From positions 1,364,001-1,428,000 of the forward strand of contig NZ_JABAHI010000008.1 in NCBI RefSeq assembly GCF_012584445.1: a stretch of DNA of 64,000 nt. Reading direction: 5' to 3'. The position numbers were made by a program, and so were the translations under genes. Each line of letters opens with the position of its first letter. Within the stretch, counting starts at the first letter, position 1. The notes under the pieces are model-generated. The model did no database searches. It had not been told where the DNA came from and saw only the letters and a list, made by a program, of their open reading frames with translations. The stretch is from Olsenella sp. KGMB02461. GTDB taxonomy: Bacteria > Actinomycetota > Coriobacteriia > Coriobacteriales > Atopobiaceae. Positions 1-64,000 of this stretch are shown in pieces.

Positions 1-1093
1 TCTGAGGATCGTTGGAGTCGCCCACCAGGTTGATGAAGTACTTTTGCTGGGCTCCCTCGTAGTACTGAACGGTCTTCAGCGCATCGAAGGCGCTGGAGTC
101 ATAGTTCATCTCCAAGTCTAGGAAGGAGAACTGAGTGAACTCAGAACAACCATGGCTACTGTTTTGCATATAGGGGCCAAAACCGTTGTAACCGTTGGCT
201 ACAAGAGCTACAGGGCCATTGAATAGTGTTTCGATAGTTCCCAGATTACCTGATGCATCGTAGTTCTGCTTTTGTACCGTCACGCTGGTTTCGCGAAGGT
301 CGACGGTGAAACGTGCCTTGTTCACAGGCCCAAGATTGGTTGCTTGACTGGCAGTGCCAACCTGGGTTCCCCCTATCACCGAATTATTGGTTGGGTTGTA
401 ATTACTCACCTGATAGATAGCAGCGTTGCTGATGGCATTACTGGTACCTGTAAGGCGAAGGTAATATCCAGTGAGGGTGCCGTTTGAGTTCTTACCCACA
501 TTCATCATGAAGCCAGTGCTATTGAGAGTATGAGTCCTCACAGCAGAACCATTAACGTCAAAACTGAACGTACGACGAGCATTGCTGGGTGCAGGATAAA
601 TCATTGCATCAAATGCGGCAATGTCAGGATATCCTGCAAAAATCATACTGGTCTTGCCATCTTCAGTGAAGTTATAGATATGACTACTAAACGAGAGACA
701 GGAACCATTTGTAAGCTTGCCCTGAGTTTTGTCAAAATAATCAGCAATATTCACTGAACCAGTATTGTGGTTGTACACAAGCCAGCCCTCAGTATTGCTG
801 GTGTCGATCTTGGCTGCCGTGTCGGTAATACGAAAACTGCCAGGATCCATGCCCTGAGCAATCAACTTTTGGGTGAGTTCCTGCTTAAACTCAAGGAATG
901 TCCCTTGATAGTCGCTAGGAAGTGCTACAGCGATATCAACCTTGGGTGTTGGGTTGGCACCCACGTCAACCGCACCAAGTGCTGGTTTTAATACACCTCC
1001 CCCAACAATTCCAATAAGCGCAAGCAGAGTGCATACCACAAAGGCATACAGCCGCTTGATAATGGGGTGTAGTATAGATTTATTTTTTAACAT
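1..1093 (-). CDS. Secreted surface-type protein, N-terminal part (cut by left window edge)
   Basis: An uninterrupted minus-strand frame runs from an ATG at 1093 off the left edge, at least 364 codons. The start has a good ribosome binding site (AAGGTGG about 6 bases upstream). The N-terminus has several lysines, then a hydrophobic segment (about residues 13-40: RLYAFVVCTLLALIGIVG and following) ending near ALGA, a signal peptide or membrane anchor. The rest is rich in Asn, Ser, Thr, Gly and aromatic residues with few charges, the style of extracellular adhesins or S-layer-like proteins. I recognise no named domain. Base composition is lower in GC than most of the window, which may mean acquired DNA. 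Any cell-wall anchor would lie beyond the window. Confident as a secreted protein; function unknown. Confidence 0.75.
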   Translation of the reverse strand, partial: MLKNKSILHPIIKRLYAFVVCTLLALIGIVGGGVLKPALGAVDVGANPTPKVDIAVALPSDYQGTFLEFKQELTQKLIAQGMDPGSFRITDTAAKIDTSNTEGWLVYNHNTGSVNIADYFDKTQGKLTNGSCLSFSSHIYNFTEDGKTSMIFAGYPDIAAFDAMIYPAPSNARRTFSFDVNGSAVRTHTLNSTGFMMNVGKNSNGTLTGYYLRLTGTSNAISNAAIYQVSNYNPTNNSVIGGTQVGTASQATNLGPVNKARFTVDLRETSVTVQKQNYDASGNLGTIETLFNGPVALVANGYNGFGPYMQNSSHGCSEFTQFSFLDLEMNYDSSAFDALKTVQYYEGAQQKYFINLVGDSNDPQ

Positions 1094-1529
1094 ATTATCC
1101 CACCTTCCATAAACCCCATATATCTACATTTACAAAGTTAGAGCAGAGTATACGCTTATTTCAGCGTACTTTTAGACTGTTGTAGATAGAGTTATATTCA
1201 TAAATATAAAATTAGCTTTGATTTTCTTATTAGCTCATTTACCACGTATTCTATAACCATTTATTGTGGTTCTTCTTCATACAACCACACCATCCTGATC
1301 CTTAGTCGAATGGTTTTGTACTTCAGTTTCTGAATTATATTGACAGTGGTTGCCTATTTCTAAAAGTAATTTATATTTAGTTTATGATTATTATCATATA
1401 TTCAGGTTGCCTATAACTTGCATCTTACACCCACCCTGTCTATGTTATGTGGGTGCATATCACTAGTCATAAGTCTCAAAAGAGAGGGCATATATCCTTT
1501 GCTATAAGCCCACAAAGATTGGATTAATC
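1094..1529. other. AT-rich intergenic region between divergent genes
   Basis: About 436 bases separate the surface-protein start (leftward) from the glutaredoxin-like start (rightward), so promoters for both should lie here. The stretch is clearly more AT-rich than its surroundings. I see no convincing ORF, RNA gene or long inverted repeat. Confidence 0.5.
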
Positions 1530-1808
1530 ATGGCCAATGAAAAAGCACGCTCTCTCGAGCTCTTCTATCGCCCCACTTGCCCGTTTTGCCAAAAAGTTTT
1601 GCGTTGGATGGAAAACCACAACGTAGACAACGTGACTCTCTTCGACATTACCAGCGATTCTGCAGCAGGACAGCGTCTTGTAGAGGTTGGCGGCAAGAAG
1701 CAAGTTCCCTGCCTGTTCATCGATGGCAAGCCCATGTATGAGTCTGACGACATCATTGAGTACTTGGGCACCTTGCTAGATCATCAAACAGACGATGTCG
1801 CCAAGTAA
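1530..1808 (+). CDS. Glutaredoxin-like thioredoxin-fold protein
   Basis: 92 residues. It has the glutaredoxin/GST N-terminal layout: a beta strand, then the redox motif YRPTCPFCQKV (CPFC near residue 18), the cis-Pro motif KQVPCLFIDG, and the glutathione-binding-type SDDIIEYL near the C-terminus. The family uses the CxxC pair for thiol-disulfide exchange in the cytoplasm. An extra Cys directly follows the cis-Pro (VPC), a detail shared with the next gene. It lies 46 bases upstream of a second, diverged copy, so the two look like a tandem duplication in one transcript. The natural reductant is not shown by the sequence. Confidence 0.85.
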   Translation: MANEKARSLELFYRPTCPFCQKVLRWMENHNVDNVTLFDITSDSAAGQRLVEVGGKKQVPCLFIDGKPMYESDDIIEYLGTLLDHQTDDVAK

Positions 1809-1854
1809 TTCCCTTGCTCCCAAATTCAGGGATCATTCTTGTAAGGAACGCTTT

Positions 1855-2091
1855 ATGACCCTCTATTACTTGCCTACCTGCCCTCACTGCCACAGGGTCA
1901 TCAATTGGATCGAGGCCCACGGTCTTACCAATCAATTCGATTTTGTAGACGCCTCCAGAGATCCTGCTGCACAAGAAGCACTCTTTCAGGTCTCTAGCGA
2001 AGGTAGTGTACCTTGCCTGGTTACTCCAGGTGGGAAGGCTGTTGTAGGCGACACTCCCATCATCGATTATCTGGAGACTCAGTACGCTTAA
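1855..2091 (+). CDS. Second glutaredoxin-like protein
   Basis: 78 residues from ATG 1855, chosen because AAGGAA lies 8 bases upstream and translation then begins directly at the first strand (MTLYYLPTCPHC). An upstream in-frame ATG at 1795 would overlap the previous gene and add a tail without similarity. Redox motif CPHC, cis-Pro motif SVPCLV, and C-terminal DTPIIDYLE match the neighbour, so it is probably a paralogue with a different redox potential (CPHC against CPFC). A strong terminator follows directly, closing a two-gene unit. Confidence 0.82.
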   Translation: MTLYYLPTCPHCHRVINWIEAHGLTNQFDFVDASRDPAAQEALFQVSSEGSVPCLVTPGGKAVVGDTPIIDYLETQYA

Positions 2092-2143
2092 GCTCTGAAC
2101 ATCTCAGACGTTACGTCTCGTAAGATATCGCTCTTTTACGTAA

Positions 2144-2188
2144 ACAACCTCCTTGTTTTCCTTTTACCAGGGAAAACAAGGAGGTTGT
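2144..2188. terminator. Strong intrinsic terminator between convergent genes
   Basis: Perfect 18-bp inverted repeat (2144-2161 with 2171-2188), 9-base loop, followed by TTTT on the plus strand. It separates the glutaredoxin pair from the convergent M28-like gene and could serve both. Confidence 0.9.
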
Positions 2189-2255
2189 TTTGTCACACAG
2201 GATACATCTGTGATAAGACACTCCCCTACCACAAACGCTCATGAAGTTATTGGTT

Positions 2256-4922
2256 CTAGGACCTTCTAATAAGCTCGGAGACCAGTTGGTTTACTTGAGA
2301 CACCTGGGCTGGGTCGACGTTGGCTGCGATATTCTCGGCAGTGTGAGCCAGTGCAGGCACCTCACCAGGATCGCATCCCATCAGCGTCACAGAGCGAATA
2401 GAGGCGCGCATGGCGGGAGTGGCGTCGGTATCTGCCCAGGGTCGAGGACGCTCTGCCAGAGGAATATGAAGATCTTTGCTTATGCGGCCGAGGAATTTGA
2501 GAAGGCGCCGGTCGGCACGGCGATGAGAGACAAGTCCTTCCTGGGAGAGCGCGGTGAGTTGGCCAGCTCCCACAGAATCGAGGTTGATAAGGAATGCACC
2601 ACGTAGATCCTTGCGATGATTCTCTATGAAAGCTTTAGCTCCTGCATGGTCAAGCTCAGAGGCGCCCACAGCCACGAACCAAATGTCATGGGCCACCAGA
2701 TCAACGTCGCCAAGAGAGAGAACGGCATCTTGCAGCTCTAGATCGTCACCTTGATCGCCTTCGCGAGTCTCCTCAGAACGAGTGGCGCCACCCTTCCAAG
2801 AAGAGCTGGGATCGTCGTCATTGAAAGAATCCCAAGAACCAATGGACTCACCGTTAGACTTGGCGTCAAAGTCCTCATCTACACCAAGCCATGAGGCCAT
2901 AGACTGCTCATCGGCAGCGTTCTTGCGATTCGCACGACGGGTCTTTGCACGACGTTTGGCAGTTTGGGTTTGATCAACCACTTCGAGAGGTTGAATGGGT
3001 ACTGCGTCCGCAGCCATCTGAGAATTCTCATCTGTCACAGGGATCTGTCTCACTGTCTCACGATGATACACAGAAGTACTTGCAGGTCCTTGGCTCCTTA
3101 CTGTTTGGCGCGTCACCACAGTGCCACCAGATACAGGTTCTTGAGCCGCGGGAGCTTCATTGGGCATCTCATAGTTGGAAGCCTCGAGAGAAGATGCATC
3201 GAAGTCTTCAGGTGAGAAATCCAAAGGATTAACTTGGCTCAAGGGGCCAGACGCATCCATGGCCAGGGGATCTATCGCAGCCACAGAGGGATCAGGCAGG
3301 TCAAAGAGCGCTGCGCGACGAGCCACATTTACCGGGTTCGCAGGCGTGAACGATGAGGTTCCCCAAGAAGGATCGCTGGTTATATCGAACTCCTGTACAC
3401 GCTCAGAGATCACTGGTTGAGGGGCTACTGGCATTGCCTGAGTCGATCCACTGGCATCTTGAGCAGGGGAGGGCACTTCCATATCTGCAGGGGTGATAGG
3501 GGTATCGGCCCACGTGACAGGATTCTCTTCAGGCTGGGCCGGCACCTTTGCGCCTGGCTCAACGTTGGTATCGGCCCAAGTAACCTCATCCTGGCGCGCC
3601 TCAACATCTTTATTGGGGCCATGCACCAGCACCGGCGTCTCATCGTCATGCTCGCTGGCCTGAGAGATATGCTCCCGCATATTTGAAGTGAACCTCTGAG
3701 CCGAGCGAGCAAGTCCGCGGAAGCGTTCGTGAAGCTCACCAGCAACCTCATTGACGCGAGGCATGCGGCCGGTGGGTTCACTTACAGCACTTCGCACCTC
3801 ATGGTTGTAGGGAGAGGCTGCTGGCTCTACGGGCATCTCTTCGAACGACTCTGACTCTTGATAGGCCATAGCGTTTGTAGTGGGTGTAACACCTACTGTC
3901 ACAACTTCATCTTGATAGATTATCTGGCAGGTGGGCGGAAGGATGCCTAAGCTCTCCAACACTTCTTGGCCGTGGCGCACCGCAGGAGTGGCCTCGACCT
4001 TTGCAACTGTCTCTTGTGCTGGTTGCTGACGGGGGCCTTCTTGACCATAAGTTATCGTAACAGGTGTATCTACCTGCTGATATTGCTCTCCATTAAAGAG
4101 ATCTTGGCCTTCTTGAGAGAGGACTGGCTCCTGTTGTTGAGATAGAGCCTCAAACTCATTGGTAAGATGCTCTTCTAGTTGAGCCGCTTCCTCACCGTTC
4201 ATCGCACGCATCACATCATGAGATACACCCAACATGGCAGCCACAGATGCATTGTTATCGTTGGCAGCGCCCGTGAGGGGTCCAAAGTGAGCCACGATAT
4301 TATTGATGCCCCACAAAAGACCGGGCAGTGCGGCTACCATGCCAATGATCCAGATGATTCTGCAGGGGAGGGACCCTGCCCCAAAGAGTTGGACGACGAC
4401 ACAGATCAAGGCAACGACAGCACCTAAGGGAGCTGCCTGATAAATGAAGTGGCTATAGGGGGAAAGTGCAGGTTTAGCGAGAAGCTCCTCATGACCCGTG
4501 TCGTAATGAGCCATCACAATGATGGGACGCACGCCGCGACCGGCATGAGGCCCGCAACCTCTGTGGACACCGATGACGTTTTGGCTGCGCGCGGGAGGCA
4601 AAAGTCTGCTTACCACAGGATGACCGGTTACCAACAAGAATAGGATAGCGGCGCTTAACACTGCTATTACAAGTCCCAACACCGCAAGGCCAATGCCATT
4701 GATGCCTGCCACAACAATGCCCACAAACAGAAGCACAAAGGCAACGCCTGTTACCAACTTGCCGTGGGCCGGCGCCATAATATCTTGGCGCTGCAGAGAG
4801 AGACCATTCTCATTGAGCAGAGTCTCGATTATATCTGCCGCCACTACCTCTTCTTGAGTATTGGCAGGAGCGATCTCGATCTTGGAGTCAAGATAGCCGA
4901 GGTATTTATCGCTCATGGACAT
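2256..4922 (-). CDS. Membrane M28-peptidase-like protein with long disordered insert
   Basis: 888 residues from ATG 4922, preceded by GGAGG at 8 bases; an ATG at 4931 abuts the same GGAGG and is less likely. The order is: cytoplasmic start, two membrane segments (about residues 60-105), the M28 zinc motif MAHYDTGHE, two more membrane segments, then GAANDNNAS (second zinc-ligand motif). A Pro/Glu/Gln/Ser-rich, low-complexity insert of roughly 450 residues follows. The end of the fold comes after it: VGASELDHAG, INLDSVG and a final HTAEN. These match the H-x-D, D, E, D, H metal ligands of M28 aminopeptidases. In the family the third motif is normally Glu-Glu, the first Glu being the catalytic base; here it is Ser-Glu, so activity is doubtful. 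Substrate unknown. Confidence 0.7.
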   Translation of the reverse strand: MSMSDKYLGYLDSKIEIAPANTQEEVVAADIIETLLNENGLSLQRQDIMAPAHGKLVTGVAFVLLFVGIVVAGINGIGLAVLGLVIAVLSAAILFLLVTGHPVVSRLLPPARSQNVIGVHRGCGPHAGRGVRPIIVMAHYDTGHEELLAKPALSPYSHFIYQAAPLGAVVALICVVVQLFGAGSLPCRIIWIIGMVAALPGLLWGINNIVAHFGPLTGAANDNNASVAAMLGVSHDVMRAMNGEEAAQLEEHLTNEFEALSQQQEPVLSQEGQDLFNGEQYQQVDTPVTITYGQEGPRQQPAQETVAKVEATPAVRHGQEVLESLGILPPTCQIIYQDEVVTVGVTPTTNAMAYQESESFEEMPVEPAASPYNHEVRSAVSEPTGRMPRVNEVAGELHERFRGLARSAQRFTSNMREHISQASEHDDETPVLVHGPNKDVEARQDEVTWADTNVEPGAKVPAQPEENPVTWADTPITPADMEVPSPAQDASGSTQAMPVAPQPVISERVQEFDITSDPSWGTSSFTPANPVNVARRAALFDLPDPSVAAIDPLAMDASGPLSQVNPLDFSPEDFDASSLEASNYEMPNEAPAAQEPVSGGTVVTRQTVRSQGPASTSVYHRETVRQIPVTDENSQMAADAVPIQPLEVVDQTQTAKRRAKTRRANRKNAADEQSMASWLGVDEDFDAKSNGESIGSWDSFNDDDPSSSWKGGATRSEETREGDQGDDLELQDAVLSLGDVDLVAHDIWFVAVGASELDHAGAKAFIENHRKDLRGAFLINLDSVGAGQLTALSQEGLVSHRRADRRLLKFLGRISKDLHIPLAERPRPWADTDATPAMRASIRSVTLMGCDPGEVPALAHTAENIAANVDPAQVSQVNQLVSELIRRS

Positions 4923-5593
4923 TGGCGTCATCCTCCATGGGTCCGGTGCTGCCTAAGCGCACCTATGGCTTCGTTTAGGGGTGCATTGCTCATGGGAGCA
5001 AGCCATATACCCGCAAGTATACGACCCCAGCCACACCCAAAAGCGCTGCTTAGGACATACCTCTTTAACTAACCGCAATTTACACGGGCAGAACTTTGGC
5101 CTGTTACGACCCCTTATGGTTGTTCTACTTCACTCCCATTAGCTGTGTTACTGGGTTACGAGGGGTGTGATACCGCCATGTCTGACTATTATTCCCCGAA
5201 CAAGGATGACTGAAGGACAATTGCACCTCATTACCCCAGCTAAATGCGTAGGTTAACCCTAGAGTTGAACGTTATGGTTATGAGGGGAGCGTTTTTTAAA
5301 TCAGGGCAGAACAGTCGTTACTATCACTTGCCGTTTCACAAATACCATAACGTATGTGATATGAGGACTGTTTTCATCTCGTAAGGTCTCACAAGCGTGA
5401 CTCACAGATATGTATATTCAGTTATCGAAGTATTCCTATCACTAGTTAAGTGACACTACTCGTCACAGTTTTGTATCATGCAAACTATAACATCACATAA
5501 CAGCTGCTAGATATAAGCATCAATATCCCTCTATTGTTGAGATATGAGAGATCACAAACAGATATCTTGTTTCACATTTCTGTTTTCGTGCAA
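4923..5593. other. AT-rich intergenic stretch
   Basis: About 670 bases upstream of the M28-like gene and downstream of dinG. Lower GC than the flanks, with several short imperfect palindromes but nothing I can assign. No ORF of convincing quality, no tRNA. It must hold the promoter of the leftward M28-like gene. Confidence 0.45.
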
Positions 5594-5625
5594 ATAAAAA
5601 CGCTCAGCTTGCAAGAGACTGAGCG
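5594..5625 (-). terminator. Terminator of dinG
   Basis: On the minus strand CGCTCAG and CTGAGCG (5619-5625 with 5601-5607) form a 7-bp stem with an 11-base loop, followed by TTTTTATTT. It lies 35 bases after the dinG stop. Confidence 0.75.
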
Positions 5626-5659
5626 CCTGAATCTTTCAAGGTTTACCGCAAGAGAAAAG

Positions 5660-8600
5660 TTAGTCCTCGTGATGTCGGCGCCATGACTCGATGAATTCCC
5701 TTAGATCTGAGCTAGGAATAGTAGCCACATTGGCGCTTGGAAGCGCATTGATAAACGTCCTGCCATAGCGCTTGGTCATAAGGCGCTGATCACACAGGAT
5801 GAGGAGGCCCTTATCGGTAGAAGTACGAATGAGACGTCCTGCAGCTTGTTTGACAGCGAGGACGGCCTCGGGCAGCGAGTAACGCCACCAAGCACGGCGA
5901 TCTCGGGCTTCACGCTCCCTTACTAGCGGATCATTGGGATTTGCAAAGGGGAGCTTAGGGATCACCACACAGCGCAGCGTGTCGCCAGCAGCGTCGAACC
6001 CTTCCCAGAATGATTTGAGAGCCAGCAAGGAGAGCTCTTTGTTATCAATAAAGCGAGAGCGCAGGCGTTGAATATTGGAATTGCGCATCTGATAGGCGAC
6101 TTCTAAGCCCGCCTCCTTGAGTCGTGGAGTCAAAAGGCTGTTCACGCGTTCAAGATCCCGACGATTGGTGAAGAGCGTAAGCACCGAGCCACCCATAGCC
6201 ACATGGATATCATAGAGAGCGTCCACCAGCCGAGGTATGTAGTCGTGCGAGTAGGGATCGGGAAGATCTTGAGGCACCACTACAGCCATGTGGTCATCGA
6301 AGTCATAGCAAGAGGGGAGTCGAAGCGTCGTGACTTGAGGTTTCTCCTGAGTGGGACTTGTCATAACTCGGTCAAGGCCTACATTTTCTATATAGTGGTC
6401 GAAGTTATTGCCAATAGCCAGAGTCGCAGAGCAATAGATTACTGAGAGCATGTCGGGGTACCAGTGGTTGGCTAGCTCCTCGCCAATGTCGAGCTTCTCG
6501 GCAGCAAGGCGTTCCTGTCCTCGCTTGGCTTTGGTGCGAGGAGCCTCCAGGTAATAGACGTAACTGGTATCGGTACCGGCAAGGATAATGCGCAGGGAGT
6601 CAAAAAGCCGAGAAAGGCTATCCAACGGGCGCATCATCTCGCGCGAGGCGCTAGGAAGGGCCTCTGTGGCGGCTGCCTGGGCCTCACGCAGGAATCGCAG
6701 AGCTTCCTCTAGAGCCTTGGCAAAGGCTTCGCCAGACTCTGCCAGCTGGGACCATTGCTCAGTTTGGCGAACGTCGGGATTGATCCAGATAGTGGCATCC
6801 TCATAGGCGTTTGCAGGGGCTAACGTCGCCAGCAGCAGCATGTCGTCGAAGAAGTTCGCCGAAGCCACCTGGGCGCGATCCAGCGCAGCAGCGCCCTTCA
6901 CTAGCAGCCGCTGGGGGAGAGCGGCGCCCTCGGTACCTGCGATTTGATTCATGAGGGTATGGATGGCGCCGGTTTTAGAGGAGCCCAGGGCCGCAAAGGC
7001 TTGGCGGGCATCAGCAGCGGAGACTGAGAGGGCCCACTGGCGGCGAGCCTCGTCGGCAAAGGAATGAGCCTCATCAACGACCCAATGGGCCATGGGCGGC
7101 AGCAGACGGTTTTCTGCGGCTACATTAAGCAAAAGCAGCGAGTGGTTGGTCACTACGATGTCAGCAGATGCCGCCCGGCGGCGTGCTCCATGAAGCAGGC
7201 ATCCCTCGCTAAAGAAGGGGCAACGACCATGGAGACACTCTTCAGGCGTAGTGGTGATCATAGATCTGGGCACATTGCGCCAGCGCACGCCCAGACTGTC
7301 GAGATCTCCCTCGGGCATCTGGCTTACTGCAGCAAGATTCACTGCGATGGCAGTAAGCATGTCGGCTGCCACAGTGTTTTCCGAGCGCTTGGAGGTGTCG
7401 ACCAAATGGAGCGGCAACTCGCCGTCCATAGCCCTCACTATCTTGCGCAGGCAGGGGTAATGGTCGTAACCCTTAAGAGCCATGAAGCGCAGGCCACCGG
7501 GGAGCACCTGGCTCAATGCTGGCAGCTCTTGGGAAATAAGCTGATCTGTGAGCGCATTGGTTTTTGTGGCAACGCCGCAGGTCACATGGTTGTCCTTGGC
7601 AAAGCGCGCCAGCGGATAAAGGTAGGCCATGGACTTGCCCACTCCCGTGCCTGCCTCCACTGCCAGGTGAGAAGAGCTGTCAAGCGCATCCCGTACCGCT
7701 TGAGCAAACTCCACCTGCTCAGCGCGCTGCTCAAAGGCTTCGAAGATCTCACCTAAGGCGCCCTCACCGCTAAAGGCCGCCTCAACCTCAGCTGCACTGG
7801 GGGCAGTGAGGGAGCAGATCTTCTGGGCAGCGTTGTCTTTCACTTCGTCATGAAGGGCCTCAATGAGCGCTTTACGGGTCTTGAGCAGCGAGAACTCTGC
7901 AGACTCAGCTGATACCGGAGCAAAGGGAGCTGCCGATAAGGACGCGCCCTGGGCAGCAGGGGAGCGATCCAAGGATGCAAGGGGGTTGTTCTCGGCAATG
8001 TAGTCAAAGAGTTGCCTGTAAGGCCACTGCACCTCGGGATGCATGGCGGCCAATTGCGCAGCCAAACCCGCAGGCATATGGGCGATTCCTAGCAGCAGGA
8101 TGCGCCAGATGCCGGAGAGCGCCTCGACGTCGGCCATGGCGCGGTGAGAGACAGGGTTGCATTGGAAGGCCTCGGCCAGCGTGGCGAGCCGATGGCTCTT
8201 AAGGGCCGGCAGGGCGATGCGTGAGAGAGCCAAAGAGTCGATCCAATTATTGGAAACTCGGTATCCGCCCTGGACATTCTCGATGAACGTTCTATCAAAT
8301 ATTGCATTGTGTGCCACCACAGGGGAGCCTGCCACAAAGTCTGCCAGCTGCGCCACCGCCTGCTTGGCGATGGGAGCGCCTTTCACATGCTCATTAGTGA
8401 TGCCGGTGAGCGCGGTGATCTCTTGGGGGATTTCGCCCTTGGGTGCCACGAACGTTTCGAAGCGATCCACCACTTCGCGACCGCTAATGCGCTGAGCTGC
8501 GATTTCTATAAGCTCGCACTCGCGAAACGAGAGGCCTGTGGTCTCGGTATCCAGCACAATGATGTCTTCTTCCAGCGGCCCAAAATCCACCGACTGGGCC

Positions 8601-8692
8601 TCATGGACCAAGTCTCGATAGGGAGCCTTGATGAACTCCGGAGTCTCTGGAAGGAACAGATCGTCCACGGTTACCGGGAGCTGTTGAGCCAT
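5660..8692 (-). CDS. dinG: DinG-type helicase fused to DnaQ-like 3'-5' exonuclease
   Basis: 1010 residues. The N-terminus (about 43-205) is a DEDDh exonuclease of the DnaQ epsilon type: VLDTETTGLSF with the first acidic pair, HNAIFDRTF, and a late HRAMADVEA. The rest is an XPD/DinG-like superfamily 2 helicase: Walker A EAGTGVGKS near residue 347 and the DEAH box VVDEAH near 540. Cysteines in the Walker A to DEAH interval (for example CLHGRCPFFSEGC) fit the iron-sulfur cluster of DinG/XPD proteins, though I have not aligned them. The C-terminal helicase half has QAAGRLIRT (motif VI). The fusion is common in Gram-positive DinG. Expected role: unwinding 5'-tailed DNA or R-loops in repair. Its own terminator lies just downstream; ddl lies upstream on the same strand. 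Confidence 0.9.
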   Translation of the reverse strand: MAQQLPVTVDDLFLPETPEFIKAPYRDLVHEAQSVDFGPLEEDIIVLDTETTGLSFRECELIEIAAQRISGREVVDRFETFVAPKGEIPQEITALTGITNEHVKGAPIAKQAVAQLADFVAGSPVVAHNAIFDRTFIENVQGGYRVSNNWIDSLALSRIALPALKSHRLATLAEAFQCNPVSHRAMADVEALSGIWRILLLGIAHMPAGLAAQLAAMHPEVQWPYRQLFDYIAENNPLASLDRSPAAQGASLSAAPFAPVSAESAEFSLLKTRKALIEALHDEVKDNAAQKICSLTAPSAAEVEAAFSGEGALGEIFEAFEQRAEQVEFAQAVRDALDSSSHLAVEAGTGVGKSMAYLYPLARFAKDNHVTCGVATKTNALTDQLISQELPALSQVLPGGLRFMALKGYDHYPCLRKIVRAMDGELPLHLVDTSKRSENTVAADMLTAIAVNLAAVSQMPEGDLDSLGVRWRNVPRSMITTTPEECLHGRCPFFSEGCLLHGARRRAASADIVVTNHSLLLLNVAAENRLLPPMAHWVVDEAHSFADEARRQWALSVSAADARQAFAALGSSKTGAIHTLMNQIAGTEGAALPQRLLVKGAAALDRAQVASANFFDDMLLLATLAPANAYEDATIWINPDVRQTEQWSQLAESGEAFAKALEEALRFLREAQAAATEALPSASREMMRPLDSLSRLFDSLRIILAGTDTSYVYYLEAPRTKAKRGQERLAAEKLDIGEELANHWYPDMLSVIYCSATLAIGNNFDHYIENVGLDRVMTSPTQEKPQVTTLRLPSCYDFDDHMAVVVPQDLPDPYSHDYIPRLVDALYDIHVAMGGSVLTLFTNRRDLERVNSLLTPRLKEAGLEVAYQMRNSNIQRLRSRFIDNKELSLLALKSFWEGFDAAGDTLRCVVIPKLPFANPNDPLVREREARDRRAWWRYSLPEAVLAVKQAAGRLIRTSTDKGLLILCDQRLMTKRYGRTFINALPSANVATIPSSDLREFIESWRRHHED

Positions 8693-8826
8693 AGGGGCCC
8701 TTTCTTCGCGCTGGCTTCAAGAGCCACAAGTATAGAAGAGCGGCACGGCGAGATGATGATGCGATCTGACACCGTGCCGCGCCTGTGCATGAGAGGGGAT
8801 AGATTCGCAGGGGTCTACCTGGCCTT

Positions 8827-9777
8827 TTAGTGGCCAGCCTCCAATGCCCACTCTATGAACATGCGGCAAAGCTCCGAGAAAGGAATGCCGTCATGAGCAG
8901 CGGAATCGGGGAGGAGCGAGCGCTCTGTCATGCCAGGGATAGTGTTGGTCTCCAGGATCACGGGGGTGCCGTCTGCCTTCACGATAAAGTCGCTGCGCGA
9001 GCAACCCGCACAACCTAAGGCTTGATGGGCCATAACGGCCAGCTCTTGAGCACGTCCATAGACGTCAGGAGCCAAGCGTGCGGGCATCACATGATGGAGC
9101 TCGCTGGGCTCATACTTGGCTTTGAGGTCGTAGAACTCACCCTCCATAACCACCTCGACGATAGGCAGGGCGCGAGCGTCCTCATTGCCGATGACAGGCA
9201 CCGTGATCTCGGTACCGACCACGCACTCCTCGATAAGGGCGTGATCCGAGGACTCCAACGCCAGCTTGACGGCATCGTCGATTTGCTCAGGCGCCGTGAC
9301 GCGAGTCACACCGTAGCTGGAGCCATTGACGGCAGGCTTGATGAAGAGAGGAAGGCCCAGCTCTTCCACCACTGCACCAGGATCCACCGCTTCGCCGCGA
9401 TGGACGCAGAGGCCGCGAGGCACAGGGATGCCTGCCTGCTCATAGAGGAGCTTGGAGACGTCTTTGTCGGCGCCCATGGCGCTTGCGAGCACACCTGAGA
9501 AGGTGTAGGGGATATGCAACACCTCCAGCAGGCCCTGGATGCAGCCATCCTCGCCAAAGGCGCCATGCATAGCCACAAACGCCACGTCATAATGGCCGTC
9601 CGAGAGGGCAACCACGAACTGAGGGTCTGCCACATCGAGCATGTCCACGTGCTCGAACCCAGCCTCTGCCAGCGCCTTAGCCACTGCCTCAGCCGAGCTA
9701 TGGCTCACATCGCGCTCGTCTGCCCAGCCTCCCCAGAGAAGTGCGACGTGATTTTTCGTGACATCTGTGCTGCTCAT
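8827..9777 (-). CDS. ddl: D-alanine--D-alanine ligase
   Basis: 316 residues from ATG 9777 (GGGAG five bases upstream); the frame stays open to 9852 but the added residues do not resemble Ddl. ATP-grasp enzyme that joins two D-Ala for peptidoglycan precursors in the cytoplasm. Visible family motifs: MHGAFGEDG (N-terminal substrate region), FIKPAVNGSSYGV (ATP-binding lysine loop), and ILETNTIPGMTERSLLP (Mg-binding Glu/Asn and the substrate-side loop). It is upstream of dinG on the same strand, 134 bases apart, and divergent from rlmN. Confidence 0.92.
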   Translation of the reverse strand: MSSTDVTKNHVALLWGGWADERDVSHSSAEAVAKALAEAGFEHVDMLDVADPQFVVALSDGHYDVAFVAMHGAFGEDGCIQGLLEVLHIPYTFSGVLASAMGADKDVSKLLYEQAGIPVPRGLCVHRGEAVDPGAVVEELGLPLFIKPAVNGSSYGVTRVTAPEQIDDAVKLALESSDHALIEECVVGTEITVPVIGNEDARALPIVEVVMEGEFYDLKAKYEPSELHHVMPARLAPDVYGRAQELAVMAHQALGCAGCSRSDFIVKADGTPVILETNTIPGMTERSLLPDSAAHDGIPFSELCRMFIEWALEAGH

Positions 9778-9882
9778 GGGCGCTCCCAACACCTTTGCAA
9801 CGATAGGGAATAGACTTGTAGGACTTACAGTCTGCTCCCGAGGATACCCCACTCATCAGGCCATTTAAGACAAGGAACCACG

Positions 9883-11070
9883 ATGCCCGAGAATCCCCGT
9901 ACAACCAAAACCAAATCTCCGTCTGCTGCCGAGAAACCCGCAGCCCCCGTCGCTGGAGGCACCTGTGCCATTGACAGCGAGGCGGTAGTTGCCACCTATG
10001 ATGCCGCCAAGGAAGATGCCAAGAGCGCGAAAACCCCTCGCGCGAAGGTCAATTTGGCAGAACTCTCCCATGATGAGTTGGTCAAGTTTCTCGGCACGCT
10101 AGGGGAGCCCGCCTTTCGCGCCAAGCAGATCGAGGATTGGGTGCGCTCCAAGAACGTGCGCAGCTTTGACGAGATGACCAACCTTTCCAAAGCACTGCGC
10201 GCGAAGCTCAGCGAGACAGCCACCTTAGGAGGCGTGACCGAAGTGGCCCGCCAAGAGTCCGCCGACGGCAGCCGCAAATACCTTGTGGCCTTTGACGACG
10301 GCACCTCGGTGGAATGCGTAGGCATGCCCCATGGCGACAAACTCTCTGCCTGCGTCTCCACCCAAGCAGGCTGCCGCATGGGATGCCTCTTTTGCGCCAC
10401 TGGCCAGGGAGGCTTCACCCGCAACCTCACAGCCGATGAGATCTATGCCCAGGCCGCCCATATCGCCCAAGATTTTGGACGCAGGATCACCTCGGTGGTG
10501 CTCATGGGCCAAGGCGAGCCTTTCGCCAACTACGACGCCGCACTAAACGCCATGCGCGAGATGAACAGCCCTGAGGGCCTAGGTATTGGCGCGCGCCACA
10601 TCACAGTCTCTACCTGCGGCATCATCCCAGGCATTCGCGCGCTCTCTCAGGAGCCTGAGCAGTTTGGCTTGGCAGTCTCCCTGCACTCTGCCGTGCCGGA
10701 GACCCGCAACATCCTTATGCCTGGCGTCAAAAAGTACAGCCTCAAGCGCCTGCACGACGCCATGAAGGACTACACCGAGAAGACCCGTCGCCGCCCTACC
10801 TATGAATACGCCATGATCCGCGGCGTCAACGACGACGACGCCTCCTTGGATGCCCTGGTGGATTTTTGCGCCGGCACCCTATGCCACGTGAATCTCATCG
10901 CGTTAAACCATCTGCCGGGCTCAAAGCTGGAACCCTCCGATCCTGCCCGTCTGGATGCCTTCGTAAAGCGCCTGAGCTCTGTGGGGGTTGAGACTACCAT
11001 TCGCCAGTCTCGCGGCGCAGATATCGACGCCGCCTGCGGCCAGCTCAAACAGCGCAAGGCTGCCAAGTAG
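9883..11070 (+). CDS. rlmN: 23S rRNA (adenine2503-C2)-methyltransferase RlmN
   Basis: 395 residues. Radical-SAM enzyme that methylates A2503 of 23S rRNA (and A37 of some tRNAs) through a protein-bound methyl on cysteine. The CxxxCxxC cluster motif is CRMGCLFC near residue 165. GEPFANYD is the GEP-type SAM motif, and STCGIIPGI and a C-terminal ADIDAACGQL (the second catalytic cysteine) are present. The first roughly 50 residues are a low-complexity Ala/Pro/Lys tail outside the usual family length. It contains one exact copy of the TGCCGAGAARCCC repeat (9927-9939), read as AEKP. Another copy lies 35 bases after the stop. Confidence 0.95.
   Translation: MPENPRTTKTKSPSAAEKPAAPVAGGTCAIDSEAVVATYDAAKEDAKSAKTPRAKVNLAELSHDELVKFLGTLGEPAFRAKQIEDWVRSKNVRSFDEMTNLSKALRAKLSETATLGGVTEVARQESADGSRKYLVAFDDGTSVECVGMPHGDKLSACVSTQAGCRMGCLFCATGQGGFTRNLTADEIYAQAAHIAQDFGRRITSVVLMGQGEPFANYDAALNAMREMNSPEGLGIGARHITVSTCGIIPGIRALSQEPEQFGLAVSLHSAVPETRNILMPGVKKYSLKRLHDAMKDYTEKTRRRPTYEYAMIRGVNDDDASLDALVDFCAGTLCHVNLIALNHLPGSKLEPSDPARLDAFVKRLSSVGVETTIRQSRGADIDAACGQLKQRKAAK
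9927..9939 (+). repeat. TGCCGAGAARCCC word (in rlmN)
   Basis: Exact copy of the window-wide 13-bp repeat, in frame as Ala-Glu-Lys-Pro in the disordered N-terminal tail of RlmN. Confidence 0.85.
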
Positions 11071-11104
11071 CCCAGGAGGGGAGGGGAGTGTTTCTTAGCT
11101 TCCT

Positions 11105-11117
11105 TGCCGAGAAACCC
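11105..11117 (+). repeat. TGCCGAGAARCCC word (after rlmN)
   Basis: Exact copy in the rlmN downstream region, not in any gene and not part of the terminator. Confidence 0.85.
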
Positions 11118-11176
11118 AACCTAATGGGTGAAGCCTATTCCTTATCCTTGGCATACCTAAGCAGAAGTTTGACACG

Positions 11177-11210
11177 AAAACAGGGCACCCACGAGGGCGC
11201 CCTGTTTCTT
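11177..11210. terminator. Bidirectional terminator between rlmN and the parAB-linked small gene
   Basis: 9-bp stem AAACAGGGC/GCCCTGTTT (11178-11186 with 11199-11207) with T-rich tracts on both outer sides. It lies between convergent genes. Confidence 0.8.
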
Positions 11211-11285
11211 TAACTCATTACTCGAATGAGAGTTTGACTGATGTTAGTGAGATTACAGGTCATCAAGCCTAGACAATCTCGCGAT

Positions 11286-11537
11286 CTAATAGCCCACCTT
11301 TTCCCACTGCTGAGCAATCCAGTCTTGGTTGGCTTCCAATCTCACAGCCTCTTTACGGCTCTCTTCTGACTCTCCTAACTTCTCAGTCATAGACTTACCA
11401 AGATCTACGGCCTTGGAAACAGTAGCCTTGAGATTCTCTCTGGCCTCAGGGGTCAAAAGATAGTGATAGGCAGCATAACCCATCCCCACCACAAAACCAG
11501 AAGCCACAATGAGCTTGAGGGGTTTATTCACTGTCAT
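11286..11537 (-). CDS. Small membrane-anchored protein, YtxH-like
   Basis: 83 residues: one N-terminal membrane segment (about residues 8-27, LKLIVASGFVVGMGYAAYHY), then a charged, helical, Lys/Glu-rich tail with the look of a coiled coil. It resembles YtxH-type small envelope proteins in build only; no catalytic motif. The start overlaps the parB stop by 14 bases, so it is probably translated with parA-parB. Function unknown. Confidence 0.65.
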   Translation of the reverse strand: MTVNKPLKLIVASGFVVGMGYAAYHYLLTPEARENLKATVSKAVDLGKSMTEKLGESEESRKEAVRLEANQDWIAQQWEKVGY

Positions 11538-12393
11538 CGTCCTTTTCTTTGGTGGCGATAAGATCCATAAGGCGCCTTAGATCGTCTTCATCTTTAAACT
11601 CAATCTCGATGCGGTTCTTGCCGCGAGACTGGCGCACCCTCACATTGGTATCCAATGCCATACGCAACGTACGAGCCGCGCGCTTGTAAGACTGCGGGGC
11701 GATTGGGCGCGAGGGTTTCTCGGCTTCTGTGCCAGAAAACAGTGGTGCGAGAGTTTCTGTCTGACGCACCGACAGATTGTCTTCCACTACTCGCTTAGCT
11801 AGCTTAATGCGACCTTCCTCAGAAGGCACCGCGAGAATAGCCCGCGCATGACCCGATGTAATGAGATGCTCTCGTAGGAGCTGTTGCACCTCTGCAGGGA
11901 GATCCAAAAGACGCAGTGCATTGGCAATCGCAGGGCGTGACTTCGACAGGATCTTAGCTAAGCCTTCCTGAGTGAGCTGATGAGTCTCAATGAGTTGGCT
12001 ATAGCCTTGAGCCTCTTCAATGGGATCCAAATCAGAACGCTGGAGATTCTCAATCAAGGCCAGCGAGAACACATCTTCATCGTCAATCTCACGAATGAGC
12101 ACCGGCACCTCTTCAAGCCCGGCCATCTTGGAAGCCTGATAACGGCGCTCGCCAGCGACGATCTCGTAGTGAGATCCCTTTTTGCGCACCAGGATAGGTT
12201 GAAGCACGCCATGTTGTGCAATAGAATCTGCCAGCTGCTCTAACGCTTCCTCATCGAAGTTCGAGCGAGGCTGATTGGGATTAGGCTTGATACGCGAGAT
12301 AGGAAGGGTAGTTTCTGCATCTTGCCCTACTTCTGCAGAGGACTCAGCCATGAGCGCATTGAGACCTTTTCCTAGCCCAGTCTTTTTAGCCAC
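11524..12393 (-). CDS. parB: Chromosome partitioning protein ParB
   Basis: 289 residues. N-terminal GLGKGLNALM is typical of ParB/Spo0J. The CTPase/N-terminal domain has the GERRYQASKMAG box, and a helix-turn-helix follows (LTQEGLAKILSKSRPAIANALRLL) that reads parS. The C-terminus carries the dimerisation region. ParB loads on parS, spreads as a CTP-dependent clamp and recruits SMC. The start overlaps parA by 8 bases. Two parS-like sites lie close by at 13255 and 13651. A 12-of-13 copy of the 13-bp repeat (11713-11725) encodes AEKP in the linker before the C-terminal domain. Confidence 0.95.
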   Translation of the reverse strand: MAKKTGLGKGLNALMAESSAEVGQDAETTLPISRIKPNPNQPRSNFDEEALEQLADSIAQHGVLQPILVRKKGSHYEIVAGERRYQASKMAGLEEVPVLIREIDDEDVFSLALIENLQRSDLDPIEEAQGYSQLIETHQLTQEGLAKILSKSRPAIANALRLLDLPAEVQQLLREHLITSGHARAILAVPSEEGRIKLAKRVVEDNLSVRQTETLAPLFSGTEAEKPSRPIAPQSYKRAARTLRMALDTNVRVRQSRGKNRIEIEFKDEDDLRRLMDLIATKEKDDDSE

Positions 12394-13186
12394 GATCTAT
12401 CACCTCCTGCGCCAGAGCGTTATAAGACTCGGCGCCACGATTATGAGAGGCGTAGAGAGAAATAGGCAGTCCATGAGAGGGTGCCTCAGAAAGTTTTACT
12501 GTACGAGGAATTACAGAATCAAAAACTTTGTCTCCAAAGAACTGGCGAACCTCATCGACTACCTGATTTGAAAGCAATGTACGGCTGTCATACATGGTCA
12601 TAAGCACGCCAAAGATATCTAACTGAGGATTAAGGCTCTTCTGCACCATAGAGGTGGTCTCCATGAGCTTGGTAACTCCTTCCAATGCATAGTATTCACA
12701 CTGGATAGGAATCAGGAGCCCATCAGACGCCATAAGCGCGTTGAGAGTAAGCAAACCTAGCGAAGGAGGGCAGTCGATAAGTACGTAATCATAATCATCC
12801 TTCACTGGTTCCAGAGCACGACGGAGGATAGACTCACGAGCCATCTTGGAAACCAGCTCGATCTCTGCACCAGCCAGTTGGATAGTGGCCGGTACCAGAT
12901 TCACATTAGGCTCAACAGTCTCTATAACCAGTTCCACCATGGGTTCATCTTCAAGCAAGGCATTGTAGATATCGCCATCTAGCTCTTCCTTCTCGATACC
13001 ATAGCCGCTGGTGGTATTTCCTTGAGGATCAAGGTCAATAACCAGCACACTCTTGCCTGCTTCGCCCAAGGCAGCCGACAGATTCACTGCCGTCGTAGAC
13101 TTACCTACGCCACCTTTTTGATTGATAATGGCAAGTACTTTGGCTGGATTGTCCTCATAGTACGTTTCTTGTTCCACCGAAGACAC
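12386..13186 (-). CDS. parA: Chromosome partitioning ATPase ParA/Soj
   Basis: 266 residues, GTG start at 13186 with GAGAGGAGAGG upstream. Deviant Walker A KGGVGKSTTAVNL near residue 25 (signature Lys included), switch motif DLDPQGNTTSG, and Walker B YVLIDCPPSLGLLTLNAL. ParA binds DNA non-specifically in its ATP form and drives ParB-parS movement; in Firmicutes it also touches DnaA. It is the first gene of the parA-parB-YtxH-like unit, with a parS palindrome 69 bases upstream, probably in its promoter region. Confidence 0.95.
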   Translation of the reverse strand: MSSVEQETYYEDNPAKVLAIINQKGGVGKSTTAVNLSAALGEAGKSVLVIDLDPQGNTTSGYGIEKEELDGDIYNALLEDEPMVELVIETVEPNVNLVPATIQLAGAEIELVSKMARESILRRALEPVKDDYDYVLIDCPPSLGLLTLNALMASDGLLIPIQCEYYALEGVTKLMETTSMVQKSLNPQLDIFGVLMTMYDSRTLLSNQVVDEVRQFFGDKVFDSVIPRTVKLSEAPSHGLPISLYASHNRGAESYNALAQEVIDRG

Positions 13187-13533
13187 AAGCCTCTCCTCTC
13201 ATCGAGCGTTGAAGTCTTAATTACTCCTATTGGCAGTATACAGAGGGCTTCTCTTGTTTCACGTGAAACCATGACCCCTTCCCACAGACATCACGGTCTT
13301 TAGAAAAATCATTGGGCTTAGCCAACAACCTATAGGCCATCACACACTATTCTGGTTCTAAAACCAACTATCTGAGAACCAATAGTATACTCACGACATT
13401 CACATTGGCCCAGTGTCTATGTCAGAACACCGTTAGTGTCACAACCACTATGGCTCACCCATAAAGAGTTCTTTAGCTCGAGCAGCCTTGTTTCTTGTAG
13501 AACTATCTATATAAGCTTTGCAGAGAAACTCAC
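13187..13533. other. parA-rsmG intergenic region
   Basis: About 350 bases, moderately AT-rich, between the rsmG stop and the parA start, both leftward. It holds one parS site and presumably the parA promoter. I see no ORF with coding character. Confidence 0.5.
13255..13270. promoter_or_regulatory. parS site 1
   Basis: TGTTTCACGTGAAACC: 15 of 16 bases match the bacterial parS consensus TGTTTCACGTGAAACA. Located upstream of parA, so ParB binding may also affect parAB expression. Confidence 0.93.
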
Positions 13534-14343
13534 TTATCCCAATGGATGCTTTTTCGCCTCGCCAACTGGACGAGGAAGTTTAAGAGCTGGTTTAGCCACT
13601 TTCTCAAAAGTGAGAATCTCACGATGCCCCATGGAGTAGGGGAGTTCTAACGTTTCACGTGAAACAAGTTTCATACCAGCCAACTGAGCAGCTTTAAAAC
13701 CACTAGCTATTTCTTCATCACTTAGGCGACCCTTTGAGACCACTAATTGTCCGTGAGAAACCAAAAAAGGTTCTGCGTACTCAATGAGTATTGGAAGCCT
13801 CGCTACCGCACGAGCCACAACAAAGTCATAGGCTTTCGGGTGGCTGAGAGCGAACTTCTCGGCACGTTCATTAGTAGTTACCACTCGATCTGAGATATCG
13901 AGTGCATTTACAAACTCATCTACGGCACGAACTTTCTTACCTACAGAATCCATCAAAGTAAAAGGCCGTTGCGTGAGAAGAGCCAGCGGAATTCCAGGAA
14001 ATCCAGCCCCCGTTCCAATATCCAATACGGCACCAGGAGTAGCCTCTGGAGACATCGAGATTTGCTTAAGGCTTGGTAAAAGGAGTAAAGAATCCAAAAT
14101 ATGGAGCACTAAGGCATCATCGACGGAAGTGATTCGAGTGAGGTTCATCACTTGGTTTTTCTTAAGCACTAGATCTAGATGCTGGAGTAAAGAGGCCGCC
14201 TGGTCATCTGTGAGGCCAATATGATAGGCCTGTGCCAGACCTTTGAGTTTTGTTTGATAGATAGGGTTTTGAGCTAGAGGAGCGGCAAGAGGTTGAGAAT
14301 CGGCTTTTGTAGAAGCACAAGGAGCTTGCTTGTTGGATGACAT
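13534..14343 (-). CDS. rsmG: 16S rRNA (guanine527-N7)-methyltransferase RsmG
   Basis: 269 residues from ATG 14343 (GGAGG upstream); the frame extends to 14403 without family similarity. SAM-dependent Rossmann methyltransferase: motif I VLDIGTGAGFPGIPLAL, NLTRITSVDDALVLHILDSL before it, and VVARAVARLP downstream, all diagnostic for RsmG/GidB. It methylates G527 in the 530 loop of 16S rRNA. Its place between jag and parA is the classic origin-region order. A parS site is embedded near the 3' end. Confidence 0.93.
   Translation of the reverse strand: MSSNKQAPCASTKADSQPLAAPLAQNPIYQTKLKGLAQAYHIGLTDDQAASLLQHLDLVLKKNQVMNLTRITSVDDALVLHILDSLLLLPSLKQISMSPEATPGAVLDIGTGAGFPGIPLALLTQRPFTLMDSVGKKVRAVDEFVNALDISDRVVTTNERAEKFALSHPKAYDFVVARAVARLPILIEYAEPFLVSHGQLVVSKGRLSDEEIASGFKAAQLAGMKLVSRETLELPYSMGHREILTFEKVAKPALKLPRPVGEAKKHPLG
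13651..13666. promoter_or_regulatory. parS site 2, inside rsmG
   Basis: CGTTTCACGTGAAACA: 15 of 16 bases match the consensus and the central palindrome is intact. It is used as coding sequence by rsmG, about 400 bases from site 1. Confidence 0.92.
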
Positions 14344-14500
14344 AGTACCTCCGCCAAAAGTTAGTGATTCAAAAGAAATTGTCAGCTCAAAGCTCAATTG
14401 CACGTAAGCGCAGAGCTATAACTATGGGTCTCAACACTTCTCAGTGTAGCCTCCTCAGAGCTGGAACTTGGTAGTCAGAAACCAACCTAACAGTCACTCT

Positions 14501-14537
14501 AAAAAAGAAGGCCAGGGATCTACATCCTTGGCCTTCT
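14501..14537 (-). terminator. Terminator after jag
   Basis: On the minus strand AGAAGGCCAAGGA pairs with TCCCTGGCCTTCT (14525-14537 with 14506-14518, one wobble) and is followed by TTTTTT. It closes the rpmH-rnpA-yidD-yidC-jag transcript. Confidence 0.85.
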
Positions 14538-14604
14538 GGTACAACATATCTGTCAGATAGATTTAAGACTACTTTGAGTGGAAGCCACTTCCTTCACTCA
14601 AGAG

Positions 14605-15300
14605 TTAGTCGCGGCTATTCACCGCACAGACAACCACGTAGCGGTCGGGGTCTTCACCCTCGGAATAAGTAGTAACCTCATCGTCACTGCGTAAAGCGAG
14701 ATGGACCAGGCGGCGCTCATAGGCATTCATGGGAGAGAGGGGGACCGCCGTGTGGCGGCGCTTGGCCTTCTCGGCGGCAGAGAAGGCCATGTCGCGAATC
14801 TTCTTGCGACGACGCTCGCGATAACCTTCAATATCTACGATCACAGGGAAATGGAAGCCTAGCGATCGATTGACCAGCGAAGAAAGAAGCTGTTGGAGCG
14901 CTTCCAAAGTGCGACCATGACGACCAATAAGAATAGCCAGATCGCCTTCAGAGACATCGAGAATAAGCTCGCCTTCGTCACCCTCATACTCGTCGATAGT
15001 GGCGTCACCCTCACCAAAGCATGCGAGGATCTGGCGCAGGTAACTCACGGAGAGGTCAGCCACTGCATCCATCTCCAGGTCGCTTAGAGAACCTGTCTCG
15101 GCGTAATGCTCCTTGATGGCCTCAAGGTCCACAGCAGCATCAAAGGCCTCTTCCAAAGCCTCTCCCTCTTCATCGAGAATGTCCTGGGAGTCCACCAGGG
15201 GCTGGCCACCGTCCTCATCCTCGATATCCTCAGCAGAGGCGACCATCACAGACTCGCTCTCCACCTCATCAAAGGCGCCAGAGGTTTCATCAAGATTCAT
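14605..15300 (-). CDS. jag: KH/R3H RNA-binding protein KhpB (Jag)
   Basis: 231 residues from ATG 15300, with GAGAGGAG upstream; the open frame to 15357 runs into the yidC spacer. The N-terminal about 90 residues are strongly acidic. Then comes a KH domain with the loop IGRHGRTLEALQQLL and a C-terminal R3H domain (RRKKIRDMA..., with an Arg-x3-His-type core and MNAYERRLVHLAL). KhpB binds RNA with KhpA and affects cell elongation and division in Gram-positives. It sits directly after yidC, as in most relatives. The acidic front replaces the shorter Jag_N domain of Firmicutes. Confidence 0.92.
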   Translation of the reverse strand: MNLDETSGAFDEVESESVMVASAEDIEDEDGGQPLVDSQDILDEEGEALEEAFDAAVDLEAIKEHYAETGSLSDLEMDAVADLSVSYLRQILACFGEGDATIDEYEGDEGELILDVSEGDLAILIGRHGRTLEALQQLLSSLVNRSLGFHFPVIVDIEGYRERRRKKIRDMAFSAAEKAKRRHTAVPLSPMNAYERRLVHLALRSDDEVTTYSEGEDPDRYVVVCAVNSRD

Positions 15301-15392
15301 TGGTGCTCCTCTCAATATAAGTAAGGGCACGGACCAAGCGAGTTCCGTGCCCTCCAATCATTTCTAAGAATCAGACGAGTGTCTTTAGCTTA

Positions 15393-16154
15393 TTACTTCT
15401 TTTTGCGGGGACGAGGCTTTTGCTCCTTTCGCACTACGTGTACTTGCACAGGAGCATTGGCGAGACGCTCAGCCTCTTCTTTCTTGTACTTCTCCAGCAC
15501 ACGGTTGGTGATGAATTGGGTTTGAATAACACCCCAGGCAGCCGAGGTGTTGTAGTAGAGCAGCACGCCTACGGGCACCGACCAACCAAACCACACCATC
15601 ATGCCGGCCATCACCACGCCCATGATGAGGGTCTGAGACTGCTGTTGGCCTGCGGTGGAGTTGCGAGTGTTCATCCACATAGGCAGGAAGGTGAGGCCAC
15701 CAAAGAGTAGATCTAGCAAGATGTAGACCCAAGCACCGGCAAAGCCCGCAGTAGCCACCACCTGGGCTACAGAGTCTGCGAGAGAGGGGAGGATGCCATA
15801 GAAGTGAGCTTCTGCAGGCACCTGCTTGAGCACCGTGAAGAGTGCGAAGAAGATTGGCATCTGCAAAAGCATGGGCAAACAGCCGCCCAAGGGGTTGAAC
15901 TTGTGCTCGGAGTAGATCTTGCGAAGCTCCTCTTGCTGGCGAACAGGATCGTCGGCATAGGTCTCTTGGATCTCTTGAAGCTTAGGTTGAAGCACCTGCA
16001 TCTGAGCAGAAGATTTTGTCGACTTAAGCGTAAGCGGCGTCAAAATCAAGCGAATGATGAAGGTTAAGATGATGATGGCTAGACCCCAGTCGCCGCAAAT
16101 CTGCTGGAGACCTTCCAGGATCATTGTTAGAAAGCCAATAAACCATTCCCACAT
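15393..16154 (-). CDS. yidC: Membrane protein insertase YidC
   Basis: 253 residues, the short Gram-positive YidC/Oxa1 form without the large periplasmic domain. Membrane helices are visible at the N-terminus (LAIIILTFIIRLILTPLTL, whose Arg is the conserved groove charge). A cytoplasmic hairpin (QPKLQEIQETYADDP...) and LGGCLPMLLQMPIFFALF follow, with later helices (MGVVMAGMMVWFGW). The C-terminal tail is very basic (RKEQKPRPRKKK), as expected for ribosome contact. It inserts and folds membrane proteins alone or with Sec. It lies between yidD and jag in one operon. Confidence 0.95.
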   Translation of the reverse strand: MWEWFIGFLTMILEGLQQICGDWGLAIIILTFIIRLILTPLTLKSTKSSAQMQVLQPKLQEIQETYADDPVRQQEELRKIYSEHKFNPLGGCLPMLLQMPIFFALFTVLKQVPAEAHFYGILPSLADSVAQVVATAGFAGAWVYILLDLLFGGLTFLPMWMNTRNSTAGQQQSQTLIMGVVMAGMMVWFGWSVPVGVLLYYNTSAAWGVIQTQFITNRVLEKYKKEEAERLANAPVQVHVVRKEQKPRPRKKK

Positions 16155-16184
16155 AGGTCGTTTCCTTAGAAATAGAAGTCGAGG

Positions 16185-16421
16185 TTAAGGGACAGGATCG
16201 AAGCCACCCTTGTGAAAAGGATGACAGCGCAGGATACGCTTTAGGGCAAGCCACCCGCCCTTGGCAGCCCCGTACCTTTGCACAGCCTCTATAGCGTACT
16301 GAGAGCACGTGGGGCTGTAGATGCACGAAGGTGGAAAGAGCGGAGAGATGTAGCGCTGATAGAACCAGAATAGATGTAACAGGAAACGGGCCGCGAGGCT
16401 ACGGTGGCCCTCAGCCTTCAT
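16185..16421 (-). CDS. yidD: Membrane protein insertion efficiency factor YidD
   Basis: 78 residues with the family signature: an amphipathic start, then [35 protein letters not shown]-type sequence with three conserved cysteines, and [14 protein letters not shown] at the end. The 5' end overlaps rnpA by 11 bases, so the two are translationally coupled. It assists YidC/Sec insertion at the inner face of the membrane. Confidence 0.93.
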
Positions 16422-16746
16422 GATCCATCCTTACCTGAGCCTTAATAAGCGCCTGAGTGAGATCTTTGGCCACGTCTTTGGGATGGGACGCCGCGGTCTT
16501 CTGGGTGGCAAACAAAATAATGTCGTAACCAGACAAAGGCAGCCCACAAGCGCGAGCTGCCTCCCTGAGAACCCGTTTAGAGCGGTTTCTAAACACCGCA
16601 TTGCCCAGCCGTTTAGCGCAGACAAAGGCGACACTGCCGTCTTCTGAAGGAACGGGGAGGGCGGTGACACGCACAAGAGATGCGCGCCCCCGTCGTCCCT
16701 GCTTGAAGACACGCCCAAAGGCTTTGGCCGATTTGAGCGTTCTCAT
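16411..16746 (-). CDS. rnpA: Ribonuclease P protein component
   Basis: 111 residues, basic. Signature [22 protein letters not shown] (the RNR motif) and an N-terminal aromatic substrate cleft ([10 protein letters not shown]). Binds RNase P RNA for 5' maturation of tRNAs. It is 12 bases after rpmH and overlaps yidD, the standard arrangement. Confidence 0.95.
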
Positions 16747-16758
16747 GCGAGGAGTCCT

Positions 16759-16893
16759 CTAGACGGTGAGACGCTTGCGGCCCTTGGCGCGACGACGTGC
16801 AAGAACCTTACGACCGCCGGCGGTGGCCATACGAGCACGAAAACCGTGGCACTTGGCGCGCTTGCGCTTATTAGGCTGATAGGTACGCTTCAT
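16759..16893 (-). CDS. rpmH: 50S ribosomal protein L34
   Basis: 44 residues from ATG 16893 (AGGAGGG eight bases upstream). [22 protein letters not shown] and a basic tail ending GRKRLTV are typical L34. The open frame to 16941 adds residues with no L34 likeness. First gene of the minus-strand operon running away from the origin candidate. Confidence 0.97.
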
Positions 16894-16949
16894 GGTAAAG
16901 ACCCTCCTGGATACTACGTTCAAGCTGCGATGGCAGCACAAGCTCCACG

Positions 16950-16979
16950 ATTGTATGAGCTTGAATCATGGACTGTCAA
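16950..16979 (-). promoter_or_regulatory. Promoter of rpmH operon
   Basis: On the minus strand TTGACA (16974-16979), an 18-base spacer, then TACAAT (16950-16955), 57 bases before the rpmH start. A near-consensus sigma-70 promoter. Confidence 0.75.
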
Positions 16980-17325
16980 TTGTGGCACACAACGCGCAAA
17001 TTTGCCCTCTCAGCAGCATCTTCATGCATTGACCACTTCACTGGGGCTAAGAGCGCCTGCCAAACGAGTGTTGCAGGCGCTCGATCATCCCATTGAAAAG
17101 TTCTAAAAACCCGTGCAAGCTTTTGCATGATCGTGAAAGAAATTCTTCACAGGCCATGAAATCCGATAGGTCAGATACCATGGAATGCGCGGGAACTAAG
17201 ACTCCCTGATAGCGAAGTTTTCCACAAGGAATCATCTCTTGTAGAAAATCACTCTTCTATTGAAAGAAATTGCCTGAAACTTTTCGACAGTCTTTCAAAA
17301 GCTGTTGAAATCTTCGGAGGATCCC
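16980..17325. other. Candidate part of the replication origin (strand-switch region)
   Basis: Non-coding DNA between the diverging rpmH operon and the GHKL-ATPase gene, the point where gene direction flips. One DnaA-box-like TTTTCCACA at 17218-17226. Around it are repeated short elements such as TTGAAA/TGAAAG, and CTTGTAGAAAATC (17238 on), which resembles two CTGTAGAG-containing repeats in the dnaA-dnaN gap. No dense cluster of perfect DnaA boxes, so the functional origin could equally be one of the two gaps next to dnaA. Confidence 0.45.
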
Positions 17326-18642
17326 ATGGCCGACGCCTTTTATCCCTTCGTCGAGAACCCCTCGACACCCCCACATTCCTCGGGCCACGATGGTCTGAAA
17401 GACAGAGCAGAGAGCTCTCAAAACTCCCACATTTCAGGCACTTCCGAGGCATATGTGGCTGCCGAGAAGCCCGCACCCCCACAACCAGATAGTCCCGACA
17501 ACGCAGTTCCATCTGCTTCCGGCGCCCACAGATCAGGGGTGCTGGAAGTCACCTCTGCGGCACGCATCGCGGTCTATGACGATGTGGCTGCAGCTCCCCG
17601 CGTGGTAATGGTGGCTCCTCAAGACATTCGCTCCTACCTTGAAGAGATCACTGCCACCGTCAACAAGCTGGCCCAAGAGCAGGGCGGGGCTATTCCCTTC
17701 ACCGTCATTCGCGAGTGCGTTGAAAACCTGATTCACGCCTATTTTCAGGCCCCCACCATCTCGATCCTTGATGGGGGAAACACCATTCGCTTTTCAGACC
17801 AGGGCCCTGGCATCCCCAACAAGCGCCTGGCATTGGAATACGGCACCTCAAGCGCCACTGAATCCATGAAGCGCTACATTCGCGGCGTGGGATCCGGCTT
17901 GCCTTACGCCTCCCAATATATGGCCGACAAGGGCGGCACACTCACCATTGAAGACAACATATCCGGAGGCTGCATCGTCACCATCTCGCTGTCCCAGATC
18001 CAGGAGCCCCAAGATCCAGCAGGGCACAGGTATGCCCCCTCTGCTGCAGCAGCTGAGGCAGGGGTTTCTCGGCAACCAGAGCCGCTGCAATCCGGCTTCG
18101 AACAACCAGGGTACGGGCAAGCTCCTCAGGGCTACCCCTACGGACAGCCTCAAGCACCTGGTTATGGAGCTATGCCTGGCCAGATAGCACAGCCTGTCTT
18201 TGGACAGCCACAGCCAGGTTGGGTGCAACCTGCCTACGGACAGCCCCTATACGGGCAGCCGTCAGTACCGGGTTACGGACAGCCATCCTACGGAACACCT
18301 GTTTTGAGTGGATATCCGTCGCCCACTGGAACGTCTGGGACGTCCCAGGGACAGACGCCTTACGTTGGCGCAGGCATAGGTGCTGGTTACGGAGGAGAGC
18401 AGCCGTCTCAGATGCCTTTGGGCGACGGCTCTATAAACGATCGCGACCGCAATGCCCTGATGTACTTGCTTCAACACAGCGAGGGAGGGGGAGCAGAACT
18501 TACCGCAGCTTTTGGCAGCTCGGGACCCACATGGAGCCGCACCTTAAAGCACTTGAGCGAATTAGGGTTTGTACAAAAACACGGGCAAAAATATCGTCTC
18601 ACAGAGGTGGGACGCCAATGGACCATCGCTCATTGGCTGTAA
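17326..18642 (+). CDS. GHKL-type ATPase domain protein with C-terminal winged helix
   Basis: 438 residues from ATG 17326 (GGAGG five bases upstream). After a low-complexity front comes a histidine-kinase-like ATPase domain (about 95-220). Its N box is IRECVENLIHAYF, G1 is FSDQGPGIPN and the lid/G2 part is IRGVGSGLPYASQYM. There is no phospho-acceptor domain. A Gly/Tyr/Pro/Gln-rich repeat region (QAPGYG, GYGQP units; about 230-365) follows, then a C-terminal winged helix (LLQHSEGGGAELTAAFGSSGPTWSRTLKHLSELGFVQ). So it looks like an ATP-binding DNA-binding protein, perhaps an anti-sigma-like or transcriptional switch, next to dnaA. It carries two exact copies of the 13-bp repeat. Function not known to me. 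Confidence 0.75.
   Translation: MADAFYPFVENPSTPPHSSGHDGLKDRAESSQNSHISGTSEAYVAAEKPAPPQPDSPDNAVPSASGAHRSGVLEVTSAARIAVYDDVAAAPRVVMVAPQDIRSYLEEITATVNKLAQEQGGAIPFTVIRECVENLIHAYFQAPTISILDGGNTIRFSDQGPGIPNKRLALEYGTSSATESMKRYIRGVGSGLPYASQYMADKGGTLTIEDNISGGCIVTISLSQIQEPQDPAGHRYAPSAAAAEAGVSRQPEPLQSGFEQPGYGQAPQGYPYGQPQAPGYGAMPGQIAQPVFGQPQPGWVQPAYGQPLYGQPSVPGYGQPSYGTPVLSGYPSPTGTSGTSQGQTPYVGAGIGAGYGGEQPSQMPLGDGSINDRDRNALMYLLQHSEGGGAELTAAFGSSGPTWSRTLKHLSELGFVQKHGQKYRLTEVGRQWTIAHWL
17460..17472 (+). repeat. TGCCGAGAARCCC word (in GHKL gene, front linker)
   Basis: Exact copy, in frame as AEKP in the disordered N-terminal part. Confidence 0.85.
18062..18074 (-). repeat. TGCCGAGAARCCC word (in GHKL gene, reverse)
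   Basis: Exact copy on the minus strand, inside the low-complexity linker between the ATPase and winged-helix parts. It does not give AEKP in this orientation, so the DNA word rather than the peptide is what is shared. Confidence 0.85.
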
Positions 18643-18794
18643 CCCACCAGCTCATAGGCTATATCTGTACATCCCTAAGAAACGTAACCCATAACATGGC
18701 CACAGAAATAGAAGGACCCTATACTCAATAGCCTGCACATCTCGCTCAAGTTTTCATCACCGGTGACCACTGAGCCAACTCATGGTTGTTACCG

Positions 18795-18824
18795 TTGCCA
18801 AGTTTTCAACATGGGCTTTATAAT
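18795..18824 (+). promoter_or_regulatory. Promoter of dnaA
   Basis: TTGCCA (18795-18800), 18-base spacer, TATAAT (18819-18824), 32 bases before the chosen dnaA start. A DnaA-box-like TTTTCAACA (18803-18811) lies in the spacer, which would fit autorepression by DnaA (inference). Confidence 0.7.
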
Positions 18825-18856
18825 GGCCATCCTAAGAGAAGGACGGAGTGAAGTTC

Positions 18857-20467
18857 ATGGATGTATTACAAGCCTCGGATGCCCGGATTTTGTGGGAGGA
18901 CGCGCGTTCTATTTTGCAGTCCCAAGGGGCTACTGAGCAGCTTTTGAATCTCATGGCTTCCTGTGATCCTTTGGCGCTAGAAGGCAGTCAGCTGCAGTTG
19001 AGCACCCCTTCGAGCTTTGCCAACAGGCTTTTAGAGCGTGAGCGAGACCAGGTAGAAAAGGCATTGAGCCAGGCGGCCTTTGAGCCCACCACCTTCATGA
19101 TTGCTGGAGCCCAGACCCCGTCATCGACAACTTCTGCTCCAGACCCCACCGTGAATCCTGTGGCTGCTCAGCCTCAACCGGCTTTCACTCCCGCTGCCAC
19201 TCCCGCACCTCGCCCGCAGACCCTCGCTGCATCTCCTGCAACCCTTGAGCCGGAGGCGCCGTCAAAGTTCAAGGCCAACCCCTCTTTTGGGGCTCAGACC
19301 TCGATGACCATGGAGCAGTGGCAGGCCTATCAGCGACAGGCTACTGCGACCGAGACTCCTGCACCCTCTCAGCCTGCAGCGGCGCAGGTGATCGAGGTTG
19401 CGCCCAAAAACCCGCTGGTAGAGATTGTGGCCGAGAAAGACGCCACCCTCACCTTCGACACCTTTGTGGAGGCCGAGGAAAACCGTTACGCCCTTCAGGC
19501 TGCAAAACAGGTGGCTAACGGCTCGCCTCAGTACAACCCGCTCTTCATCCATGGCAGCTCGGGCTTAGGAAAGACCCACCTGTTGCGCGCCATTCAAAAC
19601 TACATTGCCGTGAACGACCCCTCTCGCCAATGCGTCTATCGCATCGCCACCGACTTTCGCGATGACTACGTCAAGGCCATGCAGGGAGACCGCTCGGTAA
19701 AAGACGCGCTTACCCGCAACTACCAAAACATCGACGTATTGATCTTGGATGACATCCAACATATCGCCAACGCCCAAGGAACCATGGAGTTCTTCTTCGA
19801 TACGTTCAACTATCTGATGAGCAACGGCAAGCAAGTGATTCTAGCTGCCGACGTTCCGCCCGCAGAGATCGGCATGGACGAGCGCTATTCCAGCCGCATG
19901 AGCCAGGGTTTCTCGGTAGCTATACATACGCCTACCTTGGAATTCAAGCGAGTGCTCATAGAGACGTTTTATGAGCGCATGCATGCAGAGGGCATTCCTG
20001 GCACCCTCACTCGCGACGATCTGACCCTTATGGCAGACAGGGCTGGAGGAAACATCCGCTCTATCCGCGCTTTTGTGCAAGATTGCCTACTGCGCTCCAC
20101 CCATCAAGAAAACGGGCGCCTGGAGCCAGCCGACATCATGGCTGCCGCCGCAGAGCGCTGGTCGCGCGAGGGACTCCATATCTCCATCGAAGACATCCAG
20201 TCGCTGGTGCAAAGCACGTACTCGGTATCGCGGCAGGATTTAGTGTCCAACAAGCGCAACAAAGAGATCGCCCAGCCGCGCCATATCGCCATCTGGCTTT
20301 CGCGCGAGCTCACCGACTCTACACTGCAAGAGATCGGGCGCCATTTTGGCGGCCGCACCCATGCCACAGTGAAGCATTCCATCGCCTGGGTGGAGGAGAC
20401 CATGGAGACAGACAGACTCTTTCAAGACCGCGTCAACCGTCTGCGCGATAGATTAGGAGGCTCATAA
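18857..20467 (+). CDS. dnaA: Chromosomal replication initiator DnaA
   Basis: 536 residues from ATG 18857 (GGAG at 8 bases); a GTG at 18848 is the alternative and adds three residues. Domain I (about 1-85) interacts with partners; domain II (about 86-180) is a long Pro/Ala/Gln linker. Domain III is the AAA+ ATPase: Walker A HGSSGLGKTH near 232, Walker B VLILDDIQ, and sensor/box VII MDERYSSRMSQGF. Domain IV ends with SRQDLVSNKRNKEIAQPRHIAIWLSRELT and GRTHATVKH, the helix-turn-helix signature that reads DnaA boxes. Expected upstream neighbour of dnaN. One 12-of-13 copy of the 13-bp repeat (19906-19918) is in the AAA+ part. Confidence 0.97.
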   Translation: MDVLQASDARILWEDARSILQSQGATEQLLNLMASCDPLALEGSQLQLSTPSSFANRLLERERDQVEKALSQAAFEPTTFMIAGAQTPSSTTSAPDPTVNPVAAQPQPAFTPAATPAPRPQTLAASPATLEPEAPSKFKANPSFGAQTSMTMEQWQAYQRQATATETPAPSQPAAAQVIEVAPKNPLVEIVAEKDATLTFDTFVEAEENRYALQAAKQVANGSPQYNPLFIHGSSGLGKTHLLRAIQNYIAVNDPSRQCVYRIATDFRDDYVKAMQGDRSVKDALTRNYQNIDVLILDDIQHIANAQGTMEFFFDTFNYLMSNGKQVILAADVPPAEIGMDERYSSRMSQGFSVAIHTPTLEFKRVLIETFYERMHAEGIPGTLTRDDLTLMADRAGGNIRSIRAFVQDCLLRSTHQENGRLEPADIMAAAAERWSREGLHISIEDIQSLVQSTYSVSRQDLVSNKRNKEIAQPRHIAIWLSRELTDSTLQEIGRHFGGRTHATVKHSIAWVEETMETDRLFQDRVNRLRDRLGGS

Positions 20468-20558
20468 AACCCCAGATAAATGCCTTGGGAACCCGGTGAG
20501 GGCTTTCTCGACATCCCCGGTGCGAAAACCCTGAGAATGATGTTCATAAACCACGGGT

Positions 20559-20598
20559 TTCTGTAGAGGATTTCCACGCACTCTGAACTTCTGTAGAG
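20559..20598 (+). repeat. Direct repeat in dnaA-dnaN gap
   Basis: TTCTGTAGAG occurs at 20559-20568 and 20589-20598, 30 bases apart. Each is followed by an A/T-rich GGATTTCC or AAAATCG tail, and ATTTCCACG (DnaA-box-like) overlaps the first tail. A related CTTGTAGAAAATC lies in the rpmH-side gap. Possibly origin or dnaN control elements. Confidence 0.45.
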
Positions 20599-20727
20599 AA
20601 AATCGAGAGTTCTAAACAGAGACGGATGTTCGCTTCACCGCAAGTACGCTGGGAAAACAGGGGTTTTGAACATATCAACATGTCCTACTAATCACTACTA
20701 ATTATTTTTATTTATAAGGAGATAGTA

Positions 20728-21852
20728 ATGCGCTTCGACGTCAGCAAGACCACGCTCCAGGATGCTATCGCCATCGTCTCGAAGGCCACAGCCTCCAGCT
20801 CTACGCTCCCCATTCTCACCGGCATTCTTTTGAAGGCTGAGGAAGGCGAGCTTACGCTCCAGGCGACCGACTTGGATGTGTCGCTGCGCCACACCATTGC
20901 CGCCAACGTGCGCGAGCCTGGCTCTACTGTGGTCTCTGGCAAGATTTTGGCCAACCTGGTGAAAACCTTGCGCGGCTCCACTGTCTCCTTTGATTCCGAT
21001 CACAACAGCATTCAGGTGAAATGCGGCAACTCCCGCTTCAATCTCAATACGCTCAACCCAGTGGATTTCCCTGAGTTCCCTCAAATCGATCCCGAGAAGA
21101 GCGTGGCTCTGCCGGTGGACACCTTGGCCGACATGGTCAACCGTGTGTACAAGATGACTTCTAAGGACCTCTCTCACCCCATTTTGGGTGGCATCTACCT
21201 CACCGTGGACGAGAACCTGGTGCGTTTGGTGGCTACTGACTCCTATCGTCTGGCGGTCTGCGACACCAACGTAGAGACTTCTACGTTGACCGAGAGCTTC
21301 CAGGTGATAGTCTCTGGCAACGCGTTTCACGAGGCGCTTTCCACGTTCCCCTCTACCACCGATGATGGCAGTGCTGCAGAGGTGGTGTTGGGGGCCACTG
21401 ATTCCCAAGTGAGCTTTAGGTGTGGCAGCACCCTGTATGTGTCCCGCTGTATCGAGGGCAACTTCCCGGATTATCGCCAGCTTTTGCCCAGTTCCTGCAC
21501 CACTTCGCTTACCCCGCAGTTAGGGGAGCTGCAGGATGCGCTCAAGTGCGTCTCGGTAATGACCACTCAGAATCCCCGCGTGCGCTTCGACGTGGATGTG
21601 GATGGTGCTCGAGTGACGCTCTCTGCAGTCAACGCCGACATGGGCGATGCGGTGGAAGTGCTGGAGGACATCGAAGTAGAGGGGCAGAACGTCTCCATCG
21701 GCCTCAACCATCGCTATGTATCTGACTGCCTGGCAGCTCTAGGGGACCGCGAGACGGTGTCCATCGAGCTTTTGGGCGAGATGCAGCCGGCTATCTTCAA
21801 GTCCTACGGCAAGCCTAACTACCTGCAGCTCATCATGCCCACGAGGCTCTAA
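20728..21852 (+). CDS. dnaN: DNA polymerase III beta clamp
   Basis: 374 residues, normal length. Three-fold clamp architecture with family stretches such as VSKATASSSTLPILTGILL, LVATDSYRLA, and a C-terminal PTRL after LQLIMP that forms the peptide-binding pocket end. GGAG ribosome binding site eight bases before ATG. It encircles DNA to tether the polymerase. It ends four bases before recF. Confidence 0.97.
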   Translation: MRFDVSKTTLQDAIAIVSKATASSSTLPILTGILLKAEEGELTLQATDLDVSLRHTIAANVREPGSTVVSGKILANLVKTLRGSTVSFDSDHNSIQVKCGNSRFNLNTLNPVDFPEFPQIDPEKSVALPVDTLADMVNRVYKMTSKDLSHPILGGIYLTVDENLVRLVATDSYRLAVCDTNVETSTLTESFQVIVSGNAFHEALSTFPSTTDDGSAAEVVLGATDSQVSFRCGSTLYVSRCIEGNFPDYRQLLPSSCTTSLTPQLGELQDALKCVSVMTTQNPRVRFDVDVDGARVTLSAVNADMGDAVEVLEDIEVEGQNVSIGLNHRYVSDCLAALGDRETVSIELLGEMQPAIFKSYGKPNYLQLIMPTRL

Positions 21853-21855
21853 TCC

Positions 21856-23004
21856 ATGGGTCTTGTGCTCTCCTGTGCCACCCTCCTAGATTGGCGCTGC
21901 GCCCAGTCCCTTGAGCTGGAGTTCTCTCCGGCCATGACGGTGCTCGCAGGGCCTAATGCCTATGGCAAGACCAACACAGTGGAGGCGCTCCAGCTTTTGA
22001 CGGCTGGAGTGTCCTTTCGCCATCCCTCTCCTCGCGACTTGGTGCGCCAAGGAGCTGAGGTTGCCAAGGCGTCAGCGCGCCTTGAAGGGGACGGACGCCT
22101 GTTGGATGTAGCGGTGATTGCCAGTGAGAGCTCGCGGCGTTTCACGAGAAACGGTAAGGCGGTGCGTCCCTCAGAGATTCCGGGAACTCTGCTGTCTGTG
22201 CTCTTTAATCCTGACGACCTGGGGCTTGTAAAGGGGTCTGCCTCTGCACGCCGCGATGAGACAGATGCCTTTGGTTCCCAGGCATCCCGAGCCTTTGCTC
22301 AGGTGGTGAAGACTTACAAGCGTTCCATCGAGCAGCGCAACCGGCTGCTCAAAGAGCCTCAGGTGGATATGGGTCTCCTGGATGCCTGGGATGCCTCGGT
22401 GGCTGTGGGTGCCGGGACGCTGCTCTGCCATCGCACGAGCCTGTTGGCGCGATTGGGCGAGCTGGTGTCTGAGGCTCATGAGGCAGTGGCTCCAGAGCGG
22501 CTGATCATTCGCTATGAGTCCAGTTTGGGACCCTTGGAGGCAGGCTCTTCTCGGCAGGACCTCATCGAGCAGATGGCCGAGGCCCTCAAGGAATCTCGAG
22601 CCGAGGACCTGCGCCGAGGTTTTACCACCAAAGGGCCCCAGCGAGACGATATTGGCTTTGAGTTGGACGGTCGGCCATTGCGCACCTTTGGGAGCCAAGG
22701 TCAGCAGCGCACGGCGGTATTGGCCTGGAAGATGGCGCAGGTGCGCTTTGTCCAGGAGGTGTTGGGACAAACGCCGCTTTTGCTCTTAGACGATGTCATG
22801 AGCGAGTTGGACGCCCATAGGCGCAAAGCGGTGAGCGGGCTGGTGGGCCAAGGGGTGCAGACGGTCGTCACCACGACGCACCTGGGCTACTTTGACCCAC
22901 AGATGCTGGCAGACGCTTCGGTGATCGAGTTCACGGGGAAGGGGGTTGCCCATGGAGTGGAGCGATGGCACCAACGAAGATCCGGCAGCTCTTGCGACCT
23001 ATAG
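21856..23004 (+). CDS. recF: DNA replication and repair protein RecF
   Basis: 382 residues. Structural-maintenance-type ATPase: Walker A AGPNAYGKTNTVEAL near residue 31, ABC-like signature TFGSQGQQRTAVLAWKMA, Walker B LLLLDDVMSELD. It helps load RecA at gapped DNA with RecO/RecR. It follows dnaN closely and overlaps the next gene by about 50 bases. Confidence 0.96.
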   Translation: MGLVLSCATLLDWRCAQSLELEFSPAMTVLAGPNAYGKTNTVEALQLLTAGVSFRHPSPRDLVRQGAEVAKASARLEGDGRLLDVAVIASESSRRFTRNGKAVRPSEIPGTLLSVLFNPDDLGLVKGSASARRDETDAFGSQASRAFAQVVKTYKRSIEQRNRLLKEPQVDMGLLDAWDASVAVGAGTLLCHRTSLLARLGELVSEAHEAVAPERLIIRYESSLGPLEAGSSRQDLIEQMAEALKESRAEDLRRGFTTKGPQRDDIGFELDGRPLRTFGSQGQQRTAVLAWKMAQVRFVQEVLGQTPLLLLDDVMSELDAHRRKAVSGLVGQGVQTVVTTTHLGYFDPQMLADASVIEFTGKGVAHGVERWHQRRSGSSCDL

Positions 23005-23527
23005 GCCCATGAGCGCTGTCTTGACTGGCTGCATGCAGTCGCTGGGCTATAAGTCTGGCAAGGTAAGCGCGGGTTGGGCGTGGAACAAAATCGCCGGCCC
23101 ACGCGGCCGGGCCCATACCCGGGGCGTCTTCTTGCAAACTCAGACAGCGCCTCGGCTGCCGCTTTTACGCGTGTATCTGGACTCCTCGGTGCTCATCCAG
23201 GACTTCTCTACTGATCACTTGCTGTTCGAGCAGCGCCTCTCAGAAGTAGGACTGCCGGTGGAGCGCGTGGTGTTCCAGCTCTCCAGAACCGTGGGGACCA
23301 CCCCACCAGGAGGGGCCCAGGTGGCTGCGGGCTTCTCGGCAGGACAAAGAGCCGAGAAGCCCGCACCATCCCAACCTATGCCTTTAGAGTCGCTGCCGCC
23401 TTTGAGCAAGGAGCAAAAGCAGCAGGTGGCTCTGATGACTTCGGGGCTTGATGGGGAGCTGCGCCAGGCAGCACTCAAAGCTATGGAAGCGAGTCTGCGA
23501 CGGTCGCAGGGAAAGCTCGAAGGATAG
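22952..23527 (+). CDS. DUF721/DciA-like protein
   Basis: 191 residues from ATG 22952, overlapping the recF 3' end. The N-terminal about 110 residues match the DUF721 build: GWAWNKIAGPRGRAHTRGVFL, then RVYLDSSVLIQDFSTDHLLFEQRL. DciA members of this family assist the replicative helicase DnaB, and the recF-gyrB position is typical for actinobacterial ones. A linker follows that contains an inverted pair of the 13-bp repeat, then a short helical C-terminus. Function by family and context. Confidence 0.75.
   Translation: MEWSDGTNEDPAALATYRPMSAVLTGCMQSLGYKSGKVSAGWAWNKIAGPRGRAHTRGVFLQTQTAPRLPLLRVYLDSSVLIQDFSTDHLLFEQRLSEVGLPVERVVFQLSRTVGTTPPGGAQVAAGFSAGQRAEKPAPSQPMPLESLPPLSKEQKQQVALMTSGLDGELRQAALKAMEASLRRSQGKLEG
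23327..23364. repeat. Inverted pair of the 13-bp word inside the dciA-like gene
   Basis: A perfect 14-bp stem (23327-23340 with 23351-23364) and 10-base loop made of an exact reverse copy (23329-23341) and a one-mismatch forward copy (23350-23362). It is an intrinsic-terminator-shaped hairpin within an open reading frame, without a T-run, in the linker of the protein. Confidence 0.85.
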
Positions 23528-23707
23528 GGGAGCCCCAAAAGCTTTGATAGTGGCTTACGTATTTATGGCTATCAAAGACATTGAGCCGCTGTGAGCGCCA
23601 TAAAAACGTAATAGGTAGGGGGATGGCACAGAAGGCTAATCGTGGCTACTAGATGCCTTCTGGTGCCCCTGGTGGCAAATGACGGCCACAACCATTAGAA
23701 TTGGTAA

Positions 23708-25675
<1,968 letters not shown>

Positions 25676-25692
25676 ACAGAGAGGTTTGACCT

Positions 25693-28536
25693 GTGGCAGA
25701 TAACAAACGACCCGGCGGAGACGGGTTTGACGACGAGCTGGACTCTGGCGTCAACGAGGGCGATCTCTTTGAGAACGACGAGGTGCGCGAAGGCGCGGTA
25801 GGCCCTGACGGCGACGTCGAGCTCGACGACCCAGAGGATAACTCTGGCTCTGACGACGATATCGACTACGACCTCGCCGTTGAGGAAGACGGCGATGAGG
25901 TGGGGGTGGAGCTGGATTCCATCGGCGATTCCACCACGGGCCTTTTGGCTGACGAGGGCGGCTCTCGTCTAGACCTTACTGACATCCATGGCGGCACTCT
26001 GAAGCCTATCGGCCTCTCCAGCGAGATGCAGACCAGCTTCATTGAGTATTCCATGTCGGTCATCGTGGCCCGCGCCTTGCCCGATGTGCGCGACGGCTTG
26101 AAGCCTGTGCATCGCCGTATCCTCTACGCCATGCTGGACTCCGGCGTGCTTCCCACCAAGCCGCATAAGAAGAGCGCGTGGACGGTAGGCGAGGTTATCG
26201 GCAAATACCATCCCCATGGAGACTCTGCAGTCTATGACGCCATGGTGCGTCTGGCTCAAGACTTCTCCATGTCGGTGCCTCTCATCGACGGCCATGGCAA
26301 CTTTGGCTCCGTGGATGGCGACCCCGCCGCTGCCATGCGTTATACCGAGAGCCGTCTGGCAAAGCCTGCCATGGAGCTTCTGCGCGACCTCAACGATGAC
26401 ACGGTGGACTGGCAGCCCAACTACGACGAGTCCATCATGGAGCCCGCCGTGCTGCCCAGCCGTTTCCCCAACCTGCTGGTCAACGGCTCGTCAGGCATCG
26501 CGGTGGGCATGGCCACCAACATCGCCCCTCACAACCTGGGTGAAGCCATCGACGCCACCTGCATGATGATCGACAACCCGGATGCCACGGTGGACGAGCT
26601 CATGAGCGTCATGCCTGGCCCGGACTTTCCCACCGGCGCCGTCATCATGGGCACCGAGGGCATCCGCGATTCCTATGAGACTGGCCGCGGCTCCATCTGT
26701 GTGCGCGCCAAGGCTCATGTGGAGAAGATCAAGGGCAACCGTCAGCGTATCGTCATCACCGAGATCCCCTATCAGGTGAACAAGGGCCTGCTTCAAGAGA
26801 AGATCGCCAAGTTGGTGAACGACAAGGTGATCGAGGGTATCTCAGACATGCGCGACGAGACCAACCGCAAGGGCATGCGCTTGGTCATCGACCTCAAAAC
26901 CAATGTGGTGCCTGAGGTAGTGCTCAACAACCTCTACAAGCACACCCAGCTCCAGACCACCTTTGGCGCCATCAACATCGCCCTGGTAGACGGTGTGCCC
27001 AAGACGCTCACCCTGCGCGAGATGATCGGCCACTACATCGACCACCAGGTCGACGTGGTGACTCGCCGCACTCAGTACCGCCTCAAGAAGGCTCAAAAGG
27101 AGCTGCACGTACGCGAGGGCCTGCTTATCGCAGTGGATAACATCGACGAGGTTGTCCACATCATCCGCAGCTCTTACTCCGACGCCGAGGTGCGCGAGCG
27201 CTTCAATGAGCGTTTTGGCCTGGACGAGGTTCAGTCCAACGCCATTCTTGAGATGCGACTCAAGCGCCTCACCGGCTTGGAGCGCGAGAAGCTGGTGGCA
27301 GACATCGAGCGTCTCAAAGAGGAGATCGCCTATCTGGAGAGCCTCTTGGCAGATCGCACCAAGCTTTTGGGCGTCATCAAAGATGAGATGCGTGAGATCA
27401 AGGGCAAGTACGCCCGTCCTCGCCGCACCACCATCTCCAATGCTCCTATCACGCTCAATGTGGAGGATCTCATCGCCGACGAGGATATGGTCATCACCAT
27501 CACCCACGCCGGCTATATCAAACGCACCCCCGTGGCCGACTACCGCTCTCAAAAGCGCGGCGGCAAAGGCGTGCAGGGGGTCTCGCTCAAGGACAATGAC
27601 TTCGTGGAAGAGCTGTTCGTGGCGAGCACTCACGACTACATCCTCTTCTTCACCAACCTAGGCAAGGTCTATCGCCTGAAGGTCCACGAGCTGCCGGTGG
27701 GCAGCCGCACCGCCAAGGGCACTCCGCTGGTAAACCTGCTGGATCTGGCTGATGGCGAGCATGCTACCTCGGTCTTTACCACCAGCGACTTCCCAGAGAA
27801 CGAGTACCTCATGTTTGCCACCGCCAAGGGCAACGTGAAGAAGACGGCGCTCTCTGCCTATGACCGCACCCGTCGCGACGGCATGATCGCCATCAAGCTC
27901 AACGAGGGCGATCAGCTGGTCACTGTGCGGCGCGTCAAGGCGGGTGAGAAGGTCATCCTCACTTCGTCTGCCGGCAAGACTATCCTCTTTGACGAGTCCA
28001 AGGTGCGCCCCATGGGCCGCGCGGCTGCTGGCGTCAAGGGCATCGACCTCAAGGGCGACGCCTCCATGCTGGGCATGGAAGTCTCCAATGGCAAGGGAGA
28101 CCTCTTTGTCATCACCGAGAAGGGCTATGGCAAGCGCACGCCTGTCTCTGAGTACACAGAACACAACCGCGGCGGTCAGGGCATCTTCACCATCCAGATG
28201 ACCGCCAAGAAGGGCGATCTGGCTTCTGTCAAGGTGGTGGGCCCGCAGCATGAGCTTATGATCATGAGCCAGGAAGGCACTGTCATCCGCCTCAAGACCG
28301 CTGAGATCTCCCGGTTGGGCCGCGCCACACAGGGCGTCAAGATCATGAACGTCTCAGATGGAGACAGGATCACTTCGGTGGCCCGTATGGTCGCCGGCAA
28401 AGCCAAGGCCAAGAAGAAAGACGACGGCCAGGCGACCCTCTCACTCACTATCGAGGATCCCTCGGAAGAGGATGAGTCCATCGACGTGGGTGGCGAAGAG
28501 TTCTACGACGAAACCATCCTAGGGGATGAGGAGTAG
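25693..28536 (+). CDS. gyrA: DNA gyrase subunit A with acidic N-terminal extension
   Basis: 947 residues, GTG start at 25693, AGAGAGG upstream. The classical start of GyrA ([20 protein letters not shown]) only begins near residue 112. The first about 105 residues are an Asp/Glu/Gly-rich acidic leader absent from standard GyrA. Then come the winged-helix breakage domain with the catalytic Tyr (AMRYTESRL), the coiled-coil arm, and the C-terminal beta-pinwheel with a GyrA box (QKRGGKGV). The C-terminus is again acidic. The quinolone-region Ser/Asp equivalents are in [12 protein letters not shown]. No in-frame start nearer the core has a ribosome binding site, so the leader is probably translated. 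Confidence 0.95.
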
Positions 28537-28565
28537 CTCTTATCGGCAGCAATGACCGTTGAGGT

Positions 28566-28603
28566 ACGCCTGGACTTCTTTAATGGGGACCGGGCGTGCT
28601 TTC
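28566..28603 (+). terminator. Possible terminator after gyrA
   Basis: 8-bp stem ACGCCTGG/CCGGGCGT (28566-28573 with 28590-28597, one G-T pair), 16-base loop, then a mixed T-rich tail (TTTCTTAATTT). Moderate quality. Confidence 0.5.
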
Positions 28604-28673
28604 TTAATTTAGGGATTAGAACTTGGTGTAGGCTAATCAGTCATAATTGGTATAGACCGGGGAGGAGGGTGCT

Positions 28674-29207
28674 ATGACGATGATTCGCGTAGATATCGAG
28701 ACAGTGGTTATTGGCAATGGCCCCATGGCATCCCTAGTGGTGCTCAAGCCGCGCAACGGCGGTTCACGCGCCTATGAGCCGCTTCCTATTCGCATTGGCA
28801 TGGTGGAGGCCTCGGCCATTGGCATGGGGGTGGAGAACCCGCATTCCGACCGCCCTATGACCCATGACCTCTTGCAAGCCGCCATTCATGAGCTGGGGGC
28901 GACCATTACCAGCGTGGCCATCGTGGGCGTGGAGGGTACCACGTTTTTTGCCGAGATAAACCTCACCTCTAAAGCCGGATACCATCTGTCGCTGGACGCT
29001 CGGCCAAGCGACGCGTTGGCGCTGGCGGTGCGTGCCAAAAGCCCTATCTTTGTGGCTGAGTCTGTGATGGCCACCGCCAGCTACCCGGACTTTGATGCGG
29101 TGAAGCGCGATCAAGACAGGCTTGATTTGGAAGCCTTCGACCGCTTTATCGACTCGCTTTCGCCAGAGGATTTCAGGGCCGCTCCGGGGGCTGCCCCAGG
29201 TAAATAA
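28674..29207 (+). CDS. Bifunctional nuclease family protein (DUF151)
   Basis: 177 residues; GGAGGAGG upstream suits ATG 28674 or 28680. It matches the BFN/DUF151 fold: LPIRIGMVEASAIGMGVE at the start of the core, a central RPMTHDLL...LGATITSVAIVGVEGTTFFAEI, and LDARPSDALALAVRAKSPIFV, the strongest family signature. Proteins of this family have reported RNase/DNase activity in plants and a structure in Thermotoga, but the bacterial role is unsettled. It is monocistronic between gyrA and the tRNA pair. Confidence 0.82.
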   Translation: MTMIRVDIETVVIGNGPMASLVVLKPRNGGSRAYEPLPIRIGMVEASAIGMGVENPHSDRPMTHDLLQAAIHELGATITSVAIVGVEGTTFFAEINLTSKAGYHLSLDARPSDALALAVRAKSPIFVAESVMATASYPDFDAVKRDQDRLDLEAFDRFIDSLSPEDFRAAPGAAPGK

Positions 29208-29270
29208 GACTCATGGGAGCTTTTGGGCGCCCAGGGGTTTTGTGGTGAGTTTATCGGTGAAAAATACCTC

Positions 29271-29299
29271 TTGACGCACCCCAAGAACGCGATTAGTAT
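29271..29299 (+). promoter_or_regulatory. Promoter of the tRNA-Ile/tRNA-Ala unit
   Basis: TTGACG (29271-29276), 17-base spacer, TAGTAT (29294-29299), 14 bases before the first tRNA base. Confidence 0.75.
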
Positions 29300-29312
29300 T
29301 GGTTCTTGCGTT

Positions 29313-29389
29313 GGGCCCATAGCTCAGTTGGTCAGAGCGTCCGGCTGATAACCGGGAGGTCACAAGTTCGAACCTTGTTGGGCCCACCA
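29313..29389 (+). tRNA. tRNA-Ile (GAT)
   Basis: 77 bases folding as a standard cloverleaf: acceptor GGGCCCA/TGGGCCC, D-loop AGCTCAGTTGGTCAGAGC, anticodon GAT in the CTGATAA loop, T-loop GTTCGAA, and encoded CCA. Transcribed with tRNA-Ala. Confidence 0.97.
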
Positions 29390-29400
29390 TTTTTTCTGCG

Positions 29401-29444
29401 AATAACCGCCCCAGCGTGGCCGAGTCGCCGCTGGGGCGGTTATT
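29401..29444. repeat. 16-bp hairpin between the two tRNAs
   Basis: Perfect inverted repeat, 29401-29416 with 29429-29444, 12-base loop. It has no T-run after it on the plus strand, so it is more likely a processing signal or partial terminator in the spacer. Confidence 0.7.
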
Positions 29445-29451
29445 GATACGC

Positions 29452-29527
29452 GGGGACGTAGCTCAGCTGGGAGAGCGCGGGCTTTGCAAGCCTGAGGTCG
29501 TGGGTTCGATCCCCATCGTCTCCACCA
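29452..29527 (+). tRNA. tRNA-Ala (TGC)
   Basis: 76 bases: acceptor GGGGACG/CGTCTCC (one G-T pair), D-loop AGCTCAGCTGGGAGAGC, anticodon TGC in the loop CTTTGCAAG, T-loop GTTCGAT, encoded CCA. Ile-GAT and Ala-TGC are usually found in rRNA operon spacers; here they stand alone. Confidence 0.97.
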
Positions 29528-29537
29528 GACTTTTACG

Positions 29538-29568
29538 AGGTCAACCAAGATATTTGGTTGACCTTTTT
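29538..29568 (+). terminator. Terminator of the tRNA unit
   Basis: 11-bp perfect stem AGGTCAACCAA/TTGGTTGACCT (29538-29548 with 29554-29564), 5-base loop, T-run. Confidence 0.9.
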
Positions 29569-29633
29569 CGTTGGTAGGGTCAAATAATGGGTTAAGCCTG
29601 CGCTCTCTTGGGTTGTCAAAACAAAAAAGTGAG

Positions 29634-30959
29634 TCAGTGAGTATGCTCGCTTGGTATAGGTATCAAAATATTGAGTGTGAAGACACTGTCTTCCAAGGTA
29701 GTGGTCATGATGCCTTGATGACGTTCGACGATCTCGCGCATGGATCGGGTACCCCAGCCATGCCAAAGTGTGTCATCTTTGGAAGTCACCTTGATATCTA
29801 CCTGGTCTTTTGCACAGGCATTGCTTACTTCGATGCCAATAAGGTTGCCACGACGATGAACTTGTAAGGCAATGGCACGCTCATTAGGAGCTACTTCTTC
29901 CTGAGCTTCCGTAGCATTGTCGATGGCATTGCCAAAAAGTGAGTAAATGTCGGCGTCATCCATGAAGGCGAGCGAGCTGCCATCGGCCACACAGGTAAAA
30001 GGAATGTGGTGGCGCTGGCAGGCGAGGGCTTTCTCAGTGAGGATGACATCGAGAGCGTCGCAGCCACAGGAAAACATGGCGTCGCGCACGTCGATGATAT
30101 CTTCTAGCTGCTGTAAAACCCCGGGATCGACAGTGGCTTGTGGGGTGAGTTGGCGGATCTGATGTTTAAGATCATGACACTTAAGGTGAAGCTCTTGCAG
30201 GTTATCGCGGGAAATCTCGTATTGACGGCGCTCGGCGGCCAGCAGTTCTTGGGAGAGGCGCGACTGATCTTGGAGTCGCTTACGATAGAGTAGGTCGAAC
30301 TCCATCATGAGCACCAGAAGGCAACCCAAGATGTTGGTGAGGTTCATGAGCAGGGCAGAGATAAAATCCAGGTGGCCCAAGAGCAAAAGGTTGCGGGTGA
30401 GCAGGTTGAAGGCAATCTCAAACACCGCCACCACCCCCATGAGGCCCCAAAGCGAAGAACTCTGGATGGCTTGGAGGCCTTGAGGGTTGATGTGGCGGGC
30501 ATAGCGGCGCCAACAAAGACTATAAACCAGCGCCATGAGCACCAAACCAATGAGATCGATGGCTTGGATGTGGGGTTGCACGAGCCCTAGCTCACCCATA
30601 ACCACCTGCACTAACATGCGCAGGGTACTCCAGAGGCATTGGACAGAGAACGCAGCCACGGTGATAAACAGCACGGTATAACGGGTAATGTCGAAGCATA
30701 GGCTGATAACTACTGCCGTTCCCACCAGAAGGCCAATCAAGGGTAAGGAAAACGTGGTGAGCGGCATAGCATGGGGATCTATCTGCTGGATGGTGCATTG
30801 AAGCCAGCCGTTGAAGATGGCTACTGCAGCCATGAATCCTACCGAGAAGAGCAACCGTCTTAAAAAGTGAGGCCTGCGAGGAAGCTTGTAGCAAAACATA
30901 GCAGCTGCTGCGGCAATTTGGGCTAACAGTAAGAGGCAGAAGGTGATCCAGTCAGCCAT
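29634..30959 (-). CDS. AgrC-like membrane sensor histidine kinase (module 1)
   Basis: 441 residues from ATG 30959, which overlaps the regulator stop (ATGGCTGA), so translation is coupled; an ATG at 30977 is less likely. About six membrane helices fill the first 230 residues with almost no extracellular domain. A short coiled linker (QELLAAERRQYEISRDN) leads to the phospho-acceptor helix KCHDLKHQIRQL and a GHKL ATPase domain (N box DADIYSLFGNAIDNATEA, G box HGWGTRSMREIV). This is the HPK10/AgrC-type layout, normally paired with LytTR regulators and often sensing peptides or small molecules at the membrane. No AgrD-like or AgrB-like gene is present. Ligand unknown. Confidence 0.85.
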   Translation of the reverse strand: MADWITFCLLLLAQIAAAAAMFCYKLPRRPHFLRRLLFSVGFMAAVAIFNGWLQCTIQQIDPHAMPLTTFSLPLIGLLVGTAVVISLCFDITRYTVLFITVAAFSVQCLWSTLRMLVQVVMGELGLVQPHIQAIDLIGLVLMALVYSLCWRRYARHINPQGLQAIQSSSLWGLMGVVAVFEIAFNLLTRNLLLLGHLDFISALLMNLTNILGCLLVLMMEFDLLYRKRLQDQSRLSQELLAAERRQYEISRDNLQELHLKCHDLKHQIRQLTPQATVDPGVLQQLEDIIDVRDAMFSCGCDALDVILTEKALACQRHHIPFTCVADGSSLAFMDDADIYSLFGNAIDNATEAQEEVAPNERAIALQVHRRGNLIGIEVSNACAKDQVDIKVTSKDDTLWHGWGTRSMREIVERHQGIMTTTLEDSVFTLNILIPIPSEHTH

Positions 30960-31677
30960 GGGAGGCCTCCATGGCAAGCCAGGTACACACCTGATTCATC
31001 ACTTCTTCTCGTCGGGAAGCAGTAACAGGAATAGTGTCGCCGGAAGCGAGGCAGAGACCTTTCTCAGTAATTCCTTCGATGGATGCCATGGACACTAGAC
31101 AAGAGGGGTTGCAGCGCACAAAAGGCAGGTGGGCAATCTCTTCTTCTACTACGGCCAGCTGGCTATGGCGAGAGATATTCTCATAGGGAGGTGTCCGATG
31201 GTAGATGACCGTATGGTTTTTGACCTCGATATAGGTGAGGGTGGAAAGAGGAATTACCTGGAGGTGGCCCCGGGAGGAAAGCACGATGGATTGGGAGTCT
31301 TTGCGGGCCAGGCGCTTTTTGAGGCGCTTCATCTGGAGGCAGAAGGCGCCCCAATCCACAGGCTTTACTAGATAGCCAGCGGCTCCTACCTCCCAACTGG
31401 CAACGGCGTATTGGGCCAGCGACGTGACAAAGGTGATGGGGCGGTCCACCGAGCGCTCCCTAAGGATATGGGCGGCGCGCATGCCATTCATTCCAGGCAT
31501 CTCGATATCAAAAAAGAGAAGGTCGAAAGGGATTTTCTCGGCAAGAAATGTGGCAGCGTCAGAGAACGTCGATATAGAGAGTACACAATCCGGTTGAGTG
31601 GATTCCCATTGGGTGAGATAGGCAGTGAGGGCGGCAGTATCCGTAGGTTCATCTTCGACGATGGCAACGCGCCACAT
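30952..31677 (-). CDS. LytTR response regulator (module 1)
   Basis: 241 residues from ATG 31677 (GAAGGGGG upstream), not the TTG at 31695. Receiver domain with acidic pocket VEDE, phospho-acceptor Asp57 in LLFFDIEMPGMNG, conserved Thr/Ser (VTSLAQYA) and Lys (LVKPVDW). The C-terminal LytTR domain (about 138-235) includes LTYIEVKNHTVIYH and VRCNPSCLVSM. LytTR domains bind pairs of about 9-bp repeats roughly 21 bp apart. It is divergent from the GH3 lipoprotein gene 171 bases away, its most likely target. Confidence 0.88.
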   Translation of the reverse strand: MWRVAIVEDEPTDTAALTAYLTQWESTQPDCVLSISTFSDAATFLAEKIPFDLLFFDIEMPGMNGMRAAHILRERSVDRPITFVTSLAQYAVASWEVGAAGYLVKPVDWGAFCLQMKRLKKRLARKDSQSIVLSSRGHLQVIPLSTLTYIEVKNHTVIYHRTPPYENISRHSQLAVVEEEIAHLPFVRCNPSCLVSMASIEGITEKGLCLASGDTIPVTASRREEVMNQVCTWLAMEASHG

Positions 31678-31848
31678 ACCGTTCCCCCTTCGCAACCAGG
31701 TGTCACACGTTTCATTGGGGTCATTTTACGACAGCTTTCAGGAAAGTCTTCGAGCGCTTCCTAGTATGGCCTTAAGGGAATGCGAGAGGCCTGTCACTTG
31801 CAACTCTGCCTTACAGGCGGGTCTCTTGCCATAAGGAGAGGATGCGTT

Positions 31849-34368
31849 ATGACTCAGAAGACTAGTATGTCCCGTCGCGCGTTTGTGGTGGGTTCGGCCG
31901 GTGTGGCTGGCGCGTTGGCGCTGACAGGCTGCAACAACGGTGCTCCGCAGGCCCAGGCAGAAAGTTCGGCTGACCTGCCCAAACCGGAGGATTACCCCAT
32001 TGACCCCGACGGCGACGATGTTGAGGCCAAGTGGACCTCCGAGAAGGTCCGCAAAGATGGCTGGACACGCGTGACTAATCCCGATGGTGGTCAAGAATTG
32101 GGTGTGATGGATGAAGGTCGCATCATCCAGGTGGCTGGCCTTGCCTTCCGTGATATGGATGGCGACGGCAAACTGTCGCTCTTCGAAGATTGGCGCCAAT
32201 CCAATGAGGATCGTGCGGCAGATCTGGCTTCCAAGCTTTCTGCCAAGGAGTGCATCCAGCTCATGTGGCATGGCGGTGTGCAGGCTACCATGGATAGGCC
32301 TGGGGTAGAGAGCGATCCCTCCGACATGAGCCTGCTGGATTCTGGCTCCTGTGCGGGTGTCTCCAGGCTTACGCCTAATGAGGATTCCTATGCGTCGGCC
32401 ATCGAGTGGATCAACAGCGTGCAGGAGAAGTGCGAGCAGCGCCCTTGGGGCATTCCTTACCTCAACTCCTACGATCCCTACTTCATCATGGGCATCCCCA
32501 GTACGGTGGGTCTGGCCCCGGCTATGGACAAGGATGTGTGGCGCAAGGCTGGCATGTGGATCGGCCGCGCCTGCCGCGCCACAGGGCACCGCTGCGAATT
32601 GGGGCCTCAGATCGATCTTTATACTCATCCTACAGTAGCCCGTCTGAACGGAGCAGAGACCGAGGATCCTGCACTGGCCCGCGACTTCACGGCAGCCTTT
32701 GGAGGCGGACTGCAGTCTACCTGGGGTGATGACGAAGCTAAAGAGGACTTGGGCTGGGGCAAGGATTCGGTAGGCGTAATGCTCAAACACTTCGTGGGCG
32801 CTGGCGCCATCGAAGGTGGTCGCAACGATCATGGCGACTATGGCAAGTACGACGTGTTCCCCGGTGGCAATTACAAAGCTCACCTGGTGCCCTTCTTGGA
32901 TGGCGGCATGAAGCTGGATTCCAAGACGGGTCAGATGTCGGCAGTGATGCCCAACTACGGCATGCCCTTCTCTGAAGACGGTGAATACGGCCTGCGTGTG
33001 GGCGGCGGTTTTAACAAGAAGCAGCTTTCCATCCTTCGCAATGCCGGCTGGGACGGCATGATCTGCACCGACTGGGGCATCATCACCAGCGGCCGCGGCA
33101 CCGAGAGCATGGATGAGCAGCAGCGCTACAAGCTGATGTTAGATGCCTCCGTAGACCAATATGGCGGCGGCTTTAGTCCTGACGAGGTGGGAATGCCGGT
33201 GTTCGAGCAGCTGGAGAGCGAGCTCGGCGAAGACGAGGCACTAGACCGCGTGCGCGACTCTGCTCGCCGTATCCTTACCTTCATGGCAAATGTCGAGCTT
33301 TTCGACCAGCCTTACTCTGACCGCGACTATGCCAAGTCCATCTTTGATTCCCAAGCAGCTGCTGACTTTGCCCAGGACTGCAACGACAAGTGCGTGATCA
33401 TGCTCAAGAATGCCGGTGGCGTGGTGGCTAAGGATGGTATCTCTGGCAAACCCAAGGCCTATATCCCTCAGACCTATACGCCCTCTTCTTCCAGCTTCTT
33501 TGGAGTCACACCGGCCTCTGCCGCCCCCTGTCTTGACCTGGACGTCTTTGGCGAATACTTCGACGTGGTGACCGATACGGTGGGTGATCCAACAGGAGAT
33601 CCGCTGGAGGGCGAGACGGACAAACAACTTCAAGAGTCCGACGTCCAACGCGTAGCTGATCTCTCTGATGTGGACTATGCCATCATCAAGGTAAAGAACC
33701 CTCAGGATGCCTTGGACGGCGTGCAGGAGAACGAAGATAAATCTGTGACCTATCTGCCTATTTCCCTGCAGTATCGCCCCTACACCGCCAACGGCTCCAA
33801 TGTGAGGCAGACCTCCATTGCAGGCGATCCTTCTGACGGCCAGCAGTGGTATGACCATGGCACTGAGTCCGGCGTGGCCATGGAGAACCGCTCCTATTAT
33901 GGTCAATCCACTCATGCCACCAATGAAAGCGATCTTGATCTGGTGATCTCCACCAAAGAGAAGTTGCCTCAAGGCGCCAAGCTCATCCTTGTGGTAGAAG
34001 CCGATCACCCCATGGTCTTCTCGGATATCGAGCCCTATGCCGACGTGATCCTCATGAGCTGGGCAGGCGACGCCGGCCCCACCGGCTCGGGCTTCAATGT
34101 GAGCCCCAGCTCCTATGCACGCATCATCACTGGTCAGGTAGAGCCCTCCGGCCTGCTTAACTTCCAGATGCCAGCCTCCATGGACACTGTCGAAGCTCAG
34201 CTAGAAGATGTGCCTCGCGACATGGAGTGCTACAAAGACTCCGAGGGTAGCACCTACGACTTCTGCTTTGGCCTTAATTGGAGCGGCAAAATCGACGACG
34301 AGCGTACCAAGATTTATAGTGCAGATCCGCTCACCGCTCCTGAGGCAGAGGTCAAGGCCACTGATTAA
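31849..34368 (+). CDS. Tat-exported GH3 lipoprotein (module 1)
   Basis: 839 residues from ATG 31849 (AAGGAGAGG upstream). The N-terminus is a twin-arginine signal (SRRAFVVGSAG) with lipobox LTGC, so the mature protein is lipid-anchored outside the cell. A calcium-type loop DMDGDGKLSLFEDW lies at about 102-115, as in many GH3 enzymes. The GH3 barrel has LKHFVGAGAIEGGRNDH near 310 and the nucleophile Asp in ICTDWG near 407; the alpha/beta second domain ends with DFCFGLNWSG. The family cleaves terminal beta-glycosides; the substrate cannot be told. Divergent from the module 1 regulator, with its own terminator. 50-60% similar by eye to the other three lipoprotein copies (not computed). Confidence 0.88.
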   Translation: MTQKTSMSRRAFVVGSAGVAGALALTGCNNGAPQAQAESSADLPKPEDYPIDPDGDDVEAKWTSEKVRKDGWTRVTNPDGGQELGVMDEGRIIQVAGLAFRDMDGDGKLSLFEDWRQSNEDRAADLASKLSAKECIQLMWHGGVQATMDRPGVESDPSDMSLLDSGSCAGVSRLTPNEDSYASAIEWINSVQEKCEQRPWGIPYLNSYDPYFIMGIPSTVGLAPAMDKDVWRKAGMWIGRACRATGHRCELGPQIDLYTHPTVARLNGAETEDPALARDFTAAFGGGLQSTWGDDEAKEDLGWGKDSVGVMLKHFVGAGAIEGGRNDHGDYGKYDVFPGGNYKAHLVPFLDGGMKLDSKTGQMSAVMPNYGMPFSEDGEYGLRVGGGFNKKQLSILRNAGWDGMICTDWGIITSGRGTESMDEQQRYKLMLDASVDQYGGGFSPDEVGMPVFEQLESELGEDEALDRVRDSARRILTFMANVELFDQPYSDRDYAKSIFDSQAAADFAQDCNDKCVIMLKNAGGVVAKDGISGKPKAYIPQTYTPSSSSFFGVTPASAAPCLDLDVFGEYFDVVTDTVGDPTGDPLEGETDKQLQESDVQRVADLSDVDYAIIKVKNPQDALDGVQENEDKSVTYLPISLQYRPYTANGSNVRQTSIAGDPSDGQQWYDHGTESGVAMENRSYYGQSTHATNESDLDLVISTKEKLPQGAKLILVVEADHPMVFSDIEPYADVILMSWAGDAGPTGSGFNVSPSSYARIITGQVEPSGLLNFQMPASMDTVEAQLEDVPRDMECYKDSEGSTYDFCFGLNWSGKIDDERTKIYSADPLTAPEAEVKATD

Positions 34369-34386
34369 TGGCTTGTAGGGGTGAAG

Positions 34387-34427
34387 GGGTTTCTCGGCAG
34401 CCTGATGGCGTTCTTACCGAGAAACCC
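34387..34427. repeat. Inverted pair of the 13-bp word after GH3-1
   Basis: Exact reverse copy at 34387-34399 and a one-mismatch forward copy at 34415-34427; 11-bp stem with a 19-base loop, 19 bases after the GH3 stop codon. Confidence 0.85.
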
Positions 34428-34515
34428 TTACCTCCAAAGATCGAGAGCCCTAGGCAGTCCCTTCTAGTTTCTCAGGTGACTCTTGCACTGGTGGCAAGGT
34501 CCCCTCTCTCCTTAT

Positions 34516-34549
34516 CGCCTCCTGCGTTGGCAGACGCAGGAGGCGTTTT
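34516..34549 (+). terminator. Terminator of GH3-1
   Basis: 12-bp perfect stem CGCCTCCTGCGT/ACGCAGGAGGCG, 6-base loop, then TTTT. Confidence 0.9.
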
Positions 34550-34768
34550 CTATGCGTAGGGGCGTTCTGTTTGTTTACAGATATGAGGGGACCCTGCTGC
34601 GACATAGCCCTGTAACCTATGAGCGCTAGCCTAGGGTTGGATACGTTTGGTCTTCCTTGGTATCTTTCCCTGCATCCTTTGGGAGAAGGTGTGGGGATCT
34701 CATTGTCCGCTTTACGGCCATCTCTTGAGCTAAGGGAAGTGGCCAGGCATTGCTATGGAGTGTTGTCT

Positions 34769-36235
34769 ATGCATAAAACCAAGGGTTTAGGAAGGTTGGC
34801 GCAGCTGGTCTGCCTTGTGATGGCAGTCTTTTGCGCGTTCTCTTTGGCAGCCCCGGTGCCTGCGTTGGCAGACGTGGAGTCTGTGAAAGGCAAGACCTAC
34901 CGCATTACCACCGACACCACTTTCGCCCCCTTCGAGTATCGCGATTCCAACGGCGACTTGGTGGGTATCGACATGGACCTCATCCGCGCCATTGCTGAGG
35001 AAGAGGGTTTCAACGTGCAGATCGAGTCGCTGGGATTCAATGCCGCCATGGTGGCCACTGAGTCCGGCAACTCCGATATGACCATTGCCGGCGCTTCCAT
35101 CACCGACGAGCGCAAGCAGACCTATGACTTCTCTGACCCCTACTTTGACTCTGGCGTGCTTATGGCGGTGCCCGAGTCCTCCGACATTGCAGGCTATCAG
35201 GATCTCAAAGGCAAGAAAGTCGTGGTGAAGACCGGCACCGAGGGCGAGACCTTTGCCAAGTCCATCCAGGATCAATATGGCTTCGACATCGTCTCGGTAG
35301 ATCAAACCTCCACCATGGTGCAGATGCTCCAGGCCGGCCAGGCCGATGCCATGTTCGACGACTATCCCATCATCGCCTATGGCATCGCGCAGGGCAACGG
35401 CATGAAGTCGGTGACCCAGAAAGAGGCAGGCAACTCCTACGGAGCCGTAGTGGCCAAGGGCAAGAATCAAGACTTGCTCCAGGCTTTCAACGAGGGTCTG
35501 GCCAAGCTCAAGGCCGATGGCCGCTACGACCAGATCATGGAGAAGTATCTGGGCGACAACGCCACCAAGGCAGAGCAAACCAGCTTCTTCGGCCTGCTGC
35601 AGCAAAGTGCTCCCGCGCTTCTTACGGGCGTGAAAAACACCCTGCTGGTCACGGTAGTGGCCTTCGCAGGCGCTCTGGTGCTGGGCATCCTCTTTGGTCT
35701 CATGAAGATCTCCGGCTCCAAGATCCTTCGCGCCATCGCTTCCTTCTATGTATGGCTCTTCCGCGGCACCCCGCTGCTCATCTGGGCGTTCTTCTTCTAC
35801 TTCGCCCTGCCTCAGGTTGCCGGCGTCAAACTCTCGGTCTTTGCGGTGGGCGCGCTGGCGTTGGCGCTCAACGCCGGTTCCTACATCACCGAGATCGTCC
35901 GCGGCGCCATTCAATCTGTGGACCCGGGTCAAACCGAGGCTGCCCGCTGCCTGGGGTGCTCTTCTGGCCTCACTATGCGTGCCATCGTGTTTCCTCAGGC
36001 CGCCAAGATCGCCACGCCTTCCCTCATCAACCAGCTCATCATCATGGTGAAGGATTCCTCGATCCTTCTGGCCATAGGCTTTGGCGAGCTGCTCTACCAG
36101 GCACAGCAGATCTATGCCGCCAACCTGCGCGTGAGCGAGGTGCTCTTCATTGTCGCCATGTTCTACCTGGTGACCATCTCGCTGCTCACCATGCTTGCCA
36201 ACTGGGCCACAAGGAGGTTCTCCGAAAATGGCTAA
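34769..36235 (+). CDS. Polar amino acid ABC transporter, fused binding protein and permease
   Basis: 488 residues from ATG 34769, chosen because a clean signal peptide ([25 protein letters not shown]) follows. Residues about 40-285 are a family 3 periplasmic-type binding protein ([31 protein letters not shown]). The C-terminal about 200 residues are a GlnP/HisM-type permease with its EAA-like loop ([22 protein letters not shown]). The fusion is the GlnPH arrangement known from Gram-positives. With the ATPase downstream (8-base overlap) it should import glutamine, glutamate or another polar amino acid. It interrupts the TCS-GH3 modules but has no visible link to them. Confidence 0.9.
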
Positions 36236-37037
36236 CACCACCCCTACCAAGAAAACCAACCCTCAAACCTCGACGGCTGCCGCTGCTCCTGAGGCTGCTG
36301 CTGCCGAGAAGCCCATCATCCAGGTGGTGGACCTTCACAAGTCTTTTGGCGACAACCAGGTGCTGGACGGCATTAACCTGGATGTGCGCAAGGGCGAGGT
36401 CATCACCATCATCGGGCCTTCAGGCTCAGGCAAATCCACCCTGCTGCGCTGCCTCAACGCGCTGGAGCAGCCCACCTCCGGCCAGGTGGTCTTTGATGGA
36501 TTGAACCTCATGGCCCCTGACGTGGATATCGACGCGGTGCGCTGCCGCATTGGCATGGTCTTCCAACACTTCAACCTCTTCCCCCATATGAGCGTGTTGG
36601 AAAACATCACCTTTGCTCCCATGCACAATCTGGGGCTCACTCAACAAGAGGCCGAGGATCGCGCCCGCGCCCTCCTTGAGGACGTAGGCCTTGCCGAAAA
36701 GGCAGATGCCAAACCCAGCTCTCTTTCTGGCGGTCAGAAGCAGCGTGTGGCCATCGCCCGCGCCCTGGCCATGCGCCCCGAGGTATTGCTCTTCGACGAG
36801 GCCACCAGCGCTCTGGACCCCGAGATGGTCAAAGACGTCTTGGACATCATGCGCCGTCTGGCAGACGAGGGCGACACCATGATCGTGGTCACCCACGAGA
36901 TGGGCTTTGCCCGCGAGGTCTCAGACCGCGTGATCTTCACCGAAGGCGGCCACATCGACTGCCAAGGCACCCCCGAGGAGCTCTTTGAAAACCCGCCCAC
37001 CGAGCGCCTTCGCGAGTTCCTTTCCAAGGTGCTCTAA
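36228..37037 (+). CDS. Polar amino acid ABC transporter ATPase (GlnQ type)
   Basis: 269 residues from ATG 36228, coupled to the permease by an ATGGCTAA overlap and preceded by AAGGAGG. After about 30 low-complexity Ala/Thr/Pro residues come Walker [11 protein letters not shown] loop [10 protein letters not shown], signature [15 protein letters not shown], Walker [15 protein letters not shown] and switch VTHEMGFA. Typical of amino acid importers. The low-complexity front contains an exact 13-bp repeat copy (AEKP). Confidence 0.93.
36302..36314 (+). repeat. TGCCGAGAARCCC word (in GlnQ-type gene)
   Basis: Exact copy, in frame as AEKP just before the ATPase domain. Confidence 0.85.
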
Positions 37038-37079
37038 CCTCACAGGCCCAATCAAGACGCATGTCGCGGCTATTCGGCG

Positions 37080-37123
37080 AGCCTTGGAGCCCCTCTTTAC
37101 CGAGGTGACTCCAAGGCTATTTT
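37080..37123 (+). terminator. Terminator of the ABC transporter
   Basis: 10-bp stem AGCCTTGGAG/CTCCAAGGCT (37080-37089 with 37109-37118) followed by ATTTTTG. Lies before the convergent module 2 kinase. Confidence 0.85.
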
Positions 37124-38424
37124 TGTGAGGTGGTTCCTGCCGGCAAAAGGATGTTTACCGAGAAACGCCCCTCCTGTGCGCAGAAGGCAATGGTGCCCCC
37201 GGCGCGTCTCACTACCTCTGTCATGGACTTCGTGCCCCAGCCATGGCCGGGATCCGTTTTGGTGGTGATGGGAAGCCCATCGCTGAAGGCGGGGGCGTGT
37301 GGGCAGGCATTGCTTATATGGATGAGCGTCATGGCTCCCTTGCGGCGCACATCCACGACCACACTGTGGTCAGCATCTTGAGGGAGCTTTGAGATGGCTT
37401 CAGCGGCGTTGTCGAGACTGTTACCAAAAAGCGAGTAGATGTCGGCTTCAGAAAGCTGTGTGAGCGCGGCCCCATCTGCAATGACAGACAGGGAAATGCC
37501 TTGTGGCCTAAAGGCCAAGGCCTTCTCGGTAAGGATGACATCGAGGCCTCGATTGCCGGTAACAAAGAAGGCATCTCGCTCTTGGGCGGCAGCCAAAGCT
37601 TTTCGAGCTGCCTCGGGAGCAATGGCGGCAGCGCGTACTTGATGCTTTAGGTCGTGACTGCGACGCATAAGCTCGTCGACATTGGCAGCAGAGAGCTCGT
37701 ATTGGCGACGCTCCAAGGCGCGCGCCTGCTGAGTGGCAGCGGCTTCCATAGCCTGCTGCTGACCCAAAAGCAGATGGAATTGCATGAAGAAGACGGTGAC
37801 ACAGGCAAAAATATGGGCGAGGCCAAAGTAGATCTGTTGGTAGGCGTTCAATCCTCCCATGGCCATTTGGCGCTCCACAGAAAAAAGTCCCACCTCGAAC
37901 ACCATCACAAAGGCGGCCACCCAGGCCATCCAAGGGGTTTCCATATATTGCAGGCCGCTCTGAGTGATTTTGCGGGCAAAGAACCAAGCGCACAATCCGT
38001 AGGTGACAATAAATAAAATGATGGTTGAGGGCATGATTTGGTCGGGGTTGTCATAGGTAAACAAGCCCAATCGAGTGACGCTCATACGAAAGAAGGCTTC
38101 TAGGCCTGCCCAGAGGTTTTGCACGCTGTAGCCGGCGGTGCAGCAAAAGAGTGCGACCCAAGGGCCCACAGAGAAGCAGGTCAAGATGACAAGGGTGAGC
38201 GTGCAGAGCAGAAGTGCCCAGCATGCGATCTCCACCAGGGAAGTGATCTCTGCATTGGCGAGATTCTGGGCGGCCAACGCGGCTGCCATGCAACCCAAAA
38301 ACAAGAGAGGAATGCAGAGGGTGAGGCGAGCACCAAAATGAGGTCTGCGCGGCAAGCGCGAGGCAAAGAGAGCTACTCCAAAAAAGACTTGCAAAAAAGT
38401 GAGGGCAGAGAGCGCGAGTGTCAT
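37117..38424 (-). CDS. AgrC-like membrane sensor histidine kinase (module 2)
   Basis: 435 residues from ATG 38424 (AAAGG five bases upstream); the open frame to 38487 only adds sequence made by a 13-bp repeat copy. Same plan as the module 1 kinase: six or so membrane helices, linker ARALERRQYELSAANVDEL, phospho-acceptor SHDLKHQVRAAA, N box EADIYSLFGNSLDNAAEA and G box HGWGTKSMTEVV. Located after its regulator, 78 bases apart. Confidence 0.85.
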   Translation of the reverse strand: MTLALSALTFLQVFFGVALFASRLPRRPHFGARLTLCIPLLFLGCMAAALAAQNLANAEITSLVEIACWALLLCTLTLVILTCFSVGPWVALFCCTAGYSVQNLWAGLEAFFRMSVTRLGLFTYDNPDQIMPSTIILFIVTYGLCAWFFARKITQSGLQYMETPWMAWVAAFVMVFEVGLFSVERQMAMGGLNAYQQIYFGLAHIFACVTVFFMQFHLLLGQQQAMEAAATQQARALERRQYELSAANVDELMRRSHDLKHQVRAAAIAPEAARKALAAAQERDAFFVTGNRGLDVILTEKALAFRPQGISLSVIADGAALTQLSEADIYSLFGNSLDNAAEAISKLPQDADHSVVVDVRRKGAMTLIHISNACPHAPAFSDGLPITTKTDPGHGWGTKSMTEVVRRAGGTIAFCAQEGRFSVNILLPAGTTSQK

Positions 38425-38466
38425 AGGAACCTTTAGGCAGAAAGGGGAGTGGCTGGCAGGGCGGCG

Positions 38467-38479
38467 GCGTTTCTCGGCA
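38467..38479 (-). repeat. 13-bp word, one mismatch, in the module 2 TCS gap
   Basis: 12 of 13 bases, between the regulator stop and the kinase start. Confidence 0.7.
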
Positions 38480-38502
38480 AGGAACAACGGGGCGCGAGCG
38501 GG

Positions 38503-39252
38503 CTAGAAGATGCCTTCGGCCAGATAGGTGCAGATACGCTGGCTGGCTTTTTGGCGGCGGGAGCGCGAAAGGGGAAGGGTCTCGCCATTGTCCAGGCGAA
38601 CATTGGTGGGATTAACTTGCACGATGTGATCCATGGAGACTGCCAGAGCATTGCTGATGGTGACGAGTGGCTCGTCGTGGAGCGCCTGACAGGCCAAGGT
38701 GAACGAAGTGCGGCAGCGCAGCGGCTCGAGGATTTGGCTCATCCGGTAGTCCACGTAGTGGCCGGAGCCTCTGAGGTAGAGCAGTTGAGAGAGATCTATC
38801 CAGGTGAGGCCATCCAGCGTCTTGAGGGCGATACGACGGGTCTCCTGGCGATCCAACAGCTTTAAGGCGCGGTCGAGCCGGGTGCAAAAGGCGGCGTAAT
38901 CCACGGGTTTCACGAGAAACGCGCAAGCATCCACCTCGTAGCCGTGGAGAGCGAACTGGGCCATGTTGGTCACAAAAAGCAACGGACAGCCATAACCTGC
39001 ATTGCGCAGTTGTCTGGCGGCATCCATGCCGTTGACACCGGGCATCTCGATATCTAAAAAGACGAGGTCAAAGGCCTGGCGGTCGTAGGCGGGGTCAGCC
39101 AAAAACCGGGTAGCGCTTTCAAAGTGGCGGCAGCGAAATTCAAGGGGCTTGGATGATTGGTAGGCCTCGAGGTAGCGAGTGAGCGCGGCGGCGTCAGCCG
39201 GGTCATCTTCTACCAGCGCCACTGACACATGGCGCGTCGCCGGGCGTTGCAT
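38503..39252 (-). CDS. LytTR response regulator (module 2)
   Basis: 249 residues from ATG 39252 (AAAGGCGG upstream); longer upstream starts add no family sequence. Receiver domain with VEDD, phospho-acceptor Asp67 in LVFLDIEMPGVNG, VTNMAQFA and LVKPVDY; then LytTR (LLYLRGSGHYVDYRM, VTISNALAVSMDHIVQV, LPLSRSRRQKASQRI). Divergent from the module 2 GH3 gene, with 149 bases between the starts, so a shared control region is likely. Confidence 0.88.
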   Translation of the reverse strand: MQRPATRHVSVALVEDDPADAAALTRYLEAYQSSKPLEFRCRHFESATRFLADPAYDRQAFDLVFLDIEMPGVNGMDAARQLRNAGYGCPLLFVTNMAQFALHGYEVDACAFLVKPVDYAAFCTRLDRALKLLDRQETRRIALKTLDGLTWIDLSQLLYLRGSGHYVDYRMSQILEPLRCRTSFTLACQALHDEPLVTISNALAVSMDHIVQVNPTNVRLDNGETLPLSRSRRQKASQRICTYLAEGIF

Positions 39253-39401
39253 GAGTGTCACCGCCTTTCTGTAAGGGTTCTTCAGCTTATACCAGACATG
39301 CTTAAAATCGCACAGGTTACGCCCAGTTTGGGAGAGGCATTCAGCTGCTTTGTAGATTGAAGCCACAGGAAAGATGGTCCAGGACAGGAAGGAATGAGAC
39401 C

Positions 39402-41891
39402 ATGGACACCATCACGCGTAGGAACTTTGTGGCCGGATCTGCAGGGTTGGCATCGCTTTTGGCGCTGGCTGGCTGCAATAACGGAGCCCCTCAAGCCCAG
39501 GCAGCAGATGACAATCTGCCCGCCGACGGCGACTATCCCATCGACCCTGACGGCGACGATGTCAAGGCTCAGTGGACCAGTGAGAAGGTGCGCAAGGACG
39601 GCTGGGTGCGGGTGACCAACCCTGACGGCGGCGCCACCCTGGGCGTCATGGATGAAGGAAAGGTCATCCAGGTGGGGGGCTTGGCTTTTCGTGACATGGA
39701 CGGAAGCGGCAAGCTGGACCTTTGGGAGGACTGGCGCCAGCCTGCCGAGAAGCGCGCAGCCGCCTTGGCCGAGGCCCTCACTGCAGAAGAGATCATTCCT
39801 TTGATGTGGCACAACGGCATGATGAGTGCCAATGCAGATTTGGATGAGGACTCCATCAACACCTTGAAGCAAGGCATGCGTGCCGGCGTCTCTCGTGCCA
39901 GCGCCAATGAGGATTCCTATGCTGACGCCATTGCGTGGATCAATGCGGTGCAGGCCTGGTGTGAGGCTAACGACGCCCATGGCATTCCCTATATGAACTC
40001 CACCGACCCCTATCAGCTCTATGACATTCCTGACAATCACTGCCTGGCCTCCACTTTCAACCCCATCATCTGGAAGAAGGCGGGTCGCTACACCGGCCGC
40101 GCCTGGCGCCTGACGGGCGCGCGCGTGAACCTTGGCCCTCAGGTAGACGTGGGTTCCAATGTCCTGTACTGCCGCATGGGCGGCTCTATCTGCGAGGACC
40201 CGGCCACCAACCGCGACCTGGCCAAGTATTTTGGCGGCGGCATGCAGTCCACCTGGGCCGATGACGAGTGCACCGACGACAAGGGCTGGGGCGATGAGTC
40301 TGTGGCCTTGATGTTCAAGCACTACGTGGGCGCCGGAGCGGTGGAAGGCGGCCGCAACGACCATAACGACGCCGGCAAATTCGACATCTTCCCCGATGAC
40401 AACTTCAACGCCCACCTGGTGCCCTTCTTGGATGGCGGCCTTAAATTGGAGAGCTCTACCGGGCAGATGGCTGCAGTGATGCCCAACTACGGCATCGCCT
40501 ACTCTGAGGACGAGAAGTACGGCCCCAACTGGGGCGGGGCTTACAACAAGCGCAATCTTTCCATCCTTCGCAATGCCGGCTGGGACGGCATGATCACCAC
40601 CGACTGGCAGATCCTTCGCGCCACTGACTTTGGCGATCGCGCCCATGGCGTCAAAGAATTCTCCGAGCCCGAGCGCTTCAAGATGCTGCTGGAATCTGGA
40701 GTGGACCAGGTGGGCGGCGATTTCGCCCCTGAGATTGGCACCGAGGGCTACAAACTCTATGAGCAGCAATACGGCAAGGATGAGGCTCTGGCCCGCGTGC
40801 GTGAAAGCGCCAGGCACATCTTCACGGTGATGAACCGGGTGCAGCTCTTCGACCAGCCTTATTCTGACCGCGACCGTGCCGCAGAGGTGCTCAAAGACGA
40901 GAAGGCCGCAGCCTTTGCCCAAGAAGCCTCCAATGCCGCCATCGTCATGCTCAAGAACAAGGGCAACATCATCTCCAAGGCAGGCATTGCCGGCAAACCC
41001 AAGGCGTACATCCCCCAAAAGTTCGACGCCGGATCCATGTTCAACGTGGAGACCAAGTTCGAGCTGGCCATCGACGAGACGGTGGCCTCCGAGCTCTTCG
41101 ATGTGGTCACAGATACCGTAGGCGAGCCAACGGGATCCGCCTCGCCCATGAGCCCAGGGCAGACCGCTCCTTCTGAGCCCATCACCGTCTACCAGGCTTC
41201 CGACTGCACCCGTGCCGACGCTGCGCAGCTCAAGGATTGCGAGTATGTGGTCATGGTCATCTCTTCGCCAGATACCGGCGCCGGAGAAGGCGGTTCCATG
41301 TTCTCCAACGAGCCGGTGCCCGAGGATCAAAAATACCTGCCCATCTCTCTGCAGTATCGCCCCTATACCGCCGAGGTGGCCCGCAACCCCTCCTATGCCG
41401 GCGACGTGGTAGACGGCGCCAAAGAGAACCGCTCCTACAACGGCCGCAGCGTGAGCGCTTCCAACGAGAGCGATCTCGACCTGTTGCTCTCCATTCGCGA
41501 AGCTACCCCCAACGCCAAGATCATCCTTATCGTGGAGGCCACCAACAATGCCCAATGCTTCCATGAGATCGAGCCCGCCGCAGACGTCATCCTTTGGAGC
41601 TGGGCCTCCTCCGGCCGCAACTTTGGCCAGGCCTATGGCCGCATTCTCAAGGGCGAGGTAGAGCCCTCTGGCCTGCTTCCCTGCCAGATGCCCAAAGACA
41701 TGGCCACCGTGGAAGAGAGCCTGGAAGACGTGCCTCGCGACCTGGACTGCTACACCGACTCCGAGGGTCACACCTACGACTTCACCTATGGACTCAATTG
41801 GTCGGGCGTCATCGACGACGACCGTGTGAAGACCTACTCCGCCCCGGCTCTGCGCGAGCCCGAGTGCGAAGTGAAGCCCGACGAGGACTAA
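39402..41891 (+). CDS. Tat-exported GH3 lipoprotein (module 2)
   Basis: 829 residues from ATG 39402 (AGGAAGGAATG upstream). Twin-arginine signal TRRNFVAGSAG, lipobox LAGC. Calcium-type loop DMDGSGKLDLWEDW, then FKHYVGAGAVEGGRNDH and the nucleophile region MITTDWQILR. Unlike module 1, the segment after the nucleophile differs (ATDFGDRAHGVKEF against TSGRGTESM), suggesting a different substrate pocket. C-terminal DFTYGLNWSG matches its paralogues. One 12-of-13 repeat copy (39743-39755) encodes PAEKR. Terminator downstream. Confidence 0.88.
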   Translation: MDTITRRNFVAGSAGLASLLALAGCNNGAPQAQAADDNLPADGDYPIDPDGDDVKAQWTSEKVRKDGWVRVTNPDGGATLGVMDEGKVIQVGGLAFRDMDGSGKLDLWEDWRQPAEKRAAALAEALTAEEIIPLMWHNGMMSANADLDEDSINTLKQGMRAGVSRASANEDSYADAIAWINAVQAWCEANDAHGIPYMNSTDPYQLYDIPDNHCLASTFNPIIWKKAGRYTGRAWRLTGARVNLGPQVDVGSNVLYCRMGGSICEDPATNRDLAKYFGGGMQSTWADDECTDDKGWGDESVALMFKHYVGAGAVEGGRNDHNDAGKFDIFPDDNFNAHLVPFLDGGLKLESSTGQMAAVMPNYGIAYSEDEKYGPNWGGAYNKRNLSILRNAGWDGMITTDWQILRATDFGDRAHGVKEFSEPERFKMLLESGVDQVGGDFAPEIGTEGYKLYEQQYGKDEALARVRESARHIFTVMNRVQLFDQPYSDRDRAAEVLKDEKAAAFAQEASNAAIVMLKNKGNIISKAGIAGKPKAYIPQKFDAGSMFNVETKFELAIDETVASELFDVVTDTVGEPTGSASPMSPGQTAPSEPITVYQASDCTRADAAQLKDCEYVVMVISSPDTGAGEGGSMFSNEPVPEDQKYLPISLQYRPYTAEVARNPSYAGDVVDGAKENRSYNGRSVSASNESDLDLLLSIREATPNAKIILIVEATNNAQCFHEIEPAADVILWSWASSGRNFGQAYGRILKGEVEPSGLLPCQMPKDMATVEESLEDVPRDLDCYTDSEGHTYDFTYGLNWSGVIDDDRVKTYSAPALREPECEVKPDED

Positions 41892-42063
41892 CGCTTGAAG
41901 CACCGCCTTTCGCGACCTCTCGAGCTGGTCTTGTGGGTCACCTGGAAGCCCCGCTTCCTTAAGAGGCGTGGCAGCGCCTCTTGCACCGTGGCGGCGGGCA
42001 GCGAACCCTTCTTGCGTTCTCTCCTGTCCTGCTGCTCGACCGCCACCTGTCCCACATCCCTTT

Positions 42064-42102
42064 GCCGCCTTCTGATCTCTTGCAGGCCAGAAGGCGGCTT
42101 TT
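42064..42102 (+). terminator. Terminator of GH3-2
   Basis: 10-bp stem GCCGCCTTCT/AGAAGGCGGC (42064-42073 with 42089-42098) followed by TTTT. The T-run is the start of the next repeat copy. Confidence 0.85.
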
Positions 42103-42138
42103 CTCGGCAGGGAATTAAAAGGGCCTGCCGAGAAACCC
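42097..42138. repeat. Inverted pair of the 13-bp word, convergent gap
   Basis: An exact forward copy (42126-42138) and a reverse copy with two mismatches (42097-42109); stem TTTCTCGGCAG/CTGCCGAGAAA (42100-42110 with 42125-42135). On the minus strand it could end the module 3 kinase transcript. Confidence 0.85.
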
Positions 42139-42158
42139 CTCCTGGCAGCCCAGGGAGG

Positions 42159-43517
42159 CTAGGCTTCTTCCGACGCTTCGGCAGCAGGTATCAAGATATT
42201 GAGCGAATAGGTGGAAAACTCCGTTTTGATGGAGCAGTAGCCGCCGTATTTCTCGGTAGCCAGCTTGATGGATTGCGTGCCAAAGCCATGGCTGCGGGTG
42301 TCGCCCTTGGTGGTCTGGGGAACGCCGTCGCGCATGGTGATCTCGCCGTCATAGGGGTTGGCCACGTGGATGGCCACCATGGAGCCGCGGCGGCGCACCT
42401 TCACGCATATGGTGTTGCGCTCGGGGTTTTGGATCTTGGAAACCGCCTCGATGGCGTTGTCGAGCGCGTTGCCAAAGAGCGAGTAGATGTCGGCAGGCTT
42501 CATGAAGTTCAAGGTGGCGCCGTCGACTATGCAGGAGAGGGAGATGCCCTGGTTGGAACAGAGAAGGGCCTTCTCGGTAAGGATGACGTCGAGAGCCTCG
42601 TTTCCGGTGTGATAGGTGTTGTCGTAGACGTCTACCGCCTGGGCCATCTCGCGCAAGGCCTCCTGGTCGATGACGCGGCCGGAATCCTGGAGATGGCGGA
42701 TTTGATGGCGCAGGTCGTGGCATTTGATATTGATGGCTTGAATATTCTCTTTTGAGAGCTCGTATTGGCGGCGCTCGCCTTCCATTACCCTGGCCACCGT
42801 CTCCATCTCCTGCTCCAAGCGCCGGTTGGAGAGCAGGGAGAACTCGAAGGCCAAAAGCATGAAGTCCACCACGATGTTTACCAGGGAAAGCAGTACCACA
42901 TAGAGCAAGGGCACCCGAAGCACGGAGATGGCTTTGATCACCGAGCTGAAGACGATGTTGAGCAGGATCACGGCGGCCATCATGGCCAACATGCGGCGCT
43001 CGGCCACAAGGATCAAGCCCTCTTCTGAGGCGCGGTTGGCAAAGAGGCGCTTGGCCACAGGGTAGATGATGAGGGCCAACAGCAGCTGGAGCAGCACGCG
43101 GGCGGCCAGGCCGCGAGCGAAGTAGGGCGCCATGTCCAAGAAGTTGGCCTTGATGAGGATGTTGGCCAGCACATCTGTGGCTGCCCAGAGGTTCTGGGTG
43201 GCATAGCCGGCTGTGCAGCAAAAGAGGGCGGTCCACACAGAGGTGTCGTAAAAGAGCATCACCACGGCCACCGAGGAAAGCAGGACCAAGGTAAAAGGAA
43301 TGATCTCCATCTGGATGGACATGAGGCTGGTGAAGGGGATATGAAAGGCGCTGCCAATGGCAGTGCTCACGATGACGCCGATGAGTATGGCGGCGCCGAT
43401 GGCCAGAAGGCGCCAGCGCCAGCCTTCGCGCTTGGGCAAATGGGAGGCAAACATGGCCACGGCCAATATCAAAAGGGAGATGTTCAAGAGGGGGTCAATG
43501 AAGTCCTGCCAGCTCAC
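42159..43517 (-). CDS. AgrC-like membrane sensor histidine kinase (module 3)
   Basis: 452 residues, GTG start at 43517 with GAGGTGAG upstream. Six or so membrane helices, linker VMEGERRQYELSKENIQAI, phospho-acceptor KCHDLRHQIRHL, N box PADIYSLFGNALDNAIEA and G box HGFGTQSIKLAT. The regulator ends 16 bases upstream. Same family as modules 1 and 2 with a diverged sensor half. Confidence 0.86.
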   Translation of the reverse strand: MSWQDFIDPLLNISLLILAVAMFASHLPKREGWRWRLLAIGAAILIGVIVSTAIGSAFHIPFTSLMSIQMEIIPFTLVLLSSVAVVMLFYDTSVWTALFCCTAGYATQNLWAATDVLANILIKANFLDMAPYFARGLAARVLLQLLLALIIYPVAKRLFANRASEEGLILVAERRMLAMMAAVILLNIVFSSVIKAISVLRVPLLYVVLLSLVNIVVDFMLLAFEFSLLSNRRLEQEMETVARVMEGERRQYELSKENIQAINIKCHDLRHQIRHLQDSGRVIDQEALREMAQAVDVYDNTYHTGNEALDVILTEKALLCSNQGISLSCIVDGATLNFMKPADIYSLFGNALDNAIEAVSKIQNPERNTICVKVRRRGSMVAIHVANPYDGEITMRDGVPQTTKGDTRSHGFGTQSIKLATEKYGGYCSIKTEFSTYSLNILIPAAEASEEA

Positions 43518-43533
43518 GGCTCACCTCGCTTGC

Positions 43534-44250
43534 TTAGCGCTCATCGCCTGCCAGATAGTTGGCGATCTCTTCACAGGCCTGCTTCTTTCTGGGGCGGCTG
43601 AAGTAGAGGGTGGTGCCGTCTGCCAGGTCGAGCTGGTTGCCTTTGACCCGCATGATGTGGTCCATGTTGACCAAGCAAGAGCTAGAGATGCGCACAAAGG
43701 CGACGTCTGCCAAGGTCTCCTCCACCTCTTTGAGGCTGCCGCGCACCACCAGGTCGTCGTCGAAGTCGGTGCTGTGGTAGACCAGGTCGTGGTTGAAGAC
43801 CTCGATATGGCTCAAACTGGAGATGCGCAGGGCATGCATGCCGTGGCGGGTGGGGATGCGCAGGGTCTTCATAGACTTGTAGCCGAGTATCCGGCACACT
43901 TTCTCCATGGTGCGCTCAAAGCCGTCGTAGGCCACAGGTTTGACCAGAAAGCCAAAGGCATCCACCTCGTAGCCGCGCAGGGCATATTGGGCCAGGTTGG
44001 TCACCAGGACCAAAGGGGTGTCGAGGTCGTTCTTGCGAAACTCGGCGGCTGCCTGAAGGCCGTTGATACCGGGCATCTCGATGTCCATGAACACCAGGTC
44101 GAAGGGCTGGCGCGACTCTAGGAAGCCATCGGCATTGGGGAAGAATGTGGCACTGAAACGCTCGCCATGGTCCTGGCAAAAACGCTCCAAATAATTGTTG
44201 AGTGACTGGGCCTCTTCAGGATTGTCCTCCACAATGGCTGCCTGCCTCAT
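43534..44250 (-). CDS. LytTR response regulator (module 3)
   Basis: 238 residues from ATG 44250 (GGGAGG upstream). Receiver: IVEDN, phospho-acceptor Asp56 in LVFMDIEMPGING, VTNLAQYA, LVKPVAY. LytTR: SSLSHIEVFNHDLVYHS, VRISSSCLVNMDHIMRV, LYFSRPRKKQACEEI. Divergent from GH3-3 with about 546 bases between, longer than in modules 1 and 2. That gap holds phased repeats that could be its binding sites. Confidence 0.88.
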   Translation of the reverse strand: MRQAAIVEDNPEEAQSLNNYLERFCQDHGERFSATFFPNADGFLESRQPFDLVFMDIEMPGINGLQAAAEFRKNDLDTPLVLVTNLAQYALRGYEVDAFGFLVKPVAYDGFERTMEKVCRILGYKSMKTLRIPTRHGMHALRISSLSHIEVFNHDLVYHSTDFDDDLVVRGSLKEVEETLADVAFVRISSSCLVNMDHIMRVKGNQLDLADGTTLYFSRPRKKQACEEIANYLAGDER

Positions 44251-44796
44251 GATGCCTCCCTTCCCAGCCTGCCGCCGCGAGCAAACCACCGTGCAAATGG
44301 CCTTGAATATACCACGATCCATAGATATGACCCGGACTTTGCAAGGGTGGGTTTGCAGACCTCTAGGTATCGAGGTAGCCTAATCCATCATAAAGCAGGG
44401 ACTATAAAGATTCAAAGGCTACAAACCGCAAATTACGACCATTGAGCAACAGGTTGCGACTATAAGGGGCAATAGTTTCTCGGTAGCAGAACTAAAGAAT
44501 TCAAAGTCCTCTAAAATTGCCGTTCAACCCAAAATTCAAACCGTTCATCTTGGGAAACAGTGGGCCACCAGGGCCGCAAACGACAGATTGCGACAGCCAG
44601 GCGCTCATCTACGACAGTGCATCTTTTCAGGCAAGTTACAGGAAATTAGTATCCGGTGTAAGCAAGGAGCGGGGCTTTGGGGAGCCATGTGGGCGTTTTC
44701 CTCGACCTTCGCCCTTCCTATGGGGAAGGGCTCTGCCGCAGGTGAAGGCCTTGCTCGATGCGAAGGGTCGCCATCGAGAGACAAAAGGAGAGAGCT
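44251..44796. other. Module 3 divergent control region
   Basis: 546 non-coding bases between the regulator and GH3-3. It contains two sets of phased direct repeats (see separate entry) and a degenerate 13-bp word (44473-44485). No convincing ORF. Confidence 0.6.
44433..44617 (+). promoter_or_regulatory. Candidate LytTR operators (21-bp phased repeats)
   Basis: TTACGAC (44433) and TTGCGAC (44454) are 21 bp apart. AAACGACAG (44578), TTGCGACAG (44588) and CTACGACAG (44609) are spaced 10 and 21 bp. A 21-bp step between about 9-bp repeats is the known geometry of LytTR binding sites. A single TTACGACAG also lies in the module 1 control region (31726-31734). Assignment to the module 3 regulator is inference. 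Confidence 0.5.
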
Positions 44797-47247
44797 ATGG
44801 GATCCATTAGTCGCCGCGACTTTATGCGCGGCTCGGCAGGCTTGGCCGGACTTGCAGGTGCAGCAGCGCTTACGGGCTGCAACAAAAACGCTCCTCAGGC
44901 AGAGGCGGGCACAGAGGCTGGCTACAAAGAGACCGCCACCGATGCCGGATATGTGCTGGTAGAAAATCCCGATGGCCCCGACCTGGGCTATTGGCCAGAT
45001 TCGGGCATGAAGATCATCGAGGTGGACGGCAAGCCCTTCAAAGACTTCGAAGGCACGGGCGAGCTGGCTCCTTACGCAGACTGGCGCCTTTCCACCGAGG
45101 AGCGCGCCGAGGACCTGGCCGGCCGTCTCTCCATCGAGGAGATCGCAGGCCTCATGTGCTTCTCGGCCCACGTCTTCAAGCTGGACTCCACCGACGTGGC
45201 AGACGAGCAGAAAGAATTCTTGGGCCAGCATGTGCGCGCAGTGTTGAACGCCGCCTCTGGATATCCGGCCTATGAGCAGGCTACCTGGGCAAACAATCTG
45301 CAGGCTTTTGTGGAGGCCTCTGACAACCGCATTCCGGTGAACATCTCCTCCGACCCCCGCAACGGCAGCAACTGCACCGACTGGCCCAACAACCTGGCAT
45401 TGGCCGCCACCTTCGACCCCGAGCGCGCCAAAGAGACCGGCGCCGGCATCGCCAAAGAGATGCGCCAGATGGGCATCACCACGTTCTTGGGACCCCAGAT
45501 CGACGTGTCCACCGACCCCCGTTGGCAGCGCTTCTCGGGCACCTTTGGCGAGGATCCCGCACTGTCCCGCGACATGACCCGCGCACTGGTGGACGGCCTG
45601 CAGTCTACGGTGGACGAGAACGGCGAGGACCAAGGCTGGGGCACCGGATCGCTCATCGCCATGGTGAAGCACTGGCCGGCTGAGGGCCCCGGCGAGGGCG
45701 GCCGCGAAGCCCATCAGGACGGCGGCAAATACGCCGTCTATCCTTCCGGCCACTTCAACATGTGCATGATCCCCTTTGTGGACGGCGCCTTCAAGTTGGA
45801 TGGCAAGACCGGCTCTGCCGCCGAGGTCATGACCTCCTACACCATCGCCTTCGACGAGGACAAGAAGTACGGCGAGCTGGTGGGCTCAGGCTTCTCCAGC
45901 TATAAGATCACCGAGCTTTTGCGCAACAAGTACGGCTTCAAAGGCGCGGCCTGCACCGACTGGGCAGTGTTGAACGACGTCCAGCCTGACGGCGCCAAGT
46001 CCTATCGCTGCTGGGGCGTCGAAGACGGCAGCCAGTGGAATCCTGCCAAGCGCGCCAGCCTGGCTGTGTCTGTAGGCGTGGATCAGATGGGCGGCTGCAA
46101 CGACCCCAGCCTGCTTATGAGCGCCTATGAGGACATGAAGAGCGAGAAGGGCGAGGCAGAAGCCGAGAAGGCCTTCCGCGCTTCCGGCAAGCAGCTGCTC
46201 CTTGGCTACTTCAACACCGGCCTCTTCGAGAATCCCTATGTAGACCCCGAGATCGCCAAGAAGGAGATCGACCTGGGCATCGACGAGGTGAACGCCGCTG
46301 CTCTGGACGCCCAGGTGAAGGCCATCGTCATGCTCAAGAACCATGGAGGCGTCATCAAGCAAGGCTCCGAGGGTTCCAAGCTCAAGGCCTATGTGCCCAT
46401 GCGCTACACCAAGGCCTACCGTGAGAGCGCCACTATGGACACCGCCCCTTGGAAAGACGTGGTCGCCACTTGCGACCTGCCGCTCTCCCAGGGCATGCTC
46501 TCCCAGTACTTCGAGGTGGTCACCGACACTCTGGCAGAGACGCTTACCGGCCCCATGGACGAGTCCGGCGACAAGCCCGTGCCCACCCCCGCTCCCGAGG
46601 ACCTCACCCGTCTCACGGCCGCCGACATCGCCGACGTGGACATCGTCCTGGTGTGCGCCACCGCTCCCAAGAACGCCAGCGCCCGCGGCTCCAAGACCGA
46701 GGACGGCACCTTTGTGCCCCTGTCTGTGCAGTATCGCCCCTACAAGGCCGACAACGAGCATGTGCGCAAGGTCTCTTTGGCCGGCGACTTGCTGGCCGAC
46801 GGCACCCGCGAGAACCGCTCCTACTTTGGCCAAACCTCCCAAGTGGTCAACGAAGAGCAGCTGGATCAGATCCTGGATGCCGCCAAGCTGGCCAAAGAAG
46901 CCGGCAAGCCCTGCGTGGTGGTGCTCGACATCATGCAGCCCATGTGCGTCCATGAGTTCGAAGACCAGGTGGACGCCATCCTTGTCTCCATGTCCGGCTC
47001 CACCGAGGCCGCCTGCCGCGTGGTGGCAGGTCTGGACGAGCCCTCCGGCCTGCTGCCCATGCAGATGCCCAAGGACATGCTGGATGTCGAGGGCCAGCTG
47101 GAAGATTGCTCGCGCGACATGACCTGCTACACCGATGTTGACGGCAACACCTACGACTTTGCCTTTGGCCTCAACTGGTCCGGCAAGATCGACGACGACC
47201 GCGTGGCCAAATATTCCGCTCCGGTGCTCACCGAGCCAGAGGCATAA
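44797..47247 (+). CDS. Tat-exported GH3 lipoprotein (module 3)
   Basis: 816 residues from ATG 44797 (AAAAGGAGAG upstream). Signal SRRDFMRGSAG, lipobox LTGC. It is the most diverged copy: the calcium-type loop is degenerate (DFEGTGELAPYADW) and the barrel motif is VKHWPAEGPGEGGREAH, closer to classical GH3 enzymes. It also has the histidine/arginine region ISSDPRNGSNCTDWP and FLGPQIDVSTDPRW with FGEDPALS. Nucleophile Asp in AACTDWAVL. C-terminus DFAFGLNWSG. Probably a different specificity from the other copies. A strong terminator made from the 13-bp word core follows. Confidence 0.88.
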   Translation: MGSISRRDFMRGSAGLAGLAGAAALTGCNKNAPQAEAGTEAGYKETATDAGYVLVENPDGPDLGYWPDSGMKIIEVDGKPFKDFEGTGELAPYADWRLSTEERAEDLAGRLSIEEIAGLMCFSAHVFKLDSTDVADEQKEFLGQHVRAVLNAASGYPAYEQATWANNLQAFVEASDNRIPVNISSDPRNGSNCTDWPNNLALAATFDPERAKETGAGIAKEMRQMGITTFLGPQIDVSTDPRWQRFSGTFGEDPALSRDMTRALVDGLQSTVDENGEDQGWGTGSLIAMVKHWPAEGPGEGGREAHQDGGKYAVYPSGHFNMCMIPFVDGAFKLDGKTGSAAEVMTSYTIAFDEDKKYGELVGSGFSSYKITELLRNKYGFKGAACTDWAVLNDVQPDGAKSYRCWGVEDGSQWNPAKRASLAVSVGVDQMGGCNDPSLLMSAYEDMKSEKGEAEAEKAFRASGKQLLLGYFNTGLFENPYVDPEIAKKEIDLGIDEVNAAALDAQVKAIVMLKNHGGVIKQGSEGSKLKAYVPMRYTKAYRESATMDTAPWKDVVATCDLPLSQGMLSQYFEVVTDTLAETLTGPMDESGDKPVPTPAPEDLTRLTAADIADVDIVLVCATAPKNASARGSKTEDGTFVPLSVQYRPYKADNEHVRKVSLAGDLLADGTRENRSYFGQTSQVVNEEQLDQILDAAKLAKEAGKPCVVVLDIMQPMCVHEFEDQVDAILVSMSGSTEAACRVVAGLDEPSGLLPMQMPKDMLDVEGQLEDCSRDMTCYTDVDGNTYDFAFGLNWSGKIDDDRVAKYSAPVLTEPEA

Positions 47248-47326
47248 ATGACTCAATGAGCTTTGGCCTGCGAGCGGCCAGATGTGGGCTCTGAACGGCA
47301 TACAGACGAGCCGATGTCTCTCTCAC

Positions 47327-47359
47327 GGGCCGAGAAGTGCGAGCTTCTCGGCCCTTTTT
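47327..47359 (+). terminator. Terminator of GH3-3, built from the 13-bp word core
   Basis: 11-bp perfect stem GGGCCGAGAAG/CTTCTCGGCCC (47327-47337 with 47344-47354), 6-base loop, TTTTT. Both arms carry the GCCGAGAA core of the repeat. Confidence 0.92.
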
Positions 47360-47515
47360 ATCACCAGGGTCCCAAAGTGCAATCTGCGCCGCCCTTGGTG
47401 CAATCTACGCCAGTTCTTTTTAAGGCGGCTTTTAGCTTCCTACTATGAAGCCAACGAATAGGGACGAATCGATGTTTTGATTCGCCAAGGACAGAAGGAA
47501 TGAAAGGAAACCCTC

Positions 47516-47980
47516 ATGAACAAGAAGCTCATCGTATCTGCCGGCCTGATGGTTACCCTCTCTATGCCCCTGGTGGGATGCGGCGGCCAGCAGGCTCCCG
47601 CCGCTCAGGCTGAGACCAAGACCGACGACAAGGCTGCCGAGTCCAGCTCTGACTTCGATGCCGTGGCCTTCTATAACGGCACTTGGCGCGGCAGCGTCGA
47701 GACCACCGGCCAGACCGTGTATGGCACCGCTGGCGGCTCCGAGCAGATGGTGGACGTCATCTTGAACGAGGACGGCACCGCCGAGACCAAGCCTTGCAAG
47801 AACCACGAGGACCTGCTTACCGAGGAAGGCACTTGGGAGGCCACTGACGACAAGTCTGTCACCGTGAAGCTCCCCTCCGGCGACATCGTGCTCACCGTGG
47901 TTGACGAGACCAACATGACCGGCGATCCCACCGCCTTTGGCATCGACGGTTTCGATGTGTTGAACTTCACCCTCTACTAG
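47516..47980 (+). CDS. Small secreted lipoprotein
   Basis: 154 residues, AAAGGAAACC upstream of the ATG. Signal peptide with lipobox LVGC near residue 22, then a Gln/Ala/Glu/Asp-rich spacer. A small domain of alternating strands follows (FYNGTWRGSVETTGQTVYG, EGTWEATDDKSVTVKLPSGDIVLTVVDE), resembling lipocalin/META-like beta-barrel domains in general form only. No named family recognised. It lies between two GH3 lipoproteins and is bracketed by terminators, so it is its own transcript. Confidence 0.8.
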   Translation: MNKKLIVSAGLMVTLSMPLVGCGGQQAPAAQAETKTDDKAAESSSDFDAVAFYNGTWRGSVETTGQTVYGTAGGSEQMVDVILNEDGTAETKPCKNHEDLLTEEGTWEATDDKSVTVKLPSGDIVLTVVDETNMTGDPTAFGIDGFDVLNFTLY

Positions 47981-47994
47981 GCCCTTCTGTCTGG

Positions 47995-48035
47995 CCGGGT
48001 GGCCGTCCTGCCTGCGGCCGCCCGGTTCCCTTTAC
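47995..48035 (+). terminator. Terminator of the small lipoprotein
   Basis: 11-bp stem CCGGGTGGCCG/CGGCCGCCCGG (47995-48005 with 48015-48025, one G-T pair), then TTCCCTTT. Confidence 0.7.
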
Positions 48036-48159
48036 CTCTGGCGCGCAGGCCCCTCAAGGGGCGTGTTTGAGGTTTTGGATCCGGTGGCGATGGCGCCTCT
48101 GCCAAGATGCTCGCTATCAAGACCACTAATTAATTTGGGTTTCAATCAAAGGAGAGAAC

Positions 48160-50595
48160 ATGGGATCCATCAGCCGCCGCGACTTCATGTTGGGTTCTGC
48201 AGGATTGGCAGGCTTGGCGGGCACATTGGCCCTCACCGGCTGCAATGGCAGCCCCCAAGCCGCTGCCGACCCTGCGGCAAACCTGCCTAAGCCCGAAGAC
48301 TACCCCATCGATCCCGACGGCGACGACGTCGAGGCCAAGTGGACCAGCGAGAAGATCCGCAAAGACCAGTGGACTCGCGTCACCAACCCCGACGGCGGCG
48401 CCGAGCTGGGCGTCATGGACGAGGCTCGCATCATCCAGGTGGGAGGCCTCGCCTTCCGCGACATGAACGGCAATGGCAAGCTGGACTTATGGGAAGACTG
48501 GCGCCAGCCGGCCGATGAGCGCGCCAAGGCGTTGGCAGCCTCTCTCACCGCCGAGCAGTGCTTCCCTCTGGTATGGGCCGGCGGCACCCAGTCCAGCTCT
48601 ACCGAGACCGACACCTCGGCTATGGACTACATCGAGGCAGGAAGCCGCGCTGGCGTCTCCCGCCTGCAGTCCACCATCGATACCTACGCCACCGACGTGG
48701 AGTGGATCAACAAGGTGCAGACGGTCTGCGAGCAGAGCGAGCTGGGCATCCCTTACCTCAACTACTCCGACCCCTACGTCCTCTTTGGCGTTCCTTCCTC
48801 GGTGAGCCTGGCGGCTGCCATGGACAAGGACGTCTGGCGCAAGGCCGGCATGTGGCAAGCGCGCGCCTGGCGTGCCACCGGCGTGCGTATGGAGCTGGGC
48901 CCGCAGATCGACGTCTACTCCAACCCCATTGGCACCCGTCTTTCTGGCTCCGTTTCTGAAGACCCCGCACTGAACCGCGACTTCGCTGCAGCCTTTGGCG
49001 GCGGCATGCAGTCTACCTGGGGCGATGACGAGGCTACCGACGACCAGGGCTGGGGCAAGGATTCCTGCGCAGTCATGCTCAAGCACTTCGCCGGCGAAGG
49101 CTCCAACGAGGGCGGTCGCGACGACCACTCCGACTCCGGCAAGTGGAACGTCTTCCCGGGCTCGAACTTCAACGCCCACCTGGTGCCTTTCCTGGACGGC
49201 GGAATGAAGCTGGACTCCAAGACCGAGCAGATGGCTGCCGTCATGCCCTGCTACGGCATCGCCTACGACCCCAACGATCCCGATGGCTTGGGCGAGCATG
49301 TGGGCAGCGCTTATTCCACCCACAACATCTCGATCCTTCGCAACGCCGGTTGGGACGGCCTGCTCTGCACCGACTGGATGATCTTGGATGGCATCCAGCA
49401 CGGCATGCAGAACGTGGAGAAGCCCGACCGCTTCGCCAAGCTCATGAACAACACCATCTCCCAGCACGGCGGCTCCTTCGAGCCCGACGTGGCCAAGGAA
49501 GCCTATGACGTCATGGTCAAGGCCGACGGCGAGGACAAGGCGCTGGCCACCCTTCAAGAGAACTGCCGCCGCATCTTCAAGGCCATGGTGCTGGTGAACC
49601 TCTTTGACCAGCCCTACTCCGACCGCGATGCCGCCAAGGAGATCCTGGAGAACGCCAACGCAGCCGCCTTTGGCGCCGAGACCGCCGACAAGTGCGTGGT
49701 CATGCTCAAGAACAAGGGCGACGCCATCTCCAAGGACGGCCTCAAGGGCAAGGTCTACGTGCCTCAAAAGTTCACTCCGGCGCGGGAGAGCTTCTTTGGC
49801 TCCTCGCCTGCCATGGTGGCCCCGGTAGTGGAGCTGGGCGACGGCTTTGACATCGTCACCGACCACGTGGCCGACGGCGATCCCAACGAGAACTCTGTCA
49901 CCGCCCTCACCAAGGAGGAGCTGGCCGACGTGAGCTATGCCGTGGTAGGCATCCACAACCCTCAGGACGCCTATCAGGGCGTCGAGGGCGGCCCGGACTT
50001 CATGAGCATCGTCATGGGCACCGAGCCCGCCCCTGGCCCCTATTGGAAGCCGCTCTCCCTGCAGTATCGCCCCTTCAAGGCCGACGGCGACTACGTGCGC
50101 AAGGAGTCTTTGAACCCCAAGGACGAGTTTGGCGAGTACGTCAACCGCTCCGTCTATGGCGCCGAGACCCATGCCACCAACGAGGCTGATCTGGACCTGG
50201 TGCTCTCCGTCAAAGAGAAGCTGCCCGAGGGCGCCAAGCTCATCGTGTGCATCGACGCCGATCGCCCCATGTGCTTTGGCGAGCTGGAGCCAGCCGCAGA
50301 CGCCATTCTCTTCACCTACAGCAAGCTCTCGGACGACCAGTTCTCCCACATCCTCTCCGGCAAGGTGGAGCCCTCCGGCTTGCTGTCCCATCAGCAGCCC
50401 AAGGACATGGAGCAGACCTTCGTCCAAAACGAGGACGTGCCTCGCGACATGGAGCCCTACACCGACTCCGAGGGCAACGCCTACGACTTCGCCTTTGGCC
50501 TCAACTGGTCCGGCAAGATCGACGACGACCGCGTGAAGACCTACTCGGCAGATCCTTTGACCACGCCTGAGACCGAGGTCAAGGCTGACGCCTAG
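48160..50595 (+). CDS. Tat-exported GH3 lipoprotein (fourth copy, no own regulator pair)
   Basis: 811 residues, CAAAGGAGAG upstream. Signal SRRDFMLGSAG, lipobox LTGC. Loop DMNGNGKLDLWEDW, LKHFAGEGSNEGGRDDH, nucleophile in LLCTDWMIL, C-terminus DFAFGLNWSG. Very close to the module 1 and 2 enzymes in the first 130 residues (KPEDYPIDPDGDDVEAKW is shared almost word for word). It stands without a divergent kinase/regulator pair, so it may be controlled by one of the three in the region or be constitutive. Confidence 0.88.
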   Translation: MGSISRRDFMLGSAGLAGLAGTLALTGCNGSPQAAADPAANLPKPEDYPIDPDGDDVEAKWTSEKIRKDQWTRVTNPDGGAELGVMDEARIIQVGGLAFRDMNGNGKLDLWEDWRQPADERAKALAASLTAEQCFPLVWAGGTQSSSTETDTSAMDYIEAGSRAGVSRLQSTIDTYATDVEWINKVQTVCEQSELGIPYLNYSDPYVLFGVPSSVSLAAAMDKDVWRKAGMWQARAWRATGVRMELGPQIDVYSNPIGTRLSGSVSEDPALNRDFAAAFGGGMQSTWGDDEATDDQGWGKDSCAVMLKHFAGEGSNEGGRDDHSDSGKWNVFPGSNFNAHLVPFLDGGMKLDSKTEQMAAVMPCYGIAYDPNDPDGLGEHVGSAYSTHNISILRNAGWDGLLCTDWMILDGIQHGMQNVEKPDRFAKLMNNTISQHGGSFEPDVAKEAYDVMVKADGEDKALATLQENCRRIFKAMVLVNLFDQPYSDRDAAKEILENANAAAFGAETADKCVVMLKNKGDAISKDGLKGKVYVPQKFTPARESFFGSSPAMVAPVVELGDGFDIVTDHVADGDPNENSVTALTKEELADVSYAVVGIHNPQDAYQGVEGGPDFMSIVMGTEPAPGPYWKPLSLQYRPFKADGDYVRKESLNPKDEFGEYVNRSVYGAETHATNEADLDLVLSVKEKLPEGAKLIVCIDADRPMCFGELEPAADAILFTYSKLSDDQFSHILSGKVEPSGLLSHQQPKDMEQTFVQNEDVPRDMEPYTDSEGNAYDFAFGLNWSGKIDDDRVKTYSADPLTTPETEVKADA

Positions 50596-50682
50596 CCCCT
50601 GGCGGCGACAGCCGGCCTTCTCGGCATCGCCCCTTTGTGAAAGCTTCTGCCGGGACCCATCCCGGCATGGGCCCTGTCCGGC

Positions 50683-50726
50683 AAAGACCTGCGGCCGTAT
50701 CCCGCAAGAGAGGGTCGCAGGTCTTT
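50683..50726 (+). terminator. Terminator-like hairpin after GH3-4
   Basis: 11-bp stem AAAGACCTGCG/CGCAGGTCTTT (50683-50693 with 50716-50726), 22-base loop; the T-rich end is inside the stem. It lies just before the next gene's ribosome binding site, so it may attenuate rather than stop transcription. Confidence 0.6.
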
Positions 50727-50751
50727 GATGAAAAGAATGAAAGGAGACCTC

Positions 50752-53715
50752 ATGGCGCAGAAACCCAAGAGAAAGACGGGCGCCATAGTCATGCTGGTGG
50801 TTGCCGGCGTGCTGTTGGTTCTCGGCATCGCCGTGAACGTTGCTGCGGGTATGTTTAGCTCGCTTTTAGACCATTACCTGGGCGGCCGCCCCTACACCGT
50901 AGAGACTGTGGCGGGCTCTGAAGATTGGGACACGGCCTACTACGACGCCCAGTACCGTGGCCGCGGTCGCGCCACTGAGGACGCCAAAGCCCTGGTCTCC
51001 GAGGTAGAAGGGGAGGGCATCGTCCTTCTCAAGAATGACGGCGGCTTGCCGCTGACCTCGGGCGAGACCGTGAGCCTGTTGGGCCGCTTTGCAGCCGATC
51101 CTGTCTACGGCGGCGCCGGCTCAGGCACGGTCGACCCCGACGACTGCACTGACATCTATGCCGGCCTCACCAACGCCGGCCTCACCGTGAACGACACGGC
51201 CTACAACTTCATCAAAGATGCAGTGGCCTCCGGCAACTATCCCAAGGCCAACATCACCATGGACAACCCCAAGACCGCCAGCTACTACATTGGCGAGATC
51301 CCTTGGGCAGATTACAGCTCCGAGGCCAAGTCCTCCATCAACGGCACCATCGGCGTGGTGGTCATTGGCCGCGGCGGCGGCGAGGGCGGCGACCTGTCCC
51401 GCAACCTCAAAGGCGACCTGGAGAGCGGAGTATCCGATAACTTCACCGCCAATGCTGAAACCGCCAACTACGCCGACGGCCAGCATGAGCTGGAACTCTC
51501 GAAAGAAGAGCGCGACCTCATCGCTGCCGCCAAGCAGTCCTGCTCCAAGGTCGTGGCGGTCATCAACGCCTCCACCCCCATGGAGGTAGGCGACCTCATG
51601 GTCGGCGACCTGGCCGTGGACTCCATCATCGAGGTGGGCTCCCTGGGAGCTTCTGGCGCCGAGGCTGTGGGCAAGGTGCTCACCGGCGAGATCAACCCCT
51701 CCGGTCGCACCACCGACATCTGGGCTGCAGACTTCACCGCCGACCCCACCTTCGCCAACTTTGGCGGCAAGCAGTATACCGACGTGTCTGGCTACTACAC
51801 CACCAACTTTAACGACACCGCCTCTGACGGCACTGCCTACTTTGTGGAGTACGAAGAGGGCATCTACTACGGCTACCGCTACTACGAGACCGCTGCCGCA
51901 GAGGCCGAGGCGGGCAATTACGCTGGCTTCGACTACGACCGCGCGGTGACCTTCCCCTTTGGCTATGGCCTCTCCTACACCACCTTCGAGCAGGCCCTGG
52001 ACTCCGTCACTGTCGAGAATGACGAGGTCTCCGCCACCGTGACCGTTACCAACACAGGCGACGTCGCCGGTAAAGAAGTGGTGCAGCTCTACTACTCGGC
52101 CCCCTATGAGGCCGGTGGCACCGAGAAGAGCGCTGTGGTGCTGGGCGGCTTTGCCAAGACCCCGTCTTTGGCCCCCGGCGAGTCTGCCACTGTCGAGGTG
52201 AGCTGGCCTGTGCGCGACATGGCCTCCTGGAACACCGCTCAGGGCGCCTATGTGCTGGATGCCGGCGACTACACCGTAAGCCTGCGCTCCGACTCCCATC
52301 ATGTCATCGCTTCCAATCCCGTGACCTTGGAAGCGGCGGTCTATGATACCGACAGCGCCACCGGCGAGAAGGTGGAGACCCGCTTCGCCGAGATGAACTC
52401 CTACATGGAGAAGAACTGCGAGAACCTCTCTCGCGCCGACTTCGCCGGCACCTTCCCTGTGGCTGCCGAGGATAAGACCGCTGCCGAGACGGGCGTGGAG
52501 TTTGCCGAGTTCAATCCTGCCGACGCCCAGGATGCCGCCGACGAGATGCCTGTCACCGGCGCTTCCAACGGGATTTCCCTCATCGACCTGCGCGGCAAGA
52601 GCTATGACGATCCCGAGTGGGACTCCCTGCTCGATCAGCTCTCGGTCTCCGAGATGACCACCATGTTGAACGACGGCGCCTACAACACCGCCGAGATCCC
52701 CTCCATCTCCAAGCCTGCCACCCATGACCCGGACGGCCCTGCGGGCTTCACCTCGCTCACCGGCCCCACCGGCAACTGCGCCTACTGCTCCGAGTACCTC
52801 ATGGCTCAGACCTGGAACACCGACCTCATGTACCAAGTGGGCCTGATGGTGGGTCAAGAAGGCCTGGCCTCTGGCTATAACGGCTGGTATGCGCCTGCCA
52901 TGAACACCCATCGCAGCCCCTTCGCCGGCCGCAACTTCGAGTACTACTCCGAGGACCCGCTGCTGGCAGGCAAGATCGGCTCTGCCGTGGTCTCCGGCGC
53001 TGCTCAAAACGGCGTCTATGCCTACGTCAAGCACTTCGCCTTGAACGATCAGGAGAGCTACCGCGTCCAGCACCTGGCTACCTGGGCCAACGAGCAGGCC
53101 ATGCGCGAGATCTACCTGCGCCCCTTCGAGATCACCGTCAAAGAGTCCCACTACGACTTGAACTACATCGCCGATGAGCTGGGCACCCGCGAGACCATCC
53201 AGATGCCTGCCTGCACCGGCATCATGAGCTCCTTCAACTACCTGGGCACCACCTGGGCCGGCGGCAGCCATGCGCTGCTCACCGAGGTGCTCCGTGACGA
53301 GTGGGGCTTCCGCGGCATGGTGATCACCGACTTCAACCTCTACGGCTACATGAACAAGAACCAGGCCGTGGCTGCCGGCACCGACCTTCAGCTCACCTAC
53401 TCGGCCATGACCGGCGACTTTGCCGACACCAACAACGCCAGCGTGGTCAAGCAGCTGCGCCAGGCTACCAAGAACGTGCTCTACACCACCGTGAACTCCA
53501 ACATGATGCAGGGCATGGCCCCTGGCTCTGTGGTGCGCTACGGCACCGCCACCTGGCAATACGCCGTCTATGGCGTCACGGCCGCCCTGGTGGCCATCGC
53601 CGCAGTGTTGGTCTTCTTTGGCCTGCGCAAGCTGGGCGTCATCCCGGCATCCAAGAAGTCCAAGGCCTCTGACAACGACGCCAACGCCAGCAGCGGCGGC
53701 GCAGTGGTGGCCTAG
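50752..53715 (+). CDS. Domain-permuted GH3 glycosidase with membrane segments at both ends
   Basis: 987 residues from ATG 50752 (AAAGGAG upstream). An N-terminal membrane helix (AIVMLVVAGVLLVLGIAVNVAAG) is followed by the GH3 second domain first (EGIVLLKNDGGLPL, and RGGGEGGDLS with a candidate acid/base Glu). A fibronectin-like domain (VTVTNTGDVAGKEVVQLYY) comes next, and only then the catalytic barrel: FEYYSEDPLLAGKIGS, VKHFALNDQES, and the nucleophile Asp in GMVITDFNLYG. This C-then-N order is known from a few rumen GH3 beta-glucosidases. A last membrane helix (WQYAVYGVTAALVAIAAVLVFFGL) precedes a basic tail. So the enzyme is anchored at both ends with its bulk outside. In tandem with the next GH3 gene. 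Confidence 0.88.
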   Translation: MAQKPKRKTGAIVMLVVAGVLLVLGIAVNVAAGMFSSLLDHYLGGRPYTVETVAGSEDWDTAYYDAQYRGRGRATEDAKALVSEVEGEGIVLLKNDGGLPLTSGETVSLLGRFAADPVYGGAGSGTVDPDDCTDIYAGLTNAGLTVNDTAYNFIKDAVASGNYPKANITMDNPKTASYYIGEIPWADYSSEAKSSINGTIGVVVIGRGGGEGGDLSRNLKGDLESGVSDNFTANAETANYADGQHELELSKEERDLIAAAKQSCSKVVAVINASTPMEVGDLMVGDLAVDSIIEVGSLGASGAEAVGKVLTGEINPSGRTTDIWAADFTADPTFANFGGKQYTDVSGYYTTNFNDTASDGTAYFVEYEEGIYYGYRYYETAAAEAEAGNYAGFDYDRAVTFPFGYGLSYTTFEQALDSVTVENDEVSATVTVTNTGDVAGKEVVQLYYSAPYEAGGTEKSAVVLGGFAKTPSLAPGESATVEVSWPVRDMASWNTAQGAYVLDAGDYTVSLRSDSHHVIASNPVTLEAAVYDTDSATGEKVETRFAEMNSYMEKNCENLSRADFAGTFPVAAEDKTAAETGVEFAEFNPADAQDAADEMPVTGASNGISLIDLRGKSYDDPEWDSLLDQLSVSEMTTMLNDGAYNTAEIPSISKPATHDPDGPAGFTSLTGPTGNCAYCSEYLMAQTWNTDLMYQVGLMVGQEGLASGYNGWYAPAMNTHRSPFAGRNFEYYSEDPLLAGKIGSAVVSGAAQNGVYAYVKHFALNDQESYRVQHLATWANEQAMREIYLRPFEITVKESHYDLNYIADELGTRETIQMPACTGIMSSFNYLGTTWAGGSHALLTEVLRDEWGFRGMVITDFNLYGYMNKNQAVAAGTDLQLTYSAMTGDFADTNNASVVKQLRQATKNVLYTTVNSNMMQGMAPGSVVRYGTATWQYAVYGVTAALVAIAAVLVFFGLRKLGVIPASKKSKASDNDANASSGGAVVA

Positions 53716-53763
53716 GAATCGTTCGAGTTCGCCTGCAGTCTGTACGTACCTGAAGGGGGCATC

Positions 53764-56295
53764 ATGGCCTACGAGGAGCTCATTAGCTCGATGACATTGG
53801 AAGAGAAGTGCGCGCTTCTCTCAGGTGGGGACGCCTTTGGCACCTACCCCATGGCTCGCCACGCCATTCCTCGCATGCAGTTCTCCGATGGCCCCCACGG
53901 CCTGCGCGTGCAGGCTGCAGGCGCGAACCACCTGGGCATTGGCGGCTCTCTGCCCGCCACCTGCTTTCCCACCGCCGCCACCGTGGCCAACAGCTGGAAC
54001 CCCAAGCTGGGCGAAGCTTTAGGCGAGGCGCTGGGCGAGGAGGCGCTGGCCCAAAAGGTGGACGTGGTGTTGGGGCCTGGCCTCAATATCAAGCGCAACC
54101 CTCTGTGCGGCCGCAACTTCGAGTATTTCTCGGAAGACCCGCTGCTGGCGGGCAAGATGGCCGCTGGCTATGTGAGGGGCATCCAATCCAAGGGGGTCTC
54201 TGCCTGCCCTAAGCACTTTGCGGTGAACAGCCAGGAGACCCGCCGCATGGCCTCGGACTCCGTGGTGGACGAGCGCACGCTGCGCGAGATCTACCTGGCG
54301 GGCTTCGAACGGGTGGTCGAAGAGGCCCATCCTGCCTGCATCATGAGCAGCTATAACCTGGTCAACGGCACCTATGTGAACGAGGACCCCTATCTGCTTC
54401 GCCAGATACTGCGCGACGAGTGGGGCTTCGACGGCGCCGTGGTCACCGACTGGGTCGCCAGCCACGACCACCCCGCCGCGGTCAAGTGCGGCTCTGACTT
54501 CGAGATGCCGGCTCCCGGCATAGGCTCTGTGCGCGAGCTGGTGGAGTCGGTGCGCGACGGGCGCGTGAGCGAGTCTGTGATAGACGCGCGGGTAGAGGAG
54601 TGCCTGAAGCTTATCTTCGCCACCACTGCCCATACCCGTGCGGCGGGCAGTGAATTTGACGCGCAGGCTCACCATCGCCTGGCAGAGACCGTCGCCGCCG
54701 AGTCCTGCGTGCTGCTCAAGAACCAGGACGACCTGTTGCCTTTGGCTCCCGGCACCAAGGTGGCCCTGGTGGGCGACTTTGCCGCAGAGCCGCGCTATCA
54801 AGGCGCCGGCTCGTCGTTGGTGAACTCGGTCTACCTCAACAAGCTGGTGGATTGCATCCGCGACTACGATCTTGACTACGTGGGCTTCGAGCCAGGCTTC
54901 GACCGATGCGGCCCCGCCAATGCCGAGAAGGCCGCCGACGCCTGCCAGCTGGCCTCCCGAGCCGACGTGGTCTTGCTGTGCCTAGGCTTGGACGAGACCC
55001 GGGAGACCGAGGGCGCCGAGCGCCAGGACATGTGCCTGGCCTCTTCCCAGGTTGCCCTGGTGGGCCAGTTGGCGGCAGTGAACCCCAATATCGCGGTGCT
55101 CTTGTCGGCAGGGGCGCCCGTGGAGACGGGCTGGGACAAAGACGTCAAGGCGCTGGTGCATCTGTGTCTGGGCGGCCAGGCAGGGGCTCGCGCGGCCTTG
55201 GACGTGGTCTGTGGGTTGGTGAACCCCTCGGGCAAGCTGGCCGAGACCTGGCCCCATGCCCTGGCCGACACCGCTACCGCAGGCTTCTATCCTGCCGAGA
55301 AGAAGCATGCCCTCTATAAAGAGGCTCTGTACGTGGGTTATCGCTACTTCGATAGCGCGCAGGTGGATGTGGCCTATCCCTTTGGCTTTGGCTTGTCCTA
55401 TACCACCTTTGACTATTCTGATCTGCAAGTGGATGTGCAAGATGGGCCAGACCCGCAGGTGAAGGTGTCGTGCGCTGTTGCCAACACGGGACCTGTGGCC
55501 GGAGCCGAGGTGGTGCAGCTCTACGTGGCAAAGCCCGAGGGCGACGTCTTTAGGCCGGCCCAAGAGCTTCGCGCCTTTGACAAGGTGGTGCTGGAGCCGG
55601 GGCAGAGCGCGCGGGTGAGCTTTGAGCTTTCCGGGCGAGACTTTGCCTACTACCACGTGGGGAACTCGGATTGGGAGATCGAAGGCGGCACCTACGAGCT
55701 GCGGGTTTCTGCCTCCTCGCGGGATGTGCGCCTTAGGGCCGCCGTCGAGCTCTCTGGCACCGGCGCGGCCAACCCCTATGAGGGCCGCGATGTGGAGGTC
55801 TACAAGCGCGCCCAGGTGAGCCAGGTCTCAGACGAGGCCTTCGCGGCCATCTTGGGTCATCCGGTGCCTTCTCCCAAGGTCACCTTGGGTCCCGACCTGT
55901 GCATTCGCGACCTCAACCACGGCCGAAGCCCCCTCTTCTGGTTGGTGTGGCTCATCTTGGACCGGCTGGTGAAGGCTTCCTACAAGAAAGGCGCGCCCGA
56001 CCTGAACCTGCTCTTCATCTACAACATGCCGCTCCACGGCCTGGCCAAAAACGCCGGCGGCCTGGTATCGCCCCAGATGATCGATGCCCTGGTCTTGGAG
56101 ATCCGCGGCTTTTGGGTGGTGGGCCTGTTGCTCTTCATTGGCCGCTTCTTCACCAACCTGGCCAAAAACTCCCGCATCGCCGCAGCGCTCAAAGAGGCTG
56201 CTGCCAAGGCTGGCGCCGGGCCTGCCGCGTCCCACCATGCTTCTGACGCCTCTGAGCACGACGCCTCCGCCCCTGGCGGCGCCACCTTCGCCTAA
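53764..56295 (+). CDS. GH3 glycosidase with C-terminal membrane-associated extension
   Basis: 843 residues. Classical order: barrel with MTLEEKCALLSGGDAF, SDGPHGLR, FEYFSEDPLLAGK, PKHFAVNSQETRR and the nucleophile in GAVVTDWVASHDHP (about 241). The second domain has ETEGAERQDM (candidate acid/base Glu), and a fibronectin-like domain follows. There is no signal peptide. After the enzyme, the last about 150 residues hold two hydrophobic stretches (LFWLVWLILDRLV and FWVVGLLLFIGRFF) and an Ala-rich tail. Most likely a beta-glucosidase-type enzyme held at the inner membrane face, acting on imported glycosides; the direction is inference. A repeat-like copy (54921-54933, one mismatch) encodes NAEKA. 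Confidence 0.88.
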   Translation: MAYEELISSMTLEEKCALLSGGDAFGTYPMARHAIPRMQFSDGPHGLRVQAAGANHLGIGGSLPATCFPTAATVANSWNPKLGEALGEALGEEALAQKVDVVLGPGLNIKRNPLCGRNFEYFSEDPLLAGKMAAGYVRGIQSKGVSACPKHFAVNSQETRRMASDSVVDERTLREIYLAGFERVVEEAHPACIMSSYNLVNGTYVNEDPYLLRQILRDEWGFDGAVVTDWVASHDHPAAVKCGSDFEMPAPGIGSVRELVESVRDGRVSESVIDARVEECLKLIFATTAHTRAAGSEFDAQAHHRLAETVAAESCVLLKNQDDLLPLAPGTKVALVGDFAAEPRYQGAGSSLVNSVYLNKLVDCIRDYDLDYVGFEPGFDRCGPANAEKAADACQLASRADVVLLCLGLDETRETEGAERQDMCLASSQVALVGQLAAVNPNIAVLLSAGAPVETGWDKDVKALVHLCLGGQAGARAALDVVCGLVNPSGKLAETWPHALADTATAGFYPAEKKHALYKEALYVGYRYFDSAQVDVAYPFGFGLSYTTFDYSDLQVDVQDGPDPQVKVSCAVANTGPVAGAEVVQLYVAKPEGDVFRPAQELRAFDKVVLEPGQSARVSFELSGRDFAYYHVGNSDWEIEGGTYELRVSASSRDVRLRAAVELSGTGAANPYEGRDVEVYKRAQVSQVSDEAFAAILGHPVPSPKVTLGPDLCIRDLNHGRSPLFWLVWLILDRLVKASYKKGAPDLNLLFIYNMPLHGLAKNAGGLVSPQMIDALVLEIRGFWVVGLLLFIGRFFTNLAKNSRIAAALKEAAAKAGAGPAASHHASDASEHDASAPGGATFA

Positions 56296-56366
56296 CCAGG
56301 AGCCATGCCTGCGAGCTTGCAGGCGCCCGCCCCGCCCAACGCCCGTCATTTGAGGAGGAAGCCGCC

Positions 56367-56906
56367 ATGAGCTTCAAAACCTGGACCGAGGAGCATCAAA
56401 GCCTCTGGGAGTTCATCAAGTTCAACATCTTGTCCAACGTCTCCACCGCCACCCGATTTGTGGCGACCTGGGTGGGCACCTGGCTCTTTGTGAACACCCT
56501 GGCGCTCACGGCTCCCTTCTCCTTCTTGATCTTCAACTACACGTCGTCGGGCTCCAACGGCCTGGGAGGCTTTCTCACCTTCCTTCTGGCCGAGGTGCTC
56601 GCCCAAGTGGTGAACTTCTTCGTGCAGATGAAGTTCGTCTTCAAGAGCCAGGCCTCCTTTGCCACCGCCGCACCTAAGTTCGCCGTGCTGGCTGTGCTCA
56701 TCGTGGTGGTGAACCTGGTGCTTCCGGGCTACGTCACCAACTTCTGCATCGGCCTGGGCCTAGGCGCCGAGCTGGCCGCCACCGTCGCCTCCGTGGTCAA
56801 CACCTTGCTGGCGGTCATCGTGAGCTTCCCGGTGCTCAAGTTCTGGATCACCCCCAGCCAGGACAGCGACTCTCCGGCCTCCGGCGATCCTGCAGCCACC
56901 GTCTAG
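56367..56906 (+). CDS. GtrA-like membrane protein
   Basis: 179 residues, GAGGAGG upstream. Four membrane helices with the GtrA pattern: FIKFNILSNVSTATRFVATW at the start, NFFVQMKFVFKSQ in the middle (the conserved N-x-x-x-x-x-x-F-F region) and two helices after it. GtrA-type proteins are linked to transfer of glycosyl or prenyl-phosphate sugars in cell-wall and O-antigen decoration. 71 bases after the GH3 gene, likely the same transcript, tying it to glycan work. Confidence 0.82.
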   Translation: MSFKTWTEEHQSLWEFIKFNILSNVSTATRFVATWVGTWLFVNTLALTAPFSFLIFNYTSSGSNGLGGFLTFLLAEVLAQVVNFFVQMKFVFKSQASFATAAPKFAVLAVLIVVVNLVLPGYVTNFCIGLGLGAELAATVASVVNTLLAVIVSFPVLKFWITPSQDSDSPASGDPAATV

Positions 56907-57209
56907 GCGCACTCTCTCCTTGCCGAGAAGCCTCAACCCTTCAGATCAGGGGCTTTTGGGTGGAGCGGCAGCTTAAGTGGGCGTGGGGACGCCCCCAGCG
57001 TGAAGGCACGGAACGATACGGGCTTCTCGGCAACAAGGTGTGCCGAGAAGCCCGTTTTGCATGGAGATGGGGCGTGGGGGAATAAGGCGGCGCTTCTTGG
57101 ATCTTAGGGATTCCCGCTGCTTTATGGGGATTTGTGGCAGGGAGTGTGGCTGGGGGCCTATGGGTTTAACGTAGGTTGGTTAGTGTAGATGTGTCTTAGA
57201 GGGGGTCTC
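56907..57209. other. GtrA downstream region
   Basis: About 300 bases with a single 13-bp word (56921-56933, one mismatch), then the terminator made by two exact copies (57018-57059), then the upstream region of the next small gene. Nothing else seen. Confidence 0.6.
57018..57059 (+). terminator. Terminator formed by two exact copies of the 13-bp word
   Basis: 15-bp perfect stem with an 8-base loop: reverse copy 57020-57032, forward copy 57041-57053, then TTTT. The clearest inverted pair in the window. Confidence 0.93.
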
Positions 57210-57629
57210 ATGATCAGCCCAGAGCTCGATGAGCTCTCCTGCAACCTCATCGGCGAAGCGCTGGATGTGCTGGCTGCAGGGGATCTCTTGGGAGTGGCGG
57301 CCTCGGTGCTTGATGACCAGGGCAACCGTGTGACCTGCGCCTTCGAAGACGACGGCGAGGAAGTGTGCCTAGAGGCAGCCCACAGGTGGGTGCAAGACCT
57401 GGCCTCGGGCGCCCGCACTGAGCCGCAGTTGGGAACCCCTGTGTGCTATGCCATTTGCTACTCCGGCGCCGTAGACACCGGCGACGGCTTTGCCGATGCG
57501 CTCATGTGCGAATTTGGGGATAAAGACCCTGGGCCTGATTATTCGGCGTTTCTGCTGGTGCAGGGTACCGGTGAGAACTTTGCCTGGACCGACCCCGCAC
57601 CGGCGGGCGAGCTGCCCAGCCTACTTTAG
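57210..57629 (+). CDS. Conserved-looking hypothetical acidic protein
   Basis: 139 residues from ATG 57210 (AGAGGGGG upstream). Acidic, compact, with regular alternation of hydrophobic and charged residues, no signal peptide or membrane helix. It contains three Cys in the middle ([22 protein letters not shown] and [10 protein letters not shown]). No family recognised. It precedes typA by 84 bases on the same strand and may share its transcript. Confidence 0.7.
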
Positions 57630-57713
57630 CAACAGGCTGCGCCTTCGCGCAGATCGGTGGCCCGTCTTCTGGGCCTGCCTTGAGTTTTCCGCTCCATCAT
57701 GAAAGTGAGTCCT

Positions 57714-59558
57714 ATGCTGCAAGAGAACCTGCGAAACGTTGCCATCATCGCCCACGTCGACCATGGCAAGACCACGCTGGTGGACAAGCTGCTGCGCGCA
57801 ACCGATGCCTTCAGGGCAAACCAGCAGGTAGAAGATCGTATCCTCGACTCCAATGACCAGGAGCGCGAGCGCGGCATCACCATTTTGGCTAAAAACATCT
57901 CCATCGAGTACAAGGGCGTGAAGATCAACGTCATCGACACCCCGGGCCACGCAGACTTTGGCGGCGAGGTGGAGCGCGTGCTGCGCATGGCAGACTCGGC
58001 GCTGCTGTTGGTGGACGCCTTCGAGGGGCCCATGCCTCAGACCCGCTTCGTGCTGCGCCATGCCATCGACGCAGGCCTGGCCATCATGATCGTGGTGAAC
58101 AAGATCGACCGCCCGGGAGCTCGCCCCGAGGAGGTGGTCAACGACTCCCTGGACCTCATGATGGATCTGGGCGCCACCGACGAGCAGCTGGAATTCGCCA
58201 TGGAGCACGTGGTCTATGCCAGCGCCGTGAACGGCTTCGCCCGCCTGGACCCGTCGGACGACAACGACGACATGTACCCCCTGCTGGACATGATCGTGGA
58301 CTGTTTGCCGGCCCCCGACTGCGACCCTGACGGCCCGCTGGCCATGCAGTGCGTCACCGTGGACCACTCCAGCTACGTGGGCCGCATCGGCATCGGCCGC
58401 GTCTACTCGGGCACCATCCATGCCGGCGAGCAGATCCTGGTGGTCAAAAACGACGGCAGCCGCGCCATGGCCTGCGCCAAGCAGCTCTTCACCTTCGACT
58501 ATCTGGGCCGCACCGAGTGCCAAGAGATCAAAGCCGGCGACATCGGCGCGGTGGTGGGCATCGACCACACCGACATCGGCGACGTCTACACCAACCCGGA
58601 CAACCCCGTGGAGCTGGATCCCATCGAGATCGACCCTCCCACCCTGGCCGTGGTCTTCGAAGCCTCCACCTCGCCTTTGGTAGGCCGTGAGGGCGACATC
58701 GTGGGCGGCCGCCAGCTCAAAGAGCGCCTCATGCGCGAGGCCGAGAACAACGTCACCATGCGCATCGAGGAACTGGGCGACAAGACCGGCATCGAAGTGG
58801 CCGGCCGCGGCATACTGCACCTTTCCGTCCTCATGGAGGCCATGCGCCGCGAAGGCTTCGAGTTCCAGGTGGGCCGCCCCCGCGTGCTCTTCAAGGAGGA
58901 CGAGCATGGCCACCGCCTAGAGCCCGTCGAGCTGGCCGTGGTGGAGACCCCCAACGAGTACTCCGGCAAGGTCATCGAGGTCTTTGGCGATGCCGGCGGC
59001 ACCATGACCAACATGCAGTCCGGCGAGACCCACACGCACCTGGAGTTCAAGATCCCCACCCGAGGCATCATGGGCCTCAAGAACCGCATCTTGAACGTCA
59101 CCCACGGCGAGGGCATCTTCTACCACACCTTCTCTGAGTACGGCCCCTACGCAGGCGAGCTGGGCCAGCGCAACAACGGCGCCATGATCTCCATGGCTAC
59201 CGAGAAGGCCGTGGCCTACGCCCTTGGCACCCTTCAGGAGCGCGGCACCATGTTTGTGGGGCCGGGCGACGAATGCTATGAGGGCATGCTGGTAGGCGAG
59301 CGCTCCAAGCCCGGCGACATGGTGGTCAACGTGGCGCGCACCAAATCTTTGGGCAACCAGCGCTCCTCCACCGCCGACATCGCCGTCCAGCTCACCCCTC
59401 CCCGCACCTTCTCCCTGGAAGAGGCGTTGGAATACATCATGGACGACGAGCTGGTGGAGATCACCCCCAAGAGCATCCGCATGCGCAAGCGCATCCTGGA
59501 CACCATCGAGCGCAAGAAGGACAACGTGCGCCGCGGCCGCGTGAACAAGCTCAACTAA
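57714..59558 (+). CDS. typA: Ribosome-associated GTPase TypA/BipA
   Basis: 614 residues from ATG 57714; the ATG at 57699 has no ribosome binding site. Translational GTPase: G1 [10 protein letters not shown]2/switch [12 protein letters not shown]3 [15 protein letters not shown]4 NKIDRPGA. The elongation-factor-like domains follow, then the TypA-specific C-terminal domain ([23 protein letters not shown]). Binds 70S ribosomes under stress or low temperature and aids 50S assembly. Followed by a bidirectional terminator. Confidence 0.96.
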
Positions 59559-59629
59559 GGGCACGCTGCGTAGCGCGGCACGCAACGCGGCGAGCTTCGC
59601 TGTCGCAGCTGCGTATAACGCTTGCAAGC

Positions 59630-59663
59630 AAAAAGGGCGCCGACTTCGGTCGACGCCCTTTTT
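59630..59663. terminator. Bidirectional terminator between typA and lhr
   Basis: Stem AAAAAGGGCG/CGCCCTTTTT with an inner CGAC-TTCG-GTCG cap (59630-59663), a TTCG tetraloop and T-runs in both directions. Confidence 0.93.
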
Positions 59664-59706
59664 GCATCTCTTGGGTATGAGGGAACGAGAGCAGCCCGCA
59701 GTGGGT

Positions 59707-59719
59707 GGGCTTCTCGGCA
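59707..59719 (-). repeat. TGCCGAGAARCCC word (after typA)
   Basis: Exact reverse copy in intergenic DNA. Confidence 0.85.
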
Positions 59720-59789
59720 GGGTTGGGATGGCATGGAGTCACAACGCGGTCTCGTGCAACGGGCGGCGGCCCGTGATCTCGCTGGCATA

Positions 59790-60390
59790 AGTTACACCTA
59801 ATAGGCAGAATTTCTGCCACAAAGCCCCTCTAGTAGGCAGATTGGGGGCAAATCTGCCTATTTCCTGCCACTTCTGGCAGGAAATACACCTAATAGGTGC
59901 CGGTTGAGATGGTTTTGGCACAAGAGATCATTAGGCAACGGCATAGCTGCCACAAGATGCCGCTAGACGATGGATTTGGCCCAAATCCATCGTCTAGCGG
60001 GCGCTTCTGCCAAGATCGCCATCGTCTAGTGGGACTTCATGCCAAACGACGTCAGGTGCCTGCTGGCACGAGACGCAGGTAGGGCATGGAAAAGTTGGCA
60101 GAAGTCCCCGATAGGGCATGGATTTCGCCAAAATCCATGCCCTAGAAGCTTCTCATGCCAAGATTGCCATACCCTAATGAACTCTCGTGCCAAAGAGCTG
60201 CCAGACAACCCAGATTGGCAGGTCTGCGACCGCAAAAGCCTGCCAATCTAGGCTTCATGGCCCTGGGCGCAGCTAAACTGCGGGATCACAGAGGGTAGAT
60301 TGGCAGACTGTCGGCTCAATAATCCTGCCAATCAACCTAGCTTGGCAGTTTGCTCTGCCAGACGCTCCAAGTTGGCAGACCTGCCGTTGC
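59790..60390. repeat. Cluster of nested hairpins with TTGGCA elements
   Basis: At least five strong inverted repeats: 59833-59860 (TAGGCAGATT arms), 59962-59998 (16-bp arms, CTAGACGATGGATTT), 60111-60143 (TAGGGCATGGATTT arms), 60212-60249 (AGATTGGCAGG arms) and 60298-60333. Three share a GATT(T)-loop-AAATC centre, while the outer word differs in each. In the second and third hairpins the outer word is repeated again outside the hairpin. TTGGCA or its complement occurs 13 times between 59915 and 60377. Confidence 0.8.
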
Positions 60391-60414
60391 GCCGCTCGCC
60401 CATGCGCTCCGTGC

Positions 60415-60427
60415 TGCCGAGAAACCC
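60415..60427 (+). repeat. TGCCGAGAARCCC word (downstream of lhr)
   Basis: Exact forward copy, 20 bases from the lhr stop. Confidence 0.85.
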
Positions 60428-60446
60428 CGCCATCCCGGGCCGCGAG

Positions 60447-63400
60447 CTAGAGCGGGTCGGGATAGAAGCGCATGCCGGAGGGGGTGCGCACAAATCCGAT
60501 GCTCGCCAGCACGCGCGTCCAGCGGGTTTTGAGAACCGGATGGTCGTTGACCTGCTCTACCTCGATCTTTTGGGTGGCCCAGGAGAGGCCTTGGCGCAGG
60601 GCGGCAGCTTTCTCGGCAGCCAGCAGCGCTTGGATGGCGTGGGCTGCCAGGGCATCATCGCTGCTGGTCGTGGTGGCGGCGGGCGATGGTGCAGCGGTGT
60701 CCACCTGCTCATCGTCCTCAGCTGACATATAGACATATATAGATTTAAGATGCGCACTGGCATAGAGCACCGGGGCGCCGTCGGCGAAGACGCAGTGGGC
60801 GTCAGCCCGGCGGGTGGGCTTCTCGGCACTTGCAGGCCAGGGGAAGAGGGCACCCAGGGGCTGAGCGGGATCGGTGGCGGATAAAACCCGCAGCTCAGGG
60901 GCAGCGTCAGGGGTGGAGAGCGGTGCCGGTGGGGCGTCGGTGGCGCCGACATCAGCGGCGGGAGACGCGGGGACGGCGGGGGCGGGTTTCTCGGCAGCAG
61001 AAGCGCGTAGGGCCTCTACAAAGTCGGGGGTGGCGTACTGCAGCGGGCCCAGGCCGTCCACAAACTGGCCGCGCCAGAGGGTCCCGGTGTCTTCCAGCGC
61101 GCGAAGGGCCGGGTAGATCTGGCTGAGGCCGCCGGGGATGGCGGCGGCGCGGGCCACCTCGGGGGTGAGGACCCCGTAGCGGTCCAACGCGGATTGCACC
61201 AGAGCCAGGGCGCGCTCGGTGTCGGTAGCCTCGGCGGCTTGGGCGAGGGACCAGTGGCCGGAAAGCGCCGTGTCCACGGGAACCGAGGCGGGTCGGGGCG
61301 CCCGCGAGACAGAAGCGCGGCCGTAGCGGGAGCGGGATCGGCGGCGGACGGGAGCGGCTTTGGTCGCTTTGGCGGGCTGGGCAATCGTGCGGACTGGTCC
61401 AAAGGAGTCCACCAGCACCAATCCTCCCCACAGGTAATCCTCCAGCTGGGCTTGGATGTCCGCCGAGCTCGGAGCCGCTTCGTCGCGGCCTGCCGCAACG
61501 GTGGCGCAGGCCTCCTTCAATGCCGAGAAGGACCAGCCGCCTCCCTTGGACATCGCTTGCCAAAGGGGGTTGTCGGCGGCACTGGCGGCAAGATCGTCGG
61601 CGCGCTGGGGCGGAGTGGGAGTTGCATAACGCGTTGCGGCGTCTGCGTCGTCCGAGGCATCCGGGCCAGTGGCTGCTGCCTCGGCGGCCAGCGGCAGCGG
61701 GGCGAAGGGGGAGTCGGTGGGAAAGAATGCCACCTGGTAGCTGGGCTTTTGAGCGGCGTCCAGCGTGCGGCGGCCCTGCCACACCACCTCGCCGGAGGCC
61801 AGAAGCTCGTTCAGCAGCGCAGGCTTGTAGCCGGGCACGCGGGCGGGAAAGACCGCCTGCTCCCAGGCGCCGGCCTCGAGCCATACCCCCTCGTAAAGCG
61901 CGATGGCGCTGGCCAGCAGGTCCAGAGGATCTACCTGGTCATGAGCGTCTTGGGCCGGGATCTCCTGAAGGCGCCAGAGGCTCTCCAGATAGGTGCCCAT
62001 GCCCACGGGCTCCATTGCCTCATGAGCGGCGGCCAGCGAGCGTTTGCGCAACCGTTTGAACACTGCGGCAGAGACCCACTGGCGAGGTTCTTCCAGCTCA
62101 TCGATGCCAAAGTCGCCGCGCAGCAGGCGGTCTTGGGCGCTTAGGCGCTCCAGGGCATCGGCTACGGGCTCTGCGCCAAGTCCCAGCGACGCTGCGGCTG
62201 CCTGGGTGCTAAAGGGCCCATGGCATCCGGCGTAGCGAGCCACCAGAGCGTCCAAGAAGCGGCCGGGTTTCTGAGCGGTCGCCGCAGAGGTAGACAGGCC
62301 GGCTTGCGAGAGCAAGGGTTTCTCGGCAGGGTTGGCATCAAAGCTCGAGGCCGCAGGCGACAGCGGGAGCCCCACCAAAGCATCAAGCTCCTGAGCTGCG
62401 GGTTTATCGGCAGCGAGGGCAGCCGGGGGTGCGGCAGGCGCCCAGGAAGGCACAGGAAGGCCCAGCACCTGGTGGAGGGCCTGGCCGTCGGTGGCGGCGA
62501 TCCAGCAGGGTTGGCCGGCGACGGCGCCCTGGAAGACCTGCTTCTCCTGGGCCAGTTGGGCAAGCCAGGCGTCTGCTGCATTTGCAGGGTCGCAGCGCCG
62601 GGCGATCTCATCGAGCCTGAGCGGTCCCAAGGCCCGCAGCAGGCGGGCGAGGCCGGTGGGGCTTGTGGCCTTATGTCCAGAGGCGAGCCACTGGAGCTGG
62701 GCTTCCAGTTGGCGCAGGACGGCGGGGTCTATGAGGCTGGAAAGGTCGGGGGAGCCCAGAAGGTCGGCCAGCAGGGCAGGATCTATGGAGAGCAGGGCGG
62801 CGGAGCGCTCGGCCTGGGGTTTGTCGGCATCGTAGAGGTGCTCCATGACGTAGCCAAAGAGCAGGTTTCCAGCGAAGGGCGACGGCGTGGTGGTGGCCAC
62901 CTGGGTGATGGCCACCTGCTTGGAGCGCAGCTGGCCCATGAGGTGGGCCAGGCCGTCCAAATCGTAGACGTCCTGGAGGCACTCGCGCAGCGCCTCCAGC
63001 ACCATGGGAAAGCCCTCCAGCTGCCGCGCCTGCTCCAGGAGCTGGGAGGCTTGCAGCCGCTGAGCCCACAGCGGCGCCCGCTTGCCAAAGGCGCTGGGGC
63101 GCATGAGAAGGGCGCGGGCGGCGCATTCGCGAAAGCGTGCCGCAAAAAGCGAGGTAGAGGCCACTTTGCGCTGTACGGCCGCGCGCAGCTCCTCCTCTTC
63201 GAAGATGAAGGTCTCCGGTCCAGGCACCTCGCCCGCAGTGGGCGAAAGCCGCAGCAGAATGCCGTCGTCTGCGGCCATGGCCTCGGGGTCGTAGCCCCAA
63301 AGGCGCTCGATGCGATCGGCCACCGCCAGCGCCCAGGGAGCGTGGACCGCCCGGCCAAAGGGGGAGTGCAGCAGCAGCCGAGTGTCTCCCACCTCGTCTT

Positions 63401-64000
63401 CCACCAGCTCTATGACCAGCGACTGCCCGCTGGGAATCACGCCGGTGGCCGCCCGTTGGCGAGCCAGCACCTGCCCCAGGCTCCCAATGGCGTCGGCCTC
63501 CATCCCGCATTGGGCGAGGCGAGCCCTAAAACCCTCATCGAACTCCGCGCCCTCGAGCGCCGCTGACGCCGCCGCCAAGAACTCCCCCTTGCGCCGTCCG
63601 TCCTCGTAGGGCCTGCCAGGTCCTTCCCCATGCCAAAAGGGCAGCCGAGAAGCCCGTGCCTTTGCAGGCTTCACCAGCACGCGGTCGTTGGAAATCTCGG
63701 TAATGCGCCAGGTGGTGGTTCCAAGAGTGATGACGTCTCCCACCCGGCTCTCATGGACCATCTCCTCGTCCAGCTCGCCCACGCGCCGGCGCCCTTGGCG
63801 CCCCTGCGCCTCGTGGGTGAACACCGGGTAGAGGCCTCGATCCGGGATGGTGCCGGCGCTGGAGATGGCCATGCGTCCTGAGACCGGCAGGGGAGTGAGC
63901 AGGTCTTCTGCCTGGTCCCATACCAGCCGAGGGGCAAAGCTTTCCAGGTCGTCGGTGGCAAAGGCGCCCGCCAACATGGCCAGCACCCGGTCGAAGGCTT
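60447..64000 (-). CDS. lhr: Lhr-type ATP-dependent helicase, C-terminal part (cut by right window edge)
   Basis: At least 1184 codons, open through the right edge; an ATG at 63986 is internal. The visible part begins after the helicase core with the winged-helix/beta-barrel region of Lhr (IPDRGLYPVFTHEA, VGELDEEMVHESRVGD, ITLGTTTWRITEISNDRVLV). The large Lhr C-terminal region follows (FGKRAPLWAQRLQASQLLEQARQ, FPMVLEALRECLQDVYDLDGL, YAGCHGPFSTQAAAASLG). Lhr is a large 3'-5' DNA helicase of superfamily 2 active in repair. The C-terminal third has several Ala/Pro linkers, and these hold three exact repeat copies as AEKP (60816, 60984, 62317) plus ADKP variants (62400, 62817). Confidence 0.88.
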   Translation of the reverse strand, partial: AFDRVLAMLAGAFATDDLESFAPRLVWDQAEDLLTPLPVSGRMAISSAGTIPDRGLYPVFTHEAQGRQGRRRVGELDEEMVHESRVGDVITLGTTTWRITEISNDRVLVKPAKARASRLPFWHGEGPGRPYEDGRRKGEFLAAASAALEGAEFDEGFRARLAQCGMEADAIGSLGQVLARQRAATGVIPSGQSLVIELVEDEVGDTRLLLHSPFGRAVHAPWALAVADRIERLWGYDPEAMAADDGILLRLSPTAGEVPGPETFIFEEEELRAAVQRKVASTSLFAARFRECAARALLMRPSAFGKRAPLWAQRLQASQLLEQARQLEGFPMVLEALRECLQDVYDLDGLAHLMGQLRSKQVAITQVATTTPSPFAGNLLFGYVMEHLYDADKPQAERSAALLSIDPALLADLLGSPDLSSLIDPAVLRQLEAQLQWLASGHKATSPTGLARLLRALGPLRLDEIARRCDPANAADAWLAQLAQEKQVFQGAVAGQPCWIAATDGQALHQVLGLPVPSWAPAAPPAALAADKPAAQELDALVGLPLSPAASSFDANPAEKPLLSQAGLSTSAATAQKPGRFLDALVARYAGCHGPFSTQAAAASLGLGAEPVADALERLSAQDRLLRGDFGIDELEEPRQWVSAAVFKRLRKRSLAAAHEAMEPVGMGTYLESLWRLQEIPAQDAHDQVDPLDLLASAIALYEGVWLEAGAWEQAVFPARVPGYKPALLNELLASGEVVWQGRRTLDAAQKPSYQVAFFPTDSPFAPLPLAAEAAATGPDASDDADAATRYATPTPPQRADDLAASAADNPLWQAMSKGGGWSFSALKEACATVAAGRDEAAPSSADIQAQLEDYLWGGLVLVDSFGPVRTIAQPAKATKAAPVRRRSRSRYGRASVSRAPRPASVPVDTALSGHWSLAQAAEATDTERALALVQSALDRYGVLTPEVARAAAIPGGLSQIYPALRALEDTGTLWRGQFVDGLGPLQYATPDFVEALRASAAEKPAPAVPASPAADVGATDAPPAPLSTPDAAPELRVLSATDPAQPLGALFPWPASAEKPTRRADAHCVFADGAPVLYASAHLKSIYVYMSAEDDEQVDTAAPSPAATTTSSDDALAAHAIQALLAAEKAAALRQGLSWATQKIEVEQVNDHPVLKTRWTRVLASIGFVRTPSGMRFYPDPL
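60816..60828 (-). repeat. TGCCGAGAARCCC word (in lhr)
   Basis: Exact copy read in frame as AEKP on the lhr strand. Confidence 0.85.
60984..60996 (-). repeat. TGCCGAGAARCCC word (in lhr)
   Basis: Exact copy read in frame as AEKP, in a Pro/Ala linker. Confidence 0.85.
62317..62329 (-). repeat. TGCCGAGAARCCC word (in lhr)
   Basis: Exact copy read in frame as AEKP, in a linker before the YAGCHGPFS region. Confidence 0.85.

Follow-up and report, generated by a model that had tools for sequence, protein, structure and literature searches.

Inverted pairs of DNA uptake sequences are described as intrinsic terminators in Neisseria and the Pasteurellaceae (Kingsford et al. 2007, PMC1852404). The excerpt of that study used here gives 50 and 25 inverted pairs (75) within 10 nt for H. 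influenzae, with 1,471 copies of the word, and 13 and 8 (21) within 10 nt for P. multocida, with 927 copies. In Neisseria the uptake word is bound by ComP, a pilus-borne receptor, according to an excerpt of a further source (PMC6370729). An Atopobiaceae genome rich in the word TGCCGAGAA resembles the systems of the first excerpt (PMC1852404) in that an abundant word lies on both strands, close inverted pairs are in excess with direct pairs nearly absent, the pairs lie after genes and their spacing spares the extended motif. It differs from them in belonging to the Actinomycetota, in having a different word and in mainly lacking T tails at its pairs. The original prediction had likened hairpins built from this word to what uptake sequences do in other bacteria, and comparison with the same excerpt (PMC1852404) bears out this resemblance to uptake-sequence terminators. 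The probable account of TGCCGAGAA is that of an uptake-like word with an additional tail-type use. Some head-to-head copies downstream of genes would, on this account, have been retained as RNA hairpins, and as terminators if a U-tract comes next.

The word and its distribution

The host genome comprises 2,194,038 bases (2.19 Mb) in 13 contigs, and the window, the whole 64,000-nucleotide stretch of DNA analysed, corresponds to C12:1364001-1428000. Among 46 gyrA relatives, found in a collection from which the host genome itself may be absent, the top match was Kribbibacterium absianum (80% identity), and the close ones were mainly Atopobiaceae. Two relatives were used for comparison: G001, a sister species in the same genus (93% nucleotide identity over long alignments totalling 0.53 Mb of the fetched stretches), and G038, a relative from another family. 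Genes were modelled with a simple in-house caller. Pairs were defined as exact 9-mers with 2-30 nt between them, TTCTCGGCA followed by TGCCGAGAA being an RF pair and the opposite order an FR pair. Whole-genome pair counts are unbiased; those from the 1.264 Mb sample of own sequence are biased because certain stretches were chosen to contain RF pairs, a choice that alters the number of pairs and not directly their location.

Genome-wide, TGCCGAGAA has 739 copies (350 and 389 by strand) compared with 24 (4 and 20) for its reversed control; within the 1.264 Mb, 417 copies were counted vs 18.9 expected under a third-order model. The leading variants there are TACCGAGAA (77 vs 5.7 expected) and TGCCGATAA (94 vs 8.8). 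The extended motif, alike in G001 and G038, has a T ahead of the core and a 3' extension RCnC (R at base 1, C at base 4), and is C-rich beyond. Between the host and G001 the word is kept at 90 of 102 coding sites, compared with 411 of 607 for permuted control words (P 1e-5). TGCCGAGAA(RCnC) is described as an abundant, conserved and DNA-uptake-like word of this Atopobiaceae genus, which would presumably serve in uptake itself.

As a highly improbable alternative, the word might be a Chi- or KOPS-like signal for recombination or replication, or else a by-product of codon usage, the pairs being chance neighbours in either case. Sense copies in coding sequence do favour one phase (173 of 183, read GCC GAG AA), and certain segments are skewed by strand, with 48 forward and 86 reverse copies in C12:440001-880000 (P 0.0013) and 96 forward and 67 reverse in G001 1-400000 (P 0.03); however, this skew tracks gene direction and resides in the coding copies, the intergenic copies of the two segments standing at 13 to 20 and 33 to 38, respectively. 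It is confined to some segments, the whole-genome forward and reverse totals being near equal, and the GC skew of the genome is weak and irregular. Also against such a signal are the higher density of the word in intergenic than in coding sequence (0.625 vs 0.262 per kb, first gene models), the conservation of intergenic copies in G001 (51 of 62 sites, compared with 37 of 89 for permuted control words; P 8e-7), and the excess of inverted pairs with direct pairs absent.

The two relatives carry the word in similar numbers (G001, 733; G038, 767), and the remaining 57 genomes searched contain 6 to 300 copies. Over-represented variants of the core, GGCGAGAAGAAC-like in G015 and CGAGAAGACC-like in G011, were found in 100 kb sampled from each; no such word stood out in 100 kb samples of G018 and G006. 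Strand counts of the word in the whole genome of G011 are unequal, at 114 and 186. Relatives thus seem to vary one core, with TGCCGAGAA in the host, G001 and G038, as do the dialects of the Neisseriaceae in the portion of their description drawn on (PMC3630211); unlike those dialects, the word here is uptake-like from its sequence only. The host has ComEC, as do most of the 60 genomes searched, itself included (57 in all), and the majority of these have far fewer copies of the word; because ComEC occurs in nearly all of them, it does not explain which genomes carry the word. A ComEA-like short ORF adjoins ComEC (by eye), and of the ATPases in the host a PilT-family match lies above the curated cut-off and a TadA-like match below it.

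As a separate observation, GCCTACTAAGTAC words cluster, at most five together, within non-coding blocks of approximately 150-200 bases, in G001 as well as in the host; examples, all outside the window, are C12:454679-454842, C12:95148-95311 and C10:130973-131136. TACTAAGTA accounts for 43 words vs 0.7 expected in the 1.264 Mb.

Inverted pairs and their position

The host genome contains 16 inverted pairs (10 RF and 6 FR) vs 3.6 expected under uniform placement, 1.80 for each order (RF P 1.9e-5; FR P 0.01); in a simulation that preserved the densities of the word in coding and in intergenic sequence, 1.264 Mb held 1.18 RF and 1.22 FR. Direct pairs at 2-30 nt number 0 genome-wide vs 3.6 expected (P 0.027). 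G001 has 6 RF, 7 FR and 0 direct pairs, certain of which are orthologous to pairs of the host, and G038 has 10 RF, 49 FR (59 inverted) and 1 direct. The fraction of copies lying within exact inverted pairs is 4.3% in the host and 15.4% in G038. In G038, 11 of the 49 FR pairs, counted by eye, have the same middle, GACCTGC (for example C33:78-120, C46:4150-4192 and C65:20597-20639), and are not independent since they form a repeat family. Unlike in the systems described in the excerpt of PMC1852404, RF rather than +- pairs are somewhat commoner in the host (10 vs 6).

Position separates pairs from single copies. In the sample, with four core variants counted, pair members are intergenic in 39 of 53 cases, the other 14 lying in coding sequence, vs 178 of 700 single copies (P 3e-12). 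A gene 3' end is no more than 150 nt away from 37 of these 39 intergenic members, and from 113 of the 178 singles (P 4e-5). Of the tally suggested with the original prediction, the genome-wide counts give an excess of inverted pairs, and the sample gives a preference of pair members, over singles, for the ends of genes. The arms of the pairs also agree beyond the word: in the 16 RF pairs of the host, six positions beyond the word in each match at 57 of 96 (2000 random draws gave a mean of 37.8 and at most 55), and the corresponding figures are 37 of 72 in G001 (random 27.9, P 0.026) and 69 of 78 in G038 (random 31.2).

The pairs might act at the DNA level only, if two uptake words back to back made the uptake site stronger or symmetric, with the RNA hairpin as an incidental result. 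This is unlikely, given that arm agreement extends beyond the word and that the link to gene 3' ends is closer for pairs than for single words, though it would accommodate the FR spacing of the host, which at 25-26 nt in 4 of 6 pairs spares both 3' extensions, and the location of 7 of the 27 inverted pairs found in the sample with four core variants, which are inside coding sequence. Retention of some word hairpins for their RNA structure is the preferred reading. Because word copies are numerous on both strands, head-to-head copies after a stop codon would give a ready stem; at stems with a U-tract behind them, 57018-57059 and 47327-47359 among them, transcription would most likely end as at an intrinsic terminator, and pairs without one would be 3'-end hairpins, which may terminate weakly or shield the 3' end.

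Word hairpins in the window and at gene ends

The features of the window that bear on this reading are listed in Table 1. Pfam places the GH3 gene before the 47327 hairpin at 44758-47244 and a second GH3 gene at 53764-56292; weaker family 3-like matches lie at 31780-34365 and 48160-50592.

Table 1. Word-related hairpins of the window, with their arms, tails and upstream genes (window coordinates)
Feature	Position	Strand	Basis or remark
5' arm of 57018 hairpin, CGGGC + TTCTCGGCA (reverse word)	57019..57032	+	direct reading
3' arm of 57018 hairpin, TGCCGAGAA + GCCCG (forward word)	57041..57054	+	direct reading
T-run TTTT after 57018 hairpin	57055..57058	+	direct reading; TTTT in G001 too
Gene upstream of 57018 hairpin, GtrA-like membrane protein	56367..56906	+	PF04138, 24.7 bits, just under cut-off of 26.1
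Hairpin, each arm with core GCCGAGAA (first forward, second reverse)	47327..47354	+	fold -24.8 kcal/mol, z -5.7; predicted terminator
T-run TTTTT after 47327 hairpin	47355..47359	+	direct reading
Gene upstream of 47327 hairpin, glycoside hydrolase family 3 (GH3)	44797..47247	+	PF00933, PF01915; gene model
Terminator-shaped hairpin, not word-built	42064..42098	+	terminator scan, fold; tail TTTTC
TTTTCTCGGCA, U-tract of 42064 hairpin, overlapping reverse word TTCTCGGCA (42101-42109)	42099..42109	+	tail-type use
TGCCGAGAA, second member of the 42097-42138 pair	42126..42134	+	no T-run after; lost in G001
Reverse word TTCTCGGCA, 5' arm of longer-loop hairpin	34391..34399	-	direct reading, fold
Variant word TACCGAGAA, 3' arm of the same hairpin	34415..34423	+	then ACCCTT only
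Gene upstream of 34387 hairpin	31849..34368		
Word pair within coding sequence, recF-gyrB interval	23333..23358	+	DciA-like by eye, no Pfam match

The hairpin at 57018-57059, described in the original prediction as two exact word copies with an 8-base loop and a T-run, has exactly these parts, its arms being exact inverted 14-mers that form a 14-bp stem. It lies 112 nt from the stop of the GtrA-like gene, and the RNA of 57010-57062 folds at -32.8 kcal/mol (z -7.1). In the orthologue of G001, the 5' arm is identical and the 3' arm differs at three positions, A to G twice within the stem and T to C once at its top, with which the word is gone. The + strand of the orthologue folds at -30.8 kcal/mol, the A-to-G sites still pairing as G.U, whereas the - strand folds at -23.3 kcal/mol with two mismatches. 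This strand-specific preservation, in a comparison with one sister species, points to a putative RNA hairpin transcribed in the + direction, and the feature is most likely an intrinsic terminator at which transcription would end. Ahead of the hairpin the G001 sequence is different, and the preceding gene may therefore not be the same one in that species. That RNA pairing of the transcribed strand persists after one arm has lost the word further argues against paired words serving as DNA sites only.

The second hairpin, at 47327-47359, was correctly said to use the core in both arms; it has a 12-bp stem and a loop of 4, with a G in place of the T before the core. Given its U-tract, it most likely also ends transcription as an intrinsic terminator. 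Two further pairs had been placed after genes. The one at 42097-42138 exists, but neither strand has a T-run after it, and its role as terminator was mis-assigned: the separate upstream hairpin at 42064-42098 is the terminator-shaped feature. In the alignment with G001 that hairpin is kept, with one C-G pair changed to T-A and two pairs to G.U, and the word pair is lost, the T-run at 42099 staying and the word there being gone. At 34387-34427 a hairpin is indeed present, with an 11-bp stem, one arm formed by the variant word and TT only after the stem; its case as a terminator is weak, and no orthologous pair was found in G001, where the alignment is poor. Two of the four quoted loci thus look like intrinsic terminators, one is weak and one mis-assigned.

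The window holds a further word pair, at 23333-23358, which was rejected as a terminator, being inside coding sequence. Compared with G001, it has four base changes in two codons, and two outer pairs have changed on both sides and are still matched. Such a pattern within a gene is what template switching at inverted repeats could produce, and matched arms in general might be the outcome of this mutational process and not of selection on hairpins. That explanation is distinctly unlikely, as it leaves unexplained both the link of pairs to gene 3' ends and the one-sided, G.U-preserving changes at 57018. In the preferred reading, selection would presumably run towards keeping the RNA stem.

Beyond the window, a T-rich tail follows 4 of 20 strong word hairpins at gene 3' ends of the host vs 158 of 285 other strong hairpins (P 0.002). 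The corresponding proportions are 4 of 7 and 105 of 183 in G001, and 12 of 19 and 24 of 34 in G038, where the hairpin sample consists of stretches selected around RF pairs; these counts are per gene end, such that one hairpin between convergent genes may count twice. A scan for a hairpin followed by a T tail matched 213 of 727 gene ends in the sample; its background is high, since 99 matches were obtained with the same regions on the other strand. Of the 213 predicted intrinsic terminators, 7 have a hairpin containing the word core, one such hairpin being counted on both strands, whereas the excerpt of PMC1852404 gives shares of 16-57% by TransTermHP for its systems. The majority of word pairs in the host are 3'-end hairpins without a U-tract, and 'terminators' fits a minority; the pairs of G038 look like ordinary terminators. 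The prevailing lack of a T tail in the host is a point in favour of the pairs having a role in DNA alone. The original prediction was largely right, with too strong a generalization: the folds, the bias towards positions after stop codons and the RNA structure kept at 57018 agree with word pairs as terminators, and the tail counts and scan speak against this as a rule. Words paired downstream of a gene do not by themselves make a terminator; in the host, word hairpins mainly lack a U-tract.

A possible use of the reverse word as a U-tract

A second, tail-type use of the word was scored from hairpins that end within 6 nt before it; read along the upstream gene, the reverse word is TTCTCGG. At gene 3' ends of the host, such a hairpin precedes 12 of 103 reverse words, compared with 2 of 84 forward words (P 0.023), 290 of 5331 random 3'-end positions (P 0.014) and 18 of 616 reverse words in coding sequence (P 0.0004). 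G001, which has some tail-type sites in common with the host, gave 11 of 87 reverse words vs 1 of 65 forward (P 0.014), 83 of 2400 random (P 0.0003) and 12 of 391 coding reverse (P 0.0008). When stronger hairpins were required, the host retained 7 of 103 reverse words vs 2 of 84 forward (P 0.19, not significant) and 115 of 5331 random positions (P 0.008), and G001 retained 7 of 87 vs 0 of 65 (P 0.02) and 41 of 2400 (P 0.001). Several of the cases read hairpin-TTTTCTCGGCA. Part of this effect could be due to the extended motif, which puts a G-rich stretch ahead of the reverse word, yet the effect is absent from reverse words in coding sequence, which have the same motif. These moderate statistics support the reverse word as a U-tract behind unrelated hairpins: reading YTTCTCGGCA directly after such a hairpin, it would become part of its tail, as at 42099-42109. 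This doubling of the reverse word as a U-tract differs from the systems described in the excerpt of PMC1852404.

A search on uptake sequences in coriobacteria found no paper in the literature collection covered, and a search for the literal word gave none on the subject among the matches listed. Evenly balanced on the evidence is a broader proposal: uptake-sequence dialects with the core CGAGAAR would form a family within the Coriobacteriales, the first known from a Gram-positive phylum according to literature listings, and the word would serve twice over at the ends of genes, as a paired-word stem and as a reverse U-tract behind unrelated hairpins. Paired-word terminators of uptake words are known from two Gram-negative families, and a similar word with dialects in the Actinomycetota would suggest an independent origin of DNA self-marking. 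TGCCGAGAA provides a concrete word for transformation tests in the Atopobiaceae. Use of the reverse word as a U-tract would let a DNA signal and an RNA signal share letters simply.
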